A program made the position numbers and the translations under genes. DNA of 64,000 bases, from assembly GCF_007655485.1 (NCBI RefSeq), contig NZ_VJXQ01000003.1, positions 241,742 through 305,741 on the forward strand, written 5' to 3'. Shown here piece by piece: positions 1 through 64,000 of this stretch. Positions within the stretch are counted from its first letter, which is position 1; the number at the start of each line of letters is the position of its first letter. A model generated the notes under the pieces. The model made no database searches and was not told the DNA's origin. It saw only the letters and a program-made list of their open reading frames with translations. Source of the DNA: Halobellus captivus (lineage in GTDB: Archaea; Halobacteriota; Halobacteria; Halobacteriales; Haloferacaceae).

Positions 1-2
1 GG

Positions 3-1472
3 TCACGTGAGAACCGCTCGGATTCGCTTCACATCGAGTAAGCCGCCCAGTGTCGCGAGCGCCGCCCAGACGGCGACGCCGACACCGACGACGAGCAGTA
101 AGGTGACCAGACCCGTGACCATCGGAAGCAGTACTCGAACCACCGCACCCATCACGACGGCGATACCGGTGGTCGCGACCAGCAATCGGCCGATCGACGC
201 GACGTTCAATTCGAGTTCTTCGTGGATGATGTACACGTTCGCGACGGTGTAGACGGTGTAGGTGATCACCGTCGCGATGGCGGCACCGACGACGCCGATC
301 CGCGGGATCAACACCAGGTTCAACAGGAAGTTCGCCACCGCGGTTATCGTCTTCACGATCGCCCGCTCCCGGGCCCGACCGAGAAAGTCGAGGCCGTCGC
401 TCGTCACCTTGTTGACCGCGTTTACGAGCATAAATCCGGCCATCACCTGCAGGACCGGGGCCGCGCCGTCGTATTCGGGGCCGAACACGTAGGCGACCAC
501 CGGTCCGGCCACGAGTATGAGTCCGACCATCCCCGGAACGTACAACAACAGGACGTGCCGCAGGGAGGCCTCGTAGACGCGGCGGGCGCGACTCCGGTCC
601 TCCCTAGCGCTCTGTTCGCCGACGGTCGGCGAGATCGTGTACCCGAGCGACTGCGCCGGGATCGAGCCGAACTCCGACACCTGCTTTGCGATCGTGTAGA
701 AGCCGACCGCCGCCGGAGTGAGGAATATCCCGACGAGCACCGTGTCGATCCGCTTGTCCAACACGTTGGCCCCGCGGGTCGCGGTGAGCGGCACGCTGTA
801 CTCTAGGATCCGCCGCCGGAGTCCGTCGGCCATCTCCGTCGTACGCGGAAAGGACGAGTACGACCCCCGGTAGAAGACGACGCCGCCGACGAGCGCCGTC
901 ACGGCGAATCCGACGACGTAGCCGCCGAGCGCTCCAGCGGCCCCGAACCCGGCGAGCACGAGGCCGATCGCCGCGGTCAGTCTGGTGATCCCGGAAATCG
1001 CCGTGAGACGGCCGCTCCAGGCGACCCGGTTGACGGATTGAAACAGCCGCCCGAACGACGTTCGAAGCGTGTTGCAGACGACGTACCCGGCACCGAGGAC
1101 GAGCAGCGGTGCGAGTCCGGGTTCGTCGAGACGGTCGGCGATGATCGGGCTCCCGACGGCGATCGCCGCGCCGACGATCAGTGAGAGAAGCACGACGATA
1201 CCGAGACTGAACCGGACGACGTGACGCACCTGTCCCGGTGTCGTCTCCGCGAGCTCGGTGACGTAGCGGGCCGCGGACGAGGGCACACCGAGCGTTCCGA
1301 GAATGGCGACGACGCCGATGATCGACAGCGCGTAGTGAAGCAGCCCGAACTCCGACGGCGTCAGTAGATATCGGGCGAGTACGACCATCAGTAGCCCGTT
1401 CGCGAGAGAGTTGACGAGGTTCCCGCCCAGACTGGCCTTGACCCCGGTTGCGATCCGGTCCGTGAGCGACAT
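3..1472 (-). CDS. Polysaccharide/lipid-linked oligosaccharide flippase (MATE/Wzx-like)
   Basis: A 489-residue protein made almost entirely of alternating hydrophobic helices, about 12-14 membrane segments, of the size and shape of the polysaccharide-biosynthesis (Wzx/RfbX) exporter family. Such proteins flip lipid-linked glycans across the cytoplasmic membrane; in haloarchaea the likely substrate is a dolichol-phosphate-linked sugar for S-layer N-glycosylation. The start ATG is followed by a short polar stretch (MSLTDRIATGVKASLGG) leading straight into helix 1, as usual in the family. It is co-oriented with and downstream of tatCt but separated by about 150 bp, so probably a separate transcript. 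The TGA stop lies at the very start of the window. The exact substrate cannot be told from the sequence. Confidence 0.85.
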   Translation of the reverse strand: MSLTDRIATGVKASLGGNLVNSLANGLLMVVLARYLLTPSEFGLLHYALSIIGVVAILGTLGVPSSAARYVTELAETTPGQVRHVVRFSLGIVVLLSLIVGAAIAVGSPIIADRLDEPGLAPLLVLGAGYVVCNTLRTSFGRLFQSVNRVAWSGRLTAISGITRLTAAIGLVLAGFGAAGALGGYVVGFAVTALVGGVVFYRGSYSSFPRTTEMADGLRRRILEYSVPLTATRGANVLDKRIDTVLVGIFLTPAAVGFYTIAKQVSEFGSIPAQSLGYTISPTVGEQSAREDRSRARRVYEASLRHVLLLYVPGMVGLILVAGPVVAYVFGPEYDGAAPVLQVMAGFMLVNAVNKVTSDGLDFLGRARERAIVKTITAVANFLLNLVLIPRIGVVGAAIATVITYTVYTVANVYIIHEELELNVASIGRLLVATTGIAVVMGAVVRVLLPMVTGLVTLLLVVGVGVAVWAALATLGGLLDVKRIRAVLT

Positions 1473-1600
1473 CTGCCGAATTCTCTCCCCGCACGTGGGT
1501 TTGTTAGCCGTCCTATACTCGGAGACTGTCCATCAGTGAGAGACGACGGAGCCGAGGTCCACGTCGCTTACGCGGCGTCAGATATTGGTCTTGAGCAGTA

Positions 1601-1642
1601 TCAGATGTCCGTTCCGCGGAATGTCAGATGTCCGTTCCGCGG
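1601..1642. repeat. Tandem duplication of the tatCt 3' end
   Basis: The 19-bp sequence TCAGATGTCCGTTCCGCGG, which on the minus strand is the last codons and TGA stop of tatCt (copy at 1624-1642), is repeated exactly at 1601-1619 downstream of the stop, a 23-bp period. One of several stop-spanning duplications in this window. Confidence 0.85.
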
Positions 1643-3885
1643 GTAGGTGCCAGATCCCGTCGTCCGCCGAAGGTGATGACGAAGAGGACCCCCAGACCGA
1701 TGCCGTAGGCGACCATCAGCGGGATCGTCACGAGGAACATCGTAAGGACGTCAGCCGGGGTGAACAGCGCCGAGAACGCGAGGATGCCGACGGTCACTTC
1801 GCGCCAGCGGCCGCGCATCGTGCGGTAGCTGATCCCCGCGCTGTTGAGGAGGATCATCAGGATCGGCACGTCGGCGAGGAGGCCGATTCCCGCGGTCGTG
1901 AAGAAGATGAGCCAGAAGAAGTTCGTGATGCGGTAGGCGATCACCATGTTCGCCATCACGGCGTCGTTGACGAGCCACGAGATGATGCCCGGCGCGATCA
2001 TCGTGTAGCCGAGGACGAAGCCGCCGATCAGCCCCGCCGCCAGTGCCCCGGTCCACAGGAAGACCGCGCGGCGGCGCTGTCTGATGATGTTGCGCTCGCG
2101 GAGCGCAGGCCACGCGTAGTACGCGAGCACCGGGGCCGTGACGATGGCAGCGATGATCGTCGAGAACTTCACCTCGAAGACGAGCGCCTCCATCGGATGC
2201 AGGGCGACGACGTTGAGGACCTCCTCGGGGGTCACCTGCGCCGGGAGCCGACTGAGGAAGTCCTCGTAGACGCGCTTGATTCCGCCGGTGTAGAGCCAGC
2301 CGAACGTGCCCGCGAGCACGAGCATAAACAGTCCAACGATGCGGAACGCCCGCGACGTGATCGAGTCGAGGATGAACGCGATGTCGGTGTAGTAACCCTC
2401 GAAGTCGTCGGACGCGTCCGCTCCCTCGTCTTCGTCCCCGGCCGCTCCGTCACCGTCCGCATCATCGTCTGCATCCCCGTCGCGGAACTCGCCGAGGAAC
2501 GTGTCGCTGGCGCGCGAGAACCGATCGGCGATCGAGCCGCCGGACCCGGCGGCTTCCGTCGCACCCGCCGCCGCTGCCGACTCCGCGTCGGCGTCGGCAG
2601 CATCCCCGTCGGGGTCCGCGTCGTCGCTCGCTCCGTCTTCGTCGAACCGGTCGATGATCGCCTGCGCCTTCCCCCTGTCACCCGCGTCGATCGCGTCGCC
2701 CGCGGCGGCCATCGCCTCGTCTTCGCTGAGCGCGGCGAACACCTCGGGGGGTGCCGCGCGGACGCCCGCTGCGTCGAGGTCTGCGAGATCGATGGCGGCG
2801 GGGTCGCCGACGCCAGCCTCGACGATCGCGAGGTCGTCGAGATCCTGATAGACGTAGTAGCCGACGGCGACGGCCGCGGCCCCGACGCCCGCGAGGAGGA
2901 CGTAGCCGGCCAGGAGCGGCGTCGACGACGGTGCGTAGATCACGTAGTCGCTTCCGATCGCGGCGAGTCCACCGTTGAAGTAGTCGACGCCCCCGCGCTC
3001 GAAGAACGCGTAGACGAGCAATCCGCCGACGACGCCGACGCCAGCGATCGTGTTCCAGTGCGCCCGGGCGCTCCCGACGACGTCCATCCGCTCGCTCCCG
3101 CGACGGGCGGTCGTGACGACCTTCGCGAGGTAGAGGCTGACGCCGTAGAGCGCCAGGACGGGGATCGCCCACATAATCTGGGTGAACGGATCCGGCGGCG
3201 TGAACATCGCGCCGACGGCGAAGACGCCGACGACGGCGTGCCGCCACTTGTCCCGGAAGGTCTCGTAGGGGACGATCTCGGTGTAGGACAGTCCGGTCAT
3301 CACGAGCGGCAACTGGCTCGCGAGACCGAAGGAGGCGGTGAGTAAGAAGATGAACTGCGCCCACTTCACGATGGAATACGTCGGCGAAAAGCCCGCCGCG
3401 ATGGCGTTCTGTGCGAGGAACGCGAACGTGAACGGGAAGAACACGAAGTAGCCGTAGGCGACGCCGAGGACGAACAGCGTCACCATCCCGAGGAGGATGA
3501 TTACGAGCTGCCAGATCGGCACCGGCGAGGAGGGCCACAGCCCCCGTTCGACGAGCGCGTCGCGCGAGAAGTACAGGAAGGGGGGGACCGCGAGGACGAC
3601 GCCGACGACGAGACCGATCTTCGCCTGCAGGAGGATCACGTCGAACGGCGTCTGCGCGATGATCGAGACGTCCCCGCTCACCTGTGCCGACATCTGCGCT
3701 CTCGTGACCCGTTTGAGGAAGTCCCACACGTAGAGCCGGAGCGCGTAGAACGTCCCGAGAAAGCCGATCAGGAAGAAGATGAAAACCTTCTGGAGGTCCT
3801 TCTGCGCGGCTCGAAGCATCGCACCGGCGGTCTCTCGACCGGCGTCGAGTGTCGCTTTCGTGTCCTCGTCGAGCGCGCTGGACAT
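1624..3885 (-). CDS. tatCt: TatCt: double TatC twin-arginine translocase subunit
   Basis: A 753-residue fusion of two TatC domains, the haloarchaeal TatCt form. TatC recognises twin-arginine signal peptides and exports folded proteins; haloarchaea send most secreted proteins this way. Domain 1 spans about residues 30-280 and domain 2 about 520-740, each with the TatC pattern of several helices. They are joined by a long Asp/Ala/Gly-rich cytoplasmic-type linker (about residues 300-500). I chose the ATG at 3885 (MSSALDEDTK...), ten residues inside the longest frame, because the family begins this way. The divergent neighbour is the single-domain tatCo, so both translocase subunits share one intergenic region. 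Confidence 0.93.
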   Translation of the reverse strand: MSSALDEDTKATLDAGRETAGAMLRAAQKDLQKVFIFFLIGFLGTFYALRLYVWDFLKRVTRAQMSAQVSGDVSIIAQTPFDVILLQAKIGLVVGVVLAVPPFLYFSRDALVERGLWPSSPVPIWQLVIILLGMVTLFVLGVAYGYFVFFPFTFAFLAQNAIAAGFSPTYSIVKWAQFIFLLTASFGLASQLPLVMTGLSYTEIVPYETFRDKWRHAVVGVFAVGAMFTPPDPFTQIMWAIPVLALYGVSLYLAKVVTTARRGSERMDVVGSARAHWNTIAGVGVVGGLLVYAFFERGGVDYFNGGLAAIGSDYVIYAPSSTPLLAGYVLLAGVGAAAVAVGYYVYQDLDDLAIVEAGVGDPAAIDLADLDAAGVRAAPPEVFAALSEDEAMAAAGDAIDAGDRGKAQAIIDRFDEDGASDDADPDGDAADADAESAAAAGATEAAGSGGSIADRFSRASDTFLGEFRDGDADDDADGDGAAGDEDEGADASDDFEGYYTDIAFILDSITSRAFRIVGLFMLVLAGTFGWLYTGGIKRVYEDFLSRLPAQVTPEEVLNVVALHPMEALVFEVKFSTIIAAIVTAPVLAYYAWPALRERNIIRQRRRAVFLWTGALAAGLIGGFVLGYTMIAPGIISWLVNDAVMANMVIAYRITNFFWLIFFTTAGIGLLADVPILMILLNSAGISYRTMRGRWREVTVGILAFSALFTPADVLTMFLVTIPLMVAYGIGLGVLFVITFGGRRDLAPTRGTDI

Positions 3886-3964
3886 ATCCGAAGAGAACCG
3901 ACTCGCAGTTATCAATCTTTTCGACCGGCGGCGCGGGAGCAGCGTCGAGACGATGCGGAAAGGC

Positions 3965-3971
3965 CTATAAG
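3965..3971 (+). promoter_or_regulatory. TATA-like box of tatCo
   Basis: CTATAAG is centred about 28 nt before the ATG at 3996, which places the transcription start almost on the start codon (leaderless). Inferred from spacing only. Confidence 0.5.
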
Positions 3972-3995
3972 AACCGGGCGGCCAATCTCTGGTGA

Positions 3996-5969
3996 ATGGC
4001 CGAGGATTCGGAGGACGCCGACCGGACGCCCGATGCGGACGACGCGGAGGCGTCCGGTACTGGTGAGTCCGTTGCCGACTCGGAGACCGACGCCTCTCCG
4101 GACAGCGCCGAGTCCGACGCGGACGACGCTCGCGCGTCGGATCCGGATTCGAGTAGCTCCGAAGCCGACGGCAATGCGGAATCCGACGGCAGTGAGAACG
4201 CGGAGGCGGCGGACGCGTCCGCGACTGGCGACGAAGGGGTTATCGAGGAAGGGACGGTCGGCGAGGAGGCGGCGACTGACACCGACGAGGGCGACACGAA
4301 AGCGGCGTCATCCAACGAGCCCGAAGAAGACGCGGACAACGGGAAAGACGACGACACGGACAACGGGAAAGACGACGGCGCGAGCGACGAACCGTCAGAC
4401 TCGGGCGAGGAGGTCGACTCTGCGGACACGGAGTCGGACGCTGATACCGACGCTTCCGGTTCGGAGACTGCGGACGAAGACTCGGAGCCGAACGAAGAGC
4501 CCGATACTGACTCGGACGCAGAATCGGAGCCAGATTCGGAGACCGACGTTCAGAAGTCCGAAGAGGAAGGGGAAGACGCAGACGAAGAGGAAAAGGAAGA
4601 GAAAGACGCAGCGACCACCGGAACCGACGGCGGCGCACCGGCGACCGCTGGCGACGTCCTCCCCGGCGATACGGACGATATGCTGCCCGAGGAGGACTCG
4701 ACCGTCGACGACGGCTTGCTTTCGGGTGGGCCCGAGAGTGACGAGGAGATGCCGCTGGCGGACCACATCGAGGAGATGGTCCGCCGGCTCACCGTCGTGC
4801 TCGGCATCGGTGGGCTCATTACGCTCCTTTTGTACCCCGGTGCCGACCTCGTCAACTCGGCGTTCGGTCTCAACCTCATCAGTTCGACGGAGGTAATCGA
4901 CTTTCTCTGGAACAAGCACATCCCCGGCGCGCCCGAGATGGTCGACCGGCGCCCGCGGATTTACGGTCCGCTCGAACTGCTGTTGACCGAGTTGAAAGTC
5001 GCCGCGCTCGGCGGGCTCGTGGTCGGACTCCCGGCATTCGTCTACGAGACGTACCTGTTCATGCGACCGGGGCTGTACTCGAAGGAGCGTCGATATTACC
5101 TCGCGGCGGTGCCGACGAGCCTCGTGCTCGCGTTCGTCGGAATCTCCTTCGCGCACTTCATCGTCCTCCCGGCGATCTTCGCGTACTTCACCTCCTACAC
5201 GACGGGGACGGCGATCGTGGCGTTCGGCCTCAAGGAGACGTTCAACCTCATCCTGATTCTGATGGGCTACAACGCCATCATCTTCCAGATCCCGCTGTTC
5301 GTGATGTTGGCGATTATGATGAACCTCGTCACGCGGCGGTGGCTCGAAGACCGCCGCCTGCTCTTCTGGGGTACCTTCCTGGGGCTCGCGTTCCTCGTCA
5401 GTCCCGACCCGACCGGGATGGCTCCGATCATCATCGGTGCGACGATGATCGCGCTGTTCGAGGGGACGCTGTTCGTGCTGCGGTGGGCCGGGAGGGGGTC
5501 GCTGGCCCCCACCGCCGAGGGACTGGCGGCCCGCCGTCCGCTGGCTGCCGTGCTCGCGGCGCTCGTCGGCTACCTCCTCAGCCCCCTGCCGGTCCCGACG
5601 GGCTATTACCACCTTCTTCCCTCGGTGGTCGTCGAGACGCTCGCGGCCAACGGTCTCGCGGTGTACACACCGTTGATCATCGCGGGCGCCCTCGTAGGCA
5701 CGTTCGAACTCGTGTCGCTGCTCCTGCGCCGCTACGGTCGCTCGCGGCGGATACTGCGGGTCAGTCTCGCCACTGACACCGCCCGCCGCTCGGTCTGGCT
5801 GGTCGCCGTCGTCGTGGGTTATCTCGGCAGCCCCGATCCGGCCGTCCTCCGGTGGGCCACTGAGCTGAATCTGCACCCGGCGCTGGCTGGCGGAATCGCG
5901 GTCGGACTGGTGCTCGGCTACGAGGCGATTCGCCTCCTACTCGCGTCCCGCGAAAATCGTGCGGGCTGA
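3996..5969 (+). CDS. tatCo: TatCo: single TatC with a long acidic N-terminal extension
   Basis: A 657-residue protein. Residues from about 252 (MPLADHIEEMVRRLTVVLGI...) to the end form a TatC-type multi-helix membrane domain with the usual large periplasmic loop and an additional C-terminal set of helices. Residues 1-250 are an extremely acidic Asp/Glu/Ser-rich low-complexity region with an internal repeat of DNGKDDDTDNGKDD type. The frame is open throughout, base composition is typical, and a TATA-like box sits correctly for the ATG at 3996, so the extension is probably translated, although an internal start near 4749 cannot be excluded. Divergent from tatCt. The extension is far longer than the TatC fold needs and has no recognisable domain. 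Confidence 0.9.
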   Translation: MAEDSEDADRTPDADDAEASGTGESVADSETDASPDSAESDADDARASDPDSSSSEADGNAESDGSENAEAADASATGDEGVIEEGTVGEEAATDTDEGDTKAASSNEPEEDADNGKDDDTDNGKDDGASDEPSDSGEEVDSADTESDADTDASGSETADEDSEPNEEPDTDSDAESEPDSETDVQKSEEEGEDADEEEKEEKDAATTGTDGGAPATAGDVLPGDTDDMLPEEDSTVDDGLLSGGPESDEEMPLADHIEEMVRRLTVVLGIGGLITLLLYPGADLVNSAFGLNLISSTEVIDFLWNKHIPGAPEMVDRRPRIYGPLELLLTELKVAALGGLVVGLPAFVYETYLFMRPGLYSKERRYYLAAVPTSLVLAFVGISFAHFIVLPAIFAYFTSYTTGTAIVAFGLKETFNLILILMGYNAIIFQIPLFVMLAIMMNLVTRRWLEDRRLLFWGTFLGLAFLVSPDPTGMAPIIIGATMIALFEGTLFVLRWAGRGSLAPTAEGLAARRPLAAVLAALVGYLLSPLPVPTGYYHLLPSVVVETLAANGLAVYTPLIIAGALVGTFELVSLLLRRYGRSRRILRVSLATDTARRSVWLVAVVVGYLGSPDPAVLRWATELNLHPALAGGIAVGLVLGYEAIRLLLASRENRAG

Positions 5970-6073
5970 TACTGATTGCTCTCACTGGTTACCGGTGAAC
6001 ATCACCTTCGTCCGCGGTGTTTACCACGCCCGGTGCGGTGAGCTCCGGGAAGAAGAGACGACAGCAGACTGTC

Positions 6074-6979
6074 TCACTCGCTGGCGGTCGGGTAGTCGGC
6101 CTCGAAGACGTTCTCGACGACGGGGTCGCCGTCGCCTCCGGCGTCGCCTGGGCTGACGCTCCCCGTCTGGTACCCGTGTAAATCGAGCGTCACGTGCTCG
6201 AAGCCCAGGTCTTCGAGGTGCTCGCGGGCGGCGATCACGAAGTCGTGATTCAGCGCCGCGTCCAGTTCCTCGGCCGCGATTTCGATTCGCGCGAGGCCGT
6301 CGTGATCGCGGACGCGGAACTGCGAGAAGCCCCACTCCCGGAGCACGCGCTCGGCCTTTTCGATGCGCGTGAGCCGTTCGTTCGTCACTTCCAGACCGGT
6401 CGGGATCCGCGAGGAGAGACACGCCATCGAGGGCTTGTTGGCGACCGAAAGCCCGTAACTGTCGGCGATCTCTCTGACTTCGTCCTTCTCGATTCCGGCC
6501 TCCAAGAGCGGCGACCGGACGTCCAGTTCCTCGACAGCGCGGAGTCCGGGTCGGTGGCCCTCTCCCGGATCTGAGGCGTTGGTGCCGTCGCAGACCGTCC
6601 CGATGCCCAGCTCACGCGCGGCCTCGTACATCCGGCCGAGTCGCATCGTCCGGCAGTGGTAGCACCGCTCTCCGTCATTCTGGACGAAGTTCGGATCGTC
6701 GAGCTCGGAGAACTCGACGACCTCGTGACGGATCCCGATCTCGTCTGCGACCCGGCGGGCGTCGTCGAGTTCGGCGGCCGGGAGCGTCTCGGATTTGGCC
6801 GTGCACGCGACGGCGTCGTCACCGAGGGCGTCGCGTGCGAGCGCGGCGACGACCGAGGAGTCGACGCCGCCGGAGAACGCGACGAGGACGCCGTCGCAGT
6901 CGGCGAGCGACGCGCGTGCGGCGTCGGCCTTCCCCGCGGTATCGCCGGGGAGTTGGTCCGTGTCCGTCTGGGGTGGCAT
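6074..6979 (-). CDS. larE: LarE-type ATP-dependent sulfur transferase
   Basis: A 301-residue PP-loop enzyme of the LarE family, which adenylates and then sulfurates the pyridinium dicarboxylate precursor of the nickel-pincer nucleotide cofactor of lactate racemase-type enzymes. The PP-loop SGGVDSS lies at residues 36-42. The CYHC pair (C106, C109) and C187 in the ACLSSRIP motif match conserved cysteines; C187 aligns with the sacrificial cysteine, and the three-cysteine set suggests the iron-sulfur LarE subtype (family knowledge, not proven here). The ATG at 6979 was chosen because upstream codons in the longer frame are Arg/Ser-rich noise. LarB lies 5 kb away at 12005; LarC and LarA are not in the window. 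Confidence 0.88.
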   Translation of the reverse strand: MPPQTDTDQLPGDTAGKADAARASLADCDGVLVAFSGGVDSSVVAALARDALGDDAVACTAKSETLPAAELDDARRVADEIGIRHEVVEFSELDDPNFVQNDGERCYHCRTMRLGRMYEAARELGIGTVCDGTNASDPGEGHRPGLRAVEELDVRSPLLEAGIEKDEVREIADSYGLSVANKPSMACLSSRIPTGLEVTNERLTRIEKAERVLREWGFSQFRVRDHDGLARIEIAAEELDAALNHDFVIAAREHLEDLGFEHVTLDLHGYQTGSVSPGDAGGDGDPVVENVFEADYPTASE

Positions 6980-7115
6980 ACTCGGCCTACCCGGTGCAGG
7001 GGCAAAAGCACGTTGTCGCTGGCTCGAAATGAGACGCCACGCGACCCGCGGTCGCGACGTCGGCACTCGCACCGACCCGTAACGTTTTGTCGGATCGGGA
7101 GCGAAGGCACCCCGA

Positions 7116-9140
7116 ATGCAGTTCGAGGCCATCCCGGGCGTCGGCGAGAAGACGGCGAGAGCGCTGTCGAAACTCGACGACGCCGAACGCGCGCTCGAAG
7201 AGGGGGACGTCGCCACGCTGGCGCGCGCACCTGGGCTGTCAGAGGGCCGCGCGGCGGTCGTCGCGCGCGGCGCGATTCGCCGCCGACACGGCGACGACGG
7301 CGACTTCCTCGCGACCGACCGGGCCCGAGAGGTGTACGAGGACGCCCTCGGACTCCTCCGCGAGCGGACCGTCACCGACTACGGCGCGAAGCGCGTCGCC
7401 ACGTTCTACCCCACGCGCTCGGCTTCGCGAATCGCAGAAGTCCGCGACTTCGTCGAGCGCGCGACCGACCACGAGATCGATCCCGAAACGCTGGACGCCC
7501 TCGACGGCGTCGAACCGCTCTCTCCGCCCGCCGCGCGCCGGGTTCGCGATCGGTGCCTCGCGACGACCGACGCCGAACGGTTCGCCGCCGCCGAGGGGGC
7601 GTTCCCCGAACTCTCCATCGAAGTCGTCGAGGACGCCCGCGGCCTCGCCGAACTCGCCCGCTCGTACGCGACGGTCGTCGCGCTCGACGAGCAGTTCGCG
7701 GGGATCGACGTCGACGGCGACGTCCGCGTCCGCCCCGACGCGATGGAGGCGCCGGACGAGATCGTCCCCGAGCGCGTCCTCGCGTTCTTCGCCGAGAACC
7801 GCTCGCGCATCCTCGCCGCCGCGGCGGTCCACGAGGAAGCGGGAATCGATCCGTCCTGCGACCTCGACGCGCTCCGTGGCGCGCTCGACCGACTGGACGA
7901 GGACGGAACGATCGTCGGCGACGCGGAACTCGACCGGCTGGTGACCGCCGTCGACGACCTCGACGCCGCCGTTTCGACGGCCGAATCGGTCGCCAACGAC
8001 CGCCTCCGCGACGCCATCCGCGAGCGCGACGTGACGATCGAGGGGACGGACTTCCTCTCGCTCGTCGAGCAGGGCGCGCGGGTGGACTCGCTACTCGATC
8101 GGGAACTGGACGACGACTACGCCGCCGCCGTCGCCGCCGCGCGGGGGCAACTCGTCGACGCGCTGGATCTCCGGCCGGAGGAGGCCGACTTCGCCGAGCG
8201 CGCGTTCCCCGAGGACCCCTCGTTCCCGATCGAGCACAACGAGTCGGTGATCTCCCGCCTCCGGACCGAACTGAAGGCGGGCCGGGACCGCCGAGCCGCC
8301 CGGTTGAAGCGCGAACTCGCGGCGGACCTCTCGTCGCTCCGCGACCCGGTCGAGACGCTCGTGCGCGACGCGCTCGAACTCGACGTCGAACTGGCGGTCG
8401 CGCGCTTCGCCGCCGACTTCGAGTGCGCGCTGCCGACGTTTGCCGACCTCGACGGGGAGCCATCGGCGGACGGACCGACGGACGCCGAAACGAAAGAACC
8501 GCACGGCTTCGCCATCGAGGGGGGTCGATCTCCCCTCCTTGACGTCGGTTTCGCCGAGGTTGACCCCGTCGATTACGAGGTTTCGGGCGTCACGCTGCTC
8601 TCGGGCGTCAACTCCGGCGGGAAGACCTCGACGCTGGACCTGGTCGCGCTCGTGGTCGTCCTCGCGCAGATGGGCCTCCCGGTTCCCGCGGCGCGCGTCG
8701 AACTCGAACGCTTCTCGGAACTCCACTACTACGCGAAGACGCAGGGCACGTTGGACGCGGGCGCGTTCGAGAGCACGCTGCGTGACTTCCGAACCCTGGC
8801 CGACGGCGAGACGAACCGCCTCGTCCTCGTCGACGAACTGGAGAGCATCACCGAACCCGGCGCGTCGGCGAAGATCGTCGCCGGGATCTTAGAGGCGCTC
8901 GACGAGCAGGCGGCGACGGCCGTCTTCGTCTCGCACCTCGCCAGAGAGATCAGCGAGGCGGCCGATTTCGACGTCGCGGTCGACGGGATCGAGGCGCTGG
9001 GGCTCGAAGACGGCGAGCTCGTCGTGAACCGTTCGCCGGTGAAAGACCACCTCGCGCGCTCGACGCCAGAACTCATCGTCGAAAAGCTGGCCGAGGGCGA
9101 CGAGTCGGGGTTCTACGACCGACTGCTCACGAAGTTCTGA
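7116..9140 (+). CDS. MutS2/MutS5-like ATPase with N-terminal helix-hairpin-helix
   Basis: A 674-residue MutS-superfamily protein. Residues 5-30 (IPGVGEKTARALSKL) look like a helix-hairpin-helix DNA-binding motif. The middle is a long helical, partly coiled-coil clamp/lever region. The C-terminal ABC-type ATPase carries a Walker A of SGVNSGGKTST type near residues 495-505 and a Walker B LVLVDELES further on. There is no N-terminal mismatch-reading domain I and no obvious Smr nuclease domain, so this belongs with the archaeal MutS2/MutS5-like group rather than MutS1. Function in haloarchaea is unclear; recombination or branched-DNA processing is an inference. Oriented with the following small membrane gene and orc gene. 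Confidence 0.85.
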   Translation: MQFEAIPGVGEKTARALSKLDDAERALEEGDVATLARAPGLSEGRAAVVARGAIRRRHGDDGDFLATDRAREVYEDALGLLRERTVTDYGAKRVATFYPTRSASRIAEVRDFVERATDHEIDPETLDALDGVEPLSPPAARRVRDRCLATTDAERFAAAEGAFPELSIEVVEDARGLAELARSYATVVALDEQFAGIDVDGDVRVRPDAMEAPDEIVPERVLAFFAENRSRILAAAAVHEEAGIDPSCDLDALRGALDRLDEDGTIVGDAELDRLVTAVDDLDAAVSTAESVANDRLRDAIRERDVTIEGTDFLSLVEQGARVDSLLDRELDDDYAAAVAAARGQLVDALDLRPEEADFAERAFPEDPSFPIEHNESVISRLRTELKAGRDRRAARLKRELAADLSSLRDPVETLVRDALELDVELAVARFAADFECALPTFADLDGEPSADGPTDAETKEPHGFAIEGGRSPLLDVGFAEVDPVDYEVSGVTLLSGVNSGGKTSTLDLVALVVVLAQMGLPVPAARVELERFSELHYYAKTQGTLDAGAFESTLRDFRTLADGETNRLVLVDELESITEPGASAKIVAGILEALDEQAATAVFVSHLAREISEAADFDVAVDGIEALGLEDGELVVNRSPVKDHLARSTPELIVEKLAEGDESGFYDRLLTKF

Positions 9141-9175
9141 GGGATACTTTTCACGGTCGGCGTGAAACGCCGCCT

Positions 9176-9511
9176 ATGGTCCCCACTCCCACTGACGACG
9201 ACACCCGCAACCAACCGACGGAGGGTAGCCCGAGTCGTTCGTCGGGTGCGAATCCCTCTGACCTCACGGACGATGAACGCTACGACCTGCTGTACCGAGC
9301 AACTCGCGAGGCGATCTGGGACGTGGTCGGAACGGCCACGTTGATCCTCTTTTACGTCGCGTTGTCGGCGATCAGCCTCTCGATCGCCCTCGGCGGACTC
9401 GGGCCGTTTCTCCGCGGTTCGGCGTCCTACGTCGCCTTGGTGATCGGCGTCGTCGCGCTCGCGGTCGGCGTCTTCGCGCTCGTCCGCGTCTATCGGCTCG
9501 TGACCGAGTGA
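9176..9511 (+). CDS. Small haloarchaeal membrane protein, two helices
   Basis: A 111-residue protein of unknown function. Residues 1-50 are polar and acidic; residues about 50-75 and 80-105 are two strongly hydrophobic segments joined by a short loop (GGLGPFLRGS), ending with a positively charged tail (VRVYRLVTE). This predicts a two-span membrane protein with an N-terminal cytoplasmic region. It starts 35 bp after the MutS-like gene and lies just upstream of the orc gene, suggesting co-transcription. No catalytic motif is visible. Confidence 0.7.
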   Translation: MVPTPTDDDTRNQPTEGSPSRSSGANPSDLTDDERYDLLYRATREAIWDVVGTATLILFYVALSAISLSIALGGLGPFLRGSASYVALVIGVVALAVGVFALVRVYRLVTE

Positions 9512-9584
9512 CCGCTTGGCGGGTGTGCCGATGGACGCGCGATCTGGGGAACGGTTAAGTAGACTCCTCGTCGTGATTGAAGCG

Positions 9585-10709
9585 ATGAGGGACGACCCCG
9601 ATGAGGGGATGCTGTCGTGGGACGAGACGGTCTTCCGCGACGAACACGTCTTCGAGATCGACTACGTCCCCGAGACGTTCGAGCACCGCGAGACGCAACT
9701 GGAGAGCCTGAAGTACGCGCTCCGACCCGCCGTTCGCGGATCGCGCCCGCTGAACACGATGGTCCGCGGGCCGCCGGGAACAGGCAAGACGACCGCCGTC
9801 CAGAAGCTGTTCGGCGAACTCGGCGCACAGACCGGCGTCCAGACCGTCCGCGTGAACTGTCAGGTAGACTCGACGCGCTACGCCGTCTTCTCGCGGATCT
9901 TCGAGCACATCTTCGAGTACGAACCGCCCTCCTCGGGCATCTCTTTTAAGAAGCTGTTCGGCCAGATCACGGATCGCCTCGTCGAGGAGGAGCAGGTGCT
10001 CGCGGTCGCGCTCGACGACGTGAACTACCTGTTTTACGAGAACGAGGTCTCGGACACGCTCTACTCGCTGCTCCGGGCGCACGAGGCGCACTCCGGCGCG
10101 AAAGTCGGCGTCGTCGTCGTCTCCTCGGACCTCTCGCTCGACGTGATCGACGAACTCGACGACCGCGTCCAGAGCGTCTTTCGGCCCGAGGAGGTGTACT
10201 TCCCGGTGTACGGCGTCGACGAGATCGTCGACATCCTCCGCGAGCGCGTCCGGCGTGGGTTCCACGAGGGCGTCGTCGACACGTCGGAACTCGACCGCGT
10301 CGCCGAACTGACGTCCGAAAGCGGTGACCTCCGGGTGGGAATCGATCTTCTCCGTCGAGCGGGACTGCACGCCGAGATGCGCGCGAGCCGCACCGTCAAC
10401 CTCGAAGACGTCGAGGCCGCCTACGAGAAATCCAAGTACGTCCACCTCTCTCGGAGCCTCCGCGGCCTCTCGGACCGCGAGCGCGAACTCGTCCGCGTGA
10501 TCGCCGAACTCGACGGGAGTCAGGCGGGCGAGGTGTACGAGGCGTTCCACGACGAGACCGACCTCGGCTACACCCGGTACTCCGAAATCGTCAATAAGTT
10601 AGACAGGTTGGGCCTCGTCGACGCCGACTACGCCGAGATCGAGGGCCGCGGGCGGTCGCGGTCGCTCACGTTGGCGTACGATTCCGAGGCCGTCTTAGAG
10701 CGGTTATAA
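9585..10709 (+). CDS. Orc1/Cdc6-family AAA+ protein
   Basis: A 374-residue Orc1/Cdc6 homologue. AAA+ Walker A GPPGTGKT is at residues 62-69 and Walker B VALDDVNYL near 143-151. A winged-helix domain follows at the C terminus, where origin binding normally resides. I chose the ATG at 9585 (MRDDPDEGML...) over upstream in-frame starts because family proteins begin just before the DExxF-type segment seen at residues 13-20. Haloarchaea encode many Orc paralogues, several not linked to an origin. Here the flanks are short (about 73 bp on each side) and show no long G-rich repeats, so I see no adjacent replication origin. It may be one of the conserved origin-unlinked paralogues. Confidence 0.92.
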   Translation: MRDDPDEGMLSWDETVFRDEHVFEIDYVPETFEHRETQLESLKYALRPAVRGSRPLNTMVRGPPGTGKTTAVQKLFGELGAQTGVQTVRVNCQVDSTRYAVFSRIFEHIFEYEPPSSGISFKKLFGQITDRLVEEEQVLAVALDDVNYLFYENEVSDTLYSLLRAHEAHSGAKVGVVVVSSDLSLDVIDELDDRVQSVFRPEEVYFPVYGVDEIVDILRERVRRGFHEGVVDTSELDRVAELTSESGDLRVGIDLLRRAGLHAEMRASRTVNLEDVEAAYEKSKYVHLSRSLRGLSDRERELVRVIAELDGSQAGEVYEAFHDETDLGYTRYSEIVNKLDRLGLVDADYAEIEGRGRSRSLTLAYDSEAVLERL

Positions 10710-10782
10710 CTTCGGCGGCCGCCCGGGAGGATTGGAACCGCAGAGCGGAAGTTTTGTGCCCCGCGTCGTCGAGACGACGCGT

Positions 10783-11475
10783 ATGAAGACGACCGGCGGG
10801 ACCGACGATCAGAAGCGACGCGCGGGCGAACGCGCCGCCGAACTCGTTGCGGACGGCGACGTCGTCGGCCTCGGAACCGGGAGCACCGCGGCGCACGCCA
10901 TCCGCGCGATCGGCCGCCGGGTCGATAACGGGCTCGACGTCCGCGGGATCCCGACATCCTTCGACGCCCGCGCGCTCGCTCGCGACGCGGGGATTCCCCT
11001 GTGCTCGCTCGACGATGCGGACGGCGTCGATCTCGCGATCGACGGCGCGGACCAGGTCGACGCCGACCTCCACGCGATCAAGGGCGGCGGCGCGGCCCAC
11101 GCACGAGAGAAGGTGGTCGACGCGGCGGCCGACCGGTTCGTCGTCGTCGCCGATCCCTCCAAGATGACCGACGCGCTCTCGCGAGCGGTACCGATAGAAG
11201 TGCTTCCGGACGCCTACGCGGCGGTCGAACGCGATCTCGACTCGCTCGACGGGGAGTCGACGCTCAGACGCGCCGAGCGCAAGGACGGGCCGGTCGTCAC
11301 CGACAACGGAAACCTGGTTCTCGACTGCGATTTCGGCTCGATCGGCGATCCGGGGTCGCTGGCGGCGACGCTGTCGGGGGTACCGGGCGTCGTCGAACAC
11401 GGTCTCTTCGTCGACCTCGTCGATGCGGTGTACGTCGGCACCGACGACGGTGTGGACGTGCGGCGGCGCGACTGA
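10783..11475 (+). CDS. rpiA: Ribose-5-phosphate isomerase A
   Basis: A 230-residue RpiA, interconverting ribose 5-phosphate and ribulose 5-phosphate. The phosphate-binding loop GLGTGST is at residues 29-35, the DGAD motif at 87-90 and the KGGGAA motif at 100-105; these are the three signature motifs of type A isomerases. Length is normal. The ATG at 10783 is preferred to the upstream GTG because the protein then starts directly at the first helix. Haloarchaea lack a classical oxidative pentose-phosphate route, so its role is in ribose supply for nucleotide synthesis, consistent with prs elsewhere in this window. Confidence 0.95.
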   Translation: MKTTGGTDDQKRRAGERAAELVADGDVVGLGTGSTAAHAIRAIGRRVDNGLDVRGIPTSFDARALARDAGIPLCSLDDADGVDLAIDGADQVDADLHAIKGGGAAHAREKVVDAAADRFVVVADPSKMTDALSRAVPIEVLPDAYAAVERDLDSLDGESTLRRAERKDGPVVTDNGNLVLDCDFGSIGDPGSLAATLSGVPGVVEHGLFVDLVDAVYVGTDDGVDVRRRD

Positions 11476-11556
11476 GCGGGTCGCTGGATCGCTAGTTACA
11501 CGGCGCTGTCGCTCGTCGGCGTTGTCGCGATAAAAATACGGGATCGGTCTCCCTGC

Positions 11557-11724
11557 TTACAGGTCGCGGGGCTGAACCGTCTTTCGGTCGTTCTCTTCCG
11601 CGCGGCGAGCAGCGTCTTCGAGCAGTTCGTTCACTTCTCCGTCGAGGGCATCGTAGAAGTCAGAAGCCACGTTCTTGTCCTGGAGCGCTTCCTTGACGGC
11701 CGCTTTGACAATAAGGTCTGCCAT
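11557..11724 (-). CDS. DUF1931-type histone-fold miniprotein
   Basis: A 55-residue protein, MADLIVKAAVKEALQDKN... ending in the basic tail NDRKTVQPRDL. This matches the haloarchaeal DUF1931 family, whose helix pattern (a short helix, a long central helix, then an R-K-T motif) resembles half of a histone fold. The translation is complete, with a TAA stop, and a strong TATA-like box (reverse complement of CTATATAAAAA) sits about 27 nt ahead of the ATG, predicting a leaderless, well-expressed transcript. It stands alone between rpiA (opposite strand) and larB. DNA binding is inferred from the fold only. Too short for many gene finders. Confidence 0.85.
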   Translation of the reverse strand: MADLIVKAAVKEALQDKNVASDFYDALDGEVNELLEDAARRAEENDRKTVQPRDL

Positions 11725-11745
11725 ACACCACCCTCTATATCGGCA

Positions 11746-11756
11746 CTATATAAAAA
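11746..11756 (-). promoter_or_regulatory. TATA box of the DUF1931 gene
   Basis: On the minus strand TTTTTATATAG is centred 27 nt upstream of the ATG at 11724, the canonical position for a leaderless haloarchaeal transcript, and the surrounding bases are AT-rich. Confidence 0.65.
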
Positions 11757-11818
11757 GATTTTCCAAAACACCGGCCTCTCCGTCCCTGCGCGTCGTCTAT
11801 AGCGTTTCCTATGGGAAT

Positions 11819-11828
11819 GATTTATATA
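11819..11828. promoter_or_regulatory. Orphan TATA-like element between DUF1931 and larB
   Basis: GATTTATATA is a good TATA match on the plus strand, but it lies about 180 nt before the larB start. A plus-strand transcript from here would begin near 11850 and could encode a 21-codon peptide starting ATG at 11847 with a CVSC motif before larB. Weak support; listed because the region of about 280 bp otherwise holds no gene. Confidence 0.3.
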
Positions 11829-12004
11829 CTCGGGAGTCGCAGTAGAATGATCACCTTGGTTTTGACGGTTCGATGCGTTTCGTGCGGTCCAGGGACCGAT
11901 CTGTGGTCTTGAGCCGCGGTTCTGAGGTTCGGTCGATCTCGGCCGCGCCAGCGGGGAGCGCGTCGAAGCGACAGGTACGTGCCGATCGCCACAGAGTATG
12001 CAGT

Positions 12005-12769
12005 ATGCGCGAAGTGCTCGAAGCGGTCGCGGCGGGTGAACTCTCCCCGACCGAGGCAGAAGGACGATTGGCCGGATACGTCACGACCGGCGCGGGGCGA
12101 TTCGATGCCGCCCGAGAGCAGCGACGGGGCGTCCCGGAAGGGATTCTCGCCGACGGAAAGACGCCCGACGAGGCGGTCGAACTCACGCTCGCGGCGCTCG
12201 ATTCGACGGGGAGCGCGCTTCTCACGAGAGCCTCCGCGGCCGACGTCGAGGCCGTCACTGCCGCTGTCGACGATTCTGTGGAACTCACGCACAACGACCG
12301 AGCCGGGACGCTCGTCGCCCGGCGCGCTGATTACGAACCGCCGACGGTCGATGCGACCGCGGCGGTCGTCACCGGCGGGACGGCGGATCGCGCGGCCGCG
12401 GGCGAAGCGGCCACCGTCCTCGAGGCGATGGGCGTCGCCGTCGAGGTGATCGAAGACGTCGGCGTCGCGCACCTCGGCCGCGTTCTCGATCACCTCGAGA
12501 CCCTCCGATCGGCCGACGTCCTCGTGGTCGCCGCCGGGCGAGAAGGGGCGCTCCCGACGGTCGTCGCCGGACTCGTCGACACGCCCGTGATCGGACTCCC
12601 GGTCTCCTCGGGATACGGGCACGGTGGTGAGGGGTCCGCGGCACTCGCGGGAATGCTCCAGTCCTGTACGGTGCTCTCCGTCGTCAACGTCGACGCCGGG
12701 TTCGTCGCCGGATCCCAAGCCGGGCTCATCGCGCGCGCCGTGAGCGACGCCCGCGACGACACGGAGTGA
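12005..12769 (+). CDS. larB: LarB-type nickel-pincer cofactor biosynthesis carboxylase
   Basis: A 254-residue protein whose C-terminal two thirds is an AIR-carboxylase (PurE-like) domain: VVTGGTADRAAAGEAA near residue 120, EVIEDVGVAHLGR near 150, and the loop PVSSGYGHGGEGS near 205. This is LarB, which carboxylates and hydrolyses nicotinic acid adenine dinucleotide in the first step of the nickel-pincer nucleotide pathway, supplying the substrate of LarE. The N-terminal 70 residues are a short helical domain typical of LarB. ATG at 12005 is the first start before the family-like sequence MREVLEAVAAGEL. PurE itself is excluded by this N-terminal domain and by the loop sequence. Confidence 0.88.
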   Translation: MREVLEAVAAGELSPTEAEGRLAGYVTTGAGRFDAAREQRRGVPEGILADGKTPDEAVELTLAALDSTGSALLTRASAADVEAVTAAVDDSVELTHNDRAGTLVARRADYEPPTVDATAAVVTGGTADRAAAGEAATVLEAMGVAVEVIEDVGVAHLGRVLDHLETLRSADVLVVAAGREGALPTVVAGLVDTPVIGLPVSSGYGHGGEGSAALAGMLQSCTVLSVVNVDAGFVAGSQAGLIARAVSDARDDTE

Positions 12770-12850
12770 GCGTTTCACAGCCCAAGCGTGGACCTTTCGC
12801 TCGAAGAGGCCTAAGTCTAGTGGCCGGTTCCTCGCGCATGCGCGGGAAGC

Positions 12851-12901
12851 CATATACGTGTCGCGCTCGTACGGCTGTCACCGGCAAATGGTGGCTGCCG
12901 G
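12851..12901 (+). promoter_or_regulatory. TATA box and leader hairpin of the zinc-ribbon gene
   Basis: CATATAC at 12851-12857 is a TATA candidate predicting a start near 12880. Immediately after, CCGGCA (12881-12886) and TGCCGG (12896-12901) can pair around a 9-nt loop, ending 8 nt before the ATG at 12910, where they could modulate ribosome access. Upstream at 12833-12844 is the perfect palindrome CGCGCATGCGCG. Confidence 0.4.
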
Positions 12902-12909
12902 ACACACGC

Positions 12910-13059
12910 ATGCCAACCTGTGACCACTGCGGGTCACACGTCTCCGATCGCTTCGCGCGCGTGTTCGCCGATAAGGAAGGGCGATTGCTCGCCTGTCCAA
13001 ACTGCTCGGCGAACGCGGGGATCGCGGAGGTCGCACGGCGTCGAACCCGCACCGCGTGA
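12910..13059 (+). CDS. Zinc-ribbon miniprotein
   Basis: A 49-residue protein beginning MPTCDHCGSHVSDRFARVF with CxxC at residues 4-7 and a second CxxC (CPNC) at about 33-36, so a single four-cysteine zinc ribbon. It ends in a basic tail (VARRRTRTA). Small two-CxxC proteins of this design are very common and conserved in haloarchaea, and some affect stress response or biofilm formation, but no specific function can be assigned. The ATG at 12910 was chosen because the two zinc knuckles follow at once; the upstream in-frame extension is unlike a protein. Confidence 0.75.
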   Translation: MPTCDHCGSHVSDRFARVFADKEGRLLACPNCSANAGIAEVARRRTRTA

Positions 13060-13268
13060 CCACTGAAACGGCCATTGACCACCACGCGAAGCCGTGTTCC
13101 GTTCTGATCGGGCGGGCGAACCACCGCTCGGTCGTCGGCTCCGACCGACTGTGATTCTCGATGAGTGACTGCTTCCGTTCCCACCGACTGCTGACCACCC
13201 CGACCGCTGTCGCGTCACCGCGCTCCGACCGGAAGGGCTACCTGTCTCTCACGCCCTAGCATCCGGTA

Positions 13269-14150
13269 ATGAGCACGGAGCCGCGGATCCTCTTGACGAA
13301 CGACGACGGTATCGACTCGCCGGGCATCGCGACGCTCCGCACCGAACTCACCGCGCTCGGCGACGTCACGGTCGTCGCGCCGGACGCGAACCAAAGCGGC
13401 GTCGGTCGGACGCGAAACCACACCGCGTACATCCGCGAGCATCCGTGGGGGTACCGACTGTCGGGAACGCCCGCCGACTGCGTCGCCTACGGGCTCCGGG
13501 GTCTCGACACCGAATTCGACGTCGTCGTCTCCGGCGTCAACGACGGTCCGAACGCGGGCAACTACGTCGTCGGCCGCTCGGGAACGGTCGGCGCGGGCAT
13601 CGAGGCGGCGTTCCTCGGGACGCCAGCGCTCGCCATCTCGGCGTATCACTCCACGGACTTCTTCGTCTCACCACCCGAGGAGTACGACTTCGCCCGCCCC
13701 GCCCGAATCGCCGCTCGGCTCGTCTCTCGTGCGCTCGATTCGGGCGTCTACGACGATGTCGACCTGCTGAACGTCAACGCGCCCATCGACGCCCCGTCGC
13801 CGCCGGTCATCCTCACCGAGCCGTATCACGACTACGAACAGCACGTCGAGGCCGCCGACCCGGATGCGCTCGACGGGGTGTTCGGTTCCGACGGCGGCGA
13901 ACGGCTCGACAACGGCGGACTCGACGACGACGAGCAGGTCGTGCACCTCCACGACCGCACCTGGCCCGGCGTGGTCGGCTGGGAGAACCCGTTCCCCGCG
14001 ACGGACGAACACCGCGAGCGCTACCCGGTCGGCACCGACCGCCGCGCGATGGTCGACGCCTCGGTCAGCGTCTCCCCGCTCTCTGTGAGCCACGCCTCGC
14101 CCGACAGCGCCGCGCTCGCAGAAGTCGTCGAGACGATCGACGTCGAGTGA
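13269..14150 (+). CDS. surE: 5'/3'-nucleotidase SurE
   Basis: A 293-residue SurE, a divalent metal-dependent nucleoside monophosphate phosphatase. The invariant [13 protein letters not shown] motif is at residues 8-20, with metal ligands D12 and D13. [12 protein letters not shown] follows near 36-47 (S43), and [12 protein letters not shown] near 88-99 supplies the Asn ligand. An acidic stretch (residues about 195-225, [20 protein letters not shown]) is typical halophilic decoration of a loop. Length is somewhat above the roughly 250 residues of bacterial SurE for this reason. It is 13 bp upstream of the GIY-YIG gene and likely co-transcribed with it. Confidence 0.94.
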
Positions 14151-14163
14151 TCCCGTTCGGAAG

Positions 14164-14442
14164 ATGACTGACTCCGACGCTGATCCCCCCGCGGATGCCG
14201 ACCACTACGTCTACATCCTGCGATGTGACGACGGTTCGCTGTACACCGGCTACACGACCGACGTCGAGCGCCGCGTCGCCGAACACGACGCTGGGGAGGG
14301 TGCGAAGTACACGCGCGGCCGGACGCCGGTCGAGTTGGTCCACGTCGAGTCGTTCGGCTCGCAATCCGCGGCGATGTCCCGAGAGTACGAGATCAAACAG
14401 TTCCCACGTAGGGAGAAAGCGCAGTTGATCGATATCGAGTGA
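14164..14442 (+). CDS. GIY-YIG domain protein (UPF0213/YhbQ type)
   Basis: A 92-residue single-domain GIY-YIG protein. The signature is YVYILRC (residues 15-21) followed by LYTGYT (27-32), then R-R-V-AEHD, and the family-typical [16 protein letters not shown] near the C terminus. This is the YhbQ/UPF0213 subgroup, small stand-alone proteins related to the catalytic domain of structure-specific nucleases; substrate is not known for most members. It follows surE by 13 bp. Confidence 0.9.
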
Positions 14443-14500
14443 CCGACTACCCGTCGGACAGAATAGCTAGGACTGTCCGCAACGCCGCCGACACCGGAAC

Positions 14501-15244
14501 TCAGTCGTCGACGTTCGTCGCCCGATAGCGACCGTCCGCTCGCTCTTTCACTTCGAGCACGGCCGACCCGCCGCGGAGGAGCGGACGCACCCAACCGGTG
14601 GTCGCAACCGCCCCCGATTCGATCACCGACCCGTCAGGCGTGACAACGGCGATCCCGTCCGACCGGAGCCGCTCGACCGACTCGGTGCCGGTGTAGGACC
14701 GAATCTGTCCGTATTCGATAAACCGACCGCACTTCCCGTTCGCGGTACGACCGACGCCCGCGAGCGCGCCGATGACTCCCTCGCCCGTCCCGCCGTACTC
14801 CGCGAGAAACAACCCTGATTCGCGCGCCAGTTCGTACGCTCGCTCCTCCCCGACGAGCTTCGATGCCGCGTCGACGCCGAACTCGCGCACCGATTCCGTA
14901 ACGTCCGACCGGCGGCCGACGCAGAGCCCCGGATCGGAACCGTCCGCGGCGATGTTTTCGAGGAAATCCGCCGCGAGATCGATGATCTTCTGACGGCTCG
15001 TCGTCGGCACCTCACAGAGGAGTGTCGCGGAGCTGTTGTGGGTGGTGTAGGGGACGCGTGGATCGACGAGCAGCTGTTGTCGAACGCTTCCTAGCCACCG
15101 AAATTCCGGCAGTTGCTCGGCGAGATGCGCTCCCAACAGTCGACTGACCTTCCCAGTCCCATACTCGCTGTCTATCGTGTCAGTATCGTCGATACCGATC
15201 AGCATCATCGAATCGGTGAGGAGGCGCTCGGATCCGGAGTCCAT
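14501..15244 (-). CDS. TiaS-like N-terminal domain protein, function unknown
   Basis: A 247-residue protein with the motif LIGIDDTDTIDSEYGTGKV about 12 residues from its start, diagnostic of the kinase-like domain of TiaS (tRNA-Ile2 agmatinylcytidine synthetase), and further TiaS-like blocks such as GGTGEGVIGALAGVGRTANG. It is much shorter than TiaS (about 420 residues): the C-terminal OB-fold and zinc ribbon that hold the tRNA are absent. It is therefore a TiaS paralogue with an unknown substrate, not the tRNA enzyme. The ATG at 15244 fits a TATA-like TTTATA (15278-15283 on the minus strand); the start MMLIGIDDTD at 15208 is also possible. Divergent from an ABC importer with only 50 bp between them, which hints at a shared small-molecule substrate. 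Confidence 0.7.
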   Translation of the reverse strand: MDSGSERLLTDSMMLIGIDDTDTIDSEYGTGKVSRLLGAHLAEQLPEFRWLGSVRQQLLVDPRVPYTTHNSSATLLCEVPTTSRQKIIDLAADFLENIAADGSDPGLCVGRRSDVTESVREFGVDAASKLVGEERAYELARESGLFLAEYGGTGEGVIGALAGVGRTANGKCGRFIEYGQIRSYTGTESVERLRSDGIAVVTPDGSVIESGAVATTGWVRPLLRGGSAVLEVKERADGRYRATNVDD

Positions 15245-15294
15245 AACTGAAATCGGTGGGACTTTACTTTCCACCAGTATAAAGCGTTGTATCT

Positions 15295-16470
15295 ATGAGA
15301 GAACAACGATCCCGAAGACGGTTCCTGCAGACGCTCATCGCGACGACAGGTGCGACGGCGATCGCCGGGTGTAGCGGCACGGACGACGGGGCGGGCTCAC
15401 CGACATCAACCGGGACGAACACGGAAACAGCGACGGCAACCGGAACGGCAACGGCGTCATCTTCCACGCGGACGATCGAGGATATGTCCGATCGGACGGT
15501 CGAGATTCCGGCGACCGTCGAGAGCGTCATCGGCGTCGGCTCCGGGGCGCTCCGACTCATCACGTATCTGGGCGCCGAGGACGACGTCATCGCGGTCGAG
15601 AATCTCGAGACGACGAACGAGAAGCGGCCCTTCCGTCCGTACATCCTAGCGAACCCGTCTCTGTCGGAGCTCCCGTCGGTCGGCCGTCGAAACAAACCAG
15701 ACGCCGAACTCCTGCTGCAGCAGGATCCTGACGTTATCATCTGGGCATGGGGCAAAGGGGCCGATGCGGACAACTTACAGAGCCAGACCGACATCCCGGT
15801 CGTCGTCGTCCAACCGGGCGATATCAACAAGGAACACCGAGGCTTGTTCTTCGAGTCGCTGGACGTCATCGGGACAATCACCGATCGGTCTGAGCGGGCC
15901 GCCGAGTTGCAGACGTTCACCGACGAGACGATCGCCGATCTCGACGAGCGGACGAGCGACGTGGCAGATGACGAGCGACAGCCGAGCTACGTGGGGTATC
16001 TTGGACGCGGGAATCACGGCCTCACCCGGACGCAGCCGCTGTATACGCCGCTACACTTCGTGAACGCAGACAACGTCGCCAGCAACCTGACTGGGACGCT
16101 CACGGAGACGAAGGGCGCGGCGCGGATCGACATCGACCCCGAGGAGATCATCGAGCAGGACCCGAACTACATCTTCGTCGATATGGGCACCGTCGAGTAC
16201 GAGGCACTCTCGGAATCGCAGTACCAGTCGGTCACGGCGATCGAGAACAGCGACGTGTACACCCTCTTCCCGGTCCGGGAGTACTCAATCAACTTCGGGA
16301 CGTCGCTCGCGAACGCGTACTACGCGGGGCAGGTGCTGTACCCCGATCGATTCAGCGACGTCGATCCGGTGGCGAAGGCCGACGAGATCTGGGAGTCGTT
16401 CGTCGGAGCCCCTGTTTACGAGGATCTGAGGGAGACGTACGAACGAGGCTTCAGCCGGCTCGATATCTAA
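15295..16470 (+). CDS. ABC transporter substrate-binding lipoprotein (cobalamin/Fe-siderophore type)
   Basis: A 391-residue periplasmic-binding protein of the BtuF/FepB class. A Tat signal is visible: SRRRFL at residues 6-11, a hydrophobic stretch, and the lipobox AIAGC with the lipidated cysteine at 26. A Ser/Thr-rich linker follows (about 27-60), then the two-lobed binding domain with the usual long backbone helix. Lipobox plus Tat signal is standard for haloarchaeal binding proteins and needs the Tat system encoded at the start of this window. The next two genes encode its permease and ATPase. Corrinoid, haem or Fe-siderophore are the usual substrates; which one is not decidable here. Confidence 0.88.
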   Translation: MREQRSRRRFLQTLIATTGATAIAGCSGTDDGAGSPTSTGTNTETATATGTATASSSTRTIEDMSDRTVEIPATVESVIGVGSGALRLITYLGAEDDVIAVENLETTNEKRPFRPYILANPSLSELPSVGRRNKPDAELLLQQDPDVIIWAWGKGADADNLQSQTDIPVVVVQPGDINKEHRGLFFESLDVIGTITDRSERAAELQTFTDETIADLDERTSDVADDERQPSYVGYLGRGNHGLTRTQPLYTPLHFVNADNVASNLTGTLTETKGAARIDIDPEEIIEQDPNYIFVDMGTVEYEALSESQYQSVTAIENSDVYTLFPVREYSINFGTSLANAYYAGQVLYPDRFSDVDPVAKADEIWESFVGAPVYEDLRETYERGFSRLDI

Positions 16471-16480
16471 CTCCGGACCG

Positions 16481-17647
16481 ATGCCAGAGAGCTCGTCTGG
16501 AAACGCCGATCGGGACCCATCGGCAACCGACTGGTCCGTCGACGTTCCGGAGGCGACATCCAGCGACGGTGGTTCAGACCTTCGGGCGTCGAACGTGCGG
16601 CTACTCCATCAGTACCACCGGCGGTACCGGAAGAAGTTCGGCGTCATCGTCGCGATCGCGGCGCTCCTGGTCGCCGTCTGGGGGTATTCGGTCGCCACCG
16701 GTCCCATCGACGTTCCGGTCTCCGAGATCGTCTCGGTTCTCGGGGGGACGGACACCGGCACCGGCTATCAGGTCGTCTGGAACATCCGCCTCCCGCGCAT
16801 CGTCGCCGCCGTCGGTGCTGGCGCGGGGTTAGCGGTCGCCGGTGCCGTTCTGCAGAGTGTGCTCAGGAACCCGTTGGCCTCGCCGTACACGCTGGGGATT
16901 TCACAGGGCGCGGCCTTCGGCGCGGCGTTTTCGATCGTCGTCCTCGGAACGGGCACGACGAGCGGGAGCGGCCCGATCCTCTCGGTCATCGACCCGTACC
17001 TCACCTCCGTCTCGGCGTTCACCGGCGCACTCACGTCTACGACGGCCATCTATCTGGTCGCGAAGTACAAGCGCGCGACGCCCGAAACGCTCATCCTCAC
17101 CGGGATCGCGCTGGCGGCGCTCTACACCGCGGGAACGACGAGTCTGGAGTACTTCGCGACGAACACCGAACTCGCGGCGCTCGTCTACTGGAAGTTCGGC
17201 GACGTCAGCGGCACCACGTGGCGCTTCAACGCGCTTCTGTGGCTCGTCGTCGCCGTCGTGACGGTGTACTTCACACGGCGGGCGTGGGCGTACACGGTGC
17301 TGAACGCTGGCGACGAGACGGCGCGAAGCCTCGGCGTTCCAGTGGAGCGGACCCGGCTCTTCGGAATGGTCTTCGCGTCGTTCGTGACCGCCGTCGTCGT
17401 CGCTCTGTTCGGAATCATCGGGTTCGTCGGCCTCGTCGTTCCACACATCGTCAGACGACTTATCGGCGGCGAAGAGCGGATTCTCATCCCTGCGTCGACC
17501 GTCGCCGGCGGGACGCTCTTGCTCTCTGCGGACACAGTCGCCCGAACGGTCATCTCGCCGATCGTGCTCCCGGTCGGAATCGTCACCTCATTCGTCGGCG
17601 TGCCGCTCTTTCTCTATTTGATCCTCCGCGGGAGGGAGTACTGGTGA
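16481..17647 (+). CDS. FecCD-type ABC transporter permease
   Basis: A 388-residue FecCD/BtuC-family permease. After a hydrophilic N terminus (about 55 residues, longer than usual) come about nine to ten membrane helices. Family motifs include LPRIVAAVGAGAGLAVAGAV near residue 105-125, RNPLASPYTLGISQGA around 130-145, and GIIGFVGLVVPHIVR near 310-325, the loop that couples to the ATPase. It starts 10 bp after the binding-protein gene and its stop overlaps the start of the ATPase gene by 4 bp, so the three form one operon. Confidence 0.93.
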   Translation: MPESSSGNADRDPSATDWSVDVPEATSSDGGSDLRASNVRLLHQYHRRYRKKFGVIVAIAALLVAVWGYSVATGPIDVPVSEIVSVLGGTDTGTGYQVVWNIRLPRIVAAVGAGAGLAVAGAVLQSVLRNPLASPYTLGISQGAAFGAAFSIVVLGTGTTSGSGPILSVIDPYLTSVSAFTGALTSTTAIYLVAKYKRATPETLILTGIALAALYTAGTTSLEYFATNTELAALVYWKFGDVSGTTWRFNALLWLVVAVVTVYFTRRAWAYTVLNAGDETARSLGVPVERTRLFGMVFASFVTAVVVALFGIIGFVGLVVPHIVRRLIGGEERILIPASTVAGGTLLLSADTVARTVISPIVLPVGIVTSFVGVPLFLYLILRGREYW

Positions 17648-18474
17648 ACGACGATCGACCGAGGGACGCCGAGCGCACCCGCCCGACGTCGACCGATCCC
17701 GTCATCTCGTTCGACGGCGTCAGCGGCGGGTACAACGGGGTAGAAGTCATCTCCGACGTCTCCCTCGACGTGCATTCCGGTGACATCGTCGGATTACTCG
17801 GCCCCAACGGCGTGGGTAAGAGCACGCTGCTCAAATGCGCCGTCGGCCTCCTCGATCCGCTGGCTGGCGAGGTGGCTATCGGCGACCGACCCGTCCCGGT
17901 GTTCGACCGCGACGAACTGGCCCGCACAGTTGGGTACGTCCCACAGCACGAACCGACGAACTTCCCGCGGACCGTTTTCCAAACGGTACTGATGGGGCGG
18001 AAACCACACTTCGGGACGCGGCCGAGCGCCCGAGACCGAAACGTCGTCTCGACGCTCCTGCACCGACTGTCCCTCGATGAGTTCGCGATGCGGGACGTCA
18101 ACGCGCTCAGCGGCGGGCAGCGGCAAAAGGTCATCCTCGCGCGGGCGCTCGCCCAAGAGCCGCGAGCGCTCGTTCTGGACGAACCGACCAGCGACTTGGA
18201 CATCCGTCACGAAGTCGAAGTGCTCTCGCTGTTACAGCGGGAAGCCCCGAACGGGCTTGCGATCCTGCACGCGATGCACGACCTGACGCTCGCGTTCCGA
18301 TACAGCGATCGGATCGTGCTACTCGGCGAGGACGGCGTTCGGACCCAGGGACCGCCGGAAGCGATCTCCGCGGCGGCAATCTCCGAAGTGTACGGAATCG
18401 ACGTCTCGATCCACGACGTCGATGGCGAGACGCTCATCGTCCCGACGGATTCGCCCGCGGATCCGTCGCTGTGA
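17644..18474 (+). CDS. ABC transporter ATP-binding protein (FecE/BtuD type)
   Basis: A 276-residue ATPase. Walker A GPNGVGKST is at residues 53-61, the Q-loop near Q101, the signature LSGGQRQK at 155-162, and Walker B LVLDEPTSDLD just after. The GTG start at 17644 overlaps the permease stop (GTGA), giving translational coupling, and places the first residues directly before the ABC fold; longer upstream readings run antisense-like through the permease. It energises the FecCD-type importer. YVPQHEP at the Q-loop is typical of the iron/cobalamin subfamily. Confidence 0.93.
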   Translation: MNDDRPRDAERTRPTSTDPVISFDGVSGGYNGVEVISDVSLDVHSGDIVGLLGPNGVGKSTLLKCAVGLLDPLAGEVAIGDRPVPVFDRDELARTVGYVPQHEPTNFPRTVFQTVLMGRKPHFGTRPSARDRNVVSTLLHRLSLDEFAMRDVNALSGGQRQKVILARALAQEPRALVLDEPTSDLDIRHEVEVLSLLQREAPNGLAILHAMHDLTLAFRYSDRIVLLGEDGVRTQGPPEAISAAAISEVYGIDVSIHDVDGETLIVPTDSPADPSL

Positions 18475-18516
18475 GCGGGATGACCCAGCCAGCGGGCGGC
18501 CGCCAACTCGTCCCGT

Positions 18517-19053
18517 CTACGCCTCCGGATGCAGCCGCCGCGCCTCCCCGACGACGGCCGCTCCCAGTTCTTCGAGCCGGGCCCGAATTCCCTCGTCAGT
18601 CAGCGTGTCGCCGTCGTACTTCCGCGACGCGCGCCGGATTCCGACCTGCTCTGGGACGGTGTGGCCGTGGACGCCGCGGACCGTGCTCCGCATATGCTCT
18701 AAGGTCGCGCCGTAGGAACCGCCACCGGCGGTCGCGACGAGTCCGACCGCGGTGTCCTCGAACTCGTCTTTCGAGCAGTAGTCGTGGAAGTTGCGGAACG
18801 TCGAGGAGTACGAGTCGTGGTAGACGGGCGAGCCGAGGAGCACCGCCTCCGCGTCGCGGACGCGTTTCTTCAGATCGGCCGAGTCCCCCTGTTCGTCGAT
18901 ATCGGGGTGGTACAGCGGGAGGTCGGCGGTTCCGAGATCGATCAGCTCCGTTCTGACGTCTCCTCCGTCCACGGCGTCGAGCACGACCTGGAGGGACTTC
19001 TTGGTGTAACTCCGCTCGCGGCGACTGCCGGAGACCGCGACGACAGTGATCAT
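18517..19053 (-). CDS. NAD(P)H-dependent FMN reductase (flavodoxin-like)
   Basis: A 178-residue flavodoxin-fold reductase. VVAVSGSRRERSYTKKSL at residues 4-21 is the FMN phosphate-binding loop, and LLGSPVYHDSYSSTFRNFHDY near 72-92 is the second signature of the NADPH-dependent FMN reductase/azoreductase group. It probably supplies reduced flavin or reduces quinones. It lies on the minus strand, convergent with the importer operon and divergent from the phosphohexomutase gene. If the importer carries a ferric chelate, a flavin reductase next door would make sense for iron release, but that is an inference. Confidence 0.85.
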   Translation of the reverse strand: MITVVAVSGSRRERSYTKKSLQVVLDAVDGGDVRTELIDLGTADLPLYHPDIDEQGDSADLKKRVRDAEAVLLGSPVYHDSYSSTFRNFHDYCSKDEFEDTAVGLVATAGGGSYGATLEHMRSTVRGVHGHTVPEQVGIRRASRKYDGDTLTDEGIRARLEELGAAVVGEARRLHPEA

Positions 19054-19115
19054 TGCTCGCTCTCGGTGTCGAACGGCGAAAAGACCCCGGGTTCGAGGCG
19101 CACTCCCCGCCGCAC

Positions 19116-19125
19116 CTTTTTATCG
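19116..19125 (+). promoter_or_regulatory. TATA-like box of the phosphohexomutase gene
   Basis: CTTTTTATCG is centred about 27 nt before the ATG at 19147, fitting a leaderless transcript; no Shine-Dalgarno sequence is present before that ATG. Confidence 0.5.
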
Positions 19126-19146
19126 AATGCCGGGCTCAGTTTGGGT

Positions 19147-20520
19147 ATGAACGCCATCTCTTTCGGGACCGACGGCTGGCGAGCCACGCTCGACACGTTC
19201 ACCGACGATCGGGTGCGGATCGTCGGCCAGGGCGTCGCGAACTACCTCATCGAAGCGGGCTACGACGACCCCGTCTTCGTCGGCTACGACGCCCGCGAGA
19301 CCTCGAAGGGGTTCGCCGACTCCCTCGCCGAGGTGCTCGCGGGCAACGGCTTCGACGTCCTCCTCCCCGAGCGCGACTGCCCGACGCCGCTCGTCGCCTA
19401 CGCCATCGTCGACCGCGGGCTCTCCGGCGCGCTGATGATCACGGCCTCGCACAACCCGCCGGAGTACAACGGCGTGAAGTTCATCCCCTCCGACGGCGCG
19501 CCCGCCCTCCCGGAGGTGACCGACGCGGTCGCGGCGTCCCTCGCGAAACCCGATCTCGCGCCCGAGTCCGAGCGCGGGACGATCGAAACGATCGACATCG
19601 TCACGCCACACGCCGAGCGAGCCCGCGAGTTGGTCGCGGCGGACCTCTCGGGGCTCACCGTCGTCCACGACGCGATGCACGGCTCCGGCCGCGGCGTCAC
19701 CGACGAACTGCTCAGATCCGCTGGCGCGGAGGTCGTCGGCATCCGCGACGAGCGTGATCCCGACTTCGGCGGGACGCCGCCGGAGCCCAGCGCCGAGAAC
19801 CTCGAACCGCTCGTCGAGGCGGTCGAGGCCCACGACGCCGACCTCGGGGTCGCAAACGACGGCGACGCCGACCGGGTCGCGTTCGTGACGCCCGAGCGCG
19901 GTCACTTGGACGAGAACCTCTTTTACGCCGCCGTCTACGACTACCTGCTCGAATCCGACCGCGGATCCGCGATTCGAACGGTCTCGACGACGTTCCTGAT
20001 CGACCGGATCGCCGAGGCGCACGACGAAGACGTGTTCGAGACCGCGGTCGGGTTCAAGTGGGTCGCACAGGCGATGGCCGAGCACGACGCGCTGATCGGC
20101 GGCGAGGAGTCGGGCGGGTTCTCGATCCGCGGACACGTCCGCGAGAAAGACGGCGTCCTGATGGGACTGCTCGGTGCCGCCGCGGCGGCCGAGGAACCGA
20201 TGGACGACCGCGTCGACCGCCTGCTCGACACGTACGGCGATATCGTATCGGACAAAATCAGCCTCGATTGCCCCGATTCGGAGAAGCAACGCGTCATCGA
20301 CGAACTCGACGACGCCCTCCCCGAGCGCGTCGCCGACCGCGACATCGCCGAGGTGGTGACGCTTGACGGCTTCAAACTCCTCTTAGAAGACGGCTCGTGG
20401 CTCCTCGTCCGACCCTCCGGGACCGAGCCCAAAATGCGGGTCTACACCGAGGCGGCGAGCCGAGAGCGCGCGGACGCGCTGCTGGCGGCGGGAAAGGAGT
20501 TGGTGGAGCCGCTCATCTGA
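19147..20520 (+). CDS. Phosphohexomutase (GlmM/ManB family)
   Basis: A 457-residue alpha-D-phosphohexomutase with all four signature loops: catalytic serine TASHNPP at residues 99-105 (S101), metal loop NDGDADR at 237-243, sugar loop GEESGG at 319-324, and the C-terminal phosphate loop RPSGTEP near 425. The archaeal family interconverts glucosamine, glucose or mannose 1- and 6-phosphates, feeding cell-surface glycan synthesis. The specific sugar is not decidable from motifs. ATG at 19147 begins MNAISFGTDGWRATLD, exactly the family N terminus. Its last 8 bp overlap the 3' end of the convergent GNAT gene. Confidence 0.93.
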   Translation: MNAISFGTDGWRATLDTFTDDRVRIVGQGVANYLIEAGYDDPVFVGYDARETSKGFADSLAEVLAGNGFDVLLPERDCPTPLVAYAIVDRGLSGALMITASHNPPEYNGVKFIPSDGAPALPEVTDAVAASLAKPDLAPESERGTIETIDIVTPHAERARELVAADLSGLTVVHDAMHGSGRGVTDELLRSAGAEVVGIRDERDPDFGGTPPEPSAENLEPLVEAVEAHDADLGVANDGDADRVAFVTPERGHLDENLFYAAVYDYLLESDRGSAIRTVSTTFLIDRIAEAHDEDVFETAVGFKWVAQAMAEHDALIGGEESGGFSIRGHVREKDGVLMGLLGAAAAAEEPMDDRVDRLLDTYGDIVSDKISLDCPDSEKQRVIDELDDALPERVADRDIAEVVTLDGFKLLLEDGSWLLVRPSGTEPKMRVYTEAASRERADALLAAGKELVEPLI

Positions 20521-21088
20521 GGATCCCGCACAGCCGGTCGTCCGCGGGGTCGTCTGGGTCGTCTGCGGGTTCATTCGGACCGTCAGCGTTGGTTTCATCC
20601 CGACCGTCTGGGTCGGTTTCGTCCGGGTCGTCAGCCTCGGCTTCGTTTCGCCTGCCAGCGCCGGCTTCGCCGCAGTTACCCCTGCGAATCTCGAACCCCA
20701 ACGCCGCGTAGAAGGGCCGAACCTGCTCGCGGAAGCGCGCGACCAGCGGTCTCGCCGCGCGCGTCGCCGCCGTCTCGACCAGCGCGCGCCCGATCCCGCG
20801 CCCGCGACGCGACCGGCGAACGGCGATCGACTCGATTTCGATCGGATTGACGTCGCCGCCGTCGTCGATGCCCTCGCCCTCGATGTGCTCGGCGATGCTT
20901 AGCACGCAGGCACCAATCACGTTCTCACCGTCGTCGACGGCGACGAGCACGTCGGCTTCGATCACACAGTCGCCATCGCAGACGCGTCGGCGCACCCGCT
21001 CGCGGTCGAATTCGAGCATCGCGGCATCGAGCAGATAAACGATCTCGTCCGCATCGTCGGCCGTTGCCTCGCGGATCTCGTGTGTCAC
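20513..21088 (-). CDS. GNAT N-acetyltransferase with repetitive acidic tail
   Basis: A 191-residue protein starting with GTG. Residues 1-145 are a GNAT fold, with the acetyl-CoA loop RRSRRGRGIGRALVE around residues 92-106 (the R-x-x-G-x-G/A motif) and the closing FYAALGFEI segment. Residues about 150-191 are an Asp/Pro/Asn low-complexity tail (DDPDETDPDGRDE..., ADDPDDPADD) encoded by degenerate tandem repeats, unlike the normal compact end of the family. The substrate is unknown. The tail overlaps the convergent phosphohexomutase gene by 8 bp. It is one of two GNAT genes here with a repeat-derived C terminus (the other is at 55906). Confidence 0.82.
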   Translation of the reverse strand: MTHEIREATADDADEIVYLLDAAMLEFDRERVRRRVCDGDCVIEADVLVAVDDGENVIGACVLSIAEHIEGEGIDDGGDVNPIEIESIAVRRSRRGRGIGRALVETAATRAARPLVARFREQVRPFYAALGFEIRRGNCGEAGAGRRNEAEADDPDETDPDGRDETNADGPNEPADDPDDPADDRLCGILR

Positions 21089-21109
21089 GATCGGACCTCC
21101 GAAGAGACG

Positions 21110-21322
21110 TCACCGCGGCGACGAGCCGCCCTTGATGAGTCGAAGCACCCGAACGCGGTCGACTTCGACGGGTTGGTCCTCCGGAACGGGGCTGCCGTCG
21201 ATCATCACCGAGATCTCGTGCGGGGAGTACCCGACGGCGCGAACGACGTCGGCGTACGTGTCGTCGTCACCGACTTCCACGGTCTCCTCTCCCTCGCCGA
21301 CGACATCGACGGTCACGCGCAT
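21110..21322 (-). CDS. samp2: SAMP2-like ubiquitin-like modifier with C-terminal extension
   Basis: A 70-residue beta-grasp protein: MRVTVDVVGEGEETVEV..., then YSPHEISVMIDGSPVPEDQPVE and VDRVRVLRLIKGG. This matches haloarchaeal SAMP2, which is conjugated to lysines through its C-terminal Gly-Gly after activation by the E1-like UbaA and also acts in tRNA thiolation. Here Gly65-Gly66 is not terminal: codons for Ser-Ser-Pro-Arg follow before TGA at 21110-21112. Haloferax SAMP2, as I recall, ends at Gly-Gly. A precursor needing cleavage, as for ubiquitin, is the simplest reading. I chose ATG 21322; the frame extends upstream but not as protein-like sequence. It is divergent from the RFC gene, an arrangement also found in Haloferax. 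Confidence 0.85.
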   Translation of the reverse strand: MRVTVDVVGEGEETVEVGDDDTYADVVRAVGYSPHEISVMIDGSPVPEDQPVEVDRVRVLRLIKGGSSPR

Positions 21323-21439
21323 ATCCCCCGCTTCGACCGCGCCGGGCTTTCCGGTTTCGCTTCCGGCGGGGCGGACGTCGACCGCGAACCGTAGCCGAAA
21401 CGCGGGTGGTTTATGAGCCACGGGCTCCCTGTCTCGCGT

Positions 21440-22420
21440 ATGAGTGAGGCCGACGCCTCGGAGGGGGCCCCGGCGGGACGCGAGATCTGGATCGAGAAGT
21501 ACCGACCCGAAACCTTCGACGACATTTACGGACAGGAAGAGATCGTCGAGCGCCTTCGATCGTATGTCGAGCGCGACGACCTGCCGCACTTGCTCTTTGC
21601 GGGTCCGGCCGGAACCGGCAAAACCACCTCAGCCACCGCCATCGCCCGCGCGATCTACGGCGACGACTGGAAGAACAACTTCCTCGAACTGAACGCCTCC
21701 GACGAGCGCGGAATCGACGTCGTCAGGGATCGGATCAAGAACTTCGCGCGCTCGTCGTTCGGCGGCTACGACCACCGAGTCATCTTCCTCGACGAGGCTG
21801 ACTCGCTCACGGATGACGCCCAGTCGGCGCTGCGGCGGACGATGGAACAGTTCTCCGACAACACGCGCTTCATCCTCTCGTGTAACTACTCCTCGAAGAT
21901 CATCGACCCGATCCAGTCGCGATGCGCCGTCTTCCGGTTCTCGCCGCTCTCCGACGATGCGATCCGCCAGCAGGTCGAAGACATCGCTGCGGCGGAGGAT
22001 ATCGAGATCACCGAAGACGGCCTCGACGCGCTCGTTTACGCCGCGGGCGGCGATATGCGCCGCGCGATCAACTCGCTGCAGGCGGCGGCGACGACCGGGG
22101 ACGTCGTCGACGAGGAGGCCGTCTATCTGATCACCTCGACCGCTCGCCCCGAGCAGATCGAGGAGATGGTACGGGCGGCGATCGACGGCGACTTCGCGTC
22201 GGCGCGGTCCCAACTCGAAACGCTGCTCGTCGACACCGGGATGGCGGGCGGCGACATCATCGACCAACTGCACCGCTCGGCGTGGGACTTCGACCTCGAC
22301 GAGCGCACGACGATCCGACTGATGGAGCGCATCGGCGAGGCGGATTATCGGATTACGGCGGGGGCGAACGAGCGGGTCCAGTTGGAGGCGCTGTTGGCCT
22401 CCCTCGCGGCCGAGGAATAG
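21440..22420 (+). CDS. rfcS: Replication factor C small subunit
   Basis: A 326-residue AAA+ clamp-loader subunit that opens the PCNA ring at primer ends. N-terminal [17 protein letters not shown] (residues 18-34) is the RFC box; Walker [10 protein letters not shown] is at 55-63, Walker B FLDEAD at 116-121, sensor 1 LSCNYSSKI near 147-155, and the arginine-finger SRC motif at 160-162. Length is normal and no intein is present, although RFC small subunits of other archaea carry them. ATG at 21440 is chosen because the RFC box follows after 17 residues. Downstream alaS starts 57 bp later. Confidence 0.96.
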
Positions 22421-22477
22421 CGGTTCGCGGCCTGTACCCGGAACTGTTTTACCCGGCCGTGGGTCAACTGACGGGTA

Positions 22478-25246
22478 ATGAGTGAACTCGAAGCGGAGTA
22501 TCGCCTCGATTACTTCGAGGAGGAGGGGTTCCACCGGAAGCAGTGTCCGGTGACCGACGTCCACTTCTGGACGCGGGATCCCGACCGCGAGACGTGCGGC
22601 GAGCCGCCCGCGGACGACTACTCCTTCATCGACAACCCCGGCTTCGACGAGGAGTACACCCTCGAAGAGATGCGAGAGAAGTTCCTCTCGTTCTTCGAGG
22701 AGCACGGCCACGAGCGAATCGACCCATATCCGGTCGCGGCGAACCGCTGGCGCGACGACGTCCTCCTGACGCAGGCGTCGATCTACGACTTCCAGCCGCT
22801 CGTCACGAGCGGGCAGACGCCGCCACCGGCGAACCCGCTGTGCATCTCCCAGCCCTGCATTCGGATGCAGGACATCGACAACGTCGGCAAGACCGGCCGC
22901 CACACGATGGCCTTCGAGATGATGGCCCACCACGCGTTCAACGCCCGCGAGGAGGCTGGCGACGAGTACGCCTACTCCGGCGAGGTCTACTGGAAGGACG
23001 AAACCGTCGAACTCTGCGATCAGTTCTTCGAGCACATGGGGGCGGACCCGGCCGAAGTGACCTACATCGAGGACCCGTGGGTCGGCGGCGGCAACGCCGG
23101 ACCGGCCTTCGAGGTCCTGTACCGGGGTGCCGAACTCGCGACGCTCGTCTTTATGTCGATGGAGCAGGACGCCGACGGCGAATACGAGATGAAAGACGGC
23201 AACCGGTACTCGCCGATGGACACCTACATCGTCGACACCGGCTACGGCCTCGAACGCTGGACGTGGGTGTCGCAGGGGACGCCGACGGTTTACGAGGCGG
23301 TCTACCCCGATATGATCGAGTTCCTCAAGGAGAACGCCGGAATCTCGCTGACCGACGAGGAGCGAGAACTCGTCCACCGCGCGGCGAAGCTCTCGGGCTA
23401 TCTCGACATCGACGAAATCGACGACCTGACGGAAGCCCGAGCCGACGTCGCCGACGAACTCGACGTCGACGCCGACGAACTCACCGAACTGCTCCACCCG
23501 CTGGAGACGATCTACGCGATCGCCGATCACTGCCGCACCCTCGCCTATATGTTCGGCGACGAGATCGTGCCGTCGAACGTCGGCACGGGCTATCTCGCGC
23601 GGATGGTGCTGCGCCGGACGAAGCGCCTCGTCGACGACGTCGGCGTCGACGCCCCGCTCGACGAACTCGTGGATATGCAGGCGAAGCGACTCGACTACCA
23701 GAACCGCGATACGATCCGCGACATCGTCCGAACCGAGGAGCGGAAGTACCGCGAGACGCTCGAACGCGGCCGACGAAAGGTCGAAACCCTGGCGGCCGAC
23801 TACGCGGAGAAGGACGAACCGATCCCCGTCGAGGAACTCATCGAACTGTACGACTCCCACGGGATCCAGCCGGAGATGGTCGCGGAGATCGCCGCCGACC
23901 GCGGCGCGAGCGTCGACGTCCCCGACAACTTCTACTCGCTCGTCGCGGAGCGACACGGCGGCGACGACGCGGCCGCGGCGTCGACCGCGCGCGAGGAGCG
24001 CCTCGCGGACCTCCCCGAGACGGAGAAGCTCTACTACGACGACCAGGAGCGGACGGAGTTCGAGGCGGTCGTCCTCGACGTGATCGAGCGCGAGGAGGGG
24101 TACGACGTCGTCCTCGATCAGACGATGTTCTACCCGGAGGGCGGCGGCCAGCCCGCCGACCACGGGGCGCTGTCGACCGACGACACGACCGTGCAGGTGA
24201 CCGACGTCCAGATCCGCGACGGCGTCGTGCTCCACCGGACCGACGGGACCCCCGGCAAGGGCGAGTTCGTCCGCGGCCAACTCGACGTCGAGCGCCGTCG
24301 TCGGCTGATGCGGCACCACACCGCGACGCACATCATCGGCTACGCCGCCCGGCAGGTCCTCGGCGAGCACGTCCGGCAGGCGGGAGCACAGAAGGGGACG
24401 AAGCGCTCCCGTCTCGACATCAAACACTACGCGCGGATCTCCCGCGATGAGGTCAAACGGATCGAGATGGTTGCGAACGATCTCGTGATGCAGAACCGGA
24501 CGGTGAAGCAGAACTGGCCGGACCGCCACGAGGCCGAAGCCGAGCACGGGTTCGACCTCTATCAGGGCGGAATCCCGCCGGGACAGAACATCCGGACGAT
24601 CACCATCGACGACGACGTCCAGGCCTGCGGCGGGACGCACGTCTCCCGTACCGGCGACATTGGCGCGATCAAGATCCTCACCACGGAGCCGGTCCAAGAC
24701 GGCGTCGAACGCGTCGTCTTCGCCGCCGGTGACGCGGCGATCGAGGCGACCCAGCGCACCGAGGACGCGCTGTACGAGGCGGCCGAGGTGCTCGACGTCA
24801 CGCCCGAAGACGTCCCCGAGACGGCCGAGCGCTTCTTCACCGAGTGGAAGGAGCGGGGGAAGACGATCGACCGGCTGAAGACCGAGGTGGCGGAGGCCCG
24901 CGCGGCCGCCGGAGACGACGAGATCGACGTCGACGGAACGGCCGCCGTCGTGCGGCGACTCGACGGCGACGCCGACGAACTCCGGGCGACCGCCAACGCG
25001 CTCGTCGAGGAGGGGAAGGTCGCCGTCCTCGGCTCCGGTGCCGGTGGCAGCGCGCAGTTCGTCGTCGGCGTCCCCGACGGCGTCGGGATCAACGCGGGCG
25101 AAGTCGTCGGGCGTCTCGCCGCGGCGGTCGGCGGCGGCGGCGGCGGCCCGCCGGACTTCGCGCAGGGCGGCGGACCGGACGTCGACGCGCTGGACGACGC
25201 GCTGGACGACGCCCCGGACGTGCTCCGCGCGGTTCGGAGCGCGTGA
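22478..25246 (+). CDS. alaS: Alanyl-tRNA synthetase (archaeal type)
   Basis: A 922-residue AlaRS, charging tRNA-Ala. The class II catalytic core occupies roughly residues 60-420 (motif 2/3 region around [27 protein letters not shown]), then the editing domain with zinc-binding HHTATH near residue 610 and CGGTH near 718, which hydrolyses Ser/Gly-tRNA-Ala. A helical linker and the C-Ala domain follow, with a Gly-rich run ([17 protein letters not shown]) near 885. The first residues ([18 protein letters not shown]) are the archaeal N-terminal extension absent from bacteria. All parts are intact. It follows rfcS in the same direction. Confidence 0.97.
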
Positions 25247-25335
25247 TCGACGAACCGTTCGCCCTCAACTGAACGCGTAGCGACCCACCGCTTCGCCCTC
25301 GGTTGCGGGCCTAATCGATCCACCGCTTCGCTATC
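25242..25335. repeat. Degenerate tandem repeat starting at the alaS stop
   Basis: The segment TGATCGACGAACCGTTCGC, which includes the alaS TGA, recurs as TAATCGATCCACCGCTTCGC at 25312-25331. A related ACCGCTTCGCCCTC copy lies at 25287-25300, giving a period near 34 bp. The later copy again carries an in-phase-looking stop (TAA). Confidence 0.6.
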
Positions 25336-25395
25336 GATACCATCACTGCGGCGTATCACACAAGACTTATCGGAATCTGTTGACAATCCAACACT

Positions 25396-26001
25396 GTGTC
25401 CTCGATAGCGACGGTCGCGGCGCAGGTTGCCGACGCTTCGACCGTGTTGATCCTCCATCCGCAGAACGCGGCCGTCGATGATGTCGAGTACAAACGCCAC
25501 TTCGCGGACGGCGGTAGCGATGTGGAATTGCTCGGTATCTCGTTTTCGCAGCCTCCCGCTCCGTGGTACGACGCGTGGTCCGAAGCGCTCGACGGTGAGC
25601 CTGCTGCGGCCGCGATCATCACGACGCCCGAACTGGACAGCGGCGACGTCGGCGACCGCGACCTTGTGGTCGAGACGGTCGCCAATCCCTCGAATCTCAC
25701 GGGTGTCGGGATGAAATCCACGCCGTACATCTCCGACTGGACCAACCCGATAGTCGCCGTCGATTCGCTCACGGTCTTGCTTCAGTACGCCGATTCACAG
25801 AGCGTGTACCGCTTCCTTCACGTGCTCACAACCCGGCTTCGGGCGGCCGACGCGACCGGGCTCTTCTTCCTCGATCCGATGGTGCACGACGACCAGACCG
25901 TCGAGCTGCTCAAGACGCTGTTCGACGCCGTCGTCGAGTGCGAGGCCGACAACGCGGATGGCGAGCAGGTGGAGTGGACGGCGCGGGCCCAAGAGTCCTG
26001 A
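25396..26001 (+). CDS. Haloarchaeal RecA/KaiC-like pseudo-ATPase (unknown function)
   Basis: A 201-residue acidic protein with a GTG start. Its layout (VLILHPQNA..., then TPYISDWTNPIVAVDSLTVLLQYADSQSVYRFLHVLTTRLR and TGLFFLDPMVHDDQTVELLKTLFD) resembles the C-terminal part of RecA/KaiC-superfamily domains that haloarchaea use in signalling proteins, including a Walker-B-like strand, but no Walker A loop is present, so ATP hydrolysis is unlikely. Related proteins often accompany GTPase or chemotaxis-type genes; none are here. Function unknown. The stop codon region is followed by a degenerate repeat. Confidence 0.7.
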   Translation: MSSIATVAAQVADASTVLILHPQNAAVDDVEYKRHFADGGSDVELLGISFSQPPAPWYDAWSEALDGEPAAAAIITTPELDSGDVGDRDLVVETVANPSNLTGVGMKSTPYISDWTNPIVAVDSLTVLLQYADSQSVYRFLHVLTTRLRAADATGLFFLDPMVHDDQTVELLKTLFDAVVECEADNADGEQVEWTARAQES

Positions 26002-26075
26002 GCGGTTCGAACTAAGCGGTCCAAACCTGAGTCTCCCGACTCTGAATCCTCCGAAGCTGAGTCTCCGAATCTGTG
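25998..26075. repeat. Stop-spanning 14-bp duplication and 30-bp repeat
   Basis: CTGAGCGGTTCGAA (25998-26011), which contains the TGA stop of the upstream gene, is followed directly by CTAAGCGGTCCAAA (26012-26025) with TAA in the same place. CTGAGTCTCC then occurs at 26027 and 26057, a 30-bp period. Confidence 0.6.
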
Positions 26076-26131
26076 AGGCCCACCTCGTCCCGAGGCGAGA
26101 CGCCTAAGACGCGCCGAATCGACGTTCCGGT

Positions 26132-26911
26132 ATGGCGCGGGTCTCGAACGATGGCGTCGATCTGTACTACGATACGGCCGGGCGGGGCGAGACAGTCGCG
26201 TTCGTCGGCGACGTCGGCTACGGGGCGTGGCAGTGGGGCTGGCAACACGCGGCCGTCGCGGGTCCGTACCGGAGTCTCGTCACCGATCTCCGCGGTTGCG
26301 GACGCTCGAACGCGCCCTCCGGTCCCTACGCCGTCGCGGATTTCGTCGACGACCTCACAGCGGTGCTCTCGGACGCGGGCGTTCGCTCGGCGCACGTCGT
26401 GGGCGCGGGTCTCGGCGGGATGGTCGCGCTGGAGGCCGCGCGGACGACCTCGCGCGTCGACAGCCTCGTCCTCGTCGGGACCGCGGCCCGCGGCGAGGGC
26501 CTCGACCTCGAACCCCTCTGGGGCGCTCCGGACGACCGCGGGGCGCTCGAAGGCTCGCTCCGCGCTGGCTTTTCAGGATCGTTCTCCGAGGCCCGTCCCG
26601 ATGCTCTCGCGCAGATGGTCGACTGGCGTTCGGCGGAGGACGCAGCGCGGTCGGCGTGGGAGGCACAGATTGCCGCCGTCACCGACTTCGACGTCTCCGA
26701 TCGCCTCTACGCGATCACGGACCCGGCGCTCGTCGTCCACGGGGCCGACGACGCGGTCTGGCCGTTCGAGCGCGGTGACGCGCTGGCCGAGGGGCTTCCG
26801 CGCGGAGAGCTCTCCTCGATAGAGGACGCGGGCCACCTCGTCCATATCGAGGCCTCCAAACGCGTCAACGACGATTTGCTCGGCTTTCTGGCAGCGCTGG
26901 AGGACGCGTAG
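26132..26911 (+). CDS. Alpha/beta-hydrolase-fold protein lacking the nucleophile serine
   Basis: A 259-residue alpha/beta hydrolase by overall pattern: oxyanion region VAFVGDVGYGAWQWGWQ (residues 22-38), strand LVTDLRGCGRSNAPSG near 49-63, nucleophile elbow, acid strand ALVVHGADDAVWP and the late histidine in EDAGHLVHIE. The elbow reads GAGLGG at residues 91-96 where active enzymes have G-x-S-x-G; position 93 is glycine, so the usual serine (or Asp/Cys) nucleophile is missing while the acid and histidine remain. The DNA reads unambiguously GGTCTC after GCG at that point. It may be non-hydrolytic or use another chemistry. It precedes the GATase gene in the same orientation. Confidence 0.83.
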   Translation: MARVSNDGVDLYYDTAGRGETVAFVGDVGYGAWQWGWQHAAVAGPYRSLVTDLRGCGRSNAPSGPYAVADFVDDLTAVLSDAGVRSAHVVGAGLGGMVALEAARTTSRVDSLVLVGTAARGEGLDLEPLWGAPDDRGALEGSLRAGFSGSFSEARPDALAQMVDWRSAEDAARSAWEAQIAAVTDFDVSDRLYAITDPALVVHGADDAVWPFERGDALAEGLPRGELSSIEDAGHLVHIEASKRVNDDLLGFLAALEDA

Positions 26912-27007
26912 GTCGTCACCTCCCCGCTGGCAAACGGGCGTCACAGGGTCCGGCACGACTGCCCGCGGGCGCAAGACACTTTTCGATCCGCCGCGTTCGG
27001 ACCGTTG

Positions 27008-27715
27008 ATGAATCGGGCCAGCGACCGGTTGCGGATCGCGCTTCTCGACGCTTCCCACGGCGACGAGCACACGCCCCGGAACTTCCGACGCGAACTCGCC
27101 GCCGACCTCGTCGAGTTCGACGTGACGACGGACGGGCCGCCCGCGGACTTCGACTTCGACGCCGTCGTGGTCACGGGATCTAGCTCGTCGGTGTACTGGG
27201 ACCGCGAGTGGATTCGGCCCCTCGTCGCATACGTCGCCGACGCCGACGAGCGCGGCCTACCGATCCTCGGCGTCTGTTACGGCCACCAGGTGCTCGCGAC
27301 GGCGCTGGGCGGTCGGGTCGAGGATATGGGCCGCTACGAGATCGGCTATCGGGAGATCACGAAGGTCGCCGACGACGAGTTACTGGGAGGCGTTCCAGAC
27401 ACCTTCACCGCGTTCACGACGCATTCGGACGCGGTCACCGAACTCCCGCCGGACGCGACGCTCCTCGCGGAGAACGACTACGGGGTACACGCCTTCCGCC
27501 GGGGGGTGGCCTGGGGGGTTCAGTTCCACCCCGAGTACGACCCGGAGACGGCACGGGCGATCACGAACGAGAAGGAGCTCTCGGACGAGCGCCGCCGATC
27601 GGTTCTCGACGGCATCACCGAGGAGAACTACCACGCCGCGTGCCGGACGAAGCGGCTGTTCGACAACTTCACCGACGCCGTCCGTCGGGCGCGACGCGAG
27701 CGGGTTTCGGCGTAG
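27008..27715 (+). CDS. Class I glutamine amidotransferase-like protein
   Basis: A 235-residue stand-alone class I GATase domain. The catalytic cysteine lies in ILGVCYGHQ (C90), and His174-Pro-Glu176 in QFHPEYDPE completes the Cys-His-Glu triad. It resembles the GuaA-like/YfeJ group rather than a dedicated subunit, since no synthetase partner is adjacent. Glutamine-dependent amination or gamma-glutamyl hydrolysis are both possible. ATG 27008 is preferred over the TTG one codon earlier. Its last codons and stop are the first unit of a tandem repeat that continues downstream. Confidence 0.87.
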   Translation: MNRASDRLRIALLDASHGDEHTPRNFRRELAADLVEFDVTTDGPPADFDFDAVVVTGSSSSVYWDREWIRPLVAYVADADERGLPILGVCYGHQVLATALGGRVEDMGRYEIGYREITKVADDELLGGVPDTFTAFTTHSDAVTELPPDATLLAENDYGVHAFRRGVAWGVQFHPEYDPETARAITNEKELSDERRRSVLDGITEENYHAACRTKRLFDNFTDAVRRARRERVSA

Positions 27716-27783
27716 CTCGACGCGAACAGAGTTCGGCGTGGCTCGATGCGAACAGATTTCAGCGTAGCTCGACGCGGGCGAGT
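27706..27783. repeat. Three 26-bp tandem units at the GATase 3' end
   Basis: Units start at 27706, 27732 and 27758 with the core TTCGGCGTAGCTCGACGCG. The first contains the TAG stop of the GATase gene, the second has TGG there, and the third has TAG again. Drift between units is a few bases. Confidence 0.85.
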
Positions 27784-27813
27784 GGCGGCTATCGCCACGG
27801 AGTCGATATCGGC

Positions 27814-28296
27814 CTATGATTCGTCCTCCCAGTAGTCGACGTCGTCGCCGCGGCGGAAGTAGCCGGAGACGACGCGCTCGTCGTCGCTCCCGGGCGGTGA
27901 GCCCGCATACACGCCGATCTTTTCGGAGTCGGGATAGACGGTCACGTCCGGATCTCGCATCGTCGAGACCGCGAGATAGCGCAGCGGTTCGTCGCCGTCG
28001 TTGTGCAGGCGGTGCGCGCCGTCCGGATCCGCTGGAAACCCGCAGAAATCGCCCGCTTCGATCCTGCTCTCCCCGTCCGGAGTTCGGAGCGCGCCGGTCC
28101 CCGAGAGGACGTACATCGCCTCCGCGTTGCCGGTGTGGAAGTGATACGGCCACGAGGAGGCGTCCGGCGGGAGTTCGTAGAGGCTCGCACCGATATCGTC
28201 GAAGTCGGCCGCGCTCGCGAGTTTCTTTCGCTTGAAGTTCGTGCGCTCGCGCTTGACCTCGGTCCACTCCAACTCCCGTTCGTTAACACGGCTCAT
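27814..28296 (-). CDS. Cupin domain protein
   Basis: A 160-residue single cupin. Motif 1 is YHFHTGNAEAMYVLSGTG, with metal ligands H52, H54 and E59, and motif 2 supplies H95 in GAHRLHN. The metal site therefore looks intact. An N-terminal segment of about 35 residues rich in Arg/Lys/Glu precedes the barrel. This type often binds Mn/Fe/Zn and can be an isomerase, dioxygenase or sensor; nothing nearby fixes a substrate. A TATA-like box upstream predicts an individual leaderless-type transcript, divergent from the ferredoxin gene. Confidence 0.85.
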   Translation of the reverse strand: MSRVNERELEWTEVKRERTNFKRKKLASAADFDDIGASLYELPPDASSWPYHFHTGNAEAMYVLSGTGALRTPDGESRIEAGDFCGFPADPDGAHRLHNDGDEPLRYLAVSTMRDPDVTVYPDSEKIGVYAGSPPGSDDERVVSGYFRRGDDVDYWEDES

Positions 28297-28320
28297 ACAC
28301 TCACTCCCGACTGGTGTGGC

Positions 28321-28329
28321 TTAATTATG
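28321..28329 (-). promoter_or_regulatory. TATA-like box of the cupin gene
   Basis: On the minus strand CATAATTAA is centred about 29 nt upstream of the ATG at 28296, the usual haloarchaeal position. Confidence 0.5.
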
Positions 28330-28335
28330 CGGTCG

Positions 28336-28427
28336 GCACCGACAGTTCAACAACGGCGTCGACAGTCCAACAACAGCATCGACAGTCCAACAACAGCATC
28401 GACAGTCCAACAACGGCACCGACGGTG
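28336..28427. repeat. Four-and-a-half 20-bp tandem repeats
   Basis: Perfectly phased 20-bp units begin at 28336, 28356, 28376 and 28396, with core CGACAGTCCAACAACAGCAT and one or two substitutions per unit; a 12-bp partial unit (GCACCGACGGTG) ends at 28427. There is no spacer between units, so it is a direct tandem repeat, not a CRISPR. It fills the gap between the cupin promoter and the ferredoxin gene, ending 30 bp before the ferredoxin ATG, where it could act as an array of binding sites. Confidence 0.92.
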
Positions 28428-28451
28428 TTTTCCTCCTCACTCGTGTACTGA

Positions 28452-28823
<372 letters not shown>

Positions 28824-28861
28824 TACGGCCGGTTCGCGCGTCCCGACGGTGACGACACACG

Positions 28862-29413
28862 ATGATCGAGAAACTCCTCGGCGACGACGTCGAACCCTCC
28901 GGTCGGTACCTCGCGGAGATCATCTACGGCGCGAACGACGGCATCGTGACGACGTTCGCCGTCGTCTCCGGCGTCGCGGGGGCCGCACTCAGTCCCTCTA
29001 TCGTGCTCATCTTGGGCGCGGCGAACCTCTTCGCCGACGGCTTCTCGATGGGGATGAGCAATTACCTGAGCCGCCGCTCCGAACTCGACTACCAGCACAC
29101 CAGGGCTCGCGTCGGCGACGCGGCTCCGGCGACGTTGGCTGACGGGAAATCGCCGCGCTGGACCGCGCTCGTCACCTTTCTGGCGTTCGTCGTCGCCGGG
29201 TGGGCACCGCTGTTACCCTACATTCTCGGACTCGGCCCGGCGTTTCCGCTCTCGGTCGCGGTCACCGGTGTGACCTTCTTCGTCGTCGGCGCGAGTCGGA
29301 GCCTCGTGACTGCACGTCGGTGGTATCTCAACGGCGCGGAGATGTTCGTCGTGGGGATGGCCGCCGCCGTCGTCGCCTACACGGTGGGACGCGTTCTCGG
29401 CGGCGTGGCCTAA
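28862..29413 (+). CDS. VIT1/CCC1-family metal transporter
   Basis: A 183-residue membrane protein of the VIT1/CCC1 (Fe2+/Mn2+ exporter) family. IIYGANDGIVTTFAVVSGVAGA around residues 20-41 and the FADGFSMGMSNYLSRRSE segment near 58-75 are family signatures; about five helices are visible. It lacks the long cytoplasmic metal-binding insert of plant VIT1 and is a short prokaryotic form. Its place between a ferredoxin and a ferritin-like gene suggests iron homeostasis, an inference from neighbours. Confidence 0.87.
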   Translation: MIEKLLGDDVEPSGRYLAEIIYGANDGIVTTFAVVSGVAGAALSPSIVLILGAANLFADGFSMGMSNYLSRRSELDYQHTRARVGDAAPATLADGKSPRWTALVTFLAFVVAGWAPLLPYILGLGPAFPLSVAVTGVTFFVVGASRSLVTARRWYLNGAEMFVVGMAAAVVAYTVGRVLGGVA

Positions 29414-29494
29414 GTGGCGCGTGGGTTCTGTTCGGCGCTAGTACGTCGGATTGGCGACAGTATCTTGTCGACGGCGAGCGAATCCTTACCCGCT

Positions 29495-29947
29495 ATGTCT
29501 GACGAGGTAACCCGGCTGCTGCAGAAGGCCTACCAGGACGAGATCGAGACCGTGATGAACTACTTGACGAACTCGATCGTCCTCGACGGCGTCCGCGCCG
29601 AGGAGATCAAAGAGTCCCTCCAGCAGGATATTCAGGAGGAACTCGGCCACGCCGAACAGCTCGGCAATCGACTCAAGCAGCTCGACGAGCACCCGCCCGG
29701 CTCCGCCGCCTTCGAGGCGAACCAGCTGAGCCTCCAGCCGCCCGAGGACACGACGGACGTCCTCTCGGTGATCGAGGGGGTTCTTGACGCCGAGGAAGGT
29801 GCGATCGAGACGTACCGGGCCCTGATCGACGCCGCCGAGGCGGCCGATGATCCCGTCACGGAGGACCTCGCAGTGACGCTTCTCGCCGACGAGGAGGCGC
29901 ACCGAACGGAGTTCCGCGGGTTCAAGAAAGAGTACAGCCAGGCGTAA
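29495..29947 (+). CDS. Ferritin-like diiron protein
   Basis: A 150-residue four-helix protein. Helix 1 carries QDEIETVMNYL (Glu ligand), helix 2 EELGHAEQLGNRL (E..H), helix 3 DAEEGAIETYRALID (Glu), and helix 4 LLADEEAHRTEF (E..H): two ExxH motifs, as in the rubrerythrin/ferritin-like superfamily with an intact diiron site. It is shorter than typical ferritin or bacterioferritin and could be an iron store or peroxide-reducing protein. ATG 29495 was chosen because the upstream in-frame codons overlap non-conserved sequence after the VIT1 gene; it starts about 80 bp after that gene. Confidence 0.87.
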   Translation: MSDEVTRLLQKAYQDEIETVMNYLTNSIVLDGVRAEEIKESLQQDIQEELGHAEQLGNRLKQLDEHPPGSAAFEANQLSLQPPEDTTDVLSVIEGVLDAEEGAIETYRALIDAAEAADDPVTEDLAVTLLADEEAHRTEFRGFKKEYSQA

Positions 29948-29966
29948 CCCCGGCCCACGCGGAGCC

Positions 29967-30701
29967 CTACGGCCCGAGCAGAGTCGCCCCCGCGAGCGCG
30001 AGCGCGACGAGCAGTCCGACCGCGTCGATTCTCTCGAATCGGAGTTCCGGGAGCGTCGGATTCCAGGCGAAGCAGCGCGCGCGAAGAGCGAGCGCCAGCC
30101 GATCCGCCCGCCCGAACGCCCGTCGGATTCCGGCCGACGCGACGAGTTGCATCCGCGCTCGGAGCGGCCGCTCCGAGCCGAGCCGGGCGTTCGAGGCCTC
30201 GCGGATCCGTCCGAGATCCGATCGGAGCAGCGGCAGGAACCGGAACACGAGCGCGACGCCGACGCCGAGCAGCCGACCGACGCGACCCGGAACGAGGCGC
30301 TGGATCGCCGCGCGGGTGTCGCGAACGGGCGTCGCGTGCAGGTAGACCGCCGACACGAGGAGAATGAGGAGCACCCGGTAGCTCGCCAGCAGCGGCTCGA
30401 ACGCCGCGGCCGGATCGATGCCGACCGCCCACGCGCCCGACCCCGGACTGACGTCGACCTCGACGACCGAGAGCAGCGGGGCGGCCACCAGAAACGGCAG
30501 TGCGGGCAGATAGCCCCGGATCGCCCGCACGGGAGAGAGCCGCCCCGCGGCGAGGAAGGCGAGCGCCACGACTGTGAGCCACGCAAGACCCGAGGGAGTG
30601 GTGTGCGCGAACGCGGCCGCCGCGAACGCGGCCTGTGCGAGCAGTTTCGTCCGCGGATCGAGCCGGTGAGCGAGCGAGTCACCGGATCGGTAGGTCAGCA
30701 T
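29967..30701 (-). CDS. bioN: ECF transporter transmembrane T component (BioN)
   Basis: A 244-residue EcfT/CbiQ-family membrane protein with five to six helices. RSGDSLAHRLDPRTKLL at residues 5-21 is the family N-terminal signature, and the two coupling helices carry Ala-Arg-rich motifs (REASNARLGSE and ALRARCFAW), near residues 168 and 211. It links the ATPase to the substrate-binding BioY. Its start overlaps the ATPase gene by 7 bp; with bioY upstream it completes a bioY-bioM-bioN operon for biotin uptake. Confidence 0.9.
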   Translation of the reverse strand: MLTYRSGDSLAHRLDPRTKLLAQAAFAAAAFAHTTPSGLAWLTVVALAFLAAGRLSPVRAIRGYLPALPFLVAAPLLSVVEVDVSPGSGAWAVGIDPAAAFEPLLASYRVLLILLVSAVYLHATPVRDTRAAIQRLVPGRVGRLLGVGVALVFRFLPLLRSDLGRIREASNARLGSERPLRARMQLVASAGIRRAFGRADRLALALRARCFAWNPTLPELRFERIDAVGLLVALALAGATLLGP

Positions 30702-31438
30702 CGCGCGTCGGCGTCGCGGTCCGCTGGGGCGTTCACCGACTCCGGCACGCGCACGTCGTACTGCGGAAGCGACGACGCGGCCTCCGCGGGCGCGGCGTCG
30801 ACGACGACCCGCCCGTCGGCCATCGCGACCACGCGATCCGCCAGTTCGAGGACGTCGCGGAGGTCGTGCGTCACGACGATGAGGCTCGTTCCGTCGTTCG
30901 AGAGCGTCCGCAGTCGATCGAGCACGGAGCGGCGCGCTGGCTCATCAAGGCCGGTGAACGGCTCGTCGAGGACGAGATGGTCGGGTTCCATCGCGAGCGC
31001 GCCCGCGATGGCGACGCGTTCGCGCTCGCCCCCGGAGAGTTCGTCTAGCCGATCATCGGTGCGATCGGCGAGGTTCACCGCGGCCAGTGCGGCCTCGACC
31101 CGACGATCGATCGCTTCCCGCTCCAGTCCGAGGTTCTCGGGGCCGAAGGCGACGTCGGCGCCGACCGTCGCGGCGACGAGTTGGTCGCGCGGCTCCTGAA
31201 ACACCATTCCGACGGCCGTCCGCGCGGCGACGAGATCCGACCCGACGTCGCGACCGTTCACCTCGACCGTTCCCGCGTCCGGTTTCAACAGGCCGTTGAA
31301 GTGCCGCACGAGCGTCGTCTTCCCCGACCCGTTCGCGCCCGCGAGGACGACGCACTCGCCGTCTGGGACCGAGAGCGAGACGTCGTCGACGGCGACGGAG
31401 TCGCCGTAGCGGTGAACGAGCCCGTCGGTTCGGATCAC
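30695..31438 (-). CDS. bioM: ECF transporter ATPase (BioM)
   Basis: A 247-residue ABC ATPase with GTG start. Walker A is GANGSGKTT at about residues 33-41, the Q-loop lies in VFQEPRDQLVAATV near 80-92 (the ECF-type Q-helix segment), the signature is LSGGERERV near 134, and Walker B is LVLDEPFTGLD after it. It powers biotin uptake with BioN and BioY. It starts 37 bp after bioY and overlaps bioN by 7 bp, so the three are translated from one message. Confidence 0.92.
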   Translation of the reverse strand: MIRTDGLVHRYGDSVAVDDVSLSVPDGECVVLAGANGSGKTTLVRHFNGLLKPDAGTVEVNGRDVGSDLVAARTAVGMVFQEPRDQLVAATVGADVAFGPENLGLEREAIDRRVEAALAAVNLADRTDDRLDELSGGERERVAIAGALAMEPDHLVLDEPFTGLDEPARRSVLDRLRTLSNDGTSLIVVTHDLRDVLELADRVVAMADGRVVVDAAPAEAASSLPQYDVRVPESVNAPADRDADARC

Positions 31439-31475
31439 TGTGCGTTTCCTCCCACCATCACGGTTGTTGCGGTTG

Positions 31476-32057
31476 TCACGCGGCCGCGGCGGCGTCGCTG
31501 CGGACCACGCCCACCGCGGCGGCGATTTTCACGGCCTCGAAGGGAACGAACGCCAGCGCGCTCACCGCGAACGCCTCGACGAGACCGACGTTCTGCACGA
31601 GCGCGAAGCCGACCGTCCCGAGCGCATAGATGACGACCGTCCCGGCGAGCATCCCGCCGACCAGTCGGACGGTTCCGACCGTTTCGGGGTCGTCGAGGCC
31701 GTCGAACCCGTGGACGGTGGCTCCGATCAGCGCGGCCGCGATCGGGTACGACCAGAGGTAGCCCGCCGTGTAGCCGACGAGCGGGCCGAAGCCCGCGGAC
31801 CCCGCGGAGAAGATCGGCGCACCGGCCGCGCCCGCGGCGAGATAGAACGCCAACGACACGCCGCCCCACACGGGGCCGAGAAAGATCCCGGCGAGGAAGA
31901 CGCCGAGCACCTGCAGGCTCACGGGGACCGGCGAGATCGGATTGGGAAACGATACGTACGCGAACGCGCCGGTGAGCGCCGCGAACAACGCCGCGCGAGC
32001 GACGTTGCCGACGACGTCCTCCCCGACGAGCTCGACCGACTCCGTCTCTGTCGACAT
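31476..32057 (-). CDS. bioY: Biotin transporter BioY (ECF S component)
   Basis: A 193-residue S component with six helices. The sequence FAYVSFPNPISPVPVSLQVLGVFLAGIFLGPVWGG near residues 32-66 contains the BioY signature (P-x-P-V-x-x-Q-x-x-x-V), which binds biotin. First gene of the uptake operon. The ATG at 32057 is preceded by 14 bp and then by a dyad matching the bacterial/archaeal BirA operator, so transcription is very likely repressed when biotin is plentiful. Confidence 0.95.
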   Translation of the reverse strand: MSTETESVELVGEDVVGNVARAALFAALTGAFAYVSFPNPISPVPVSLQVLGVFLAGIFLGPVWGGVSLAFYLAAGAAGAPIFSAGSAGFGPLVGYTAGYLWSYPIAAALIGATVHGFDGLDDPETVGTVRLVGGMLAGTVVIYALGTVGFALVQNVGLVEAFAVSALAFVPFEAVKIAAAVGVVRSDAAAAA

Positions 32058-32070
32058 ACCCTCTCCTGTC

Positions 32071-32102
32071 CCGTAAACCTAAATCAATACTTTGGTTTAC
32101 GA
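32071..32102 (-). promoter_or_regulatory. BirA-type biotin repressor operator
   Basis: CGTAAACC (32072-32079) and GGTTTACG (32094-32101) form a perfect inverted repeat around a 14-nt AT-rich spacer. The recognised BirA consensus is TTGTAAACC-N14/15-GGTTTACAA, so 14 of the 16 innermost arm bases match, with the exact spacing. On the minus strand the spacer includes the likely bioY TATA element (AAAGTATTG), so bound BirA would block the promoter. The divergent gene at 32142 starts 40 bp away. Confidence 0.85.
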
Positions 32103-32141
32103 CGGAAACGTTTGTACGTCGCGGCGACCTTGAGTGACCTG

Positions 32142-32897
32142 ATGGACGAAAAGACCGCCGAACTCCGGGACCTCTTCGTAGAGACGACGGGCGAAGAAAC
32201 CGTGACCGAGTCGCAGTCGGCGGCGCGCGGCTCGCTGGCGAGCGACCGCGACGAGGAGGCCGTCGACACGGAACTCGACCACGTGATCGAGACGATGCGC
32301 GAGCGCTACGATTTCGCCTCGTCGCTTTCGACTCCCGATCTCCGCCGTATCGTCCGGGCGTTCTTCGATCCCGACGTCGCGGGCGTGGACGCGGGATCGT
32401 GGTCGGATGCGGCCGACGCGGCGGTAGCGTCGTCGCTCTCTGCGGCCGTCGATAGCGAATCATCTGCGGTCGATGTCGATGCCGAGACGGTCTTCCGCGC
32501 GCGAATGGACCTCCACCTCGTCAGCGACGCGGACCGCGAGAGTCCGGTTCCCTACGAGCGACTTCGAGAACTCGTTTCGGACCGTTCCCCTGACGTCGCC
32601 GACGAGTCGCTCGCGGCGGAACTGTCCGCGGCGACGGATGTCGGCATCGACGTTGCGGCGGACGCAGATGTCGACGTGGCTGCGGATGCAGACGTCGACG
32701 TGGACGCTGACGCCGTCCGACGATACCGTCGCGTCGTCGAGGCTGATCTCGAATCCCGGCAGGCGAACCACCGGTTCCGCGACGCGTTCACCGACCTCCT
32801 GACGGACGCGGACCTGTCGACGCGACTCGCGGAGGACGCCCGCCGCGACGGTCTCAAAGACGCGACTGAGGACATCGAAACCGACGTCTCGCTCTGA
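32142..32897 (+). CDS. Conditioned medium-induced protein 4-like (Cmi4)
   Basis: A 251-residue acidic protein beginning MDEKTAELRDLFVETTGEETVTESQ, a start I recognise from haloarchaeal proteins annotated as conditioned medium-induced protein 4. No enzymatic motif is visible. It is mainly helical (DHVIETMRERYDF, DLRRIVRAFFDPD) with a repetitive acidic insert DVAADADVDVAADADVDVDAD near 172-190 encoded by tandem GCGGATGCAGACGTCGACGT-type units. It stands divergent from bioY, sharing the intergenic region with the BirA operator. The molecular function is unknown; the name rests on recall, not on a search. Confidence 0.72.
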   Translation: MDEKTAELRDLFVETTGEETVTESQSAARGSLASDRDEEAVDTELDHVIETMRERYDFASSLSTPDLRRIVRAFFDPDVAGVDAGSWSDAADAAVASSLSAAVDSESSAVDVDAETVFRARMDLHLVSDADRESPVPYERLRELVSDRSPDVADESLAAELSAATDVGIDVAADADVDVAADADVDVDADAVRRYRRVVEADLESRQANHRFRDAFTDLLTDADLSTRLAEDARRDGLKDATEDIETDVSL

Positions 32898-32988
32898 GAA
32901 CAGCCTTCTGCGGCCTCCGCTCGTAGTTCGTTCACTTTCGCTCTCCGTGGCGAAGACTCTTACCTGATGAGGACCCTACTCCGGTGCG

Positions 32989-35100
32989 ATGGCGCAGGCC
33001 CCCCAGGATTCACGCGACCTCACAGATCGATTCATCCAGTTTTACCGCAAGTACTACAGCGACGAGATCGGCACGCTGGCGCAGCAGTATCCGAACGAAA
33101 AGCGGTCGCTCTACGTCGATTACGACGACCTCTACGCCTTCGATACCGAGTTAGCCGAGGATTACCGAAAGAAACCCGACCAGATACGGGAGTACGCCGA
33201 GGAGGCGCTCCGGCTCTACGACCTGCCGGTGGACATCAAACTCGGGCGCGCGCACGTCCGCCTGATGAACCTCCCCGAGACGGTCGACATCCGCGGTATC
33301 CGCGTTCACGACGACCATATCGGGCGGATGATCGCCGTCCAGGGGATCGTCCGGAAGGCGACCGACGTCAGGCCGAAGATCACCGAGGCCGCCTTCGAGT
33401 GCCAGCGCTGCGGGACGATGACGTACATCCCGCAGGCCGACAGCGGCTTTCAGGAACCGCACGAGTGTCAGGGGTGCGAGCGTCAGGGGCCGTTCCACGT
33501 CGACTTCGACCAATCGGAGTTCGTCGACGCGCAGAAGGTGCGCGTCCAGGAGAGCCCGGAGGGCCTGCGCGGCGGCGAGACGCCGCAGAGCATCGACATC
33601 GACCTCGAAGACGACGTCACCGGCAGAGTGACCGCGGGGGATCACGTGATGGTGACGGGCGTCCTCCACATCGAACAGCAGACCTCGGGCAACGAGAAGA
33701 CGCCCATCTTCGATCTCTACATGGACGGGGTCAGCGTCGAAATCGAAGACGAGGAGTTCGAGGATATGGACATCACCGACGAGGACGTCGCGAAGATCGT
33801 CGATCTCTCGAACGACCCCGACATCTACGAGCAGATGGTCGCCTCCGTCGCACCTTCCATCTACGGCTACGATCAGGAGAAACTCGCGATGATTCTCCAA
33901 CTGTTCTCGGGCGTGACGAAACATCTCCCGGACGGGTCGCGGATCCGCGGCGACCTGCATATGCTTCTGATCGGTGATCCTGGGACGGGTAAGTCGGCGA
34001 TGCTTCAGTACATTCGCAATATTGCCCCCCGATCCGTCTACACCTCCGGGAAAGGCAGCTCCTCCGCAGGGCTCACTGCTGCGGCCGTACGCGACGATTT
34101 CGGCGACGGACAGCAGTGGACGCTCGAAGCCGGTGCGCTCGTCTTGGCCGATAAGGGGATTGCGGCGGTCGACGAGCTCGATAAGATGAGGTCGGAAGAT
34201 CGCAGTGCAATGCACGAAGCGCTAGAGCAGCAATCCATCTCGGTATCAAAGGCCGGAATCAACGCGACGCTGAAGTCCCGGTGTTCGCTGCTCGGCGCGG
34301 CGAACCCGAAGTACGGCCGCTTCGACCAGTACGAACCGATCGGCGAGCAGATCGATCTCGAACCCGCGCTCATCTCCCGGTTCGATCTGATCTTCACGGT
34401 GACCGACAACCCCGATCCGGAGACCGACGCGGAGCTCGCAGATCACATCATCAACACGAACTACGCGGGCGAGCTTCACACGCAGAAGTCGAAGATCCCG
34501 AGTTCGGAGTTCACCGACGGCGAGGTCGAAGACGCGACCGAAGAGGTGACTCCCGCGATCGACGCCGAACTCCTGCGGAAGTACATCGCCTACGCGAAAC
34601 GGAACTGCTATCCGACGATGACCGAGGAGGCCAAGGAGGTCATCCGCGACTTCTACGTCAACTTCCGGGCGAAGGGGGCCGCCGACGACGCCCCGGTGCC
34701 GGTGACGGCGCGGAAGCTCGAAGCGCTCGTTCGCCTCTCGGAGGCGTCGGCGCGGCTCCGCCTCTCCGACAAGGTCGAACACCAGGACGCCGTCCGCGTC
34801 ACCGATATCGTCGAATCCTGCCTGCGCGACATCGGAATGGACCCCGAGACGGGCGAGTTCGACGCCGACATCGTCGAGACCGGAACCTCGAAGAACCAGC
34901 GCGATCGGATCAAGGACCTCAAGCATCTCATCGAGGAGCTCGAAGACGAGTACGAGGAGGGCGCACCGGTCGAGGAGGTCATCAAGCGGGCGGGAAGCGA
35001 CCTCGGCTTGGACGAGACGAAGGCCGAAGACGAGATCGAGAACCTCCGCCGGAAGGGCGAGGTGTACGAGCCACGACAGAACTACCTCCGGACGACGTAA
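32989..35100 (+). CDS. mcm: Minichromosome maintenance (MCM) replicative helicase
   Basis: A 703-residue archaeal MCM. The N-terminal domain includes a zinc site, CQRC at 138-141 and CQGC about 20 residues later. The AAA+ core has Walker A GDPGTGKS at 329-336, Walker B VDELDKM at 394-400, sensor 1 LLGAANPKYG, and the arginine finger LISRFDL. A C-terminal winged helix follows. No intein is present. About residues 323-425 (33955-34265) use codons unlike the rest of the gene (many CTT, GGT, AAT, ATT, GCA, ACT, GTA, CTA), see findings. A TATA-like CTCTTACC at 32957-32964 fits a leaderless ATG at 32989. The next gene starts within the MCM stop codon. Confidence 0.97.
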   Translation: MAQAPQDSRDLTDRFIQFYRKYYSDEIGTLAQQYPNEKRSLYVDYDDLYAFDTELAEDYRKKPDQIREYAEEALRLYDLPVDIKLGRAHVRLMNLPETVDIRGIRVHDDHIGRMIAVQGIVRKATDVRPKITEAAFECQRCGTMTYIPQADSGFQEPHECQGCERQGPFHVDFDQSEFVDAQKVRVQESPEGLRGGETPQSIDIDLEDDVTGRVTAGDHVMVTGVLHIEQQTSGNEKTPIFDLYMDGVSVEIEDEEFEDMDITDEDVAKIVDLSNDPDIYEQMVASVAPSIYGYDQEKLAMILQLFSGVTKHLPDGSRIRGDLHMLLIGDPGTGKSAMLQYIRNIAPRSVYTSGKGSSSAGLTAAAVRDDFGDGQQWTLEAGALVLADKGIAAVDELDKMRSEDRSAMHEALEQQSISVSKAGINATLKSRCSLLGAANPKYGRFDQYEPIGEQIDLEPALISRFDLIFTVTDNPDPETDAELADHIINTNYAGELHTQKSKIPSSEFTDGEVEDATEEVTPAIDAELLRKYIAYAKRNCYPTMTEEAKEVIRDFYVNFRAKGAADDAPVPVTARKLEALVRLSEASARLRLSDKVEHQDAVRVTDIVESCLRDIGMDPETGEFDADIVETGTSKNQRDRIKDLKHLIEELEDEYEEGAPVEEVIKRAGSDLGLDETKAEDEIENLRRKGEVYEPRQNYLRTT

Positions 35101-35384
35101 TGGATCGAATATCCGCACTCCGGAACGTCGAGGAGGCGCTCAGAGACTTCGAGTCGGGCGAGTCGGACCTCGCGGCGACCGAGCAGCGCGTCACGACGGT
35201 TCTCCGGACCTACGCGACGGATTTCGAGGGCGAAGCGGGCCTTCGAGCGTATCAGGCGATCGGCGACGGCCGGGCACACGGCCTCGTCGTCGTCGCCGAG
35301 AGCGACGCCGAGGCGCGCGAGCGGATCGCCGACCTCCTCGACGAAAATCCGTCGGACCTCGACGTGAACATCTCGCCGGTGTGA
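35100..35384 (+). CDS. Unknown haloarchaeal protein coupled to mcm
   Basis: A 94-residue acidic protein of unknown function, MDRISALRNVEEALRDFESGESDLAATEQRV..., ending LLDENPSDLDVNISPV. It looks helical in the first half, with an alpha/beta second half (AHGLVVVAESDAEARERIADLL). Its ATG shares the A of the mcm TAA stop (TAATG), implying translational coupling and a role tied to replication or at least co-expression. No motif suggests catalysis. The stop codon region is duplicated immediately downstream. Confidence 0.8.
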   Translation: MDRISALRNVEEALRDFESGESDLAATEQRVTTVLRTYATDFEGEAGLRAYQAIGDGRAHGLVVVAESDAEARERIADLLDENPSDLDVNISPV

Positions 35385-35409
35385 GTCGGTTTCGCCGGTG
35401 TGAGTGGAT
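35372..35409. repeat. Duplicated 3' end of the mcm-coupled gene
   Basis: TCGCCGGTGTGAGT, containing the TGA stop of the upstream gene, occurs at 35372-35385 and again at 35391-35404, a 19-bp period, extended by CGGTT versus GGATT. The second copy thus carries a second TGA. Confidence 0.8.
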
Positions 35410-35441
35410 TTTTACCACCCCCGTGAAATAGGCTCGTAGCC

Positions 35442-35780
35442 GTGTTGTTGGTTGTGACGTACTCGCGTCGGGCGCGCGAGACGCTGCGAAACGCCTGTCG
35501 AGCGCACGAGGAAACTGTCGTCAGACGGTTCGGTCGCGCCGCCCTGTTACGCGAGACCGAGTACGGCGCGTTTCTGGCGTGTCGGCTTCGGGAGCGACAC
35601 GCTGCGGACGTGCAGATCGAGCGAACCGAGCCGTTCAACGAGTTCGCCGACGCGCCCGAATCGGTTCGGGAAGCGGCCGCAGCCTACGAGGACCGCGAGT
35701 CGCCGAGCACGCCGTACGACAGGTTCGCCGCGGGGACGGAGTATCCCGACCCTGCCGCGATGCGAGAGCGGGAACTGTGA
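35442..35780 (+). CDS. Unknown haloarchaeal protein (mcm cluster, 112 aa)
   Basis: A 112-residue protein with GTG start (MLLVVTYSRRARETLRNAC). The first half is alpha/beta-like with several Arg residues and the second half is acidic (YEDRESPSTPYDRFAAGTEYPD). No known motif. A TATA-like GATTTTTACC at 35407-35416 lies about 30 nt upstream, so it may start a new transcript. The stop overlaps the start of the next gene (GTGA). The three unknown genes 35442-37811 keep close spacing and one orientation with mcm and a MinD-like gene. Confidence 0.75.
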   Translation: MLLVVTYSRRARETLRNACRAHEETVVRRFGRAALLRETEYGAFLACRLRERHAADVQIERTEPFNEFADAPESVREAAAAYEDRESPSTPYDRFAAGTEYPDPAAMREREL

Positions 35781-36721
35781 CCGGGAGTTCCGCCGAATCG
35801 CCGTTCGCGCTCCGGCTACCGGACGGGACCGTCCAGCGGGGGCCGGTCGTTGATCTGCGGGAGGGCGCTGTCGGGACCGCTCTCTCGCTTCATCGACTCC
35901 GCCGCGCGATCCGCGACGGCCGACCGACCGGACCCGAAGCGCCCGCTGTTTCTTCGCCACCTCCCGGGGCGACTCACGCACACGTCGCTCGTCTCGCCTT
36001 CGATACCCGAATCCGAACCCGTGCCGCGCTCGCGGCTGTCGCGTTCGACCGAGGCGTCGAAACGCCGCACGACGACGACCTCCTCGAGGCGGCCCGGTCG
36101 CTCCGATCGCACTCTCCGGCACCGATAGACGACGGGGAACTGCGGGATGCCCGCCGTAAGGCGGCCGAGGCCGGGGCCGAGACGGACCGCCTCAGAGAAC
36201 GCGTCGCGACCGTTCGGGGTCGGGTGACCGCGCTCCGGGAGGCCGCGGCCGACGACGCGCGGCGATCCCCGGAGACCGACGAAGGGGTGGCCGACGCGGA
36301 AACCGCGCTCTCGGACGCGACGCGTCGGCTCTCGGAAGCGGCCACGGAGCGCGTCGCTGCGACCCAGCGACTGAAACTCCTCGAAGCGCAGGCCAGGAAC
36401 GCACGCGACGGACGAAACACGCGCATCAGCCTCGAAGACCGGCTCGAAAACTGCAGGCGAAAGGTCCGGGCTGCCCGCGTCGACGCTGTCTCCGACGAGT
36501 TTCACGCCGCCCGTCGCGAGACCGTGCGTCGGGTTCACGGACTCGACGAGGCCGCCTCTGATGCGCTACCGACGGACGTTCCGGAGTTCGTCGACGCGCT
36601 CGCCGTGGCCCGTATCGCGCCGATCCGCGCGCCGGTGGTCGTCGCTGGCGACGTCGTCGGCGCGTTCGGCGGCGCCGACGCGGCGTTCGAGTGGCTCGAC
36701 GCGCCGCTCGTGATCTGTTAG
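35777..36721 (+). CDS. Unknown coiled-coil haloarchaeal protein (mcm cluster)
   Basis: A 314-residue protein starting at a GTG that overlaps the previous stop. Residues about 120-235 are Ala/Arg/Glu-rich heptad-like sequence (AAEAGAETDRLRERVATVRG..., ATERVAATQRLKLLEAQARN), predicting a long coiled coil; flanking parts look globular, with a conserved-looking C terminus (FVDALAVARIAPIRAPVVVA). It could be a structural or partitioning partner of the neighbouring MinD-like ATPase, but that is only suggested by position. No catalytic motif. Confidence 0.75.
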   Translation: MTGSSAESPFALRLPDGTVQRGPVVDLREGAVGTALSLHRLRRAIRDGRPTGPEAPAVSSPPPGATHAHVARLAFDTRIRTRAALAAVAFDRGVETPHDDDLLEAARSLRSHSPAPIDDGELRDARRKAAEAGAETDRLRERVATVRGRVTALREAAADDARRSPETDEGVADAETALSDATRRLSEAATERVAATQRLKLLEAQARNARDGRNTRISLEDRLENCRRKVRAARVDAVSDEFHAARRETVRRVHGLDEAASDALPTDVPEFVDALAVARIAPIRAPVVVAGDVVGAFGGADAAFEWLDAPLVIC

Positions 36722-36773
36722 CGCGTCGGGCGAGTACCCCCGCCTCGGACCGTTGTCCCTACACCTCCAACAG

Positions 36774-36780
36774 TTTATGT
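36774..36780 (+). promoter_or_regulatory. TATA-like box before the gene at 36804
   Basis: TTTATGT centred about 27 nt before the GTG start at 36804 fits a leaderless transcript that would also include the MinD-like gene. Confidence 0.45.
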
Positions 36781-36803
36781 AGGAACGAGCGACCAGACCT
36801 CGC

Positions 36804-37811
36804 GTGAAAGCCGTTTCCGACGCCACCGATCGGGTCGGTGAACCGAAATCACCGGACGACGAACAGCCCGCCGCCGACCCGTTCGTGACCACCGTCTCTA
36901 CGAGGTCCGTCGCGGGCGTCACGCTCGTGCAGGTTGAACTCCGGAACACCGTCTCGGTCGATCTTCGGGTTCGCGTTCGGAACGAACTCGACGGCCCCGT
37001 GCTCCCGCCTCGCGAGGAGGGCCTCCCCGCTTCTGGGTGGGGCGCTGACGGGTTTTGTGGTGCTGTTCCCGCGTCTGGACGCCGGGGCGTCGGCTACGCC
37101 TGTCCGGTGTCGTCTCCGACGGAGACGGATACGCACTCGGAAGCCGTCAGTGGTGACTCCGAGCTGTCGCGTGACTCCGATGCCGTCTCGATCGACGTAC
37201 TCGGCCCCGCTGACGGGTCGGAGTCGCAGTCGACTCCCACCGCGGCGGCGATTCGATCACTGGGCCGGGCGCGGCCGCCCGCTGACGTCGTCGAGAACGA
37301 TGTGCAAAATGATGCCGACACTGACATCGATACCGGCGCCGACCATCTCGCGGCGGCATCTGCTGTCGAAACTCCCGATGGATCGACCGTCGAATCTACT
37401 CCCGAATCCACTGGACAAGCGGAAATGGACAAAATAGCCGCTGTGGGGGAGGAAACGGACAGCAGTCCCGAAAACGCGGTGGGAGCACGATCCGGCACGG
37501 TTCCCGTCGCCGTCGACGTGTGGCTCGACGCGGCCGAACGGCGTATCGGGCACGCCGAGCGACTCACCGGCGGAACGGCCGAGGAGGCGACGGCGGTGCT
37601 CGTCGACCGCGGCGGCGCGGATGCGCTCGCGGGGCTTCCCGAGGCCGTCGCGGCCGACGAATCGTCCCTGCGGGCCGCGGCGTCCCGAATGCGCGATCTC
37701 GCCGAGCGCGCGGCGGCAACGGACGCGGCACCGGTCGTGTCGTCGCTGTCGGAGGCGGCCGTGTCGAGCAACAATTCCGCGATGGACTCACACGCGGGGA
37801 GTGAGCGATGA
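36804..37811 (+). CDS. Unknown haloarchaeal protein upstream of MinD-like gene
   Basis: A 335-residue protein with GTG start. The N-terminal about 95 residues look like a beta-rich domain (STRSVAGVTLVQVELRNTVSVDLRVRVRNELDGPVLPP) including GRRGVGYAC; the middle (about 100-225) is a Ser/Asp/Glu/Thr-rich disordered linker; the C-terminal part is helical (PVAVDVWLDAAERRIGHAERL..., LRAAASRMRDLAERAA). Its stop overlaps the start of the MinD-like gene (GATGA), so the pair is translationally coupled and probably works together. No recognised function. Confidence 0.75.
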   Translation: MKAVSDATDRVGEPKSPDDEQPAADPFVTTVSTRSVAGVTLVQVELRNTVSVDLRVRVRNELDGPVLPPREEGLPASGWGADGFCGAVPASGRRGVGYACPVSSPTETDTHSEAVSGDSELSRDSDAVSIDVLGPADGSESQSTPTAAAIRSLGRARPPADVVENDVQNDADTDIDTGADHLAAASAVETPDGSTVESTPESTGQAEMDKIAAVGEETDSSPENAVGARSGTVPVAVDVWLDAAERRIGHAERLTGGTAEEATAVLVDRGGADALAGLPEAVAADESSLRAAASRMRDLAERAAATDAAPVVSSLSEAAVSSNNSAMDSHAGSER

Positions 37812-38476
37812 TCGTCGCCGTCACCGGCGGCAAGGGCGGCGTCGGTAAGTCGACTGTCTCGGTCGAACTCGGCGCGGCACTCGACGCGACGGTCGTCGAC
37901 GCCGATCTGGGAATGGCCGATCTGCCGACGGGACCCGGGCCGGACCTCCACGACGTCCTCGCTGGCCGAGCGGACCCGATCGAAGCCGTGCGGGAGGGCT
38001 GCGGTCCGGTCAGGTTGCTCCCCTGCGGGCGTTCGCTCGCGGGCGCTCGCGCCGCCGACGTCTCGACGCTCGACGGGGCGCTCCGCGCGGTCGAAGCGAC
38101 CTACGGCGACGTCGTCGTCGACTGCCCGGCGGGGATGAAGGCCGATGCGGGCGTTCCCCTCGCCGTCGCGGACGCCTGCGTCATCGTGGCCTCGCCGCAG
38201 TCCTACGCGCTCGCGGACGCGGTTCGATCCCGGGAGCTCGCCCGCGAACTCGACGCCGGACTGGTCGGCGTCGTCATCAACCGTGCGCTCGACGACCCGC
38301 CGACGCGGACCTTCGAGGGGGTGTTGGGTGCGCCCGCGGTCGTCGTTCCGGCGGACCCGCGCGTGGGTCAGACCGTCGAATCGTTTCGGCCGGTCGTTCG
38401 CGCCGCGCCGTCGACGCGAGCGGCTCGCGCGGTCTCGGCCGTCGCCGATGCGGTGACTCGGGCGAAGCGGGTCTGA
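37808..38476 (+). CDS. MinD/ParA-like P-loop ATPase
   Basis: A 222-residue MinD-superfamily ATPase. The deviant Walker A GKGGVGKST is at residues 8-16 with both lysines (signature K9 and P-loop K14), and Walker B-like VVVDCPAGM lies near 101-109. It is short and I see no clear C-terminal amphipathic membrane-targeting helix. Haloarchaea have several MinD paralogues, some controlling motility or chemoreceptor positioning rather than division. It overlaps the preceding unknown gene by 4 bp and closes the run of genes that starts at mcm. Confidence 0.9.
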   Translation: MIVAVTGGKGGVGKSTVSVELGAALDATVVDADLGMADLPTGPGPDLHDVLAGRADPIEAVREGCGPVRLLPCGRSLAGARAADVSTLDGALRAVEATYGDVVVDCPAGMKADAGVPLAVADACVIVASPQSYALADAVRSRELARELDAGLVGVVINRALDDPPTRTFEGVLGAPAVVVPADPRVGQTVESFRPVVRAAPSTRAARAVSAVADAVTRAKRV

Positions 38477-38578
38477 ACGAGGTCCGCTGCCGATCATCTG
38501 GAGGACGCCAGTAGCTGAGCCTTCGAACGACAGCAGAACAGTAGTCGCCGACACCGACAGCGATCCAAAAGACGTCTC

Positions 38579-39469
38579 TTACTCGTCGTCGCGGAGCCGC
38601 TGGTACGTCGACCGCAGCGTCACCGGCGTCACGTCGGCGGCGTCGGCTGCCTCCTGCTGTGTCACTCCCGCGCCGAGGTCGCGACCGGCGGTGTACAGGC
38701 AGGCTGCCGCGACGCCGCCGGGGTTTCGCCCCACTGAGAGGCCCTGTTCGGCCGCTTCGTCGACGTACTCGCGGGCGCGCCGTTCGACTTCGTCCGAGAG
38801 ATCGAGTCGGGAGGCGAACCGCGGGACGTACTCCGCGGGATCGATCGGCCCGACCGGCAGCCCGAGTTCGCGGTTGATGGCGTCGTACGCGGCAGTCTGC
38901 TCGCTTTTCGTCGCCTTGGCGACGTCGGCGACCTCTCCGACCGTCCGCGACACGCGGGCGACCCGGCAGGCGGCGTAGACCGACGCGGCGGCGAACCCCT
39001 CCAGCGAGCGCCCGCAGAGGAGGTCCTCCGACTGCGCCGAGCGGAACAGCGAACACGCGTGATCTCTGATCCGGTCGGGGAGCGACAGGACGCTCGTCAA
39101 CCGTCGAATCTCGGTGAACGCGTACACCTGGTTGCGCTCGCGCTTCGTCGAGATCCGCGCGCGGTTGTGCTGCCGTCGCATCCGCGCGAACTGTCGGCGC
39201 TTGCGACCCTTCACCCGCGTCGAACGCCCGATCTTCGTCGACAGTCCCCTGTCGTGACGCGAGCGCGTCAGCGGCGCGCCGGTCCGCTTCGGGTCCGTGT
39301 CGGAGTCGGCGAAGGAGCGCCAGTCCGGGCCGTGGTCGATCCGGTACTCCGAGATGACGAGCCCGCAGTCCCCGCAGACCGTCTCGCCGCGGGCGGTCTC
39401 GGGCCGACCCCCGCACTCGGGACAGGCGTTCGTCGTCGTGGTCGCGTCGGCGGTGGGTGATTCACTCAT
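38579..39469 (-). CDS. tfb: Transcription initiation factor IIB (TFB)
   Basis: A 296-residue TFB. The N-terminal zinc ribbon has CPEC (C16, C19) and CGDC (C32, C35); a B-reader/linker follows (SRHDRGLSTKIG at about 73-84), then two cyclin-fold repeats that bind TBP and the BRE. The second repeat carries the recognition helix-turn-helix QQEAADAADVTPVTLRSTYQR at the very end. Haloarchaea have several TFBs; this copy is slightly shorter than the most common form (about 315-330). Start ATG 39469 is favoured by a TATA box at the leaderless distance. It shares its promoter region with a divergent unknown gene and a large palindrome. Confidence 0.95.
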   Translation of the reverse strand: MSESPTADATTTTNACPECGGRPETARGETVCGDCGLVISEYRIDHGPDWRSFADSDTDPKRTGAPLTRSRHDRGLSTKIGRSTRVKGRKRRQFARMRRQHNRARISTKRERNQVYAFTEIRRLTSVLSLPDRIRDHACSLFRSAQSEDLLCGRSLEGFAAASVYAACRVARVSRTVGEVADVAKATKSEQTAAYDAINRELGLPVGPIDPAEYVPRFASRLDLSDEVERRAREYVDEAAEQGLSVGRNPGGVAAACLYTAGRDLGAGVTQQEAADAADVTPVTLRSTYQRLRDDE

Positions 39470-39495
39470 CACAATTGAAACTCGGTCGCGAAGCC

Positions 39496-39505
39496 ATATT
39501 TAAAG
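39496..39505 (-). promoter_or_regulatory. TATA box of tfb
   Basis: On the minus strand CTTTAAATAT is centred about 30 nt upstream of the ATG at 39469, giving a leaderless or near-leaderless tfb transcript. Confidence 0.6.
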
Positions 39506-39545
39506 ACGTGAGAAAACGGGGCTTTACCCCCGATTCGACCACGTC

Positions 39546-39570
39546 TAACCTACCGGTAACCGGTAGGTTA
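39546..39570. promoter_or_regulatory. 25-bp palindrome between tfb and a divergent gene
   Basis: TAACCTACCGGT (39546-39557) and ACCGGTAGGTTA (39559-39570) are perfect reverse complements around a single A. It lies about 40 bp beyond the tfb TATA box and 62 bp before the divergent ATG, a position suited to an operator controlling either gene. Just after it TTATGATA occurs twice (39568 and 39580). Confidence 0.8.
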
Positions 39571-39632
39571 TGATATCAATTATGATACTCAGAACGAAGA
39601 TTCTTATCCCACCGGGAGGACACACGCACACG

Positions 39633-40154
39633 ATGGGTTTGTCGGAGATCGCCGCGGGGTTGGAACTGACGACGGAGCAGGTACAGCGCGGCGTCGCGAC
39701 TGTCGACGACACGGACGTCGATCTCGACGCCCGCCTTCGCGAGTACGAGGACGACCTCCCGTGCACGGCGGCGGGGGCGGCGACCGTTCTCGACCGCTAC
39801 GACGCGGGCACGAGCGTCGGCGACGCGGGAGAGGCCGCGGCGCTCGCGCCGGTCACCGCCGCGAAGTTACTGCATCGCTGCGGTTTCGAGGGCGTGACGC
39901 CGCTGTCGCCGACGGCCCACCGCGTTCTTCGAGATTGGATCGACGGTCGACTGTCGCGCGCGGACGCGCTGGAACTCACCGGCGCGGACGAGGCGGAGTT
40001 CGCGCTCGCCGCCTACGTCGAAACGCACGACCGGATCGCCGAACTCGCCGAGGCGGTCCGACGCGACGCGTCCGCCCCGATCGCTGGCAACGCGCTGGTG
40101 TCGAAGCGGGACGCGCTCGCGGAGACGATGAGCGGTACCGCCGAGCTCCGGTAG
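39633..40154 (+). CDS. Unknown helical haloarchaeal protein divergent from tfb
   Basis: A 173-residue acidic, helix-rich protein. The first 25 residues (MGLSEIAAGLELTTEQVQRG) and the segment DAGEAAALAPVTAAKLLHRCG near 66-86 look like helix-turn-helix units, so DNA binding is possible but unproven. ATG 39633 was chosen because a purine-rich GGGAGGA lies 12 nt upstream and the HTH-like segment follows; a longer frame starts in the palindrome. Its sharing of the tfb promoter region suggests a regulatory link. No enzymatic motif. Confidence 0.72.
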   Translation: MGLSEIAAGLELTTEQVQRGVATVDDTDVDLDARLREYEDDLPCTAAGAATVLDRYDAGTSVGDAGEAAALAPVTAAKLLHRCGFEGVTPLSPTAHRVLRDWIDGRLSRADALELTGADEAEFALAAYVETHDRIAELAEAVRRDASAPIAGNALVSKRDALAETMSGTAELR

Positions 40155-40290
40155 TCGCGGTGCCGCGCACCGAACACGGTGATCGGTAGCGGCCGGTCAG
40201 CGATGACTGCGCCGCTCACCAGTGAAAACCCGCTCAGCGACGGTTACCTATCTGAGCCACGATAGCGCCGCCCAGCCGTCATGTCCCCGC

Positions 40291-41052
40291 TCAGCGACCG
40301 ATCAGACCACCGACCGAGCCGAGAAGTCCGCTGTCGTCACCTTCCGATGACGACAGTTCTTCCCCCGCGACGGCGGCGGCGACGCGCGCGACTTCCCTCG
40401 CGAATGCGTCGTCGTCGCCGAGACACGCCGGGGCCGAGCCGACCGCGCTGGCCTCGGTCTCCGGAACCGACACGTCCGCCGTCTGTAGCTCCCCGCGAGT
40501 CGAAACCACGAGATCGGCTTCGGTGCCGACGTCGGCCAGTCGCTCGTGGCACTGCTGGACCGACTCGGTTCCGCGCTCTGTGGCTGGTGCGACGACGGCG
40601 ACGCTGTCTGCGGCGTTCACCGCGGCGACGGCCTGATTCGACGCGATCGGCGGCGCGTCGAGGAGGACGTGGTCGAACTGCGCGGCCGCCGTGGCGGTGA
40701 GCGACTCGAACCGCTTTGCCGCGTCGACGCTCTTCGCCCGCGCGAGTCGCTCGAACGGCGCGTACGCGGGGCAGACCGCGACGCCTCCGTCGGTCTCCCT
40801 GCCGAGATTGAGCTGATACAGTCCCGTGGCGAGCACGCGCTGCTCCTCGGTGAGCAGTGTCGTGATGTCCGGCTCGATCCTCCCTTCGACGTACTGCGCG
40901 AGCCCCTGGGTCGCGAACGCGGCGTCGAGAATCGCGACTTCGCGGCCGTCGGCCGCCAGCGCTGCACCCACTTCGACGGCGGTCCGCGTCGTTCCCGCGC
41001 CACCCGTCGCGCCGACGAACGCGGCGACGTCGGCCGTCCTCGTCTGTGACAT
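40291..41052 (-). CDS. TadZ/CpaE-like ATPase homologue with degenerate P-loop
   Basis: A 253-residue MinD/ParA-superfamily protein. The P-loop region reads FVGATGGAGTTRTAVEVG at residues 12-29, where canonical members have KGGVGKTT: both the signature lysine (T16) and the P-loop lysine (T21) are replaced. The rest of the fold is recognisable (VAILDAAFATQGLAQYV, HVLLDAPPIASNQAVAAVN, VAVVAPATERGTESVQ). Such degenerate loops occur in TadZ/CpaE proteins, which localise pilus machinery. No pilus genes are adjacent. A short acidic tail precedes the end (SSSEGDDSGLLGSVGG). Weak or no ATPase activity is expected. Confidence 0.8.
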   Translation of the reverse strand: MSQTRTADVAAFVGATGGAGTTRTAVEVGAALAADGREVAILDAAFATQGLAQYVEGRIEPDITTLLTEEQRVLATGLYQLNLGRETDGGVAVCPAYAPFERLARAKSVDAAKRFESLTATAAAQFDHVLLDAPPIASNQAVAAVNAADSVAVVAPATERGTESVQQCHERLADVGTEADLVVSTRGELQTADVSVPETEASAVGSAPACLGDDDAFAREVARVAAAVAGEELSSSEGDDSGLLGSVGGLIGR

Positions 41053-41109
41053 ATCCCACTTGGCCGCGTACTCGGGTTTAAACGATCCGATCGGGTTTCG
41101 GACTCCCGC

Positions 41110-41538
41110 TCACTCGCCCGATCCGATCGCGGCGGCGATGTCGTCGAGTTCGCTCTCGGAGAGATCCGGTCGCGCCCCGGCGACCGCGTGGATCGGCCCG
41201 CCGCCGTCGCCCTCGAAGCGCGGCACGACGTGCACGTGCACGTGCGGGACTTCCTGCCCGGCGGCCTCGCCGTTGTTGACGCCGATCGTCGTCGCGTCGG
41301 CGTCGACCGCGGCTTCGATCTGCGGCGTCAACTCCTGGACGGCCGCCCAGACGTCGGCGGCGACGTCGTCGGGCATCTCGTCGAGGCGTTCGTAGGGTTC
41401 TCTCGGAATCACCAGCGTGTGCCCCGGAGCGAGCGGGTTCGCATCGAGGAACGCCGCGACGGTGTCGGTCTCGTGAACGATCCGCGCCGGGATGTCTCCG
41501 GCGACGATCTGCTCGAAGATGGTCGGGTCGTCGCTCAT
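41110..41538 (-). CDS. HIT-family nucleotide hydrolase
   Basis: A 142-residue histidine-triad protein. The catalytic motif HVHVHVV lies at residues 99-105, and the upstream block FLDANPLAPGHTLVIPREPYERL (30-52) is the typical HIT nucleotide-binding segment. These enzymes hydrolyse AMP-lysine, Ap4A-type or related nucleotides. The start ATG 41538 precedes MSDDPTIFEQIVAGDIPA, the usual family start. Normal length. It is 58 bp from the TadZ-like gene on the same strand. Confidence 0.93.
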   Translation of the reverse strand: MSDDPTIFEQIVAGDIPARIVHETDTVAAFLDANPLAPGHTLVIPREPYERLDEMPDDVAADVWAAVQELTPQIEAAVDADATTIGVNNGEAAGQEVPHVHVHVVPRFEGDGGGPIHAVAGARPDLSESELDDIAAAIGSGE

Positions 41539-41810
41539 ACGCGAGGTGTCGGGCGGATCGCCGAAGTAGGTTCGGGTCAATACGAATCTGGCACAGATTG
41601 TACTGAAAGTGGTGCAGAAGAAGTATGGATGACCTCGGAATCCCCTGCCGTCTCGACTCCCGGGCCTCGTTGCGCTCCTCCTCGCTCACTTCGCTCGCTT
41701 CTGTGGTGCTTACGTCGGCCGGGTTCGTCGAGACGACAGCCCCTTCCAATCCCACCCGTGTGTATTTTCGTTCTGTCGTCGTGCGTAGAATCCGGGTTTC
41801 CGATCCCCAC
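41539..41810. other. 272-bp intergenic region, no supported gene
   Basis: Between the HIT and UDG genes I find no acidic reading frame, tRNA cloverleaf or TATA-anchored short gene. The stretch CTCCTCGCTCACTTCGCTCG near 41679 is a self-similar GC-skewed run that recurs in haloarchaeal noncoding DNA. AT-rich GTGTGTATTTTCGTTC lies near 41757. Confidence 0.5.
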
Positions 41811-42446
41811 TCAGGACGAGTCGTCGTCGAGAGCCGTTCGGATCGCGTCGTGCACCGCAGTTCGGTACTCGTCGGCGCTGTAGCCGAGTTGCGCTCGCCA
41901 GATATCCTGATAGGACGGGTGCAGGATCGGCAACAGGGTCGTTCCGAGGTCCGCAAGTTCGATCGGCGCTAAGATCCGATCGACGAAGCCGTCGATCGTT
42001 CGGTCTTCGAGGGCTAATATTGTCGTCGTGGCGTGCTTCCCGGTCGCGACGATGACCGTCGGCTCGACGGTCTCGATCTCGACCAAAAGGTGCGTCCGGC
42101 AGTTCTCGCGCTCGGTCTCGGTTGGCTCTCGATTCGAGCCCTCGCCGTCGCACGGGAAGCACTTCACGGCGTTGGTGACGTAGGCGTCGGATCTGTCGAT
42201 TTCTGCGAGGAGTTCTCTGACACGACGCCCAGAGTGCCGCGCGGTGTATGCCTTCCCCGTCCAGTTACCGCCGCGCCAGGTCTCCACTTCCGGGTTCCCG
42301 GCGCCGGGCGCTTCGCCGACGACCATCACGTTGGCGTCGAGGTCGCCGGTTCCCCACGAGATCTCCTCTCGGCACGCCACGAGTGCGGGACAGCGAGCAC
42401 AATCGGCTTCGAGCACGTGGCGTTCGCCGGGGAATTCGAGAGCCAT
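41811..42446 (-). CDS. Uracil-DNA glycosylase family protein
   Basis: A 211-residue protein of the UDG superfamily, closest to Fe-S family 4. Motif 1 is GEAPG at residues 44-48, and a C-terminal HPSYQ at 176-180 is the motif-2 loop. Cysteines C16, C19, C96 and C116 have the spacing of the family-4 [4Fe-4S] ligands (with NAVKCFP and EREN-C); C25 and C99 are extra. Between motif 1 and the next helix is an unusual stretch, GNPEVETWRGGNWTGKAY, where family 4 has a shorter loop, so substrate range may differ. It removes uracil or related bases. ATG 42446 is chosen because GGAGGAG lies 7 nt before it; a GTG overlapping the prs stop (42476) is the alternative. Confidence 0.83.
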   Translation of the reverse strand: MALEFPGERHVLEADCARCPALVACREEISWGTGDLDANVMVVGEAPGAGNPEVETWRGGNWTGKAYTARHSGRRVRELLAEIDRSDAYVTNAVKCFPCDGEGSNREPTETERENCRTHLLVEIETVEPTVIVATGKHATTTILALEDRTIDGFVDRILAPIELADLGTTLLPILHPSYQDIWRAQLGYSADEYRTAVHDAIRTALDDDSS

Positions 42447-42472
42447 TCCGCTCTCCTCCGGTTCCGCTTCGC

Positions 42473-43339
42473 TCACGGCGATTCGACCGAGTCGACGGCG
42501 GCCGCGACGATCGGGGCGACGGAGACCGCGCTCACGTCGCGCTCGACGGTGTCGGTGCCGACGATCCGCTCTATTCCGGCGCGTTCGAGTTTCGTTCGGG
42601 CGTTTCGAGCGAGCAGCGGGTGGACACACGTCGCGAAGACCCGAGCGGCTCCTCCGGCGTCGAGGTGACCCACGGCCTCGCTCATCGTCGACCCGGTGGC
42701 GACGATGTCGTCGACGATGACGACGTCGCGGCCTGCCGGATCGGCGGCGCTCGGGGTGATCTCCACTTCGGTCCCGGAGTGACGGACCTTCTCGAAGTAG
42801 TCCGTCTCGCCCGCGCCGTAAGCGTCTCTGGCCGCTTCAGCGAGTTCGACCGCGCCGGAGTCCGGCGAGAGAAACAGCGGCTCGGCGAGGTCGTCGGGGA
42901 GGGGTTCGGCAAGGACGCCCGCGGCGTCACAGACGGTCACGTGCGCGTCGAAGAAGTCCGCGATCGCGTCCTCGTGGGGGTTAACGAGCACGACGCGATC
43001 GGCACCCGTCGAGGCCGCTTTCGCCATCGCCCGCGCGGAGACCGGCTGTCCCACCTCGAAGGCCTTGTCCTGGCGCGCGTAACCCATATACGGAATCACG
43101 GTGACGATTTCCGAAGCCCCGGCCTCGCGGACGGCGTCCTGCAACTGGAGCAGTTCGATCCACGCGTCGTTCGAGTCCGTGGTCGCGACGACGACCGCGC
43201 GGTCGGCGGCGAACTCGGGGACGGCGGCGAACGTCTCGCCGTCGGGGAAGCGGTCGTACTCGACGGCCGCCAGCGGTTCGCCCAGTCGGTCCGCGAGCGC
43301 GGCCGCGAGAGCCTGCGAGGATGCGCCGGGTACGATCAT
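42473..43339 (-). CDS. prs: Ribose-phosphate pyrophosphokinase
   Basis: A 288-residue PRPP synthetase, the archaeal (class III-like) short form. The PRPP-binding loop is VVIVDDIVATGSTM at residues 206-219, the flexible YARQDK loop is at 87-92, and the ATP/ribose-5-phosphate regions (RFPDGE at 30-35, NPHEDAI at 120-126) are present. It makes PRPP for purine, pyrimidine, histidine and tryptophan synthesis from ribose 5-phosphate supplied by RpiA. UDG gene follows closely downstream (27 bp) and may be co-transcribed. Confidence 0.95.
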   Translation of the reverse strand: MIVPGASSQALAAALADRLGEPLAAVEYDRFPDGETFAAVPEFAADRAVVVATTDSNDAWIELLQLQDAVREAGASEIVTVIPYMGYARQDKAFEVGQPVSARAMAKAASTGADRVVLVNPHEDAIADFFDAHVTVCDAAGVLAEPLPDDLAEPLFLSPDSGAVELAEAARDAYGAGETDYFEKVRHSGTEVEITPSAADPAGRDVVIVDDIVATGSTMSEAVGHLDAGGAARVFATCVHPLLARNARTKLERAGIERIVGTDTVERDVSAVSVAPIVAAAVDSVESP

Positions 43340-43480
43340 ACCAGGTAGGTCTCGACCCGCGGTAAAACCCCTTTCCGTCTCGGTTTCGGTGTGCGATCGT
43401 GCGTCGCCGCGCCCGCTCCGCGGTTCGAGTCGCGCTCCGTCGATCGGCTCACGTTCGACCGTCCGGACTACGCCTGTCGC

Positions 43481-44335
43481 TCAAACCGCCGCGGCGGCGA
43501 CGTCTCTGACGCCCAGCTCCCGGTGCCGCCACTCCTCCCCGGGGAGCCGAACCGCCAGCGTTCCACCGGCGGTGACGGCGTACGCCGCGTCGGTTCCGTG
43601 CGTCACGGCCACGACGTCGCCGTCGACGGGGAGCGACGCTTCGTCCCACGTATCGCCGTCGTCGCCCGTGCGCTCGTACAGGACTCCATCGCTGACTGCA
43701 AGCCCCCGACCTCCGGCGGCGTCGACGGCGTCGACCGGCCCGTCGATGACGTCCATCCAGCCGTTCCCGAGTTTGTACAGCCCCGTTCCGGTCGCGACGA
43801 GCGGCTCGGCGTCGACGTCGCGCGCGTCGTCGAGTCCGGCGTGCGCGAGCCCCGCCGCGCCGAGGCGGTAGACGCCGTCCCCGGCCGCGACGAGCGGCCC
43901 GTCGATGGCGCGAACGGCCCCTGCCGTGCTCCCCGCGTCCGTCCACTGCGGTTCCGAACCCGTGGCGTCCGCGACGTCCACGCGGCCGACTCGTCCGCCC
44001 GCGTCGCCCGCGAGTAGCGTCTCGCCGTCGAAGCCGACGGCCGTCGCCGGGCCGAATCCCGTCTCCGCGACGTCGAGGCCACGATTGCCATCAGTCGCGC
44101 CATCCGCGCTGTCGGCGTCGGTCCGGTTCGCGAGCAAGACGTCCTCGTCGGTCGCGACCGCGACGAGCGGTCCGGCCGTGGCGATGTCGCGCGCGCGGCA
44201 CCGATGGGCGACGCCGAACTCGCCGATCAGGTCGTCGGAGACCGAGACGGCGACGACGCCTAACTCCGCGGCGAGAAACACCCGCTCGACCCCGGAGTTA
44301 TCGGTGTACACCCGCTTTTCATCGATCGTGGGCAT
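43481..44335 (-). CDS. HVO_0234-family beta-propeller protein
   Basis: A 284-residue protein built of repeated beta-strand blocks (for example GVERVFLAAELGVVAVSVSDD, TAVGFDGETLLAGDAGGRVGRVD, GPLVAAGDGVYRLG, EPLVATGTGLYKLGNG), six or seven in all, predicting a beta-propeller. It begins MPTIDEKRVYTDNSG. I recognise this as the haloarchaeal family named after HVO_0234, conserved beside prs in Haloferax. There is no signal peptide, so it is cytoplasmic. Function is unknown; propellers of this kind usually bind proteins. Confidence 0.82.
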   Translation of the reverse strand: MPTIDEKRVYTDNSGVERVFLAAELGVVAVSVSDDLIGEFGVAHRCRARDIATAGPLVAVATDEDVLLANRTDADSADGATDGNRGLDVAETGFGPATAVGFDGETLLAGDAGGRVGRVDVADATGSEPQWTDAGSTAGAVRAIDGPLVAAGDGVYRLGAAGLAHAGLDDARDVDAEPLVATGTGLYKLGNGWMDVIDGPVDAVDAAGGRGLAVSDGVLYERTGDDGDTWDEASLPVDGDVVAVTHGTDAAYAVTAGGTLAVRLPGEEWRHRELGVRDVAAAAV

Positions 44336-44365
44336 TGTCGACCGTTCGCCGAGGCGGGGTAAAAG

Positions 44366-44473
44366 CGGTGCGGACGGCGAGTGGGAAGCGATGCAGGCGT
44401 CGGGAGTGAATCGGTGCGGACGGCGAACGGGAGGCGGTATGAGCAGGAGAGAGTGAATCGGTGCGGACGGCGA
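44366..44473. repeat. Three 15-bp direct repeats, about 46-bp spacing
   Basis: CGGTGCGGACGGCGA occurs exactly at 44366-44380, 44412-44426 and 44459-44473. The second and third copies are also preceded by GAGTGAAT. The array lies downstream of the SWIM gene stop (44486, minus strand) and upstream of the beta-propeller gene start (44335). Confidence 0.88.
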
Positions 44474-44485
44474 GGGTAGGCCCGA

Positions 44486-44923
44486 TCAGAGGAAGTCGCG
44501 GACCTCTGAGTACCACATCTCGTGGTAGTCGACCTCGCCGATCCGCTCGGCGATGGCGACCGCGAGGACGTGCCAGCAGCGCTCTGTCGGATCCTCCGGA
44601 TCGAGGTTGTAGGCGCTGTCCTTGCAGGTGCAGCCGCCGTCCTCGACGACGTACTCGTCGGCGTGGCCGACGACCACCGTGAAATCCCGGTAGCGTTTGA
44701 CTCTCCCCTCCGAGACGGCCTCGATGGCGCGCGCGCCGCGGCCGTCGTGACGCGACATCAGCGCGTCGACCGCGCCGGGCGTTAGCTCGCCCTTCTCGGC
44801 CAGCTCCCGCCGCCACGCGGTTTCGGTGTCGCTGTCTGTCTCGGTGGGGACGACGTAGGCGTCGCTCGGATCCGGGGCGTCCGGGTTTGCCGCTCGGTCT
44901 CCCACGTCGTCGCCGTCGGTCAC
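44486..44923 (-). CDS. SWIM zinc-finger protein
   Basis: A 145-residue protein (GTG start at 44923; a TTG at 44950 would add nine residues). The C-terminal half holds a SWIM finger: CTC (C98, C100), then a 15-residue loop and C116-W-H118, matching CxC...CxH. The N-terminal part is acidic and disordered, followed by a helical block ([28 protein letters not shown]). SWIM fingers bind DNA or protein; in archaea single-domain SWIM proteins are common and mostly uncharacterised. Possible ties to recombination, as for eukaryotic SWIM proteins, are unproven. Confidence 0.85.
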
Positions 44924-45052
44924 GCTCGGGTGTTCCCCCGGCCCCGACAAAACGCCTCCGGTGGATTCGACCCGTTCGGCCGTCGGGGACGGACATCAGT
45001 CCGCGCGCACCGCATCGTATCGCTTTTCGCGGCGGAGCGCTCGAATCCCCCT

Positions 45053-46168
45053 ATGGACGTTCGTGAGGGCAACGTCGAGGTGTCGGTGCCGGACGCGCGC
45101 GACGGGGCATCGGAGGGTGCGGGCGACGGCGTGTTCTACAACCCGACGCAGGAACTCAACCGCGACGTGACGGTGGCGACGCTGCGCGCGTACCGCGAGC
45201 GCGAGCCCCGCGCGAGTTCGTATCTCGACGCGATGGCCGCGAGCGGCGTCCGCGGCGTTCGCGCCGCGGCGGAGGGGTTCGACGTCACCTGTGCCGACGT
45301 CGATCCCGACGCCGTCGACCTCGCCCGCGAGAACCTCGCTCGCAACGGCCTCTCGGGTGAGGTCGTCGAGCGGAACGTCAACGCCCTGTTGCACGAATCC
45401 GTCTTCGACGTGGTCGATCTGGACCCCTTCGGCACCCCGATTCCCTTTGTCGACGCCGCGGTCGCGAACACGCGGAACCTGGTCTGCGTCACCGCGACCG
45501 ACACCGCGCCGCTGTGCGGGGCGCACCAGCGATCGGGCATCCGGAAGTATTCGACGCTCCCGCAGAACACCGATTACCACGCCGAGATGGGGCTTCGCGT
45601 CCTCCTCTCGGCGCTCGTCCGCACGGCGGCGCGCTACGACAAGGCGGCCGTTCCGATCCTCTCACACGTCACGCGCCACTACGCCCGCGCCTACCTCGAA
45701 CTCGACGCGCGCGCGACGCAGGCTGACGAGTTGATCGACCGACTGGGCTACGTCCACCACTGCGAGGACTGCCTCCACCGGACGCACGAGTTCGAGTTAA
45801 TCGCCCACCCGCCGGACACCTGCGAGGGCTGCGGCGGCGACCGCCTGCTCTCGGCCGGACCGCTCTATCTCGGGCCGATCCGCGACGCCGACTTCACCAG
45901 GTCGGTCCGCGAGCACGTCTCTGAGGAGATGGGCGAGGCCGCCCGCGCGAAACGGATGCTCGACACCCTCGCCGCGGAGCTCGACGCGCCGACGCACTAC
46001 GACCAGCACCGCCTCTGCAAGCAGTGGACGCGCCCGGCCCCGGCGATGGACGACTTCCTGGAGTCGCTTCGAGACGCCGGGTTCGAGGCGACGCGAGCGC
46101 ACTACTCCGGAACGGCGTTCAAGACCGACGCGACTGTCCCGGAGATCCGTGACGCGACTGCGGAGTGA
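45053..46168 (+). CDS. trm1: tRNA (guanine26-N2)-dimethyltransferase Trm1
   Basis: A 371-residue Trm1, making m2,2G26 in tRNA with S-adenosylmethionine. The Rossmann core holds [15 protein letters not shown] around residues 58-72 (SAM motif I), [11 protein letters not shown] near 81-91 and the catalytic DLDPFGTP near 122-129. The C-terminal domain has a CxxC...CxxC zinc-like set (HCEDC and CEGCGG near 225-262). ATG 45053 gives [14 protein letters not shown], the family start. The end of the gene begins a degenerate repeat. Confidence 0.95.
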
Positions 46169-46225
46169 GTAGCGGCGGAGTCGGAGGAAGTGAGGCGAAT
46201 CGGCGGAAGCAAGGCAAGTCGGCGG
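46164..46225. repeat. 19-bp degenerate tandem repeat at the trm1 stop
   Basis: AAGTGAGGCGAATCGGCGG (46188-46206) and AAGCAAGGCAAGTCGGCGG (46207-46225) are tandem units; GAGTGAGTAGCGGCGG at 46163-46178, containing the trm1 TGA, is a third, more drifted relative. Confidence 0.65.
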
Positions 46226-46316
46226 AGACAACACGTTCTGGCGCGTCGGAGTCGCTGGGAACAACTCGCTCCGATGCGCCGGGTGATTCTTGTGTCGATC
46301 CGCCGAACTACACCCT

Positions 46317-47627
46317 GTGAGCGCCTCGACCGCCGACCGACTCGCCGTACCACGTTCGATCGTCGAAACCGTCCGCGAGCGGGAGGTCGCGTTTCTCGCG
46401 GCGGGAATCTCCTACTACGTGCTCGTCTCGCTCATCCCGCTTCTCACGCTGGCCGTCGTCGTCGCGACGATCGTCGGCGGGGCCGACCTCGCGGCGGCGG
46501 TCCAATCGATCGCCGCGGCGTATCTCCTTCCGACCGGCTCCGACCTCGTTTCGAGCGCGCTCGCGGATCCGACCGGTCGCGGGACGCTCTCGGTTTTCAG
46601 CCTCCTCCTGACGCTTTGGGGCACGCTGAAACTGTTCCGCGGCGTCGACGTCGCGTTCGCGAAAGTGTACGGCTATCCGACCAGCCCGATACTCGAACAG
46701 CTCTCGGACGGGCTCGTGACCCTCGCGTCACTGGGAGCGGCGACCCTCGGAGTCGTCGCGGCGACTACGGTGTTAGCCCTCGTCGACGTCCCGTTCATCG
46801 AACTACTCAGCGCGCTGGTTCTCTTGGGATTTCTCGTCGCCTCGTTTCTGCCGCTCTACGTCGTCATCCCCGATGTCGAGGTCGGCGTCGCGAGCGCCCT
46901 TCCGGGAGCGGTGTTCGCCGCCGTCGGGTGGACCGTCCTGAGCACCGGGTTCGGGATCTACGCGCGGGTTTCCAGCGGCGTCGCTGGCGCGCTCGGTGCC
47001 GTGTTGCTGCTCGTCACGTGGTTTTATCTCTCGGGGATTCTCGTGCTCACCGGGGCCGCCGTCAACGCGGTCCTCGCGGGGCAGGTCGGCGGCGTAGACC
47101 GGCAGCTACAACACCCGCCGGGGCGACGTGACGAGCAGACGATGAGTGCGGACGACGCGACGAACGAGGACGCCGCCGACGAGTCCGTCCCCGAGGGCGA
47201 TCCCTCCTTCGCGGGCGACGCCGATTCCGAAACCGAACTCGATCCGCGGGGCGCGCCCGACATCGAGCAGCTGGACCGACGAATCGAGGAGCTGCGCGCC
47301 GATCTCGACGCCTTCGAGTCCGACGTCCAGTCGCGAACGGTCGACCGTCCGGACGTCGAAGGGGAGATGCGCCGCTACGTGCGCGGTCGGCTCCGCCGCG
47401 GCAAAGCCCGCGGTTGGGGTCCGTATCTCGTGCTGCTCTACGGCACTGCGGCGACCATCGCCGCGTTCTACTTTCTGCAGGACGACCTCCTCGCCGTCGC
47501 GGCGATGGTCGTTATCTACCTCTCGACGCTCGGCCTCTACACGCTCTTCGTGGTCTTCGGCGTCGGGTTGAACGCCCTCGGCGTTCCGGGCAGACTCGTC
47601 GACTGGGTCCGAGACCGCCGCTCTTGA
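46317..47627 (+). CDS. YihY/UPF0761 family membrane protein
   Basis: A 436-residue membrane protein. Residues about 10-265 are the YihY (BrkB-like) domain with six helices, including VAFLAAGISYYVLVSLIPLL near 22-41 and LLVTWFYLSGILVLTGAAVNA near 232-252, both family hallmarks. An acidic cytoplasmic segment (about 275-340) follows, then a basic Arg-rich segment and two more helices at the C terminus (about 365-425), an addition seen in haloarchaeal versions. The family was once called RNase BN in error; its real function is unknown. GTG 46317 is chosen because VSASTADRLAVPRSIVETVRE leads into helix 1. Confidence 0.87.
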   Translation: MSASTADRLAVPRSIVETVREREVAFLAAGISYYVLVSLIPLLTLAVVVATIVGGADLAAAVQSIAAAYLLPTGSDLVSSALADPTGRGTLSVFSLLLTLWGTLKLFRGVDVAFAKVYGYPTSPILEQLSDGLVTLASLGAATLGVVAATTVLALVDVPFIELLSALVLLGFLVASFLPLYVVIPDVEVGVASALPGAVFAAVGWTVLSTGFGIYARVSSGVAGALGAVLLLVTWFYLSGILVLTGAAVNAVLAGQVGGVDRQLQHPPGRRDEQTMSADDATNEDAADESVPEGDPSFAGDADSETELDPRGAPDIEQLDRRIEELRADLDAFESDVQSRTVDRPDVEGEMRRYVRGRLRRGKARGWGPYLVLLYGTAATIAAFYFLQDDLLAVAAMVVIYLSTLGLYTLFVVFGVGLNALGVPGRLVDWVRDRRS

Positions 47628-47670
47628 GATGCCGTAACGCTGTTACCGTCGTGTTCCGTTTTCGGCGGTG

Positions 47671-47844
47671 ATGGTCTCCACGGACTCCGTAACCGTCACC
47701 GTGTTCGCCGTGATCGGTGTTGTGCTCTGGTACGCATCGGCGTCGTTCACCGACAGCTCGGTGGTCAGACTCGCGGTTCTCATCGGTGTCGGCGTCGTCA
47801 TCCCGACGCTGATCAACCAGTACCGCGAGCGATCGCGGCCGTGA
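47671..47844 (+). CDS. Small two-helix membrane protein
   Basis: A 57-residue reading frame, MVSTDSVTVTVFAVIGVVLW followed by YASASFTDSSVVRLAVLIGV and a C-terminal QYRERSRP. Two hydrophobic segments (about residues 7-25 and 32-48) with a positively charged tail predict a small integral membrane protein. It starts 43 bp after the YihY gene in the same direction and uses haloarchaeal codons, so I judge it a real gene. No known function. Confidence 0.7.
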   Translation: MVSTDSVTVTVFAVIGVVLWYASASFTDSSVVRLAVLIGVGVVIPTLINQYRERSRP

Positions 47845-47977
47845 CCCCCGTCCGTTCGATTCCGCGAAGCGAAATCGCACTCCTCCGACGTAGTCACGTT
47901 CGCTAACGCTCACGTTACCCCCCGTCGAATCCGGTTTCCCGCAGCTATTTGGTCTTGGACCGGCGACCGAACGGGCA

Positions 47978-48889
47978 ATGACCGTACCAGTCACGCCGCT
48001 CGCGACCCGGGGGATCGGCGAAGTCGCGTTCGCCGAGTCACTTCCGGAGGCGGTCACGGCCGTCTTCTGGGCGCTCACCCACCTCGGAAACCCCTACCTG
48101 CTCTTGGGGATCGTCGCGCTCGCGTACCTGCTCGGTGACCGCGTCGGCATCTCTCGGCAAAGCGCGGCGTTCGCGCTCGGGCTCGGGCTGTGTGCGATCG
48201 GACTGACCGTCGGACTGAAACACTTCTTCGGGCTTCCGCGCCCGCCGATCTCCTACCGGGACGGACTGGGCTTCCCCAGCGGGCACGCCCTCGGCTCGAC
48301 GATCTTCTGGGGCGGCGTGGCGGTTCTCGCCCACCGGGGCGCGTGGCAGCGTCGACTCGCGCTCGCCGCCGCGGTCGTCGCGACGGTCTCGCTCTCCCGC
48401 GTCCTCATCGGCGTTCACTACCTCGCGGACGTCGTCGCTGGCGTCGCGCTCGGCGTCGCCTTCCTCGCGGCGGCGTTCGCCCTCGGACCCGGGTTCTCCC
48501 TCGGCACCCGCGTCGGCGCGCTCGCGAAACCGACCCAGCGGCACGTCACCGGGCTGTTCGGCGTCGCGCTCGCGCTCGGCGTCGCGGCTCTCTTCGTCGC
48601 ACCCGGCGAGAGCGAACTGTTTCTCGGAATCGGCACCGCCGCGGGTGGCACCGTCGCGTGGCACCGCTTCGGCGACCGAGCGGCGCGGGAGACCATCGAA
48701 CTGGCGGGGCGTCCGCTCGCCGTCGGCGGCGGCGGGCTGTTGATCGCGCTGGCCGCGATGAGCGGGGTCGCGGAGCTCGCCGAGAGCGGAGCGCTGATCG
48801 CCGCCGTCGGCGTCGTCGGCGGGATCGGCCTGCTCGTCCTCCCGATCGTCGTCGGACGGGCGACGGGATCGGAGCCCCGCGGCTTCTGA
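47978..48889 (+). CDS. PAP2-type membrane phosphatase
   Basis: A 303-residue membrane phosphatase of the PAP2 superfamily with the complete three-part active site: K81 to R88-P89 (KHFFGLPRP), P100-S101-G102-H103, and S140-R141...H147...D151. Six or more helices surround it; the C-terminal third (about 180-295) has four or five additional helices, longer than the bacterial lipid phosphatases. It may dephosphorylate polyprenyl (dolichyl) diphosphate, which would connect to the cis-prenyltransferase genes at 58-60 kb, or phosphatidic-type archaeal lipids; the substrate is an inference. Confidence 0.9.
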   Translation: MTVPVTPLATRGIGEVAFAESLPEAVTAVFWALTHLGNPYLLLGIVALAYLLGDRVGISRQSAAFALGLGLCAIGLTVGLKHFFGLPRPPISYRDGLGFPSGHALGSTIFWGGVAVLAHRGAWQRRLALAAAVVATVSLSRVLIGVHYLADVVAGVALGVAFLAAAFALGPGFSLGTRVGALAKPTQRHVTGLFGVALALGVAALFVAPGESELFLGIGTAAGGTVAWHRFGDRAARETIELAGRPLAVGGGGLLIALAAMSGVAELAESGALIAAVGVVGGIGLLVLPIVVGRATGSEPRGF

Positions 48890-48915
48890 TCGAAGCGGTC
48901 GAACCGCACCGCTTC

Positions 48916-48964
48916 GGAACTGCCGAATCGAAAATTCTGAACGGAACTGTCGAATCGGAAATTC
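48916..48964. repeat. Two 22-bp repeats after the PAP2 gene
   Basis: GGAACTGCCGAATCGAAAATTC (48916-48937) and GGAACTGTCGAATCGGAAATTC (48943-48964) differ at two positions; period 27 bp. They lie between the convergent PAP2 and glnA genes. Confidence 0.85.
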
Positions 48965-48984
48965 GAAAAAGAAAGACCGTCGCG

Positions 48985-49080
48985 GCGTCGGACGGTCGTG
49001 ACGGGTGATGGTTTCGGCGTCAGACGGTCGCGATCGAAGACGATTACGGCGTCAGGCGCTCGCGACGCTCAGTACGTCTC
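48985..49080. repeat. Three 32-bp units reaching into the glnA stop
   Basis: Units begin GCGTCGGACGGTCG (48985), GCGTCAGACGGTCGCGATCG (49017) and GCGTCAGGCGCTCGCGACG (49049), exactly 32 bp apart. The third unit includes the glnA stop codon (TCA at 49069-49071 on the plus strand) and its last codons. Confidence 0.82.
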
Positions 49081-50442
49081 GAGGTAGCGGTCGAGTTCCC
49101 ACTGGGAGACGTCGATGCGGAACTCGTCGTACTCCTGCGTCTTCGCCTCGACGAACTTCTCGTAGACGTGCTCGCCGAGCGCCTCCTGGATGTCCTCGTC
49201 GGCTTCGAGCGCGGCGACGGCCTCGCCGAGGTTCGCGGGCAGCATATCGATGCCGTACTCCTCGCGCTTCGCCTCGTCGAACTCGTAGATGTTTTCTCGA
49301 ACCGGATCGGGCGCTTCGAGACCGTCCTCGATGCCGTTGAGCCCGGCGGAAACGATCGCCGCGATCGCGAGGTAGGGGTTACACGCCGGGTCGGGAGATC
49401 GGAGCTCGACGCGCGACGCGGCAGGCACTCGCGCGGCTGGCTTGCGGATGAGCGCCGAGCGGTTGCGGTCGGACCACGCGACGTACACCGGCGCTTCGTA
49501 GCCGGGAACGAGGCGCTTGTAGGAGTTCACCGTCGGGTTGGCGACGGCCGTGATCGCGGGAGCGTGTTTGAGGACGCCAGCGAGGAACGAGTGCGCCGTC
49601 TCCGAGAGGTTGAACTCGTCGTCGTCGTCGTGGAAGGCGTTGTTGCCGTCCTCGTCGAACAGCGAAACGTGGGTGTGCATCCCCGAGCCGTTGATCTTCG
49701 GGATCGGCTTGGGCATAAACGTCGCGTGGAGGTCGTGCTGCGCGGCGATGGCGCGGACGACCGTCCGGAACGTCCCGACGTTGTCGGCGGTGGTGAGGGC
49801 GTCGTCGTACTCGAAGTTGATCTCGTGTTGGCCCTCGGCGACCTCGTGGTGGCTGGCCTCGATCTCGAAGCCCATCGACTCCAGGCCGTAGATGATGTCT
49901 CGGCGGACGTCGCTGGCGAGGTCCTTCGGCGCGAGGTCGAAGTAGCCACCGGCGTCGTTGGTCTTCGTCGTCGCGCGACCGTCCTCGTCCTCCTCGAAGA
50001 GGAAGAACTCGGGTTCGGGGGCGACGTTGACGGTGTAGCCCATCTCCTCGGCGCGATCGAGGGTCTTCTTCAGGACGGTCCGCGGGTCGCCCTCGAAGGG
50101 TTCGCCGGTGGACGTGTTGATGACGTCGCAGATGAGACGCGCCGAGCGCCCGTCGCGCCACGGCAGGATCGCGAACGTCTCGGCGTCGGGCTTGAGCCGC
50201 ATATCCGACTCCTGAATCCGGACGAACCCTTCGATGCTGGACCCGTCGAAGTAGATCCCGTCAGTGAACGCCTTCTCAGCCTGCGTCGCGGGGACGGCGA
50301 CGTTCTTTACGGTGCCGAGAATGTCGGTGAACTGCAGGCGGAGAAAGTCGACATCTTTCTCCTCGATTTCGTCGATTACGCGCTGTGCTTCGGCGGAAAG
50401 GCCGCCGTCTGTTGCGGCGACAGGTTCGTTTTCGTCCGTCAT
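49069..50442 (-). CDS. glnA: Glutamine synthetase type I
   Basis: A 457-residue GSI, condensing ammonia and glutamate with ATP. After a short acidic N terminus, the beta-grasp domain ([19 protein letters not shown]) and the catalytic barrel follow: [11 protein letters not shown] (metal and nucleotide site), [13 protein letters not shown] (Glu ligands), [12 protein letters not shown] (histidine ligand region), and the C-terminal [10 protein letters not shown] and [16 protein letters not shown]. The usual bacterial adenylylation loop tyrosine motif is not evident, so it is probably controlled by effectors or PII, not by adenylylation. It is divergent from an lrp gene, a pairing conserved in haloarchaea. 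Confidence 0.97.
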
Positions 50443-50472
50443 GTCCTAGACAATCGAATCCGAACACTCCCA

Positions 50473-50480
50473 GTATAAAG
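50473..50480 (-). promoter_or_regulatory. TATA box of glnA
   Basis: On the minus strand CTTTATAC is centred about 34 nt upstream of the glnA ATG, predicting a leader of only a few bases. Confidence 0.55.
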
Positions 50481-50495
50481 ACGTTATCGCTTAGT

Positions 50496-50519
50496 GCAAA
50501 TGCCCCTACTCGCATTTTG
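50496..50519. promoter_or_regulatory. Imperfect dyad between glnA and lrp
   Basis: GCAAATGC (50496-50503) faces GCATTTTG (50512-50519) in near-inverted orientation around 8 nt, midway between the divergent glnA and lrp promoters. The AT-rich arms and spacing would suit an Lrp-type dimer site; inferred only. Confidence 0.4.
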
Positions 50520-50568
50520 AATTGGATATTCGTAAAATTCTAATGCCTTCAGATACACCGTGAGTGTA

Positions 50569-51027
50569 ATGACGTACGAAAACCTCGACGCAAAACTGAT
50601 TAACGCATTACTCGGTGATGGGCGCGCGAGTCTTCGGAGCCTCGCGGAGGAACTCGACGTGTCGGTCACGACCGTCTCGAATCACCTTCGCGACCTCGAA
50701 GACCAGGGCGTGATCGAGGGGTACACCCCGCGCGTGAACTACGACGCGCTCGGTTACGACGTGACGGCGATCATTCAGCTGAAGGTCGAAGGGAGCGCGC
50801 TTCCCGACATCACCGACCGGCTCAAAGGACACAAACAGATGGTGACCGTCTACGAAGTCACCGGCGACTACGACGTCATCGCGGTCGGGAAGTTCGAGGA
50901 CACCGACGGAATGAACGCGCAGATTAAAGAGCTGCTCACCGACGCGGACATCCGCGAATCCAACACGAGCGTCGTTCTCAACGCCGTCGTCGAGAACGCG
51001 CAGTTCGACCTCGACGTCACCGAGTGA
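50569..51027 (+). CDS. lrp: Lrp/AsnC-family transcriptional regulator
   Basis: A 152-residue Lrp. The N-terminal winged helix contains [29 protein letters not shown] (about residues 21-49) with the recognition helix; the C-terminal RAM domain follows ([17 protein letters not shown] near 94-110), which senses amino acids such as glutamine. ATG 50569 is preferred to the upstream GTG, since [19 protein letters not shown] is the usual start. Divergent from glnA, which it probably regulates, as known for haloarchaeal Lrp/glnA pairs. Confidence 0.95.
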
Positions 51028-51115
51028 CGCATCGTCACCGCGTACCGCACCGGAACGCCAGCACGCTCACCCGCGTCTCCTGAGCGATCGCTGTTGCAGC
51101 CCGCTACACGCTTAT

Positions 51116-52027
51116 TCACGCTTCGAGGACGTCGTCCTCGGCGTGCGCGCGCACCCAAAGCTGCCCGATGCGGGAGAGCCGCGTCCGATACGATTTCCCG
51201 CGCTCTTCCTGCTCGATGTATCCCTTCCCGCCCGGCCCGAGGCGGTCGACGTTGTAGATCACCTTCGATCTAAACGAGTCGGTGTACTCCTCGTTCATAT
51301 CGCGCGCCAGCGTCTCCGCGAGCTCAGAGACCGAGTCGAACTCGCCGTACTCGCCGAGCTCGTAGAGGATGACCTCCTCGAAGGGCTTGACGTTCTGAAA
51401 CGACGCGACAGGCAGTTCGACGACGTGGCTGTCGCCGATGCGCTTCGCGCCGATGGTCGTCCCGCGCTCGTCGAACTCCGCGAGGATGTCCGTCGCCGAC
51501 TCGTGGCGCTCGCGGATCCGCTCGTCGTCGATATCGTCGCCGGACAGCAGTTCGCTCAGAAGCGCCTTCGCCTCCCGGACCTCCTCGGCGAGTTCCGTTT
51601 CCAGATACTTCTCGGGGGCGGTGTAGTAGGTGTGGATCCGGTCGCGGTCCGCCTGCCGCTCGACCATAATCGAGTGCGCGGCGGTGGCGAACGCGAACGA
51701 GACCGGTCGCGGCATCGCCGAGACGTTCACCCACACCTCCGAGTCCTCGGCGGCGTCGAGCTCCTCGTTGATCAGGTCGTAGGCCTGCTCGAAGGCGGCG
51801 TCGTAGTCGTAGACGTCGGCGACGACGACGCGTTCGGTGTCCGCGCCCAGGAGGTTCTGAAAGTCCTTCTCGAGCTTTTTCGAGAGGTGTCGCGAGTACT
51901 CGACGTTCGACTCGCTGCCGACAGCGCCCTCCAACAGAATCACCCGGTCGACGTCCTGCTGGTCCCGGATGAGGGGCGCGATGAGCCGGTCGTAATCGAA
52001 CCCGACCGGGACGATGTGGGTCTGCAT
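51116..52027 (-). CDS. HFX_2341-type regulator: CARF-like domain plus winged helix
   Basis: A 303-residue protein. The first about 150 residues look like a Rossmann-type domain of the CARF kind: MQTHIVPVGFDYDRLIAPLI at the start, VILLEGAVGSESN near 28-40, and a conserved-looking VWVNVSAMPRPVSFAFATAA near 97-116. The C-terminal half has a winged-helix/HTH region (FEEVILYELGEYGEFDSVSELA; SKVIYNVDRLGPGGKGYIEQEE). I recognise this as the haloarchaeal HFX_2341 family of predicted regulators. The CARF-wHTH layout is like Csa3, but there are no cas genes in the window. The ligand is unknown. It is convergent with lrp. Confidence 0.78.
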   Translation of the reverse strand: MQTHIVPVGFDYDRLIAPLIRDQQDVDRVILLEGAVGSESNVEYSRHLSKKLEKDFQNLLGADTERVVVADVYDYDAAFEQAYDLINEELDAAEDSEVWVNVSAMPRPVSFAFATAAHSIMVERQADRDRIHTYYTAPEKYLETELAEEVREAKALLSELLSGDDIDDERIRERHESATDILAEFDERGTTIGAKRIGDSHVVELPVASFQNVKPFEEVILYELGEYGEFDSVSELAETLARDMNEEYTDSFRSKVIYNVDRLGPGGKGYIEQEERGKSYRTRLSRIGQLWVRAHAEDDVLEA

Positions 52028-52172
52028 ACGCCGTCGTAGGAGCGACCGGGTGTTAAAGCGACCGTCACTCGTTCATTGGTGTCGTCGGTTCCTCATTCGA
52101 TCGGCTGTAGCTGTGTACCGGTGATCGCGACTCTCGCGACCGCTATCATCCGGTTAGATCTCCGCGTTGCGC

Positions 52173-53675
52173 CTACTCCGCCCGCACCCCGACGGCGAAC
52201 GTCTCGCTGCGCTCGTCGGTGTCGGTCGCAGTGATCAGCGATCCGCCGACCGTGAGCACGAGCGAGAGCACCATCCCGTAGAGCGCGAAGTCCCACGTGA
52301 AGTACGTCGTACCGAGGACCGTGATGCCGCCGACGGTCACCGCTGGGAGGAACACGTGCGCGACGTAGAACAGTTGCGCGCCCAGGATCCCCGCGAACAT
52401 TCCCTGTCGGGTCGTCCGCGGCCAGTAGAGCGCGACGATCACCGGGAGCGCGAGCTGGGCGTACCCGCCGAAAGCCGTGTCTCCGATCTCGACGAGCGTA
52501 CCGGGTCGGAACAGGCTGGTGACGAACGTCCCGATCGCGAAGGCGGCGACGCCGACCCTGGCGATCCACGCCTCGCGCTGCTCGGTGGCGGCGGGGTTCA
52601 CGAACGGTCGGTAGAGATCGCGCGTCAGGTACGACGATCCCGAGAGGAGCATCGAGTCCGAGGAGGACATCATCGCCGCCATCGCCCCCGCGACGACGAG
52701 CGCGGCGAACCACGCGGGCGTGTACGCGTTCAACAGCACGGGCACGACGTTCGCGCCGTCCGGGACCGACACGCCGAGGCCCGCCGCCCACGACCCGAGG
52801 AGGAACGCGGGAACGAACAGCAGCACCACGAGCACCGGCCACAGCGCGAAGGAGCGCTTCAGTACGCGGGCGTCCTTCGCGACGAAGAAGCGCTGGTTGA
52901 TCTGCGGGAACATCGCGACGCCGAAGGCGATCGTCACGGCCTGGGCGATCATCCACTGCGGCGAGTAGACCCCGCCGCCGAGACTGAGGAATTCGGGGTT
53001 CGTCTCCGCGAGCGACGCCGACACCGCGTCGAGACCGCCCGCCGCCGAGAGCACCCAGCCGACGGCGATCCAGACGATCCCGAGCATGAACACGCCCTGG
53101 ATCGTGTCCGTCCAGGCGACGCCGCGGAGGCCCGCGAGGACGACGTAGACGATCATGAACAGCGTGATGCCCGCCGCGCCGATCCAGTACGGGACGGTCC
53201 CGTTCGTCAGCCCGACGATCGCCTCGCCCGCGCCCATCTGCTGGAGCATCACGTACGGGAACAGCCAGAAGATCGAGACGCCCGCGACGAGCGCGCGAAG
53301 TCGCTTCGAGCCGAACCGATCACCGAGCATCTCCCCGAGAGTGACGTAGCCCTGCGCTTTCCCGATCAGCCACTGCCGGTAGCCGATCACGTACCAGAGA
53401 ATCGCGAAGAGGATCCCGTCCATCACCCCCATCACGAGGATCCACTCGGGCCCGGCCGCGTACGCGAGGTTCGGCCCGCCGAAGAACGTGAACGCCGAGA
53501 GCAGCGTCGCGAACGTCGTAAAGAGGAGTACGCCCGTTCCGATCGATCGACTCGCGAGGTAGTAGTCCTCGGCGTCGCGGCCGGTCAGTCGGTACGCGAG
53601 GACGCCCACGGTGAGCGCCACCACGAGATACGCGCCGATGACGCCGAGTTGCACGAGGAGCGCCGACTCAGCCAT
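52173..53675 (-). CDS. Sodium:solute symporter (SSS family)
   Basis: A 500-residue SSS-family permease with about 13 helices. FATLLSAFTFFGGPNLAYAAG near residues 55-75 and GAMAAMMSSSDSMLLSGSSYL around 315-335 are the substrate and sodium-site signatures of the family. Substrate cannot be named; pantothenate, acetate, proline and small organic acids are common. It is translated after an 8-bp overlapping DUF3311 gene, a pair repeatedly found together and probably forming one transporter unit. Confidence 0.92.
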   Translation of the reverse strand: MAESALLVQLGVIGAYLVVALTVGVLAYRLTGRDAEDYYLASRSIGTGVLLFTTFATLLSAFTFFGGPNLAYAAGPEWILVMGVMDGILFAILWYVIGYRQWLIGKAQGYVTLGEMLGDRFGSKRLRALVAGVSIFWLFPYVMLQQMGAGEAIVGLTNGTVPYWIGAAGITLFMIVYVVLAGLRGVAWTDTIQGVFMLGIVWIAVGWVLSAAGGLDAVSASLAETNPEFLSLGGGVYSPQWMIAQAVTIAFGVAMFPQINQRFFVAKDARVLKRSFALWPVLVVLLFVPAFLLGSWAAGLGVSVPDGANVVPVLLNAYTPAWFAALVVAGAMAAMMSSSDSMLLSGSSYLTRDLYRPFVNPAATEQREAWIARVGVAAFAIGTFVTSLFRPGTLVEIGDTAFGGYAQLALPVIVALYWPRTTRQGMFAGILGAQLFYVAHVFLPAVTVGGITVLGTTYFTWDFALYGMVLSLVLTVGGSLITATDTDERSETFAVGVRAE

Positions 53676-53901
53676 CGAAGCCCACCTCGTCGGGTTCGAC
53701 GTTCATCAAGCGGTCCCATCCCCTGCGAGTGAACAGCGCGAACGTCAGCGATGCGAGTCCCATCCACCCGATGTGCCACCACAGCCAGAGGGGAAGTCCG
53801 AGCCACGTCCTCGCGTCGCCCCAGAGGAACCACGGGATTGCGAATGCGACGAGCACTCCGAACACGCCGATCCAGAGATAATCCGTCTTCTGTCTCTCCA
53901 T
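53668..53901 (-). CDS. DUF3311 small membrane subunit of the symporter
   Basis: A 77-residue protein with two hydrophobic segments (LWIGVFGVLVAFAIPWFLWG near 9-28 and WLWWHIGWMGLASLTFALF near 39-57) and a short acidic tail. This matches DUF3311, regularly encoded just before SSS-family symporters. The 8-bp overlap with the symporter start shows translational coupling. GAGGAG lies about 10 nt before the ATG, and an AT-rich TACATATACC-type box is upstream. Confidence 0.85.
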   Translation of the reverse strand: MERQKTDYLWIGVFGVLVAFAIPWFLWGDARTWLGLPLWLWWHIGWMGLASLTFALFTRRGWDRLMNVEPDEVGFDG

Positions 53902-54225
53902 CGAAGTCTACTCCTCACTCGGTATATGTAAAAATTTCTCTTAGCACTTCGGAATGGTTGTATGAAGAAAATTATTCTCCAATACGCGACGATGGTGCCT
54001 TCTCGTTCGTGAGTCGGTCCGAGCGTCGCGCTCCCGTGAATTCCGGTTCTCTGCGGGCCATCCGGAACGCCCAGTCCGCTCTGTTCCATCCGCCCGCACT
54101 CGCGCGCGGCGCGTTGTCTCGGGTACGATAGATATTTGCCGCGAGCAGCCGTTATATAAGCACGTCATTGGGCTACCCATGACGCACATATCACCATCAT
54201 CACGCCCCTCCGGGGGTATTCATCA
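53902..54225. other. 324-bp intergenic region with two divergent promoters
   Basis: No protein-like frame: the possible short frames are basic rather than acidic. At the left end an AT-rich GTATATGTAAAAATTTC (53922-53938) holds the symporter operon promoter on the minus strand. GAAGAAAATTATTC lies near 53962. At the right end TTATATAAG (54152-54160) is a strong TATA box for dnaG, predicting a leader of about 40 nt before its ATG at 54226, unlike the leaderless genes around it. Confidence 0.6.
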
Positions 54226-55788
54226 ATGGAAGACACCGAAAAATATCTCATACACGCAGCGATCACTGCCGACGGCATCGTCGAGCGGTCCGACGTCGTC
54301 GGGGCCATCTTCGGGCAGACCGAAGGGCTCCTCGGCGACGACTTGGACCTCCGCGACCTCCAGCAGTCGTCGAAAGTCGGCCGAATCGACGTCGAAATCG
54401 ACTCGCAGAACGGCCAGTCCTTCGGGACGGTCACCATCGCGAGCAGCCTCGACAGAGTCAAGACCGCGATTCTCGCGGCCTCCCTCGAGACGATTACCCG
54501 CGTCGGGCCCTGCCGGGCCACCGTCGAAGTAACGGACATCGAAGACGTCCGCGAGGCCAAACGCCGCGAGGTCGTCGAGCGCGCGAAGGAACTCCTCTCG
54601 GGGTCGTTCGACGAGAGCGTGATCTCCTCGACGGAGATCTTAGAGGAGGTCAAAGAGAGCGTTCGGATCGAGGACATCAGCGAGTACGAGGGACTTCCGG
54701 CGGGCCCGCACGTCGCCGAATCGGACGCCGTCGTCGTCGTCGAGGGCCGCTCGGACGTCCTGACGCTCCTGAGCTACGGCATCAAGAACGCCATCGCCGT
54801 CGAGGGGACGAACGTGCCCGACGCCGTCGCGAAGCTCACTCACGAGCGGACGACCACCGCGTTCTTCGACGGCGACCGCGGCGGAGAGCTCATTCTCCGC
54901 GAGCTGACGCAGGTGGGTAACGTCGACTACGTCGCGTTCGCGCCCGAGGGACGCTCCGTCGAGGACCTCAAACGCCACGAGGTCTTCGCCGCGCTCCGCG
55001 ATAAGATGTCCATCGACGCCTACGAAGCGGACGATCCAATCGGAGTGGACGAAAACGCCGAGGCGACGTCGGACGGTGAACAGCCAGACCCTCCGCAGGG
55101 GTCGCAGACGACTGAGTCGGCGACCCCAACCGAACTGAACGAATCGATGAACGACGTCTCCGGCGACATTCCCGACGGGGCATACACCGACGTCTCTCCG
55201 GAAGATGGAGCCCACGAAGTGCACGAACCGACGTCCGATGGTGCCGGGGTGCGGGAGTCGTTCGAGCTCTCGACGAACGCCGACAACGAATTCGAGGCCG
55301 CTGCCGTCGACTCCGACGTCGCTGACGGCCGCGAAGGCGACATCGGAACTGATGAGGCGAGCACTGAGAGCACCGACGACGTCGCTGACGAAACCACTGA
55401 CGACGTCGCTGACGAAACCACCGAAGATGCCGCTGACGAAACCACCGACGACGCCGACGAGGCGGCCGATACGGCCGGTCAGCACTCTCTCAGAGACCAC
55501 GTCCGCGAGGTGATCGACGAACGCAGCGGAACGGTCCGCCTACTCGATACCGATCTCGCGATGGTCGCCGAATCGCCCGCCGAGGACGCCTTCGATGCGC
55601 TCGCGGAAGCGGAGTCCGCACCGTACGCCGTGGTCATCGACGGCACCTTCACGCAGCGCCTCCTCGACGTCGCGGCCCAGCGGGGCGTCGAACACGCCGT
55701 CGCGGAATCGACCGGCGAGTTCGTCAAGAAACCGGTCGGCGTCCGACTCCTGACGGCCGATCAGCTGGCGACGTCCGTCGCGAGCTGA
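54226..55788 (+). CDS. dnaG: Archaeal DnaG-type (TOPRIM) protein
   Basis: A 520-residue archaeal DnaG. The TOPRIM domain has VVVVEGRSDVL (residues 169-179, Glu173) and FFDGDRGGEL (214-222; the D-x-D pair D215/D217). Residues about 270-425 form a long acidic, disordered insertion with 8-residue DDVADETT repeats before a short C-terminal domain (about 428-520, HSLRDHVREVIDERSGTVRLL...). In archaea DnaG is associated with the exosome and can synthesise primers in vitro. The N-terminal 160 residues match the archaeal-specific domain. An unusually long leader may precede it (see the intergenic entry). Confidence 0.95.
   Translation: MEDTEKYLIHAAITADGIVERSDVVGAIFGQTEGLLGDDLDLRDLQQSSKVGRIDVEIDSQNGQSFGTVTIASSLDRVKTAILAASLETITRVGPCRATVEVTDIEDVREAKRREVVERAKELLSGSFDESVISSTEILEEVKESVRIEDISEYEGLPAGPHVAESDAVVVVEGRSDVLTLLSYGIKNAIAVEGTNVPDAVAKLTHERTTTAFFDGDRGGELILRELTQVGNVDYVAFAPEGRSVEDLKRHEVFAALRDKMSIDAYEADDPIGVDENAEATSDGEQPDPPQGSQTTESATPTELNESMNDVSGDIPDGAYTDVSPEDGAHEVHEPTSDGAGVRESFELSTNADNEFEAAAVDSDVADGREGDIGTDEASTESTDDVADETTDDVADETTEDAADETTDDADEAADTAGQHSLRDHVREVIDERSGTVRLLDTDLAMVAESPAEDAFDALAEAESAPYAVVIDGTFTQRLLDVAAQRGVEHAVAESTGEFVKKPVGVRLLTADQLATSVAS
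55375..55462 (+). repeat. 24-bp in-frame tandem repeat in dnaG
   Basis: Units at 55375, 55399 and 55423, with a partial fourth at 55447, share GACGACGTCGCTGACGAAAC and encode DDVADETT, DDVADETT, EDAADETT, DDADEA. The array sits in the acidic linker and its length probably varies between strains. Confidence 0.9.
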
Positions 55789-55792
55789 TCGG

Positions 55793-55879
55793 GAGTATCG
55801 TAACACCTCCTCGATTTCTCGCCTGATCGTCCGTCGAGACGCTAGGTACCGTTACGATACTCTCGATGAATCCGAGAGT
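55793..55879. terminator. Inverted repeats between convergent dnaG and GNAT genes
   Basis: GAGTATCGTAAC (55793-55804) and GTTACGATACTC (55851-55862) are perfect 12-nt complements around 46 nt. A second, smaller hairpin ACTCTCG/CGAGAGT (55859-55865 and 55873-55879, 7-nt loop) overlaps the right arm, so the two structures are mutually exclusive. Placed between convergent stops (55788 and 55906), this may be a bidirectional terminator or switch-like 3' element. Confidence 0.5.
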
Positions 55880-55905
55880 GCGCCACGTTGCGAATTGTCC
55901 CTCCC

Positions 55906-56484
55906 TTAGCACTCCTCGGGAACGTCGTAGGCGTACACGGCCGCGTCGACCGTTCTCGGTTCGGGATTCCGCGTTTCGCTTTCGACATTCCACGCTTCGT
56001 TTTCGACGTTCCGCTCGCCAGCGTCCCGCCCGCGACCTCCCGCGTCGACCTCGAAGAACTCCGGCTGTCGGCCGATCTCTCTGAACCCCACTGACTCGTA
56101 GAGCGCCCGAGCGGGGTCGTTGCCGACGGCGACCGTCAACGTCATCCGCGTGCCCGGTTCCAGGCGCTCGATGACGGCTTCGAGTAAGGCCCGCCCGCGA
56201 CCCTCCCGGCGGTAGGTCGGATGGACGACCAGTTCCGCGAGGTGGCCGTCACCGACGACCAGGGCGTACCCCACCGGGCGATTGCCGGTTCGATCCGCAC
56301 TCTCCGTCACTCGGGCTCTCACACGCTCACGCCTCGGTCGGTTTCTCAGGTGAGTGGGATCGACAGAGACCAGACAGGTTCCCAGCGACGCGAACGAAGC
56401 GAGCAGTTGGGGAGCGGGCGCGACGAGATGAGACTGGAGTTCGCTGAGGGCGTCGATATCCGTTGGACGAGCGGGACGGATCAT
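55906..56484 (-). CDS. GNAT N-acetyltransferase with repeat-derived C terminus
   Basis: A 192-residue GNAT starting MIRPARPTDIDALSELQSHL. The acetyl-CoA motif is VVHPTYRREGRGRALLEAVI near residues 88-107, followed by NDPARALYESVGFREIGRQPEFFEV. After the fold ends (about 150) comes a tail GRDAGERNVENEAWNVESETRNPEPR, encoded by two tandem 21-bp units (TTCCGCGTTTCGCTTTCGAC at 55977 and its variant at 55998), then VDAAVYAYDVPEEC. Substrate unknown. ATG 56484 is chosen over a TTG three codons earlier. Convergent with dnaG. Confidence 0.82.
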   Translation of the reverse strand: MIRPARPTDIDALSELQSHLVAPAPQLLASFASLGTCLVSVDPTHLRNRPRRERVRARVTESADRTGNRPVGYALVVGDGHLAELVVHPTYRREGRGRALLEAVIERLEPGTRMTLTVAVGNDPARALYESVGFREIGRQPEFFEVDAGGRGRDAGERNVENEAWNVESETRNPEPRTVDAAVYAYDVPEEC

Positions 56485-56508
56485 AGTGGGCAACGTATCG
56501 GAGTCAGT

Positions 56509-57813
56509 TCACAGCAGCACGATCGCGGCGACCGCGCTGAGGACCGCGCCGACGAGGGTCGCGGCGAAGTTGACGGCTTCGTTGCCGAACCGCGGGCCTT
56601 CGACGGTCGCGCCCAGAACGCTGTCGGCGGTCATCCCGAGGAAGCCACCGACGGCGACGACGGCCGCGCCGAGCGGCGAGACCTCCGGAAGAAGTCCCAG
56701 CGCGACGGCGGCGACGACGGCCGCGCCCAGCAGGCCGAACACCTCTCCTTGCCAGGTGACGCCGCCGTCGGTTCCCGGCGAAACGGGCTCGAAGGTGGTG
56801 ATGAGCCGCGGGTTGTCGTACAGGCCGCCGAGTTCGGAGGAGAGTGTGTCACTCAGCGCGGCCGCCATCGACCCGGCGAAGGCGTACTGAAAGACGGCCC
56901 CGTCGACCGGTATCGACCGGCTGGCCGCGAAGCAGATCACGCAGATGAGCGCAACGGCGGCGTTGCCGAGGACGTTCCCCGTCCCGCGGGCCCCCTCGTT
57001 CTCCTCGGCGATGCCGCGGCGCTTCTTCTCGTCGTACTTGAACTTCGTCGAGAGCGACCCGACGCCGAAGAAGCTGATGAGAACCGCGAACCAGCCGATG
57101 CCGCCGAAGACGATCACGAGGAGTCCGAGCAGGACGCCCGAGAGCATTCCGGCGACGGAGGCCGCACCGAGCGCGTACGACACGTAGCCGAGAGCAACTG
57201 TGACGGCCAGCGCGGCGGCGACGTCGACGGTCCCCACCGCGAGCGCGAGCGCGTCGAACAGCCACAGCAGCATTCCGGTCGAGAGCATCACGAGCGGATC
57301 GTCGCGCTCGAAGAGCATCTCTCTGAACAGCGCGGCGACGAGGGTTCCGGCGACGGCGAGAAACACGAACCGCGGGACGAGAACCGGCTCTGCGGACATC
57401 GACGCGACCGTCGTTTGTCCGGCGACGCCTGCGAGGCTCCCGGCTACGACGAAGCCAGCCGCGCCGAGAAACGGGTTGTTCGTCGTTTCGGCGACGAGTC
57501 GCTTGCCGAGGTTCCCGTAGGCGAGGACCAGCACGGCGGCGACGAACAGGGTGACCGGGAGCCCGATCTCGGTCGCTAGCAGGGCGAGACCGGCGGCCGC
57601 GAGCGCGAAGCCGGTCAGGCCGTTTAGCCGCCCCTCGCGCCGGTCGGCCGGTCGGGCGAATAACTCGAACAGCGGTCCGTCGCTGACGCCGAACGCTGCG
57701 AGGACCGCGACCGCGGCGAACGGGGCGAACGCCGCCCGCCCGAGTACCGGGGCGGCCACCGCCAGGGTCCCCACCAGGGCGAATCCGCTCGCCCGCCGGA
57801 GCGTCGGTTGCAC
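56509..57813 (-). CDS. DUF92 membrane protein, VTE6/dolichol-kinase-like
   Basis: A 434-residue membrane protein with about 12 helices. The C-terminal about 230 residues are a DUF92 domain: [20 protein letters not shown] near 255-275, and [21 protein letters not shown] near 320-340, both hallmarks. DUF92 includes plant VTE6 (phytyl-phosphate kinase) and is related to CTP-dependent polyprenol kinases, so a role in polyprenol/dolichol phosphate metabolism is plausible. The extra N-terminal half is hydrophobic and unassigned. GTG 57813 is chosen because [14 protein letters not shown] leads into helix 1. It is divergent from the NgBR-like subunit gene. Confidence 0.85.
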
Positions 57814-57987
57814 ACCCCCGGATACCGCCGACGCGCACTTAACCCTCCCGACATCCGGTCCCGCGGTTTGCTGACGCTCGATCCGGCGGTCCTGCGCTGC
57901 CTCCGCTCGCGATTTCGAGAACCGACGCCGTCCGACGCATCGAATCGAACCCGGAGGCCTATATCGGTTCGCGCCGGAGGGATGGCT

Positions 57988-58596
57988 GTGGGACTGTACG
58001 ATCGCTATCTTGCCCTCCGCCACCGCCTCCACGAGGCCGACCCGCCCGCGCACGTCGCCGTCGTCATCACCGAGCGCGACCTCCTCGAACAGGGGGCCTA
58101 CGGCACGCTTGCGTCGTTTCTCGACTGGGCGTTCGAGTACGGCGCGGCGCGTGTCACGGTCTCGGTGAGCGTGCTCGATGAGTCCGTGGTCCCGACGCTC
58201 TCGCGGGAGCTACGCGCGATCGACGCGCCGCGTCCGGTCGCCGTCCGCGAACCGGGAGACACGGAGCGCGCCGACGCGCCCGTTCGGATCAACATCGGCC
58301 TCGGCGGCAAGCGGGAGTTCGCGGCGGCCGTCCAGCGGATCGCCGAGTCGGTCGAGGACGGCGAACTCACGCCCGAGTCGGTCGACGCCGAGACGGTCGA
58401 AGAGCGGCTGGTGTTCGACGACGAGCCCGATCTGCTCATCAAGACCGGGGCCGAGCGGCTTTCGGACTTTCTCATCTGGCAGTCGGTGTACGCTGAACTG
58501 TACTTCACCGACGTCAATTGGCGGGACTTCCGGCGTCGAGACTACCTCCGAGCCGTCCTCGACTACCAGAACCGTCAGCGGCGGTTCGGTCGGTGA
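57988..58596 (+). CDS. Non-catalytic NgBR-like cis-prenyltransferase subunit
   Basis: A 202-residue homologue of undecaprenyl diphosphate synthase with the same strand order but no catalytic motif: where active enzymes have the D-G-N-R-R-[YW]-A loop it reads [15 protein letters not shown], and the R-x-G-G-[ED] region is [15 protein letters not shown]. It keeps the C-terminal block ([20 protein letters not shown]), ending NRQRRFGR, which contains the R-x-G motif important for chain-elongation activity. The catalytic partner at 58737 lacks that motif. This is the division of labour of eukaryotic DHDDS/NgBR. GGAGG lies 7 nt before the GTG 57988; an ATG at 57982 is the alternative. Convergent with uppS. 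Confidence 0.82.
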
Positions 58597-58693
58597 GTCG
58601 CGTTCGCGGCCGCTCCCGTGGTTGACGGTCGCCGCACAATCCGCGTGCTCGCGAACGCTCACCGTGGTCACCCGTCATCGTGGCCGCCCGTCA

Positions 58694-58755
58694 CCGTTCA
58701 GTGCGCTCTTTGCCGTTCAGTGCGCTCGCTTGCAACTCAATCCGCGCGCTCGCCG
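58694..58755. repeat. 19-bp degenerate repeats at the uppS 3' end
   Basis: CCGTTCAGTGCGCTC occurs at 58694-58708 and 58713-58727, a 19-bp period, and a drifted copy CTCAATCCGCGCGCTCGC (58736-58753) contains the uppS stop (TCA at 58737-58739 on the plus strand). Confidence 0.65.
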
Positions 58756-59678
58756 CTCTCCGTCCCGCGCTGCCGTTCGAGTTCCGCGGCCACCTCGCGA
58801 GCGCCCGCCGAGGGGAGTTGCGTTCGCAGCCGTCCGGCGACCGTCTTCGCGTCGTCGAGTTCGGTCTCGGCCACGGCCCGCAGGAGGGCGACGGCGCGCT
58901 CGGTGCGGGACTGCTGCCAGGACTGCTCACGCGACTCGTAGGTCCTGAGGCCGCGGAGGAAATCGACTTTCGAGAACTCGGGCCAGTATGGGGCACAGAA
59001 GTAGACCGCCGCCTCGTTGCCGTTGGCGTGCCACGGCAGGAAGTTCGAGGTCCGCTCGTCGCCGCCGGTGCGGATGATGAGGTCGACGTCCCGCGTCGTG
59101 TGCTCTGCGAGTCGGGCCTCCACGGCGTCGACGTCGACGTCCCGAGGCGAAAGGTCGCCGTCGGCGACGTCGCGGGCGACGGCTCTGGCCGCGCCGAGAA
59201 GCTCCGATCGGCCGCCGTAGGCCAGCGCGATGTTCAGTCGAAGGGAGTCGTAGTCGGCCGTCCGCGACTCGGCGTAGTCGACGGCGTCGCGAACCCGCTG
59301 GGGGAGCCGTTCGAGGTCGCCGATCGCGCCGATCCGCACGCCGTTCTCGTGGACGCGGTCGGCATCGGCGAACTCGTGAAGCTTCGATTCGAGCAGATCG
59401 AAGAGCGGCTCCAACTCCCCGTCGGGCCGGTCGAAGTTCTCCGTCGAGAAGGCGTAGAGGGTGAGTTCCTCGATTTCGAGCTCCTCGCACCACTCCAGCA
59501 CTCGCTCGGTCGTCTTCGCGCCCTCTCGGTGGCCGTCTGGGGCGTCGTCGCCGCGCTCGCGGGCGTAGCGGCGATTGCCGTCCTGAATGATGGCCACGTG
59601 CGTCGGTGCCGCGTCGAGCTGTCGACGGAGCATCCGCTCGTAGGCGGCCGAAAAGCGTCGGCGGAACCACCGCATCAT
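58737..59678 (-). CDS. uppS: Cis-prenyltransferase catalytic subunit (UppS/DHDDS-like)
   Basis: A 313-residue cis-prenyltransferase. The catalytic loop HVAIIQDGNRRYARERG at residues 27-43 holds the essential Asp, EELTLYAFSTENFDRP near 71-86 is conserved, and the pyrophosphate-binding IIRTGGDERTSNFLPW follows near 200-215. The C-terminal R-x-G element found in homodimeric enzymes (RRFGG) is replaced by SREQSWQQ, so an external subunit is probably needed; the adjacent 57988 protein has it. Product is likely polyprenyl (dolichol) diphosphate for N-glycosylation. About 60 extra residues at the C terminus are acidic and helical. First Met at 59678; the next codon is also ATG. Confidence 0.92.
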   Translation of the reverse strand: MMRWFRRRFSAAYERMLRRQLDAAPTHVAIIQDGNRRYARERGDDAPDGHREGAKTTERVLEWCEELEIEELTLYAFSTENFDRPDGELEPLFDLLESKLHEFADADRVHENGVRIGAIGDLERLPQRVRDAVDYAESRTADYDSLRLNIALAYGGRSELLGAARAVARDVADGDLSPRDVDVDAVEARLAEHTTRDVDLIIRTGGDERTSNFLPWHANGNEAAVYFCAPYWPEFSKVDFLRGLRTYESREQSWQQSRTERAVALLRAVAETELDDAKTVAGRLRTQLPSAGAREVAAELERQRGTESGERAD

Positions 59679-59853
59679 ACCTGATGGGACTCCGTCCGCG
59701 GGTATGTGTCTTTTCGTTGTGATTCGTTGACGTTCGTGACGGGAGAGACGCGACGTGTTCGAGGCGAGAAACGCCGAGTGTCCGAGACGAGCGGTCGATT
59801 CACGCACACGCGGATGCGACACGGTTTTGCCACGTCCCGCGGAACCGTTGGGT

Positions 59854-61236
59854 ATGATCGGGAGACAGTTCCTCCGCGAGAACCCCGACGTGGTTCGTGC
59901 GGCCCTGGAACACAAAGGCGTCGAGGACGTCGATCTCGACCGCGTCCTCGCCGTCGACGAGGAGTGGCGCGAGCTCAAACAGCGCGGCGACGACCTCCGA
60001 CACGAGCGCAACGAGATTTCCTCGAAGATCGGCGATCTGAAGGCCGCCGGTGACGACGACGCGGCCGACGAAGCCATCGAGCGCTCTCAGGAACTCAAAG
60101 CCGAACTCGACGACGTCGAGGTTCGCGCCGAGGAGTTGGAGGCAGAACTCGAAGCGGCACTTCTGGAGATCCCCCAGATCCCCGACGACGACGTCCCGAT
60201 CGGCGAGGACGAAGACGAGAACGTCGAGCGACGTCGCGAGGGGTTCGACGACCTCCGGACCCTTCCGGAGGCGATCACGCCGCACTACGACCTCGGCGAA
60301 GAACTCGAAATCCTGGATTTCGAACGCGGCGCGAAAGTGACCGGCGGCGGCTTCTACTTCACGAAGGGCGACGGCGCGCGCCTCGAACACGCACTGGTGC
60401 AGTTTATGCTCGACGTGCACCGCGAACAGGGATATACGGACATCTTCCCGCCGATTCCGGTAAACTCGCGATCGATGATCGGCACCGGGCAGTTCCCGAA
60501 GTTCACCGAGGACGCCTACCGCATCGGCGGCGCGAACGAGGACCCGTGGGACGACGACGATCTGTGGCTCTGTCCGACGGCGGAGGTCCCGGTGACGAAC
60601 ATGTACCGCGACGAGATCCTGCTTGACGACGATCTGCCGCTCAAACTGCAGGCGTACACGCCCAACTTCCGACGCGAGGCGGGCGAGCACGGAACCGAAA
60701 CCCGCGGGATCGTCCGCGTCCACCAGTTCAACAAGGTCGAGATGGTGAACTTCGTCCGGCCATCGGAGAGCGACGAGCGCTTCGAGGGCCTCGTCGACGA
60801 GGCCGAAGAAGTGCTCCGTCGGCTCGAACTCCCCTACCGGATCTTGGAGATGTGCACGGGCGATCTGGGGTTCACCCAGCGCAAGAAGTACGACATCGAG
60901 GTGTGGGCTCCGGCGGACGAGATGGAAGACGGACCAGCGGAGGGCGGCCGCTGGCTCGAAGTCTCGTCGGTCTCGAACTTCGGCGACTTCCAGGCGCGGC
61001 GGGCGGGGCTTCGGTACCGCCCCGAGCGGCACGAATCCGCGGAGTATCTCCACACGCTGAACGGGTCGGGCCTCGCGATCCCCCGCGTGATGGTCGCCAT
61101 CTTGGAGTACTACCAGAACGACGACGGGACGGTGACAGTCCCCGAGGCGCTCCGGCCGTATATGGGCGGCATCGAGGTCATCGAGGGCCACGACCCCGTC
61201 GGCGAGTCCGCCGTCGGTGCTGGCAAGCGGGACTGA
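59854..61236 (+). CDS. serS: Seryl-tRNA synthetase (bacterial/eukaryal type)
   Basis: A 460-residue class II SerRS. Residues 1-115 form the helical arm that grips tRNA (ERNEISSKIGDLKAAGD, KAELDDVEVRAEELEAELEAAL). The catalytic core has the TAEVPVTNMYRDEIL block (motif 2 region FRREAGEHGTETRGIVRVHQF near 280-300) and motif 3 SGLAIPRVMVAILEYYQ near 418-434. It is the common SerRS, not the rare methanogen type with a zinc site. ATG 59854 starts MIGRQFLRENPDVV, as in the family. It is divergent from uppS. Confidence 0.97.
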   Translation: MIGRQFLRENPDVVRAALEHKGVEDVDLDRVLAVDEEWRELKQRGDDLRHERNEISSKIGDLKAAGDDDAADEAIERSQELKAELDDVEVRAEELEAELEAALLEIPQIPDDDVPIGEDEDENVERRREGFDDLRTLPEAITPHYDLGEELEILDFERGAKVTGGGFYFTKGDGARLEHALVQFMLDVHREQGYTDIFPPIPVNSRSMIGTGQFPKFTEDAYRIGGANEDPWDDDDLWLCPTAEVPVTNMYRDEILLDDDLPLKLQAYTPNFRREAGEHGTETRGIVRVHQFNKVEMVNFVRPSESDERFEGLVDEAEEVLRRLELPYRILEMCTGDLGFTQRKKYDIEVWAPADEMEDGPAEGGRWLEVSSVSNFGDFQARRAGLRYRPERHESAEYLHTLNGSGLAIPRVMVAILEYYQNDDGTVTVPEALRPYMGGIEVIEGHDPVGESAVGAGKRD

Positions 61237-61294
61237 ACCTGTCTCGCTTGCGCAGTAGTCGACTATTTTCACCCGTTTCTTCGACGTGTGTGCT

Positions 61295-61346
61295 GCCAAC
61301 GACGAGCGCTTCGGGGCCTCCCTTCGGTGCGCCACTCGCCGTTGGT
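61295..61346. other. Long imperfect hairpin downstream of serS
   Basis: GCCAACGACGAG (61295-61306) can pair with CTCGCCGTTGGT (61335-61346), with one internal mismatch, and CGC/TTCGG with CCTTCGGTGCG continues the stem inward. It follows a T-rich stretch (CTATTTTCACCCGTTTCTTC) just after serS and lies about 140 nt before the HalOD1 gene. It could be a terminator, a small structured RNA or a leader element; there is no other evidence. Confidence 0.4.
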
Positions 61347-61484
61347 GTCCCCTCCGTCCCGTGGTCGGATAGGTACCCTTGAACCATCCATAATGACTGC
61401 TTAAACCCGTGATCCGGCTTAATCGGGGTGAATCAGGAAGCACCGTCGTTCCGTTTCTTGAGGGACTACGCGGTATGACGTATC

Positions 61485-61772
61485 GTGATCGATCGAACCG
61501 CGGATCCTAATTCGACCGGTGCGAACGAATGGGAAGTCGTTGCCCGTCACGACTTCGACGGCCCGGCGGAACTCGACGTGACAATCGTGACGGCGCTCGG
61601 CGAGGAGAGTTGCTGTGAGGGCCCGCCGCTGTACACGGCCGTCGACACCGAACCCGCCGAGCGATTTCTTCGCTCGGTCGACGGCGACGACGCGAGCGTG
61701 GTCTTCGTGATCAACGGGTGGACGGTCCGCGTCTCGGCGGACGGGCGGATTGCCGTCCGTGACGTGCCCTGA
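61485..61772 (+). CDS. Stand-alone HalOD1 output-domain protein
   Basis: A 95-residue protein with GTG start matching HalOD1, a small alpha/beta domain found at the ends of haloarchaeal signalling proteins and as single-domain genes. Characteristic features are the VVARHDFDGPAELDVTIVTAL segment, PPLYTAVDTEPAERFL, and the final VVFVINGWTVRVSADGRIAV hairpin. C-C at residues 46-47 (SCCEGPP) is unusual. Role is presumed signal output or regulation; no sensor or receiver is adjacent. Confidence 0.82.
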   Translation: MIDRTADPNSTGANEWEVVARHDFDGPAELDVTIVTALGEESCCEGPPLYTAVDTEPAERFLRSVDGDDASVVFVINGWTVRVSADGRIAVRDVP

Positions 61773-61840
61773 CCCTCCGACCGGTGTGGCCCGGGCCGGG
61801 ACGACGAACCGCTTTTACCTCCTGCGCCCCTCTCTAACCC

Positions 61841-62431
61841 GTGGACGCCGACGACGCCTCACGACCCGATTCGAACACGGACACAGCGCTCGGTGGCACT
61901 GATCTCGCCGGTAGCACTGGCCCCGACCCCGCGCTTCACGTGCGGTACGAGGGCGACGACGACCCCGCGAAGTGCACGGCGCGGAAACTCGCGCGCTTCG
62001 ATCTCGTCGACCTCCATCGCTCGGACCGCTCGACGCCGTACGGCGTCGTCCTCAATCCGCACGCCGAACGGGCCCTCTCGCCAGCCGACGCCGAGACGAG
62101 TCGGCTCGTCGCGCTCGACTGCTCGTGGGAATCGGCGGGCGAGGCGCGTTTTTCCCTCCCCGGCGAGCACCGAGCGCTACCCTATCTCGTCGCGGCTAAC
62201 CCGGTCAATTTCGGCCGTCCGATGCAGTTGACGACGGTCGAGGCGCTCGCCGCGGCGCTCGCGATCTTCGACAGGCACGACCGGGCGGAGACGGTGCTTT
62301 CTAAGTTCACCTGGGGGCACACCTTCCTGGAACTGAACGAGGAACCCCTCCGGCGCTACGCCGACTGTGCGGACTCAACTGAGATCGTCTCCGTGCAGCA
62401 GGACTACCTCGATCGCGCCGAGAACCAGTGA
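61841..62431 (+). CDS. tsr3: Tsr3-type rRNA aminocarboxypropyltransferase
   Basis: A 196-residue protein of the DUF367/Tsr3 family, which in eukaryotes and archaea transfers the aminocarboxypropyl group of S-adenosylmethionine to N1-methylpseudouridine in small-subunit rRNA. The conserved blocks are [15 protein letters not shown] near 45-59, [16 protein letters not shown] near 68-83, LVALDCSWE near 88-96, [18 protein letters not shown] near 110-127 and [20 protein letters not shown] near 157-176. A short acidic N-terminal extension precedes them. The GTG start fits a TATA-like CTTTTACC at 61812-61819 for a leaderless transcript. Confidence 0.9.
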
Positions 62432-62476
62432 TGGAACGCCTTCGGTGCGGTAGATCGCTGCGACGATCAGCGGCCG

Positions 62477-62839
62477 TTATCGGTTGAAGAACCCGCCGAT
62501 CGCGCCGCCGATCGCGCTGTCGATGGCGAACAGGACGGTGATGACGACGCCGACGAGGAAGACGCCCGCCCCGCCGAGTATTCCGCCGAGCGGCCCGCCT
62601 GCGAGTCCGAGTAGCCCGCCGAGCAGCGCGGCGAGTATCGAAACGGCGATCCCCGACACCGATCCCGCAATCAATCCGTTCCACGCGCCGTTTCCGACGC
62701 CACCGGCGAGATAGCCAGCGACGAACCCGCCGACGAGCCCCGCCCCGACCTGCCCGATAATCGGGAGCCAGAGGCCGAATACGCCGACAATCACCATCAC
62801 GAGAAAGCCGATTCCGACGGCCCGCCAGTTCGTGTTCAT
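62477..62839 (-). CDS. DUF5518 small membrane protein
   Basis: A 120-residue Gly/Ala-rich membrane protein with about four hydrophobic helices (GIGFLVMVIVGVFGLWLPII near 9-28 and three more), Gly-zipper-like spacing (LVGGFVAGYLAGGVGNGAW) and the tail IGGAIGGFFNR. This matches DUF5518, a common haloarchaeal membrane family of unknown function. ATG 62839 is chosen because MNTNWRAVGIGFLV is the normal start; longer readings upstream run through a tandem repeat. Confidence 0.82.
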   Translation of the reverse strand: MNTNWRAVGIGFLVMVIVGVFGLWLPIIGQVGAGLVGGFVAGYLAGGVGNGAWNGLIAGSVSGIAVSILAALLGGLLGLAGGPLGGILGGAGVFLVGVVITVLFAIDSAIGGAIGGFFNR

Positions 62840-62912
62840 ACTGGGACGGACGCCGCGGGAGCACAAAGCCTCCGCGGAGACGGCGAGACAGCAGGGACGC
62901 GCCACCAGATCC

Positions 62913-63003
62913 GAGACGACGGAAGCGGAAGATAGGTCGAGACGACGAAAGCGGAAGACAGGCCGAGACGATCCGGAACGACAGGAAAACCGGAACGACA
63001 GGA
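62913..63003. repeat. 26-bp tandem repeat upstream of the Nog1-type gene
   Basis: GAGACGACGGAAGCGGAAGA (62913) and GAGACGACGAAAGCGGAAGA (62939) open two 26-bp units; a third unit begins at 62965 (GAGACGATCCGG) and runs into CCGGAACGACAGGA at 62973 and 62990. It lies between the divergent DUF5518 and GTPase genes. Confidence 0.88.
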
Positions 63004-63072
63004 GCGAGAACGGAACACACACTGCGGCCGAACGGACGCGCTTTTACGGTTCGGCCGTGTAACGGTCTCAAT

Positions 63073-64000
63073 ATGATTTTTGAGGCTCTTCCGACGACGC
63101 CGCGGTCGGAGGAACTTATCGATAAGGCGTTCTCGCGAGCGGCCCGCGCCGGACGCGCGAAATCCGGGTTGGAGGCGCAGCAGTCGATGCTACAGACCGC
63201 CTCGTCCATTCTCTCGGACAACTTAGAGAACGTCGTGACGCAGTGGCCCGACTTCGGGACCGTCGATCCGTTCTACTACGAACTCGCAGACGCCATCGTC
63301 GACGTCGACGAACTCAGACAGAGCCTTTCGCGAGTCACGTGGACGAGCCGACAGATCGACGAACTCCGACGTGAGTACCAGCCGAAGCTCCGTAAGACTG
63401 ATCCAGAGACCGCTCGGAAACACCGAAAACAGGCGTTCGCACGGATGGCGGACGTCGTCGAGGACGTGGCTGACGACCTCGAACGGATCGGCGAGGCCAG
63501 AGACGCGCTCAAAACTCTCCCCGATATCCGTCCCGACGAACCCGCTATCGTCGTCGCTGGCTATCCCAACGTCGGCAAATCCTCGTTCGTCAACGGCGTC
63601 ACCCGCGCGAGCAACGAGATCGCACGCTACCCGTTCACGACGAAGGGCGTGTACGTCGGTCATTTTGACCGAGACCGCGTTCGTTATCAGATCATCGATA
63701 CCCCCGGGCTTCTCGACCGACCGGAGGCCGAGCGCAACGACATCGAGCGGCAGGCGGTGAGCGCGATCGAACACCTCGCCGACGCCGTGGTGTTCGTGCT
63801 CGACGCCAGCGAGGCGTGCGGGTACCCGCTTGAGGCGCAACTGGAACTCCGTGACGCCGTCACCGCGCGGTTCCGCGAGCGCGACGTCCCCGTTCTGACG
63901 GTGAACAACAAGAGCGACCGCTCGCGCGACGTCGAGGCCGACCTGCACATGAGCGTCGAGACCGGCGACGGCGTCGACGCGGTGCTCGACGCGGCCGTCG
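63073..64000 (+). CDS. Nog1-type (Obg-family) GTPase, partial
   Basis: The first 309 residues of a GTPase that continues beyond the window. The N-terminal helical domain (about 1-155, MIFEALPTTPRSEELIDKAF) is the Nog1-specific four-helix region, which contacts rRNA. The G domain follows: G1 GYPNVGKSSFVNGV near 165-178, G2 with Thr in YPFTTKG, G3 DTPGLLDRP near 213-221, and G4 NNKSD near 277-281. Nog1 proteins act in large-subunit ribosome assembly. A TATA-like CTTTTACG at 63041-63048 fits a leaderless ATG at 63073. The C terminus is not visible. Confidence 0.92.
   Translation, partial: MIFEALPTTPRSEELIDKAFSRAARAGRAKSGLEAQQSMLQTASSILSDNLENVVTQWPDFGTVDPFYYELADAIVDVDELRQSLSRVTWTSRQIDELRREYQPKLRKTDPETARKHRKQAFARMADVVEDVADDLERIGEARDALKTLPDIRPDEPAIVVAGYPNVGKSSFVNGVTRASNEIARYPFTTKGVYVGHFDRDRVRYQIIDTPGLLDRPEAERNDIERQAVSAIEHLADAVVFVLDASEACGYPLEAQLELRDAVTARFRERDVPVLTVNNKSDRSRDVEADLHMSVETGDGVDAVLDAAV

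Follow-up and report, generated by a model that had tools for sequence, protein, structure and literature searches.

Residues beyond the diglycine of haloarchaeal SAMP2 point to a modifier that is probably made as a precursor for JAMM1

The ubiquitin-like small archaeal modifier protein 2 (SAMP2) of Halobellus captivus is probably made as a precursor. Four encoded residues follow its Gly-Gly, tails of this kind recur among haloarchaeal SAMP2 genes, and their occurrence is restricted to genomes that carry a gene for the desampylase JAMM1. Judging from these gene comparisons, we consider it very likely that SAMP2 would be cut by JAMM1 after Gly66 and would then become activatable by UbaA, the tails being tolerated and recurrent in JAMM1-positive lineages. 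The window, i.e. the whole stretch of 64,000 nucleotides that was analyzed, carries the following features:

21110..21322, minus strand: samp2, encoding the ubiquitin-like SAMP2 with a C-terminal tail, 70 amino acids (translation and family matches)
21125..21130, minus strand: Gly65-Gly66 codons GGC GGC, with the predicted cleavage after Gly66 (nucleotide sequence)
21113..21124, minus strand: tail codons TCG TCG CCG CGG, i.e. Ser-Ser-Pro-Arg (nucleotide sequence and translation)
21110..21112, minus strand: samp2 stop codon TGA (nucleotide sequence and translation)
20513..21088, minus strand: GNAT acetyltransferase gene downstream of samp2, with a GTG start 21 bases past the samp2 stop and GGAGG before it
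21413..22420, plus strand: divergent gene of the replication factor C small subunit, context only (family match)

The minus-strand translation of 21110-21322 reads MRVTVDVVGEGEETVEVGDDDTYADVVRAVGYSPHEISVMIDGSPVPEDQPVEVDRVRVLRLIKGGSSPR and ends in VLRLIKGG-SSPR followed by the stop, bearing out the observation of the sequence-only reading that four codons follow the Gly-Gly. The protein matched the Pfam SAMP2 family PF21965 (E 2.7e-29, 101.8 bits, cut-off 27) and the NCBIfam SAMP2 equivalog NF041919 (108.3 bits, cut-off 70), whose whole model is covered by positions 1-66, so that the model end coincides exactly with Gly66. The SAMP2 of Haloferax volcanii is tailless and ends exactly at its Gly-Gly. 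This protein (HVO_0202; 2L32, 4HRS) has the same family, fold and LIKGG core end as Halobellus SAMP2, which matched the solved SAMP2 structures 2l32 and 4hrs by sequence. A single-sequence AlphaFold2 model showed a beta-grasp arrangement of four strands and one helix at a mean pLDDT of 83.6, with residues 65-70 (GGSSPR) at pLDDT below 50; the modelled tail therefore looks flexible and accessible. As encoded, the Gly-Gly is not terminal but is followed by SSPR, and we did not use this feature to exclude SAMP2 membership because it varies within the family. The genome holds one copy of SAMP2, ruling out that a second copy does the work here.

Comparison with sister Halobellus genomes excluded that the tail results from a sequencing error or a frameshift, given that sister species carry it too. 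Following KGG, three of five sister genomes encode SSPR, one SSRR and one SSR; the possibility that the frame really ends at Gly-Gly, which the sequence-only reading had named as fatal to its proposal, thus falls away. Among the six Halobellus genes, nucleotide identity was 90% over the tail (4-residue tails) and 89% over the final 60 core bases, and only 28% over the first 12 bases past the stop. On these alignments the tail belongs to the coding sequence. Further Halobellus SAMP2 proteins continue after Gly-Gly with TR, AE, SSGATLGPPS or SSGVDPDSPP, or carry nothing at all.

The survey of C termini drew on 80 named contigs and on whole genomes of the order, which together gave 286 distinct haloarchaeal SAMP2 genes; any residues past the Gly-Gly close to where the aligned core ends were scored as a tail. 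A Gly-Gly was found in every gene collected, including L340, which escaped automatic parsing and has GG as its last residues. The stop follows directly after GG in 185 genes, after a short tail of 2-25 residues in 77, and after a fused stretch of 125-220 residues in 24. Residues past the diglycine are thus present in 101 of the 286 genes, and the comparison of haloarchaeal C termini that the sequence-only reading had proposed shows that tails extend beyond this strain. Two kinds of fusion occur: SAMP2 joined to an AhpC/TSA redoxin (Halorussus, Halopenitus and others) and SAMP2 joined to a GNAT acetyltransferase (genus g13 and one member of g2). All 101 genes with a tail or fusion retain GG, encoded by 12 synonymous codon pairs, while the tails themselves are mostly dissimilar between genera, as expected if GG is the functional end that cleavage would expose.

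Tail states are mixed within single genera (tails in 3 of 14 members of g6, 3 of 5 of g4 and 10 of 12 of Halobellus), where tails were gained, lost, shortened and extended. Among the 77 short tails, a length of two was the commonest (27 genes in at least 11 genera) and a length of one was absent, a pattern not predicted by free drift. Loss of the stop with readthrough to a nearby backup stop was ruled out as the origin of the two-residue tails, given that just 1 of 105 tailless SAMP2 genes has an in-frame stop within five codons past its own. A mode of exactly two with none of one, which downstream in-frame stops do not predict, suggests that tail length is not random and speaks for the view that the tail is a selected control step, SAMP2 being inactive until regulated processing. 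The sequence-only reading had likewise expected the tail to add a control step. Against this, tails appear and vanish within genera, their sequences are mostly unconserved between genera, and MoaD-type (SAMP3-like) proteins do have one-residue tails, which also rules out a two-residue minimum as a general rule of JAMM1. We therefore regard a selected control step as unlikely; coming and going as they do, the tails look like a tolerated feature, which constitutive JAMM1 activity would account for.

Removal of the tails by a JAMM protease predicts that genomes lacking the enzyme are tailless. A search for the desampylase family of the HvJAMM1 type (NF041370) covered 138 genomes from the family and 391 from the order, 104 of the latter lacking it. 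Tailed or fused SAMP2 was present in 84 of 171 JAMM1-positive genomes and in none of 79 JAMM1-negative genomes (Fisher 1.9e-18), one of the positives (G008) having been scored by the broader Prok-JAB model and not by NF041370. The active-site motif was present in 43 of 44 fetched JAMM loci. Two genomes of one genus (G014 and G016), 98-99% complete, gave no SAMP2 match; in G014 the best JAMM1 match scores too low for the desampylase cut-off, and in G016 a second JAMM1-like match is interrupted by stops. At the genus level, tails occurred in 21 of 59 JAMM1-positive and 0 of 25 JAMM1-negative genera (P 2.1e-4). The same direction was seen within families, with tails in 72 of 113 JAMM1-positive versus 0 of 10 JAMM1-negative in f1, 7 of 26 versus 0 of 10 in f5 and 2 of 7 versus 0 of 4 in f9. 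Family f2 is tailless with or without JAMM1, as would be seen if the association were an artefact of common descent; genomes of relatives do not count independently, and shuffling the JAMM1 labels among genera within families leaves a P of only 0.006. That value nonetheless argues against ancestry as the sole source of the association, as does the spread of JAMM1-negative genera over f1, f2, f3, f4, f5, f7 and f9, none of them tailed, and we judge such an artefact quite improbable.

A second modifier family showed the same pattern, which also weighs against shared ancestry. Halobellus captivus encodes, outside the window, a MoaD-type protein ending in PPVAGG-SLGETL (C15:346160-346417, L264) that we call SAMP3-like from a presumed similarity to HVO_2177 and that NCBIfam classes as SAMP1-type. 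Other ubiquitin-like proteins of this genome end exactly at GG. MoaD-type SAMPs were tailed in 21 of 31 JAMM1-positive and in 0 of 30 fetched JAMM1-negative cases, the JAMM1-negative matches being mostly of another subtype, PPVSGG; restricted to the PPVAGG subtype, the counts were 21 of 31 versus 0 of 8 (P=7e-4). All 49 MoaD-type matches in 42 JAMM1-negative genomes have their stop within the aligned end.

The machinery for maturation is encoded in the Halobellus captivus genome. JAMM1 (NF041370, 148 bits, cut-off 130) lies at C1:442324-442716 with an intact active site, consisting of the HxHx7SxxD motif HTHPTGPPRPSETD and an upstream Glu, and the gene of the E1 enzyme UbaA is present (equivalog, 532 bits, cut-off 450). 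Because SAMP2 as encoded does not end in Gly-Gly, a protease would have to mature it, as the sequence-only reading had argued from the same end. We propose that SAMP2 would be translated as a precursor ending in KGG-SSPR, that the zinc metalloprotease JAMM1 would cut the peptide bond after the second glycine to release mature SAMP2-GG, and that UbaA would then adenylate SAMP2-GG for protein sampylation and tRNA thiolation. Given a constitutively acting JAMM1, the position of the stop codon past GG would be free to drift, and JAMM1-positive lineages would therefore have repeatedly acquired 2-25-residue tails as well as entire downstream domains (GNAT, redoxin). Another enzyme, such as a JAMM2-type protein or a carboxypeptidase, might instead trim the tail with JAMM1 merely co-occurring; the genome does encode a second stand-alone JAMM protein (C1:612619), and Prok-JAB matches turned up in each of the 14 genus members searched, but the taillessness of all 79 JAMM1-negative genomes makes this very improbable. 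The possibility that the tail is retained and that SAMP2 of tailed species acts as a non-covalent protein that no longer conjugates or carries sulfur, which the sequence-only reading had offered as its alternative, fits the blocked encoded C terminus and the presence of other ubiquitin-like proteins ending at GG that could serve UbaA, but is extremely improbable given the GG kept in every tailed or fused gene despite synonymous codon variation, the tracking of tails with JAMM1 and the single SAMP2 copy. As a separate observation, the genome carries a CBASS-like pair at C21 ~2235-5890 (L259:235-3890) that encodes a 789-residue E1-E2-JAB protein and a 429-residue TIR-SAVED effector.

Maturation by JAMM1 has parallels in known systems. 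Eukaryotic ubiquitin, SUMO and NEDD8 are likewise precursors or fusions trimmed to Gly-Gly, but by cysteine proteases, whereas a JAMM metalloprotease would act in Halobellus. That JAMM proteases cleave SAMP fusions and precursors is already known in principle from publications on H. volcanii and Caldiarchaeum. HvJAMM1, of the same protease family, cuts the peptide bond of linear SAMP1-MoaE exactly after the SAMP GG in Haloferax volcanii, and in vivo complementation by the SAMP1-MoaE fusion requires jamm1 (PMC4443979); that substrate is an artificial SAMP1 fusion, whereas the haloarchaeal cases here are natural tails and fusions of SAMP2 and SAMP3-like proteins. Caldiarchaeum subterraneum also has an archaeal ubiquitin-like protein with residues past Gly-Gly that is JAMM-matured: its pro-ubiquitin is refractory to E1 until the JAMM protease Rpn11 takes off 9 residues (PMC5654768), and CsJAMM cleaves Caldiarchaeum SAMP precursors (PMC6043591). 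That work concerns another lineage and another ubiquitin-like protein and shows cleavage in vitro, whereas in Halobellus cleavage is predicted; how tails come and go together with the protease gene was surveyed in haloarchaea and not in the passages considered of the Caldiarchaeum work (PMC6043591, PMC5654768). The restriction of tails to JAMM1-positive genomes, together with precedents from H. volcanii (PMC4443979) and Caldiarchaeum (PMC6043591), argues for the candidate that the sequence-only reading had put forward, a JAMM-type protease.

Beyond SAMP2 itself, we lean toward the view that haloarchaeal SAMPs are widely made as pro-proteins and polyproteins (SAMP2-GNAT, SAMP2-redoxin, and SAMP3-like with a second Gly-Gly protein) resembling eukaryotic ubiquitin fusions in their organization, for which release by JAMM1 would be obligatory and loss of JAMM1 would lock the stop behind Gly-Gly. 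A second general role of the archaeal desampylase is thereby suggested, namely the maturing of modifier precursors besides the removal of modifiers, with the sharp prediction that tailed SAMPs should depend on jamm1. The tailed proteins supply natural desampylase substrates for tests in genetically tractable haloarchaea, and such fusion genes of the ubiquitin kind, in a simple system that lacks classical E2 and E3, bear on the origin of ubiquitin precursors. In the searchable literature, which leaves most subscription papers outside, we came across neither haloarchaeal SAMP2 tails nor GNAT and redoxin fusions of SAMP2; the spread of haloarchaeal SAMP tails, the confinement of these tails to JAMM1-positive genomes, and polyproteins of the SAMP2-GNAT, SAMP2-redoxin and SAMP3-like types are likewise unreported there, which is weak evidence of novelty.

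Further observations concern the fusion partners. In genus g13 SAMP2 and a GNAT acetyltransferase share one reading frame, whereas the GNAT gene of Halobellus captivus is separate and adjoins samp2; an association of samp2 with GNAT in Halobacteria, and one of ubiquitin-like protein and peroxiredoxin genes in Thermococcales, have been described (PMC2948915). SAMP2 is joined to the AhpC/TSA redoxin domain at L039, L040, L044, L046, L047, L049, L052, L057, L065, L177, L186 and L199. At four loci of JAMM1-positive genomes (L430, L431, L437 and L448) the SAMP3-like protein continues in frame into a downstream protein that ends in KAMRAGG-stop, forming a polyprotein with two Gly-Gly motifs, and in Halobellus captivus (L264:1214-1923) the SAMP3-like and KAMRAGG-type proteins are encoded by separate adjacent genes. 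The partner with the KAMRAGG end resembles, and may correspond to, a TBP-like Gly-Gly protein encoded beside a MoaD-like gene (PMC2948915).
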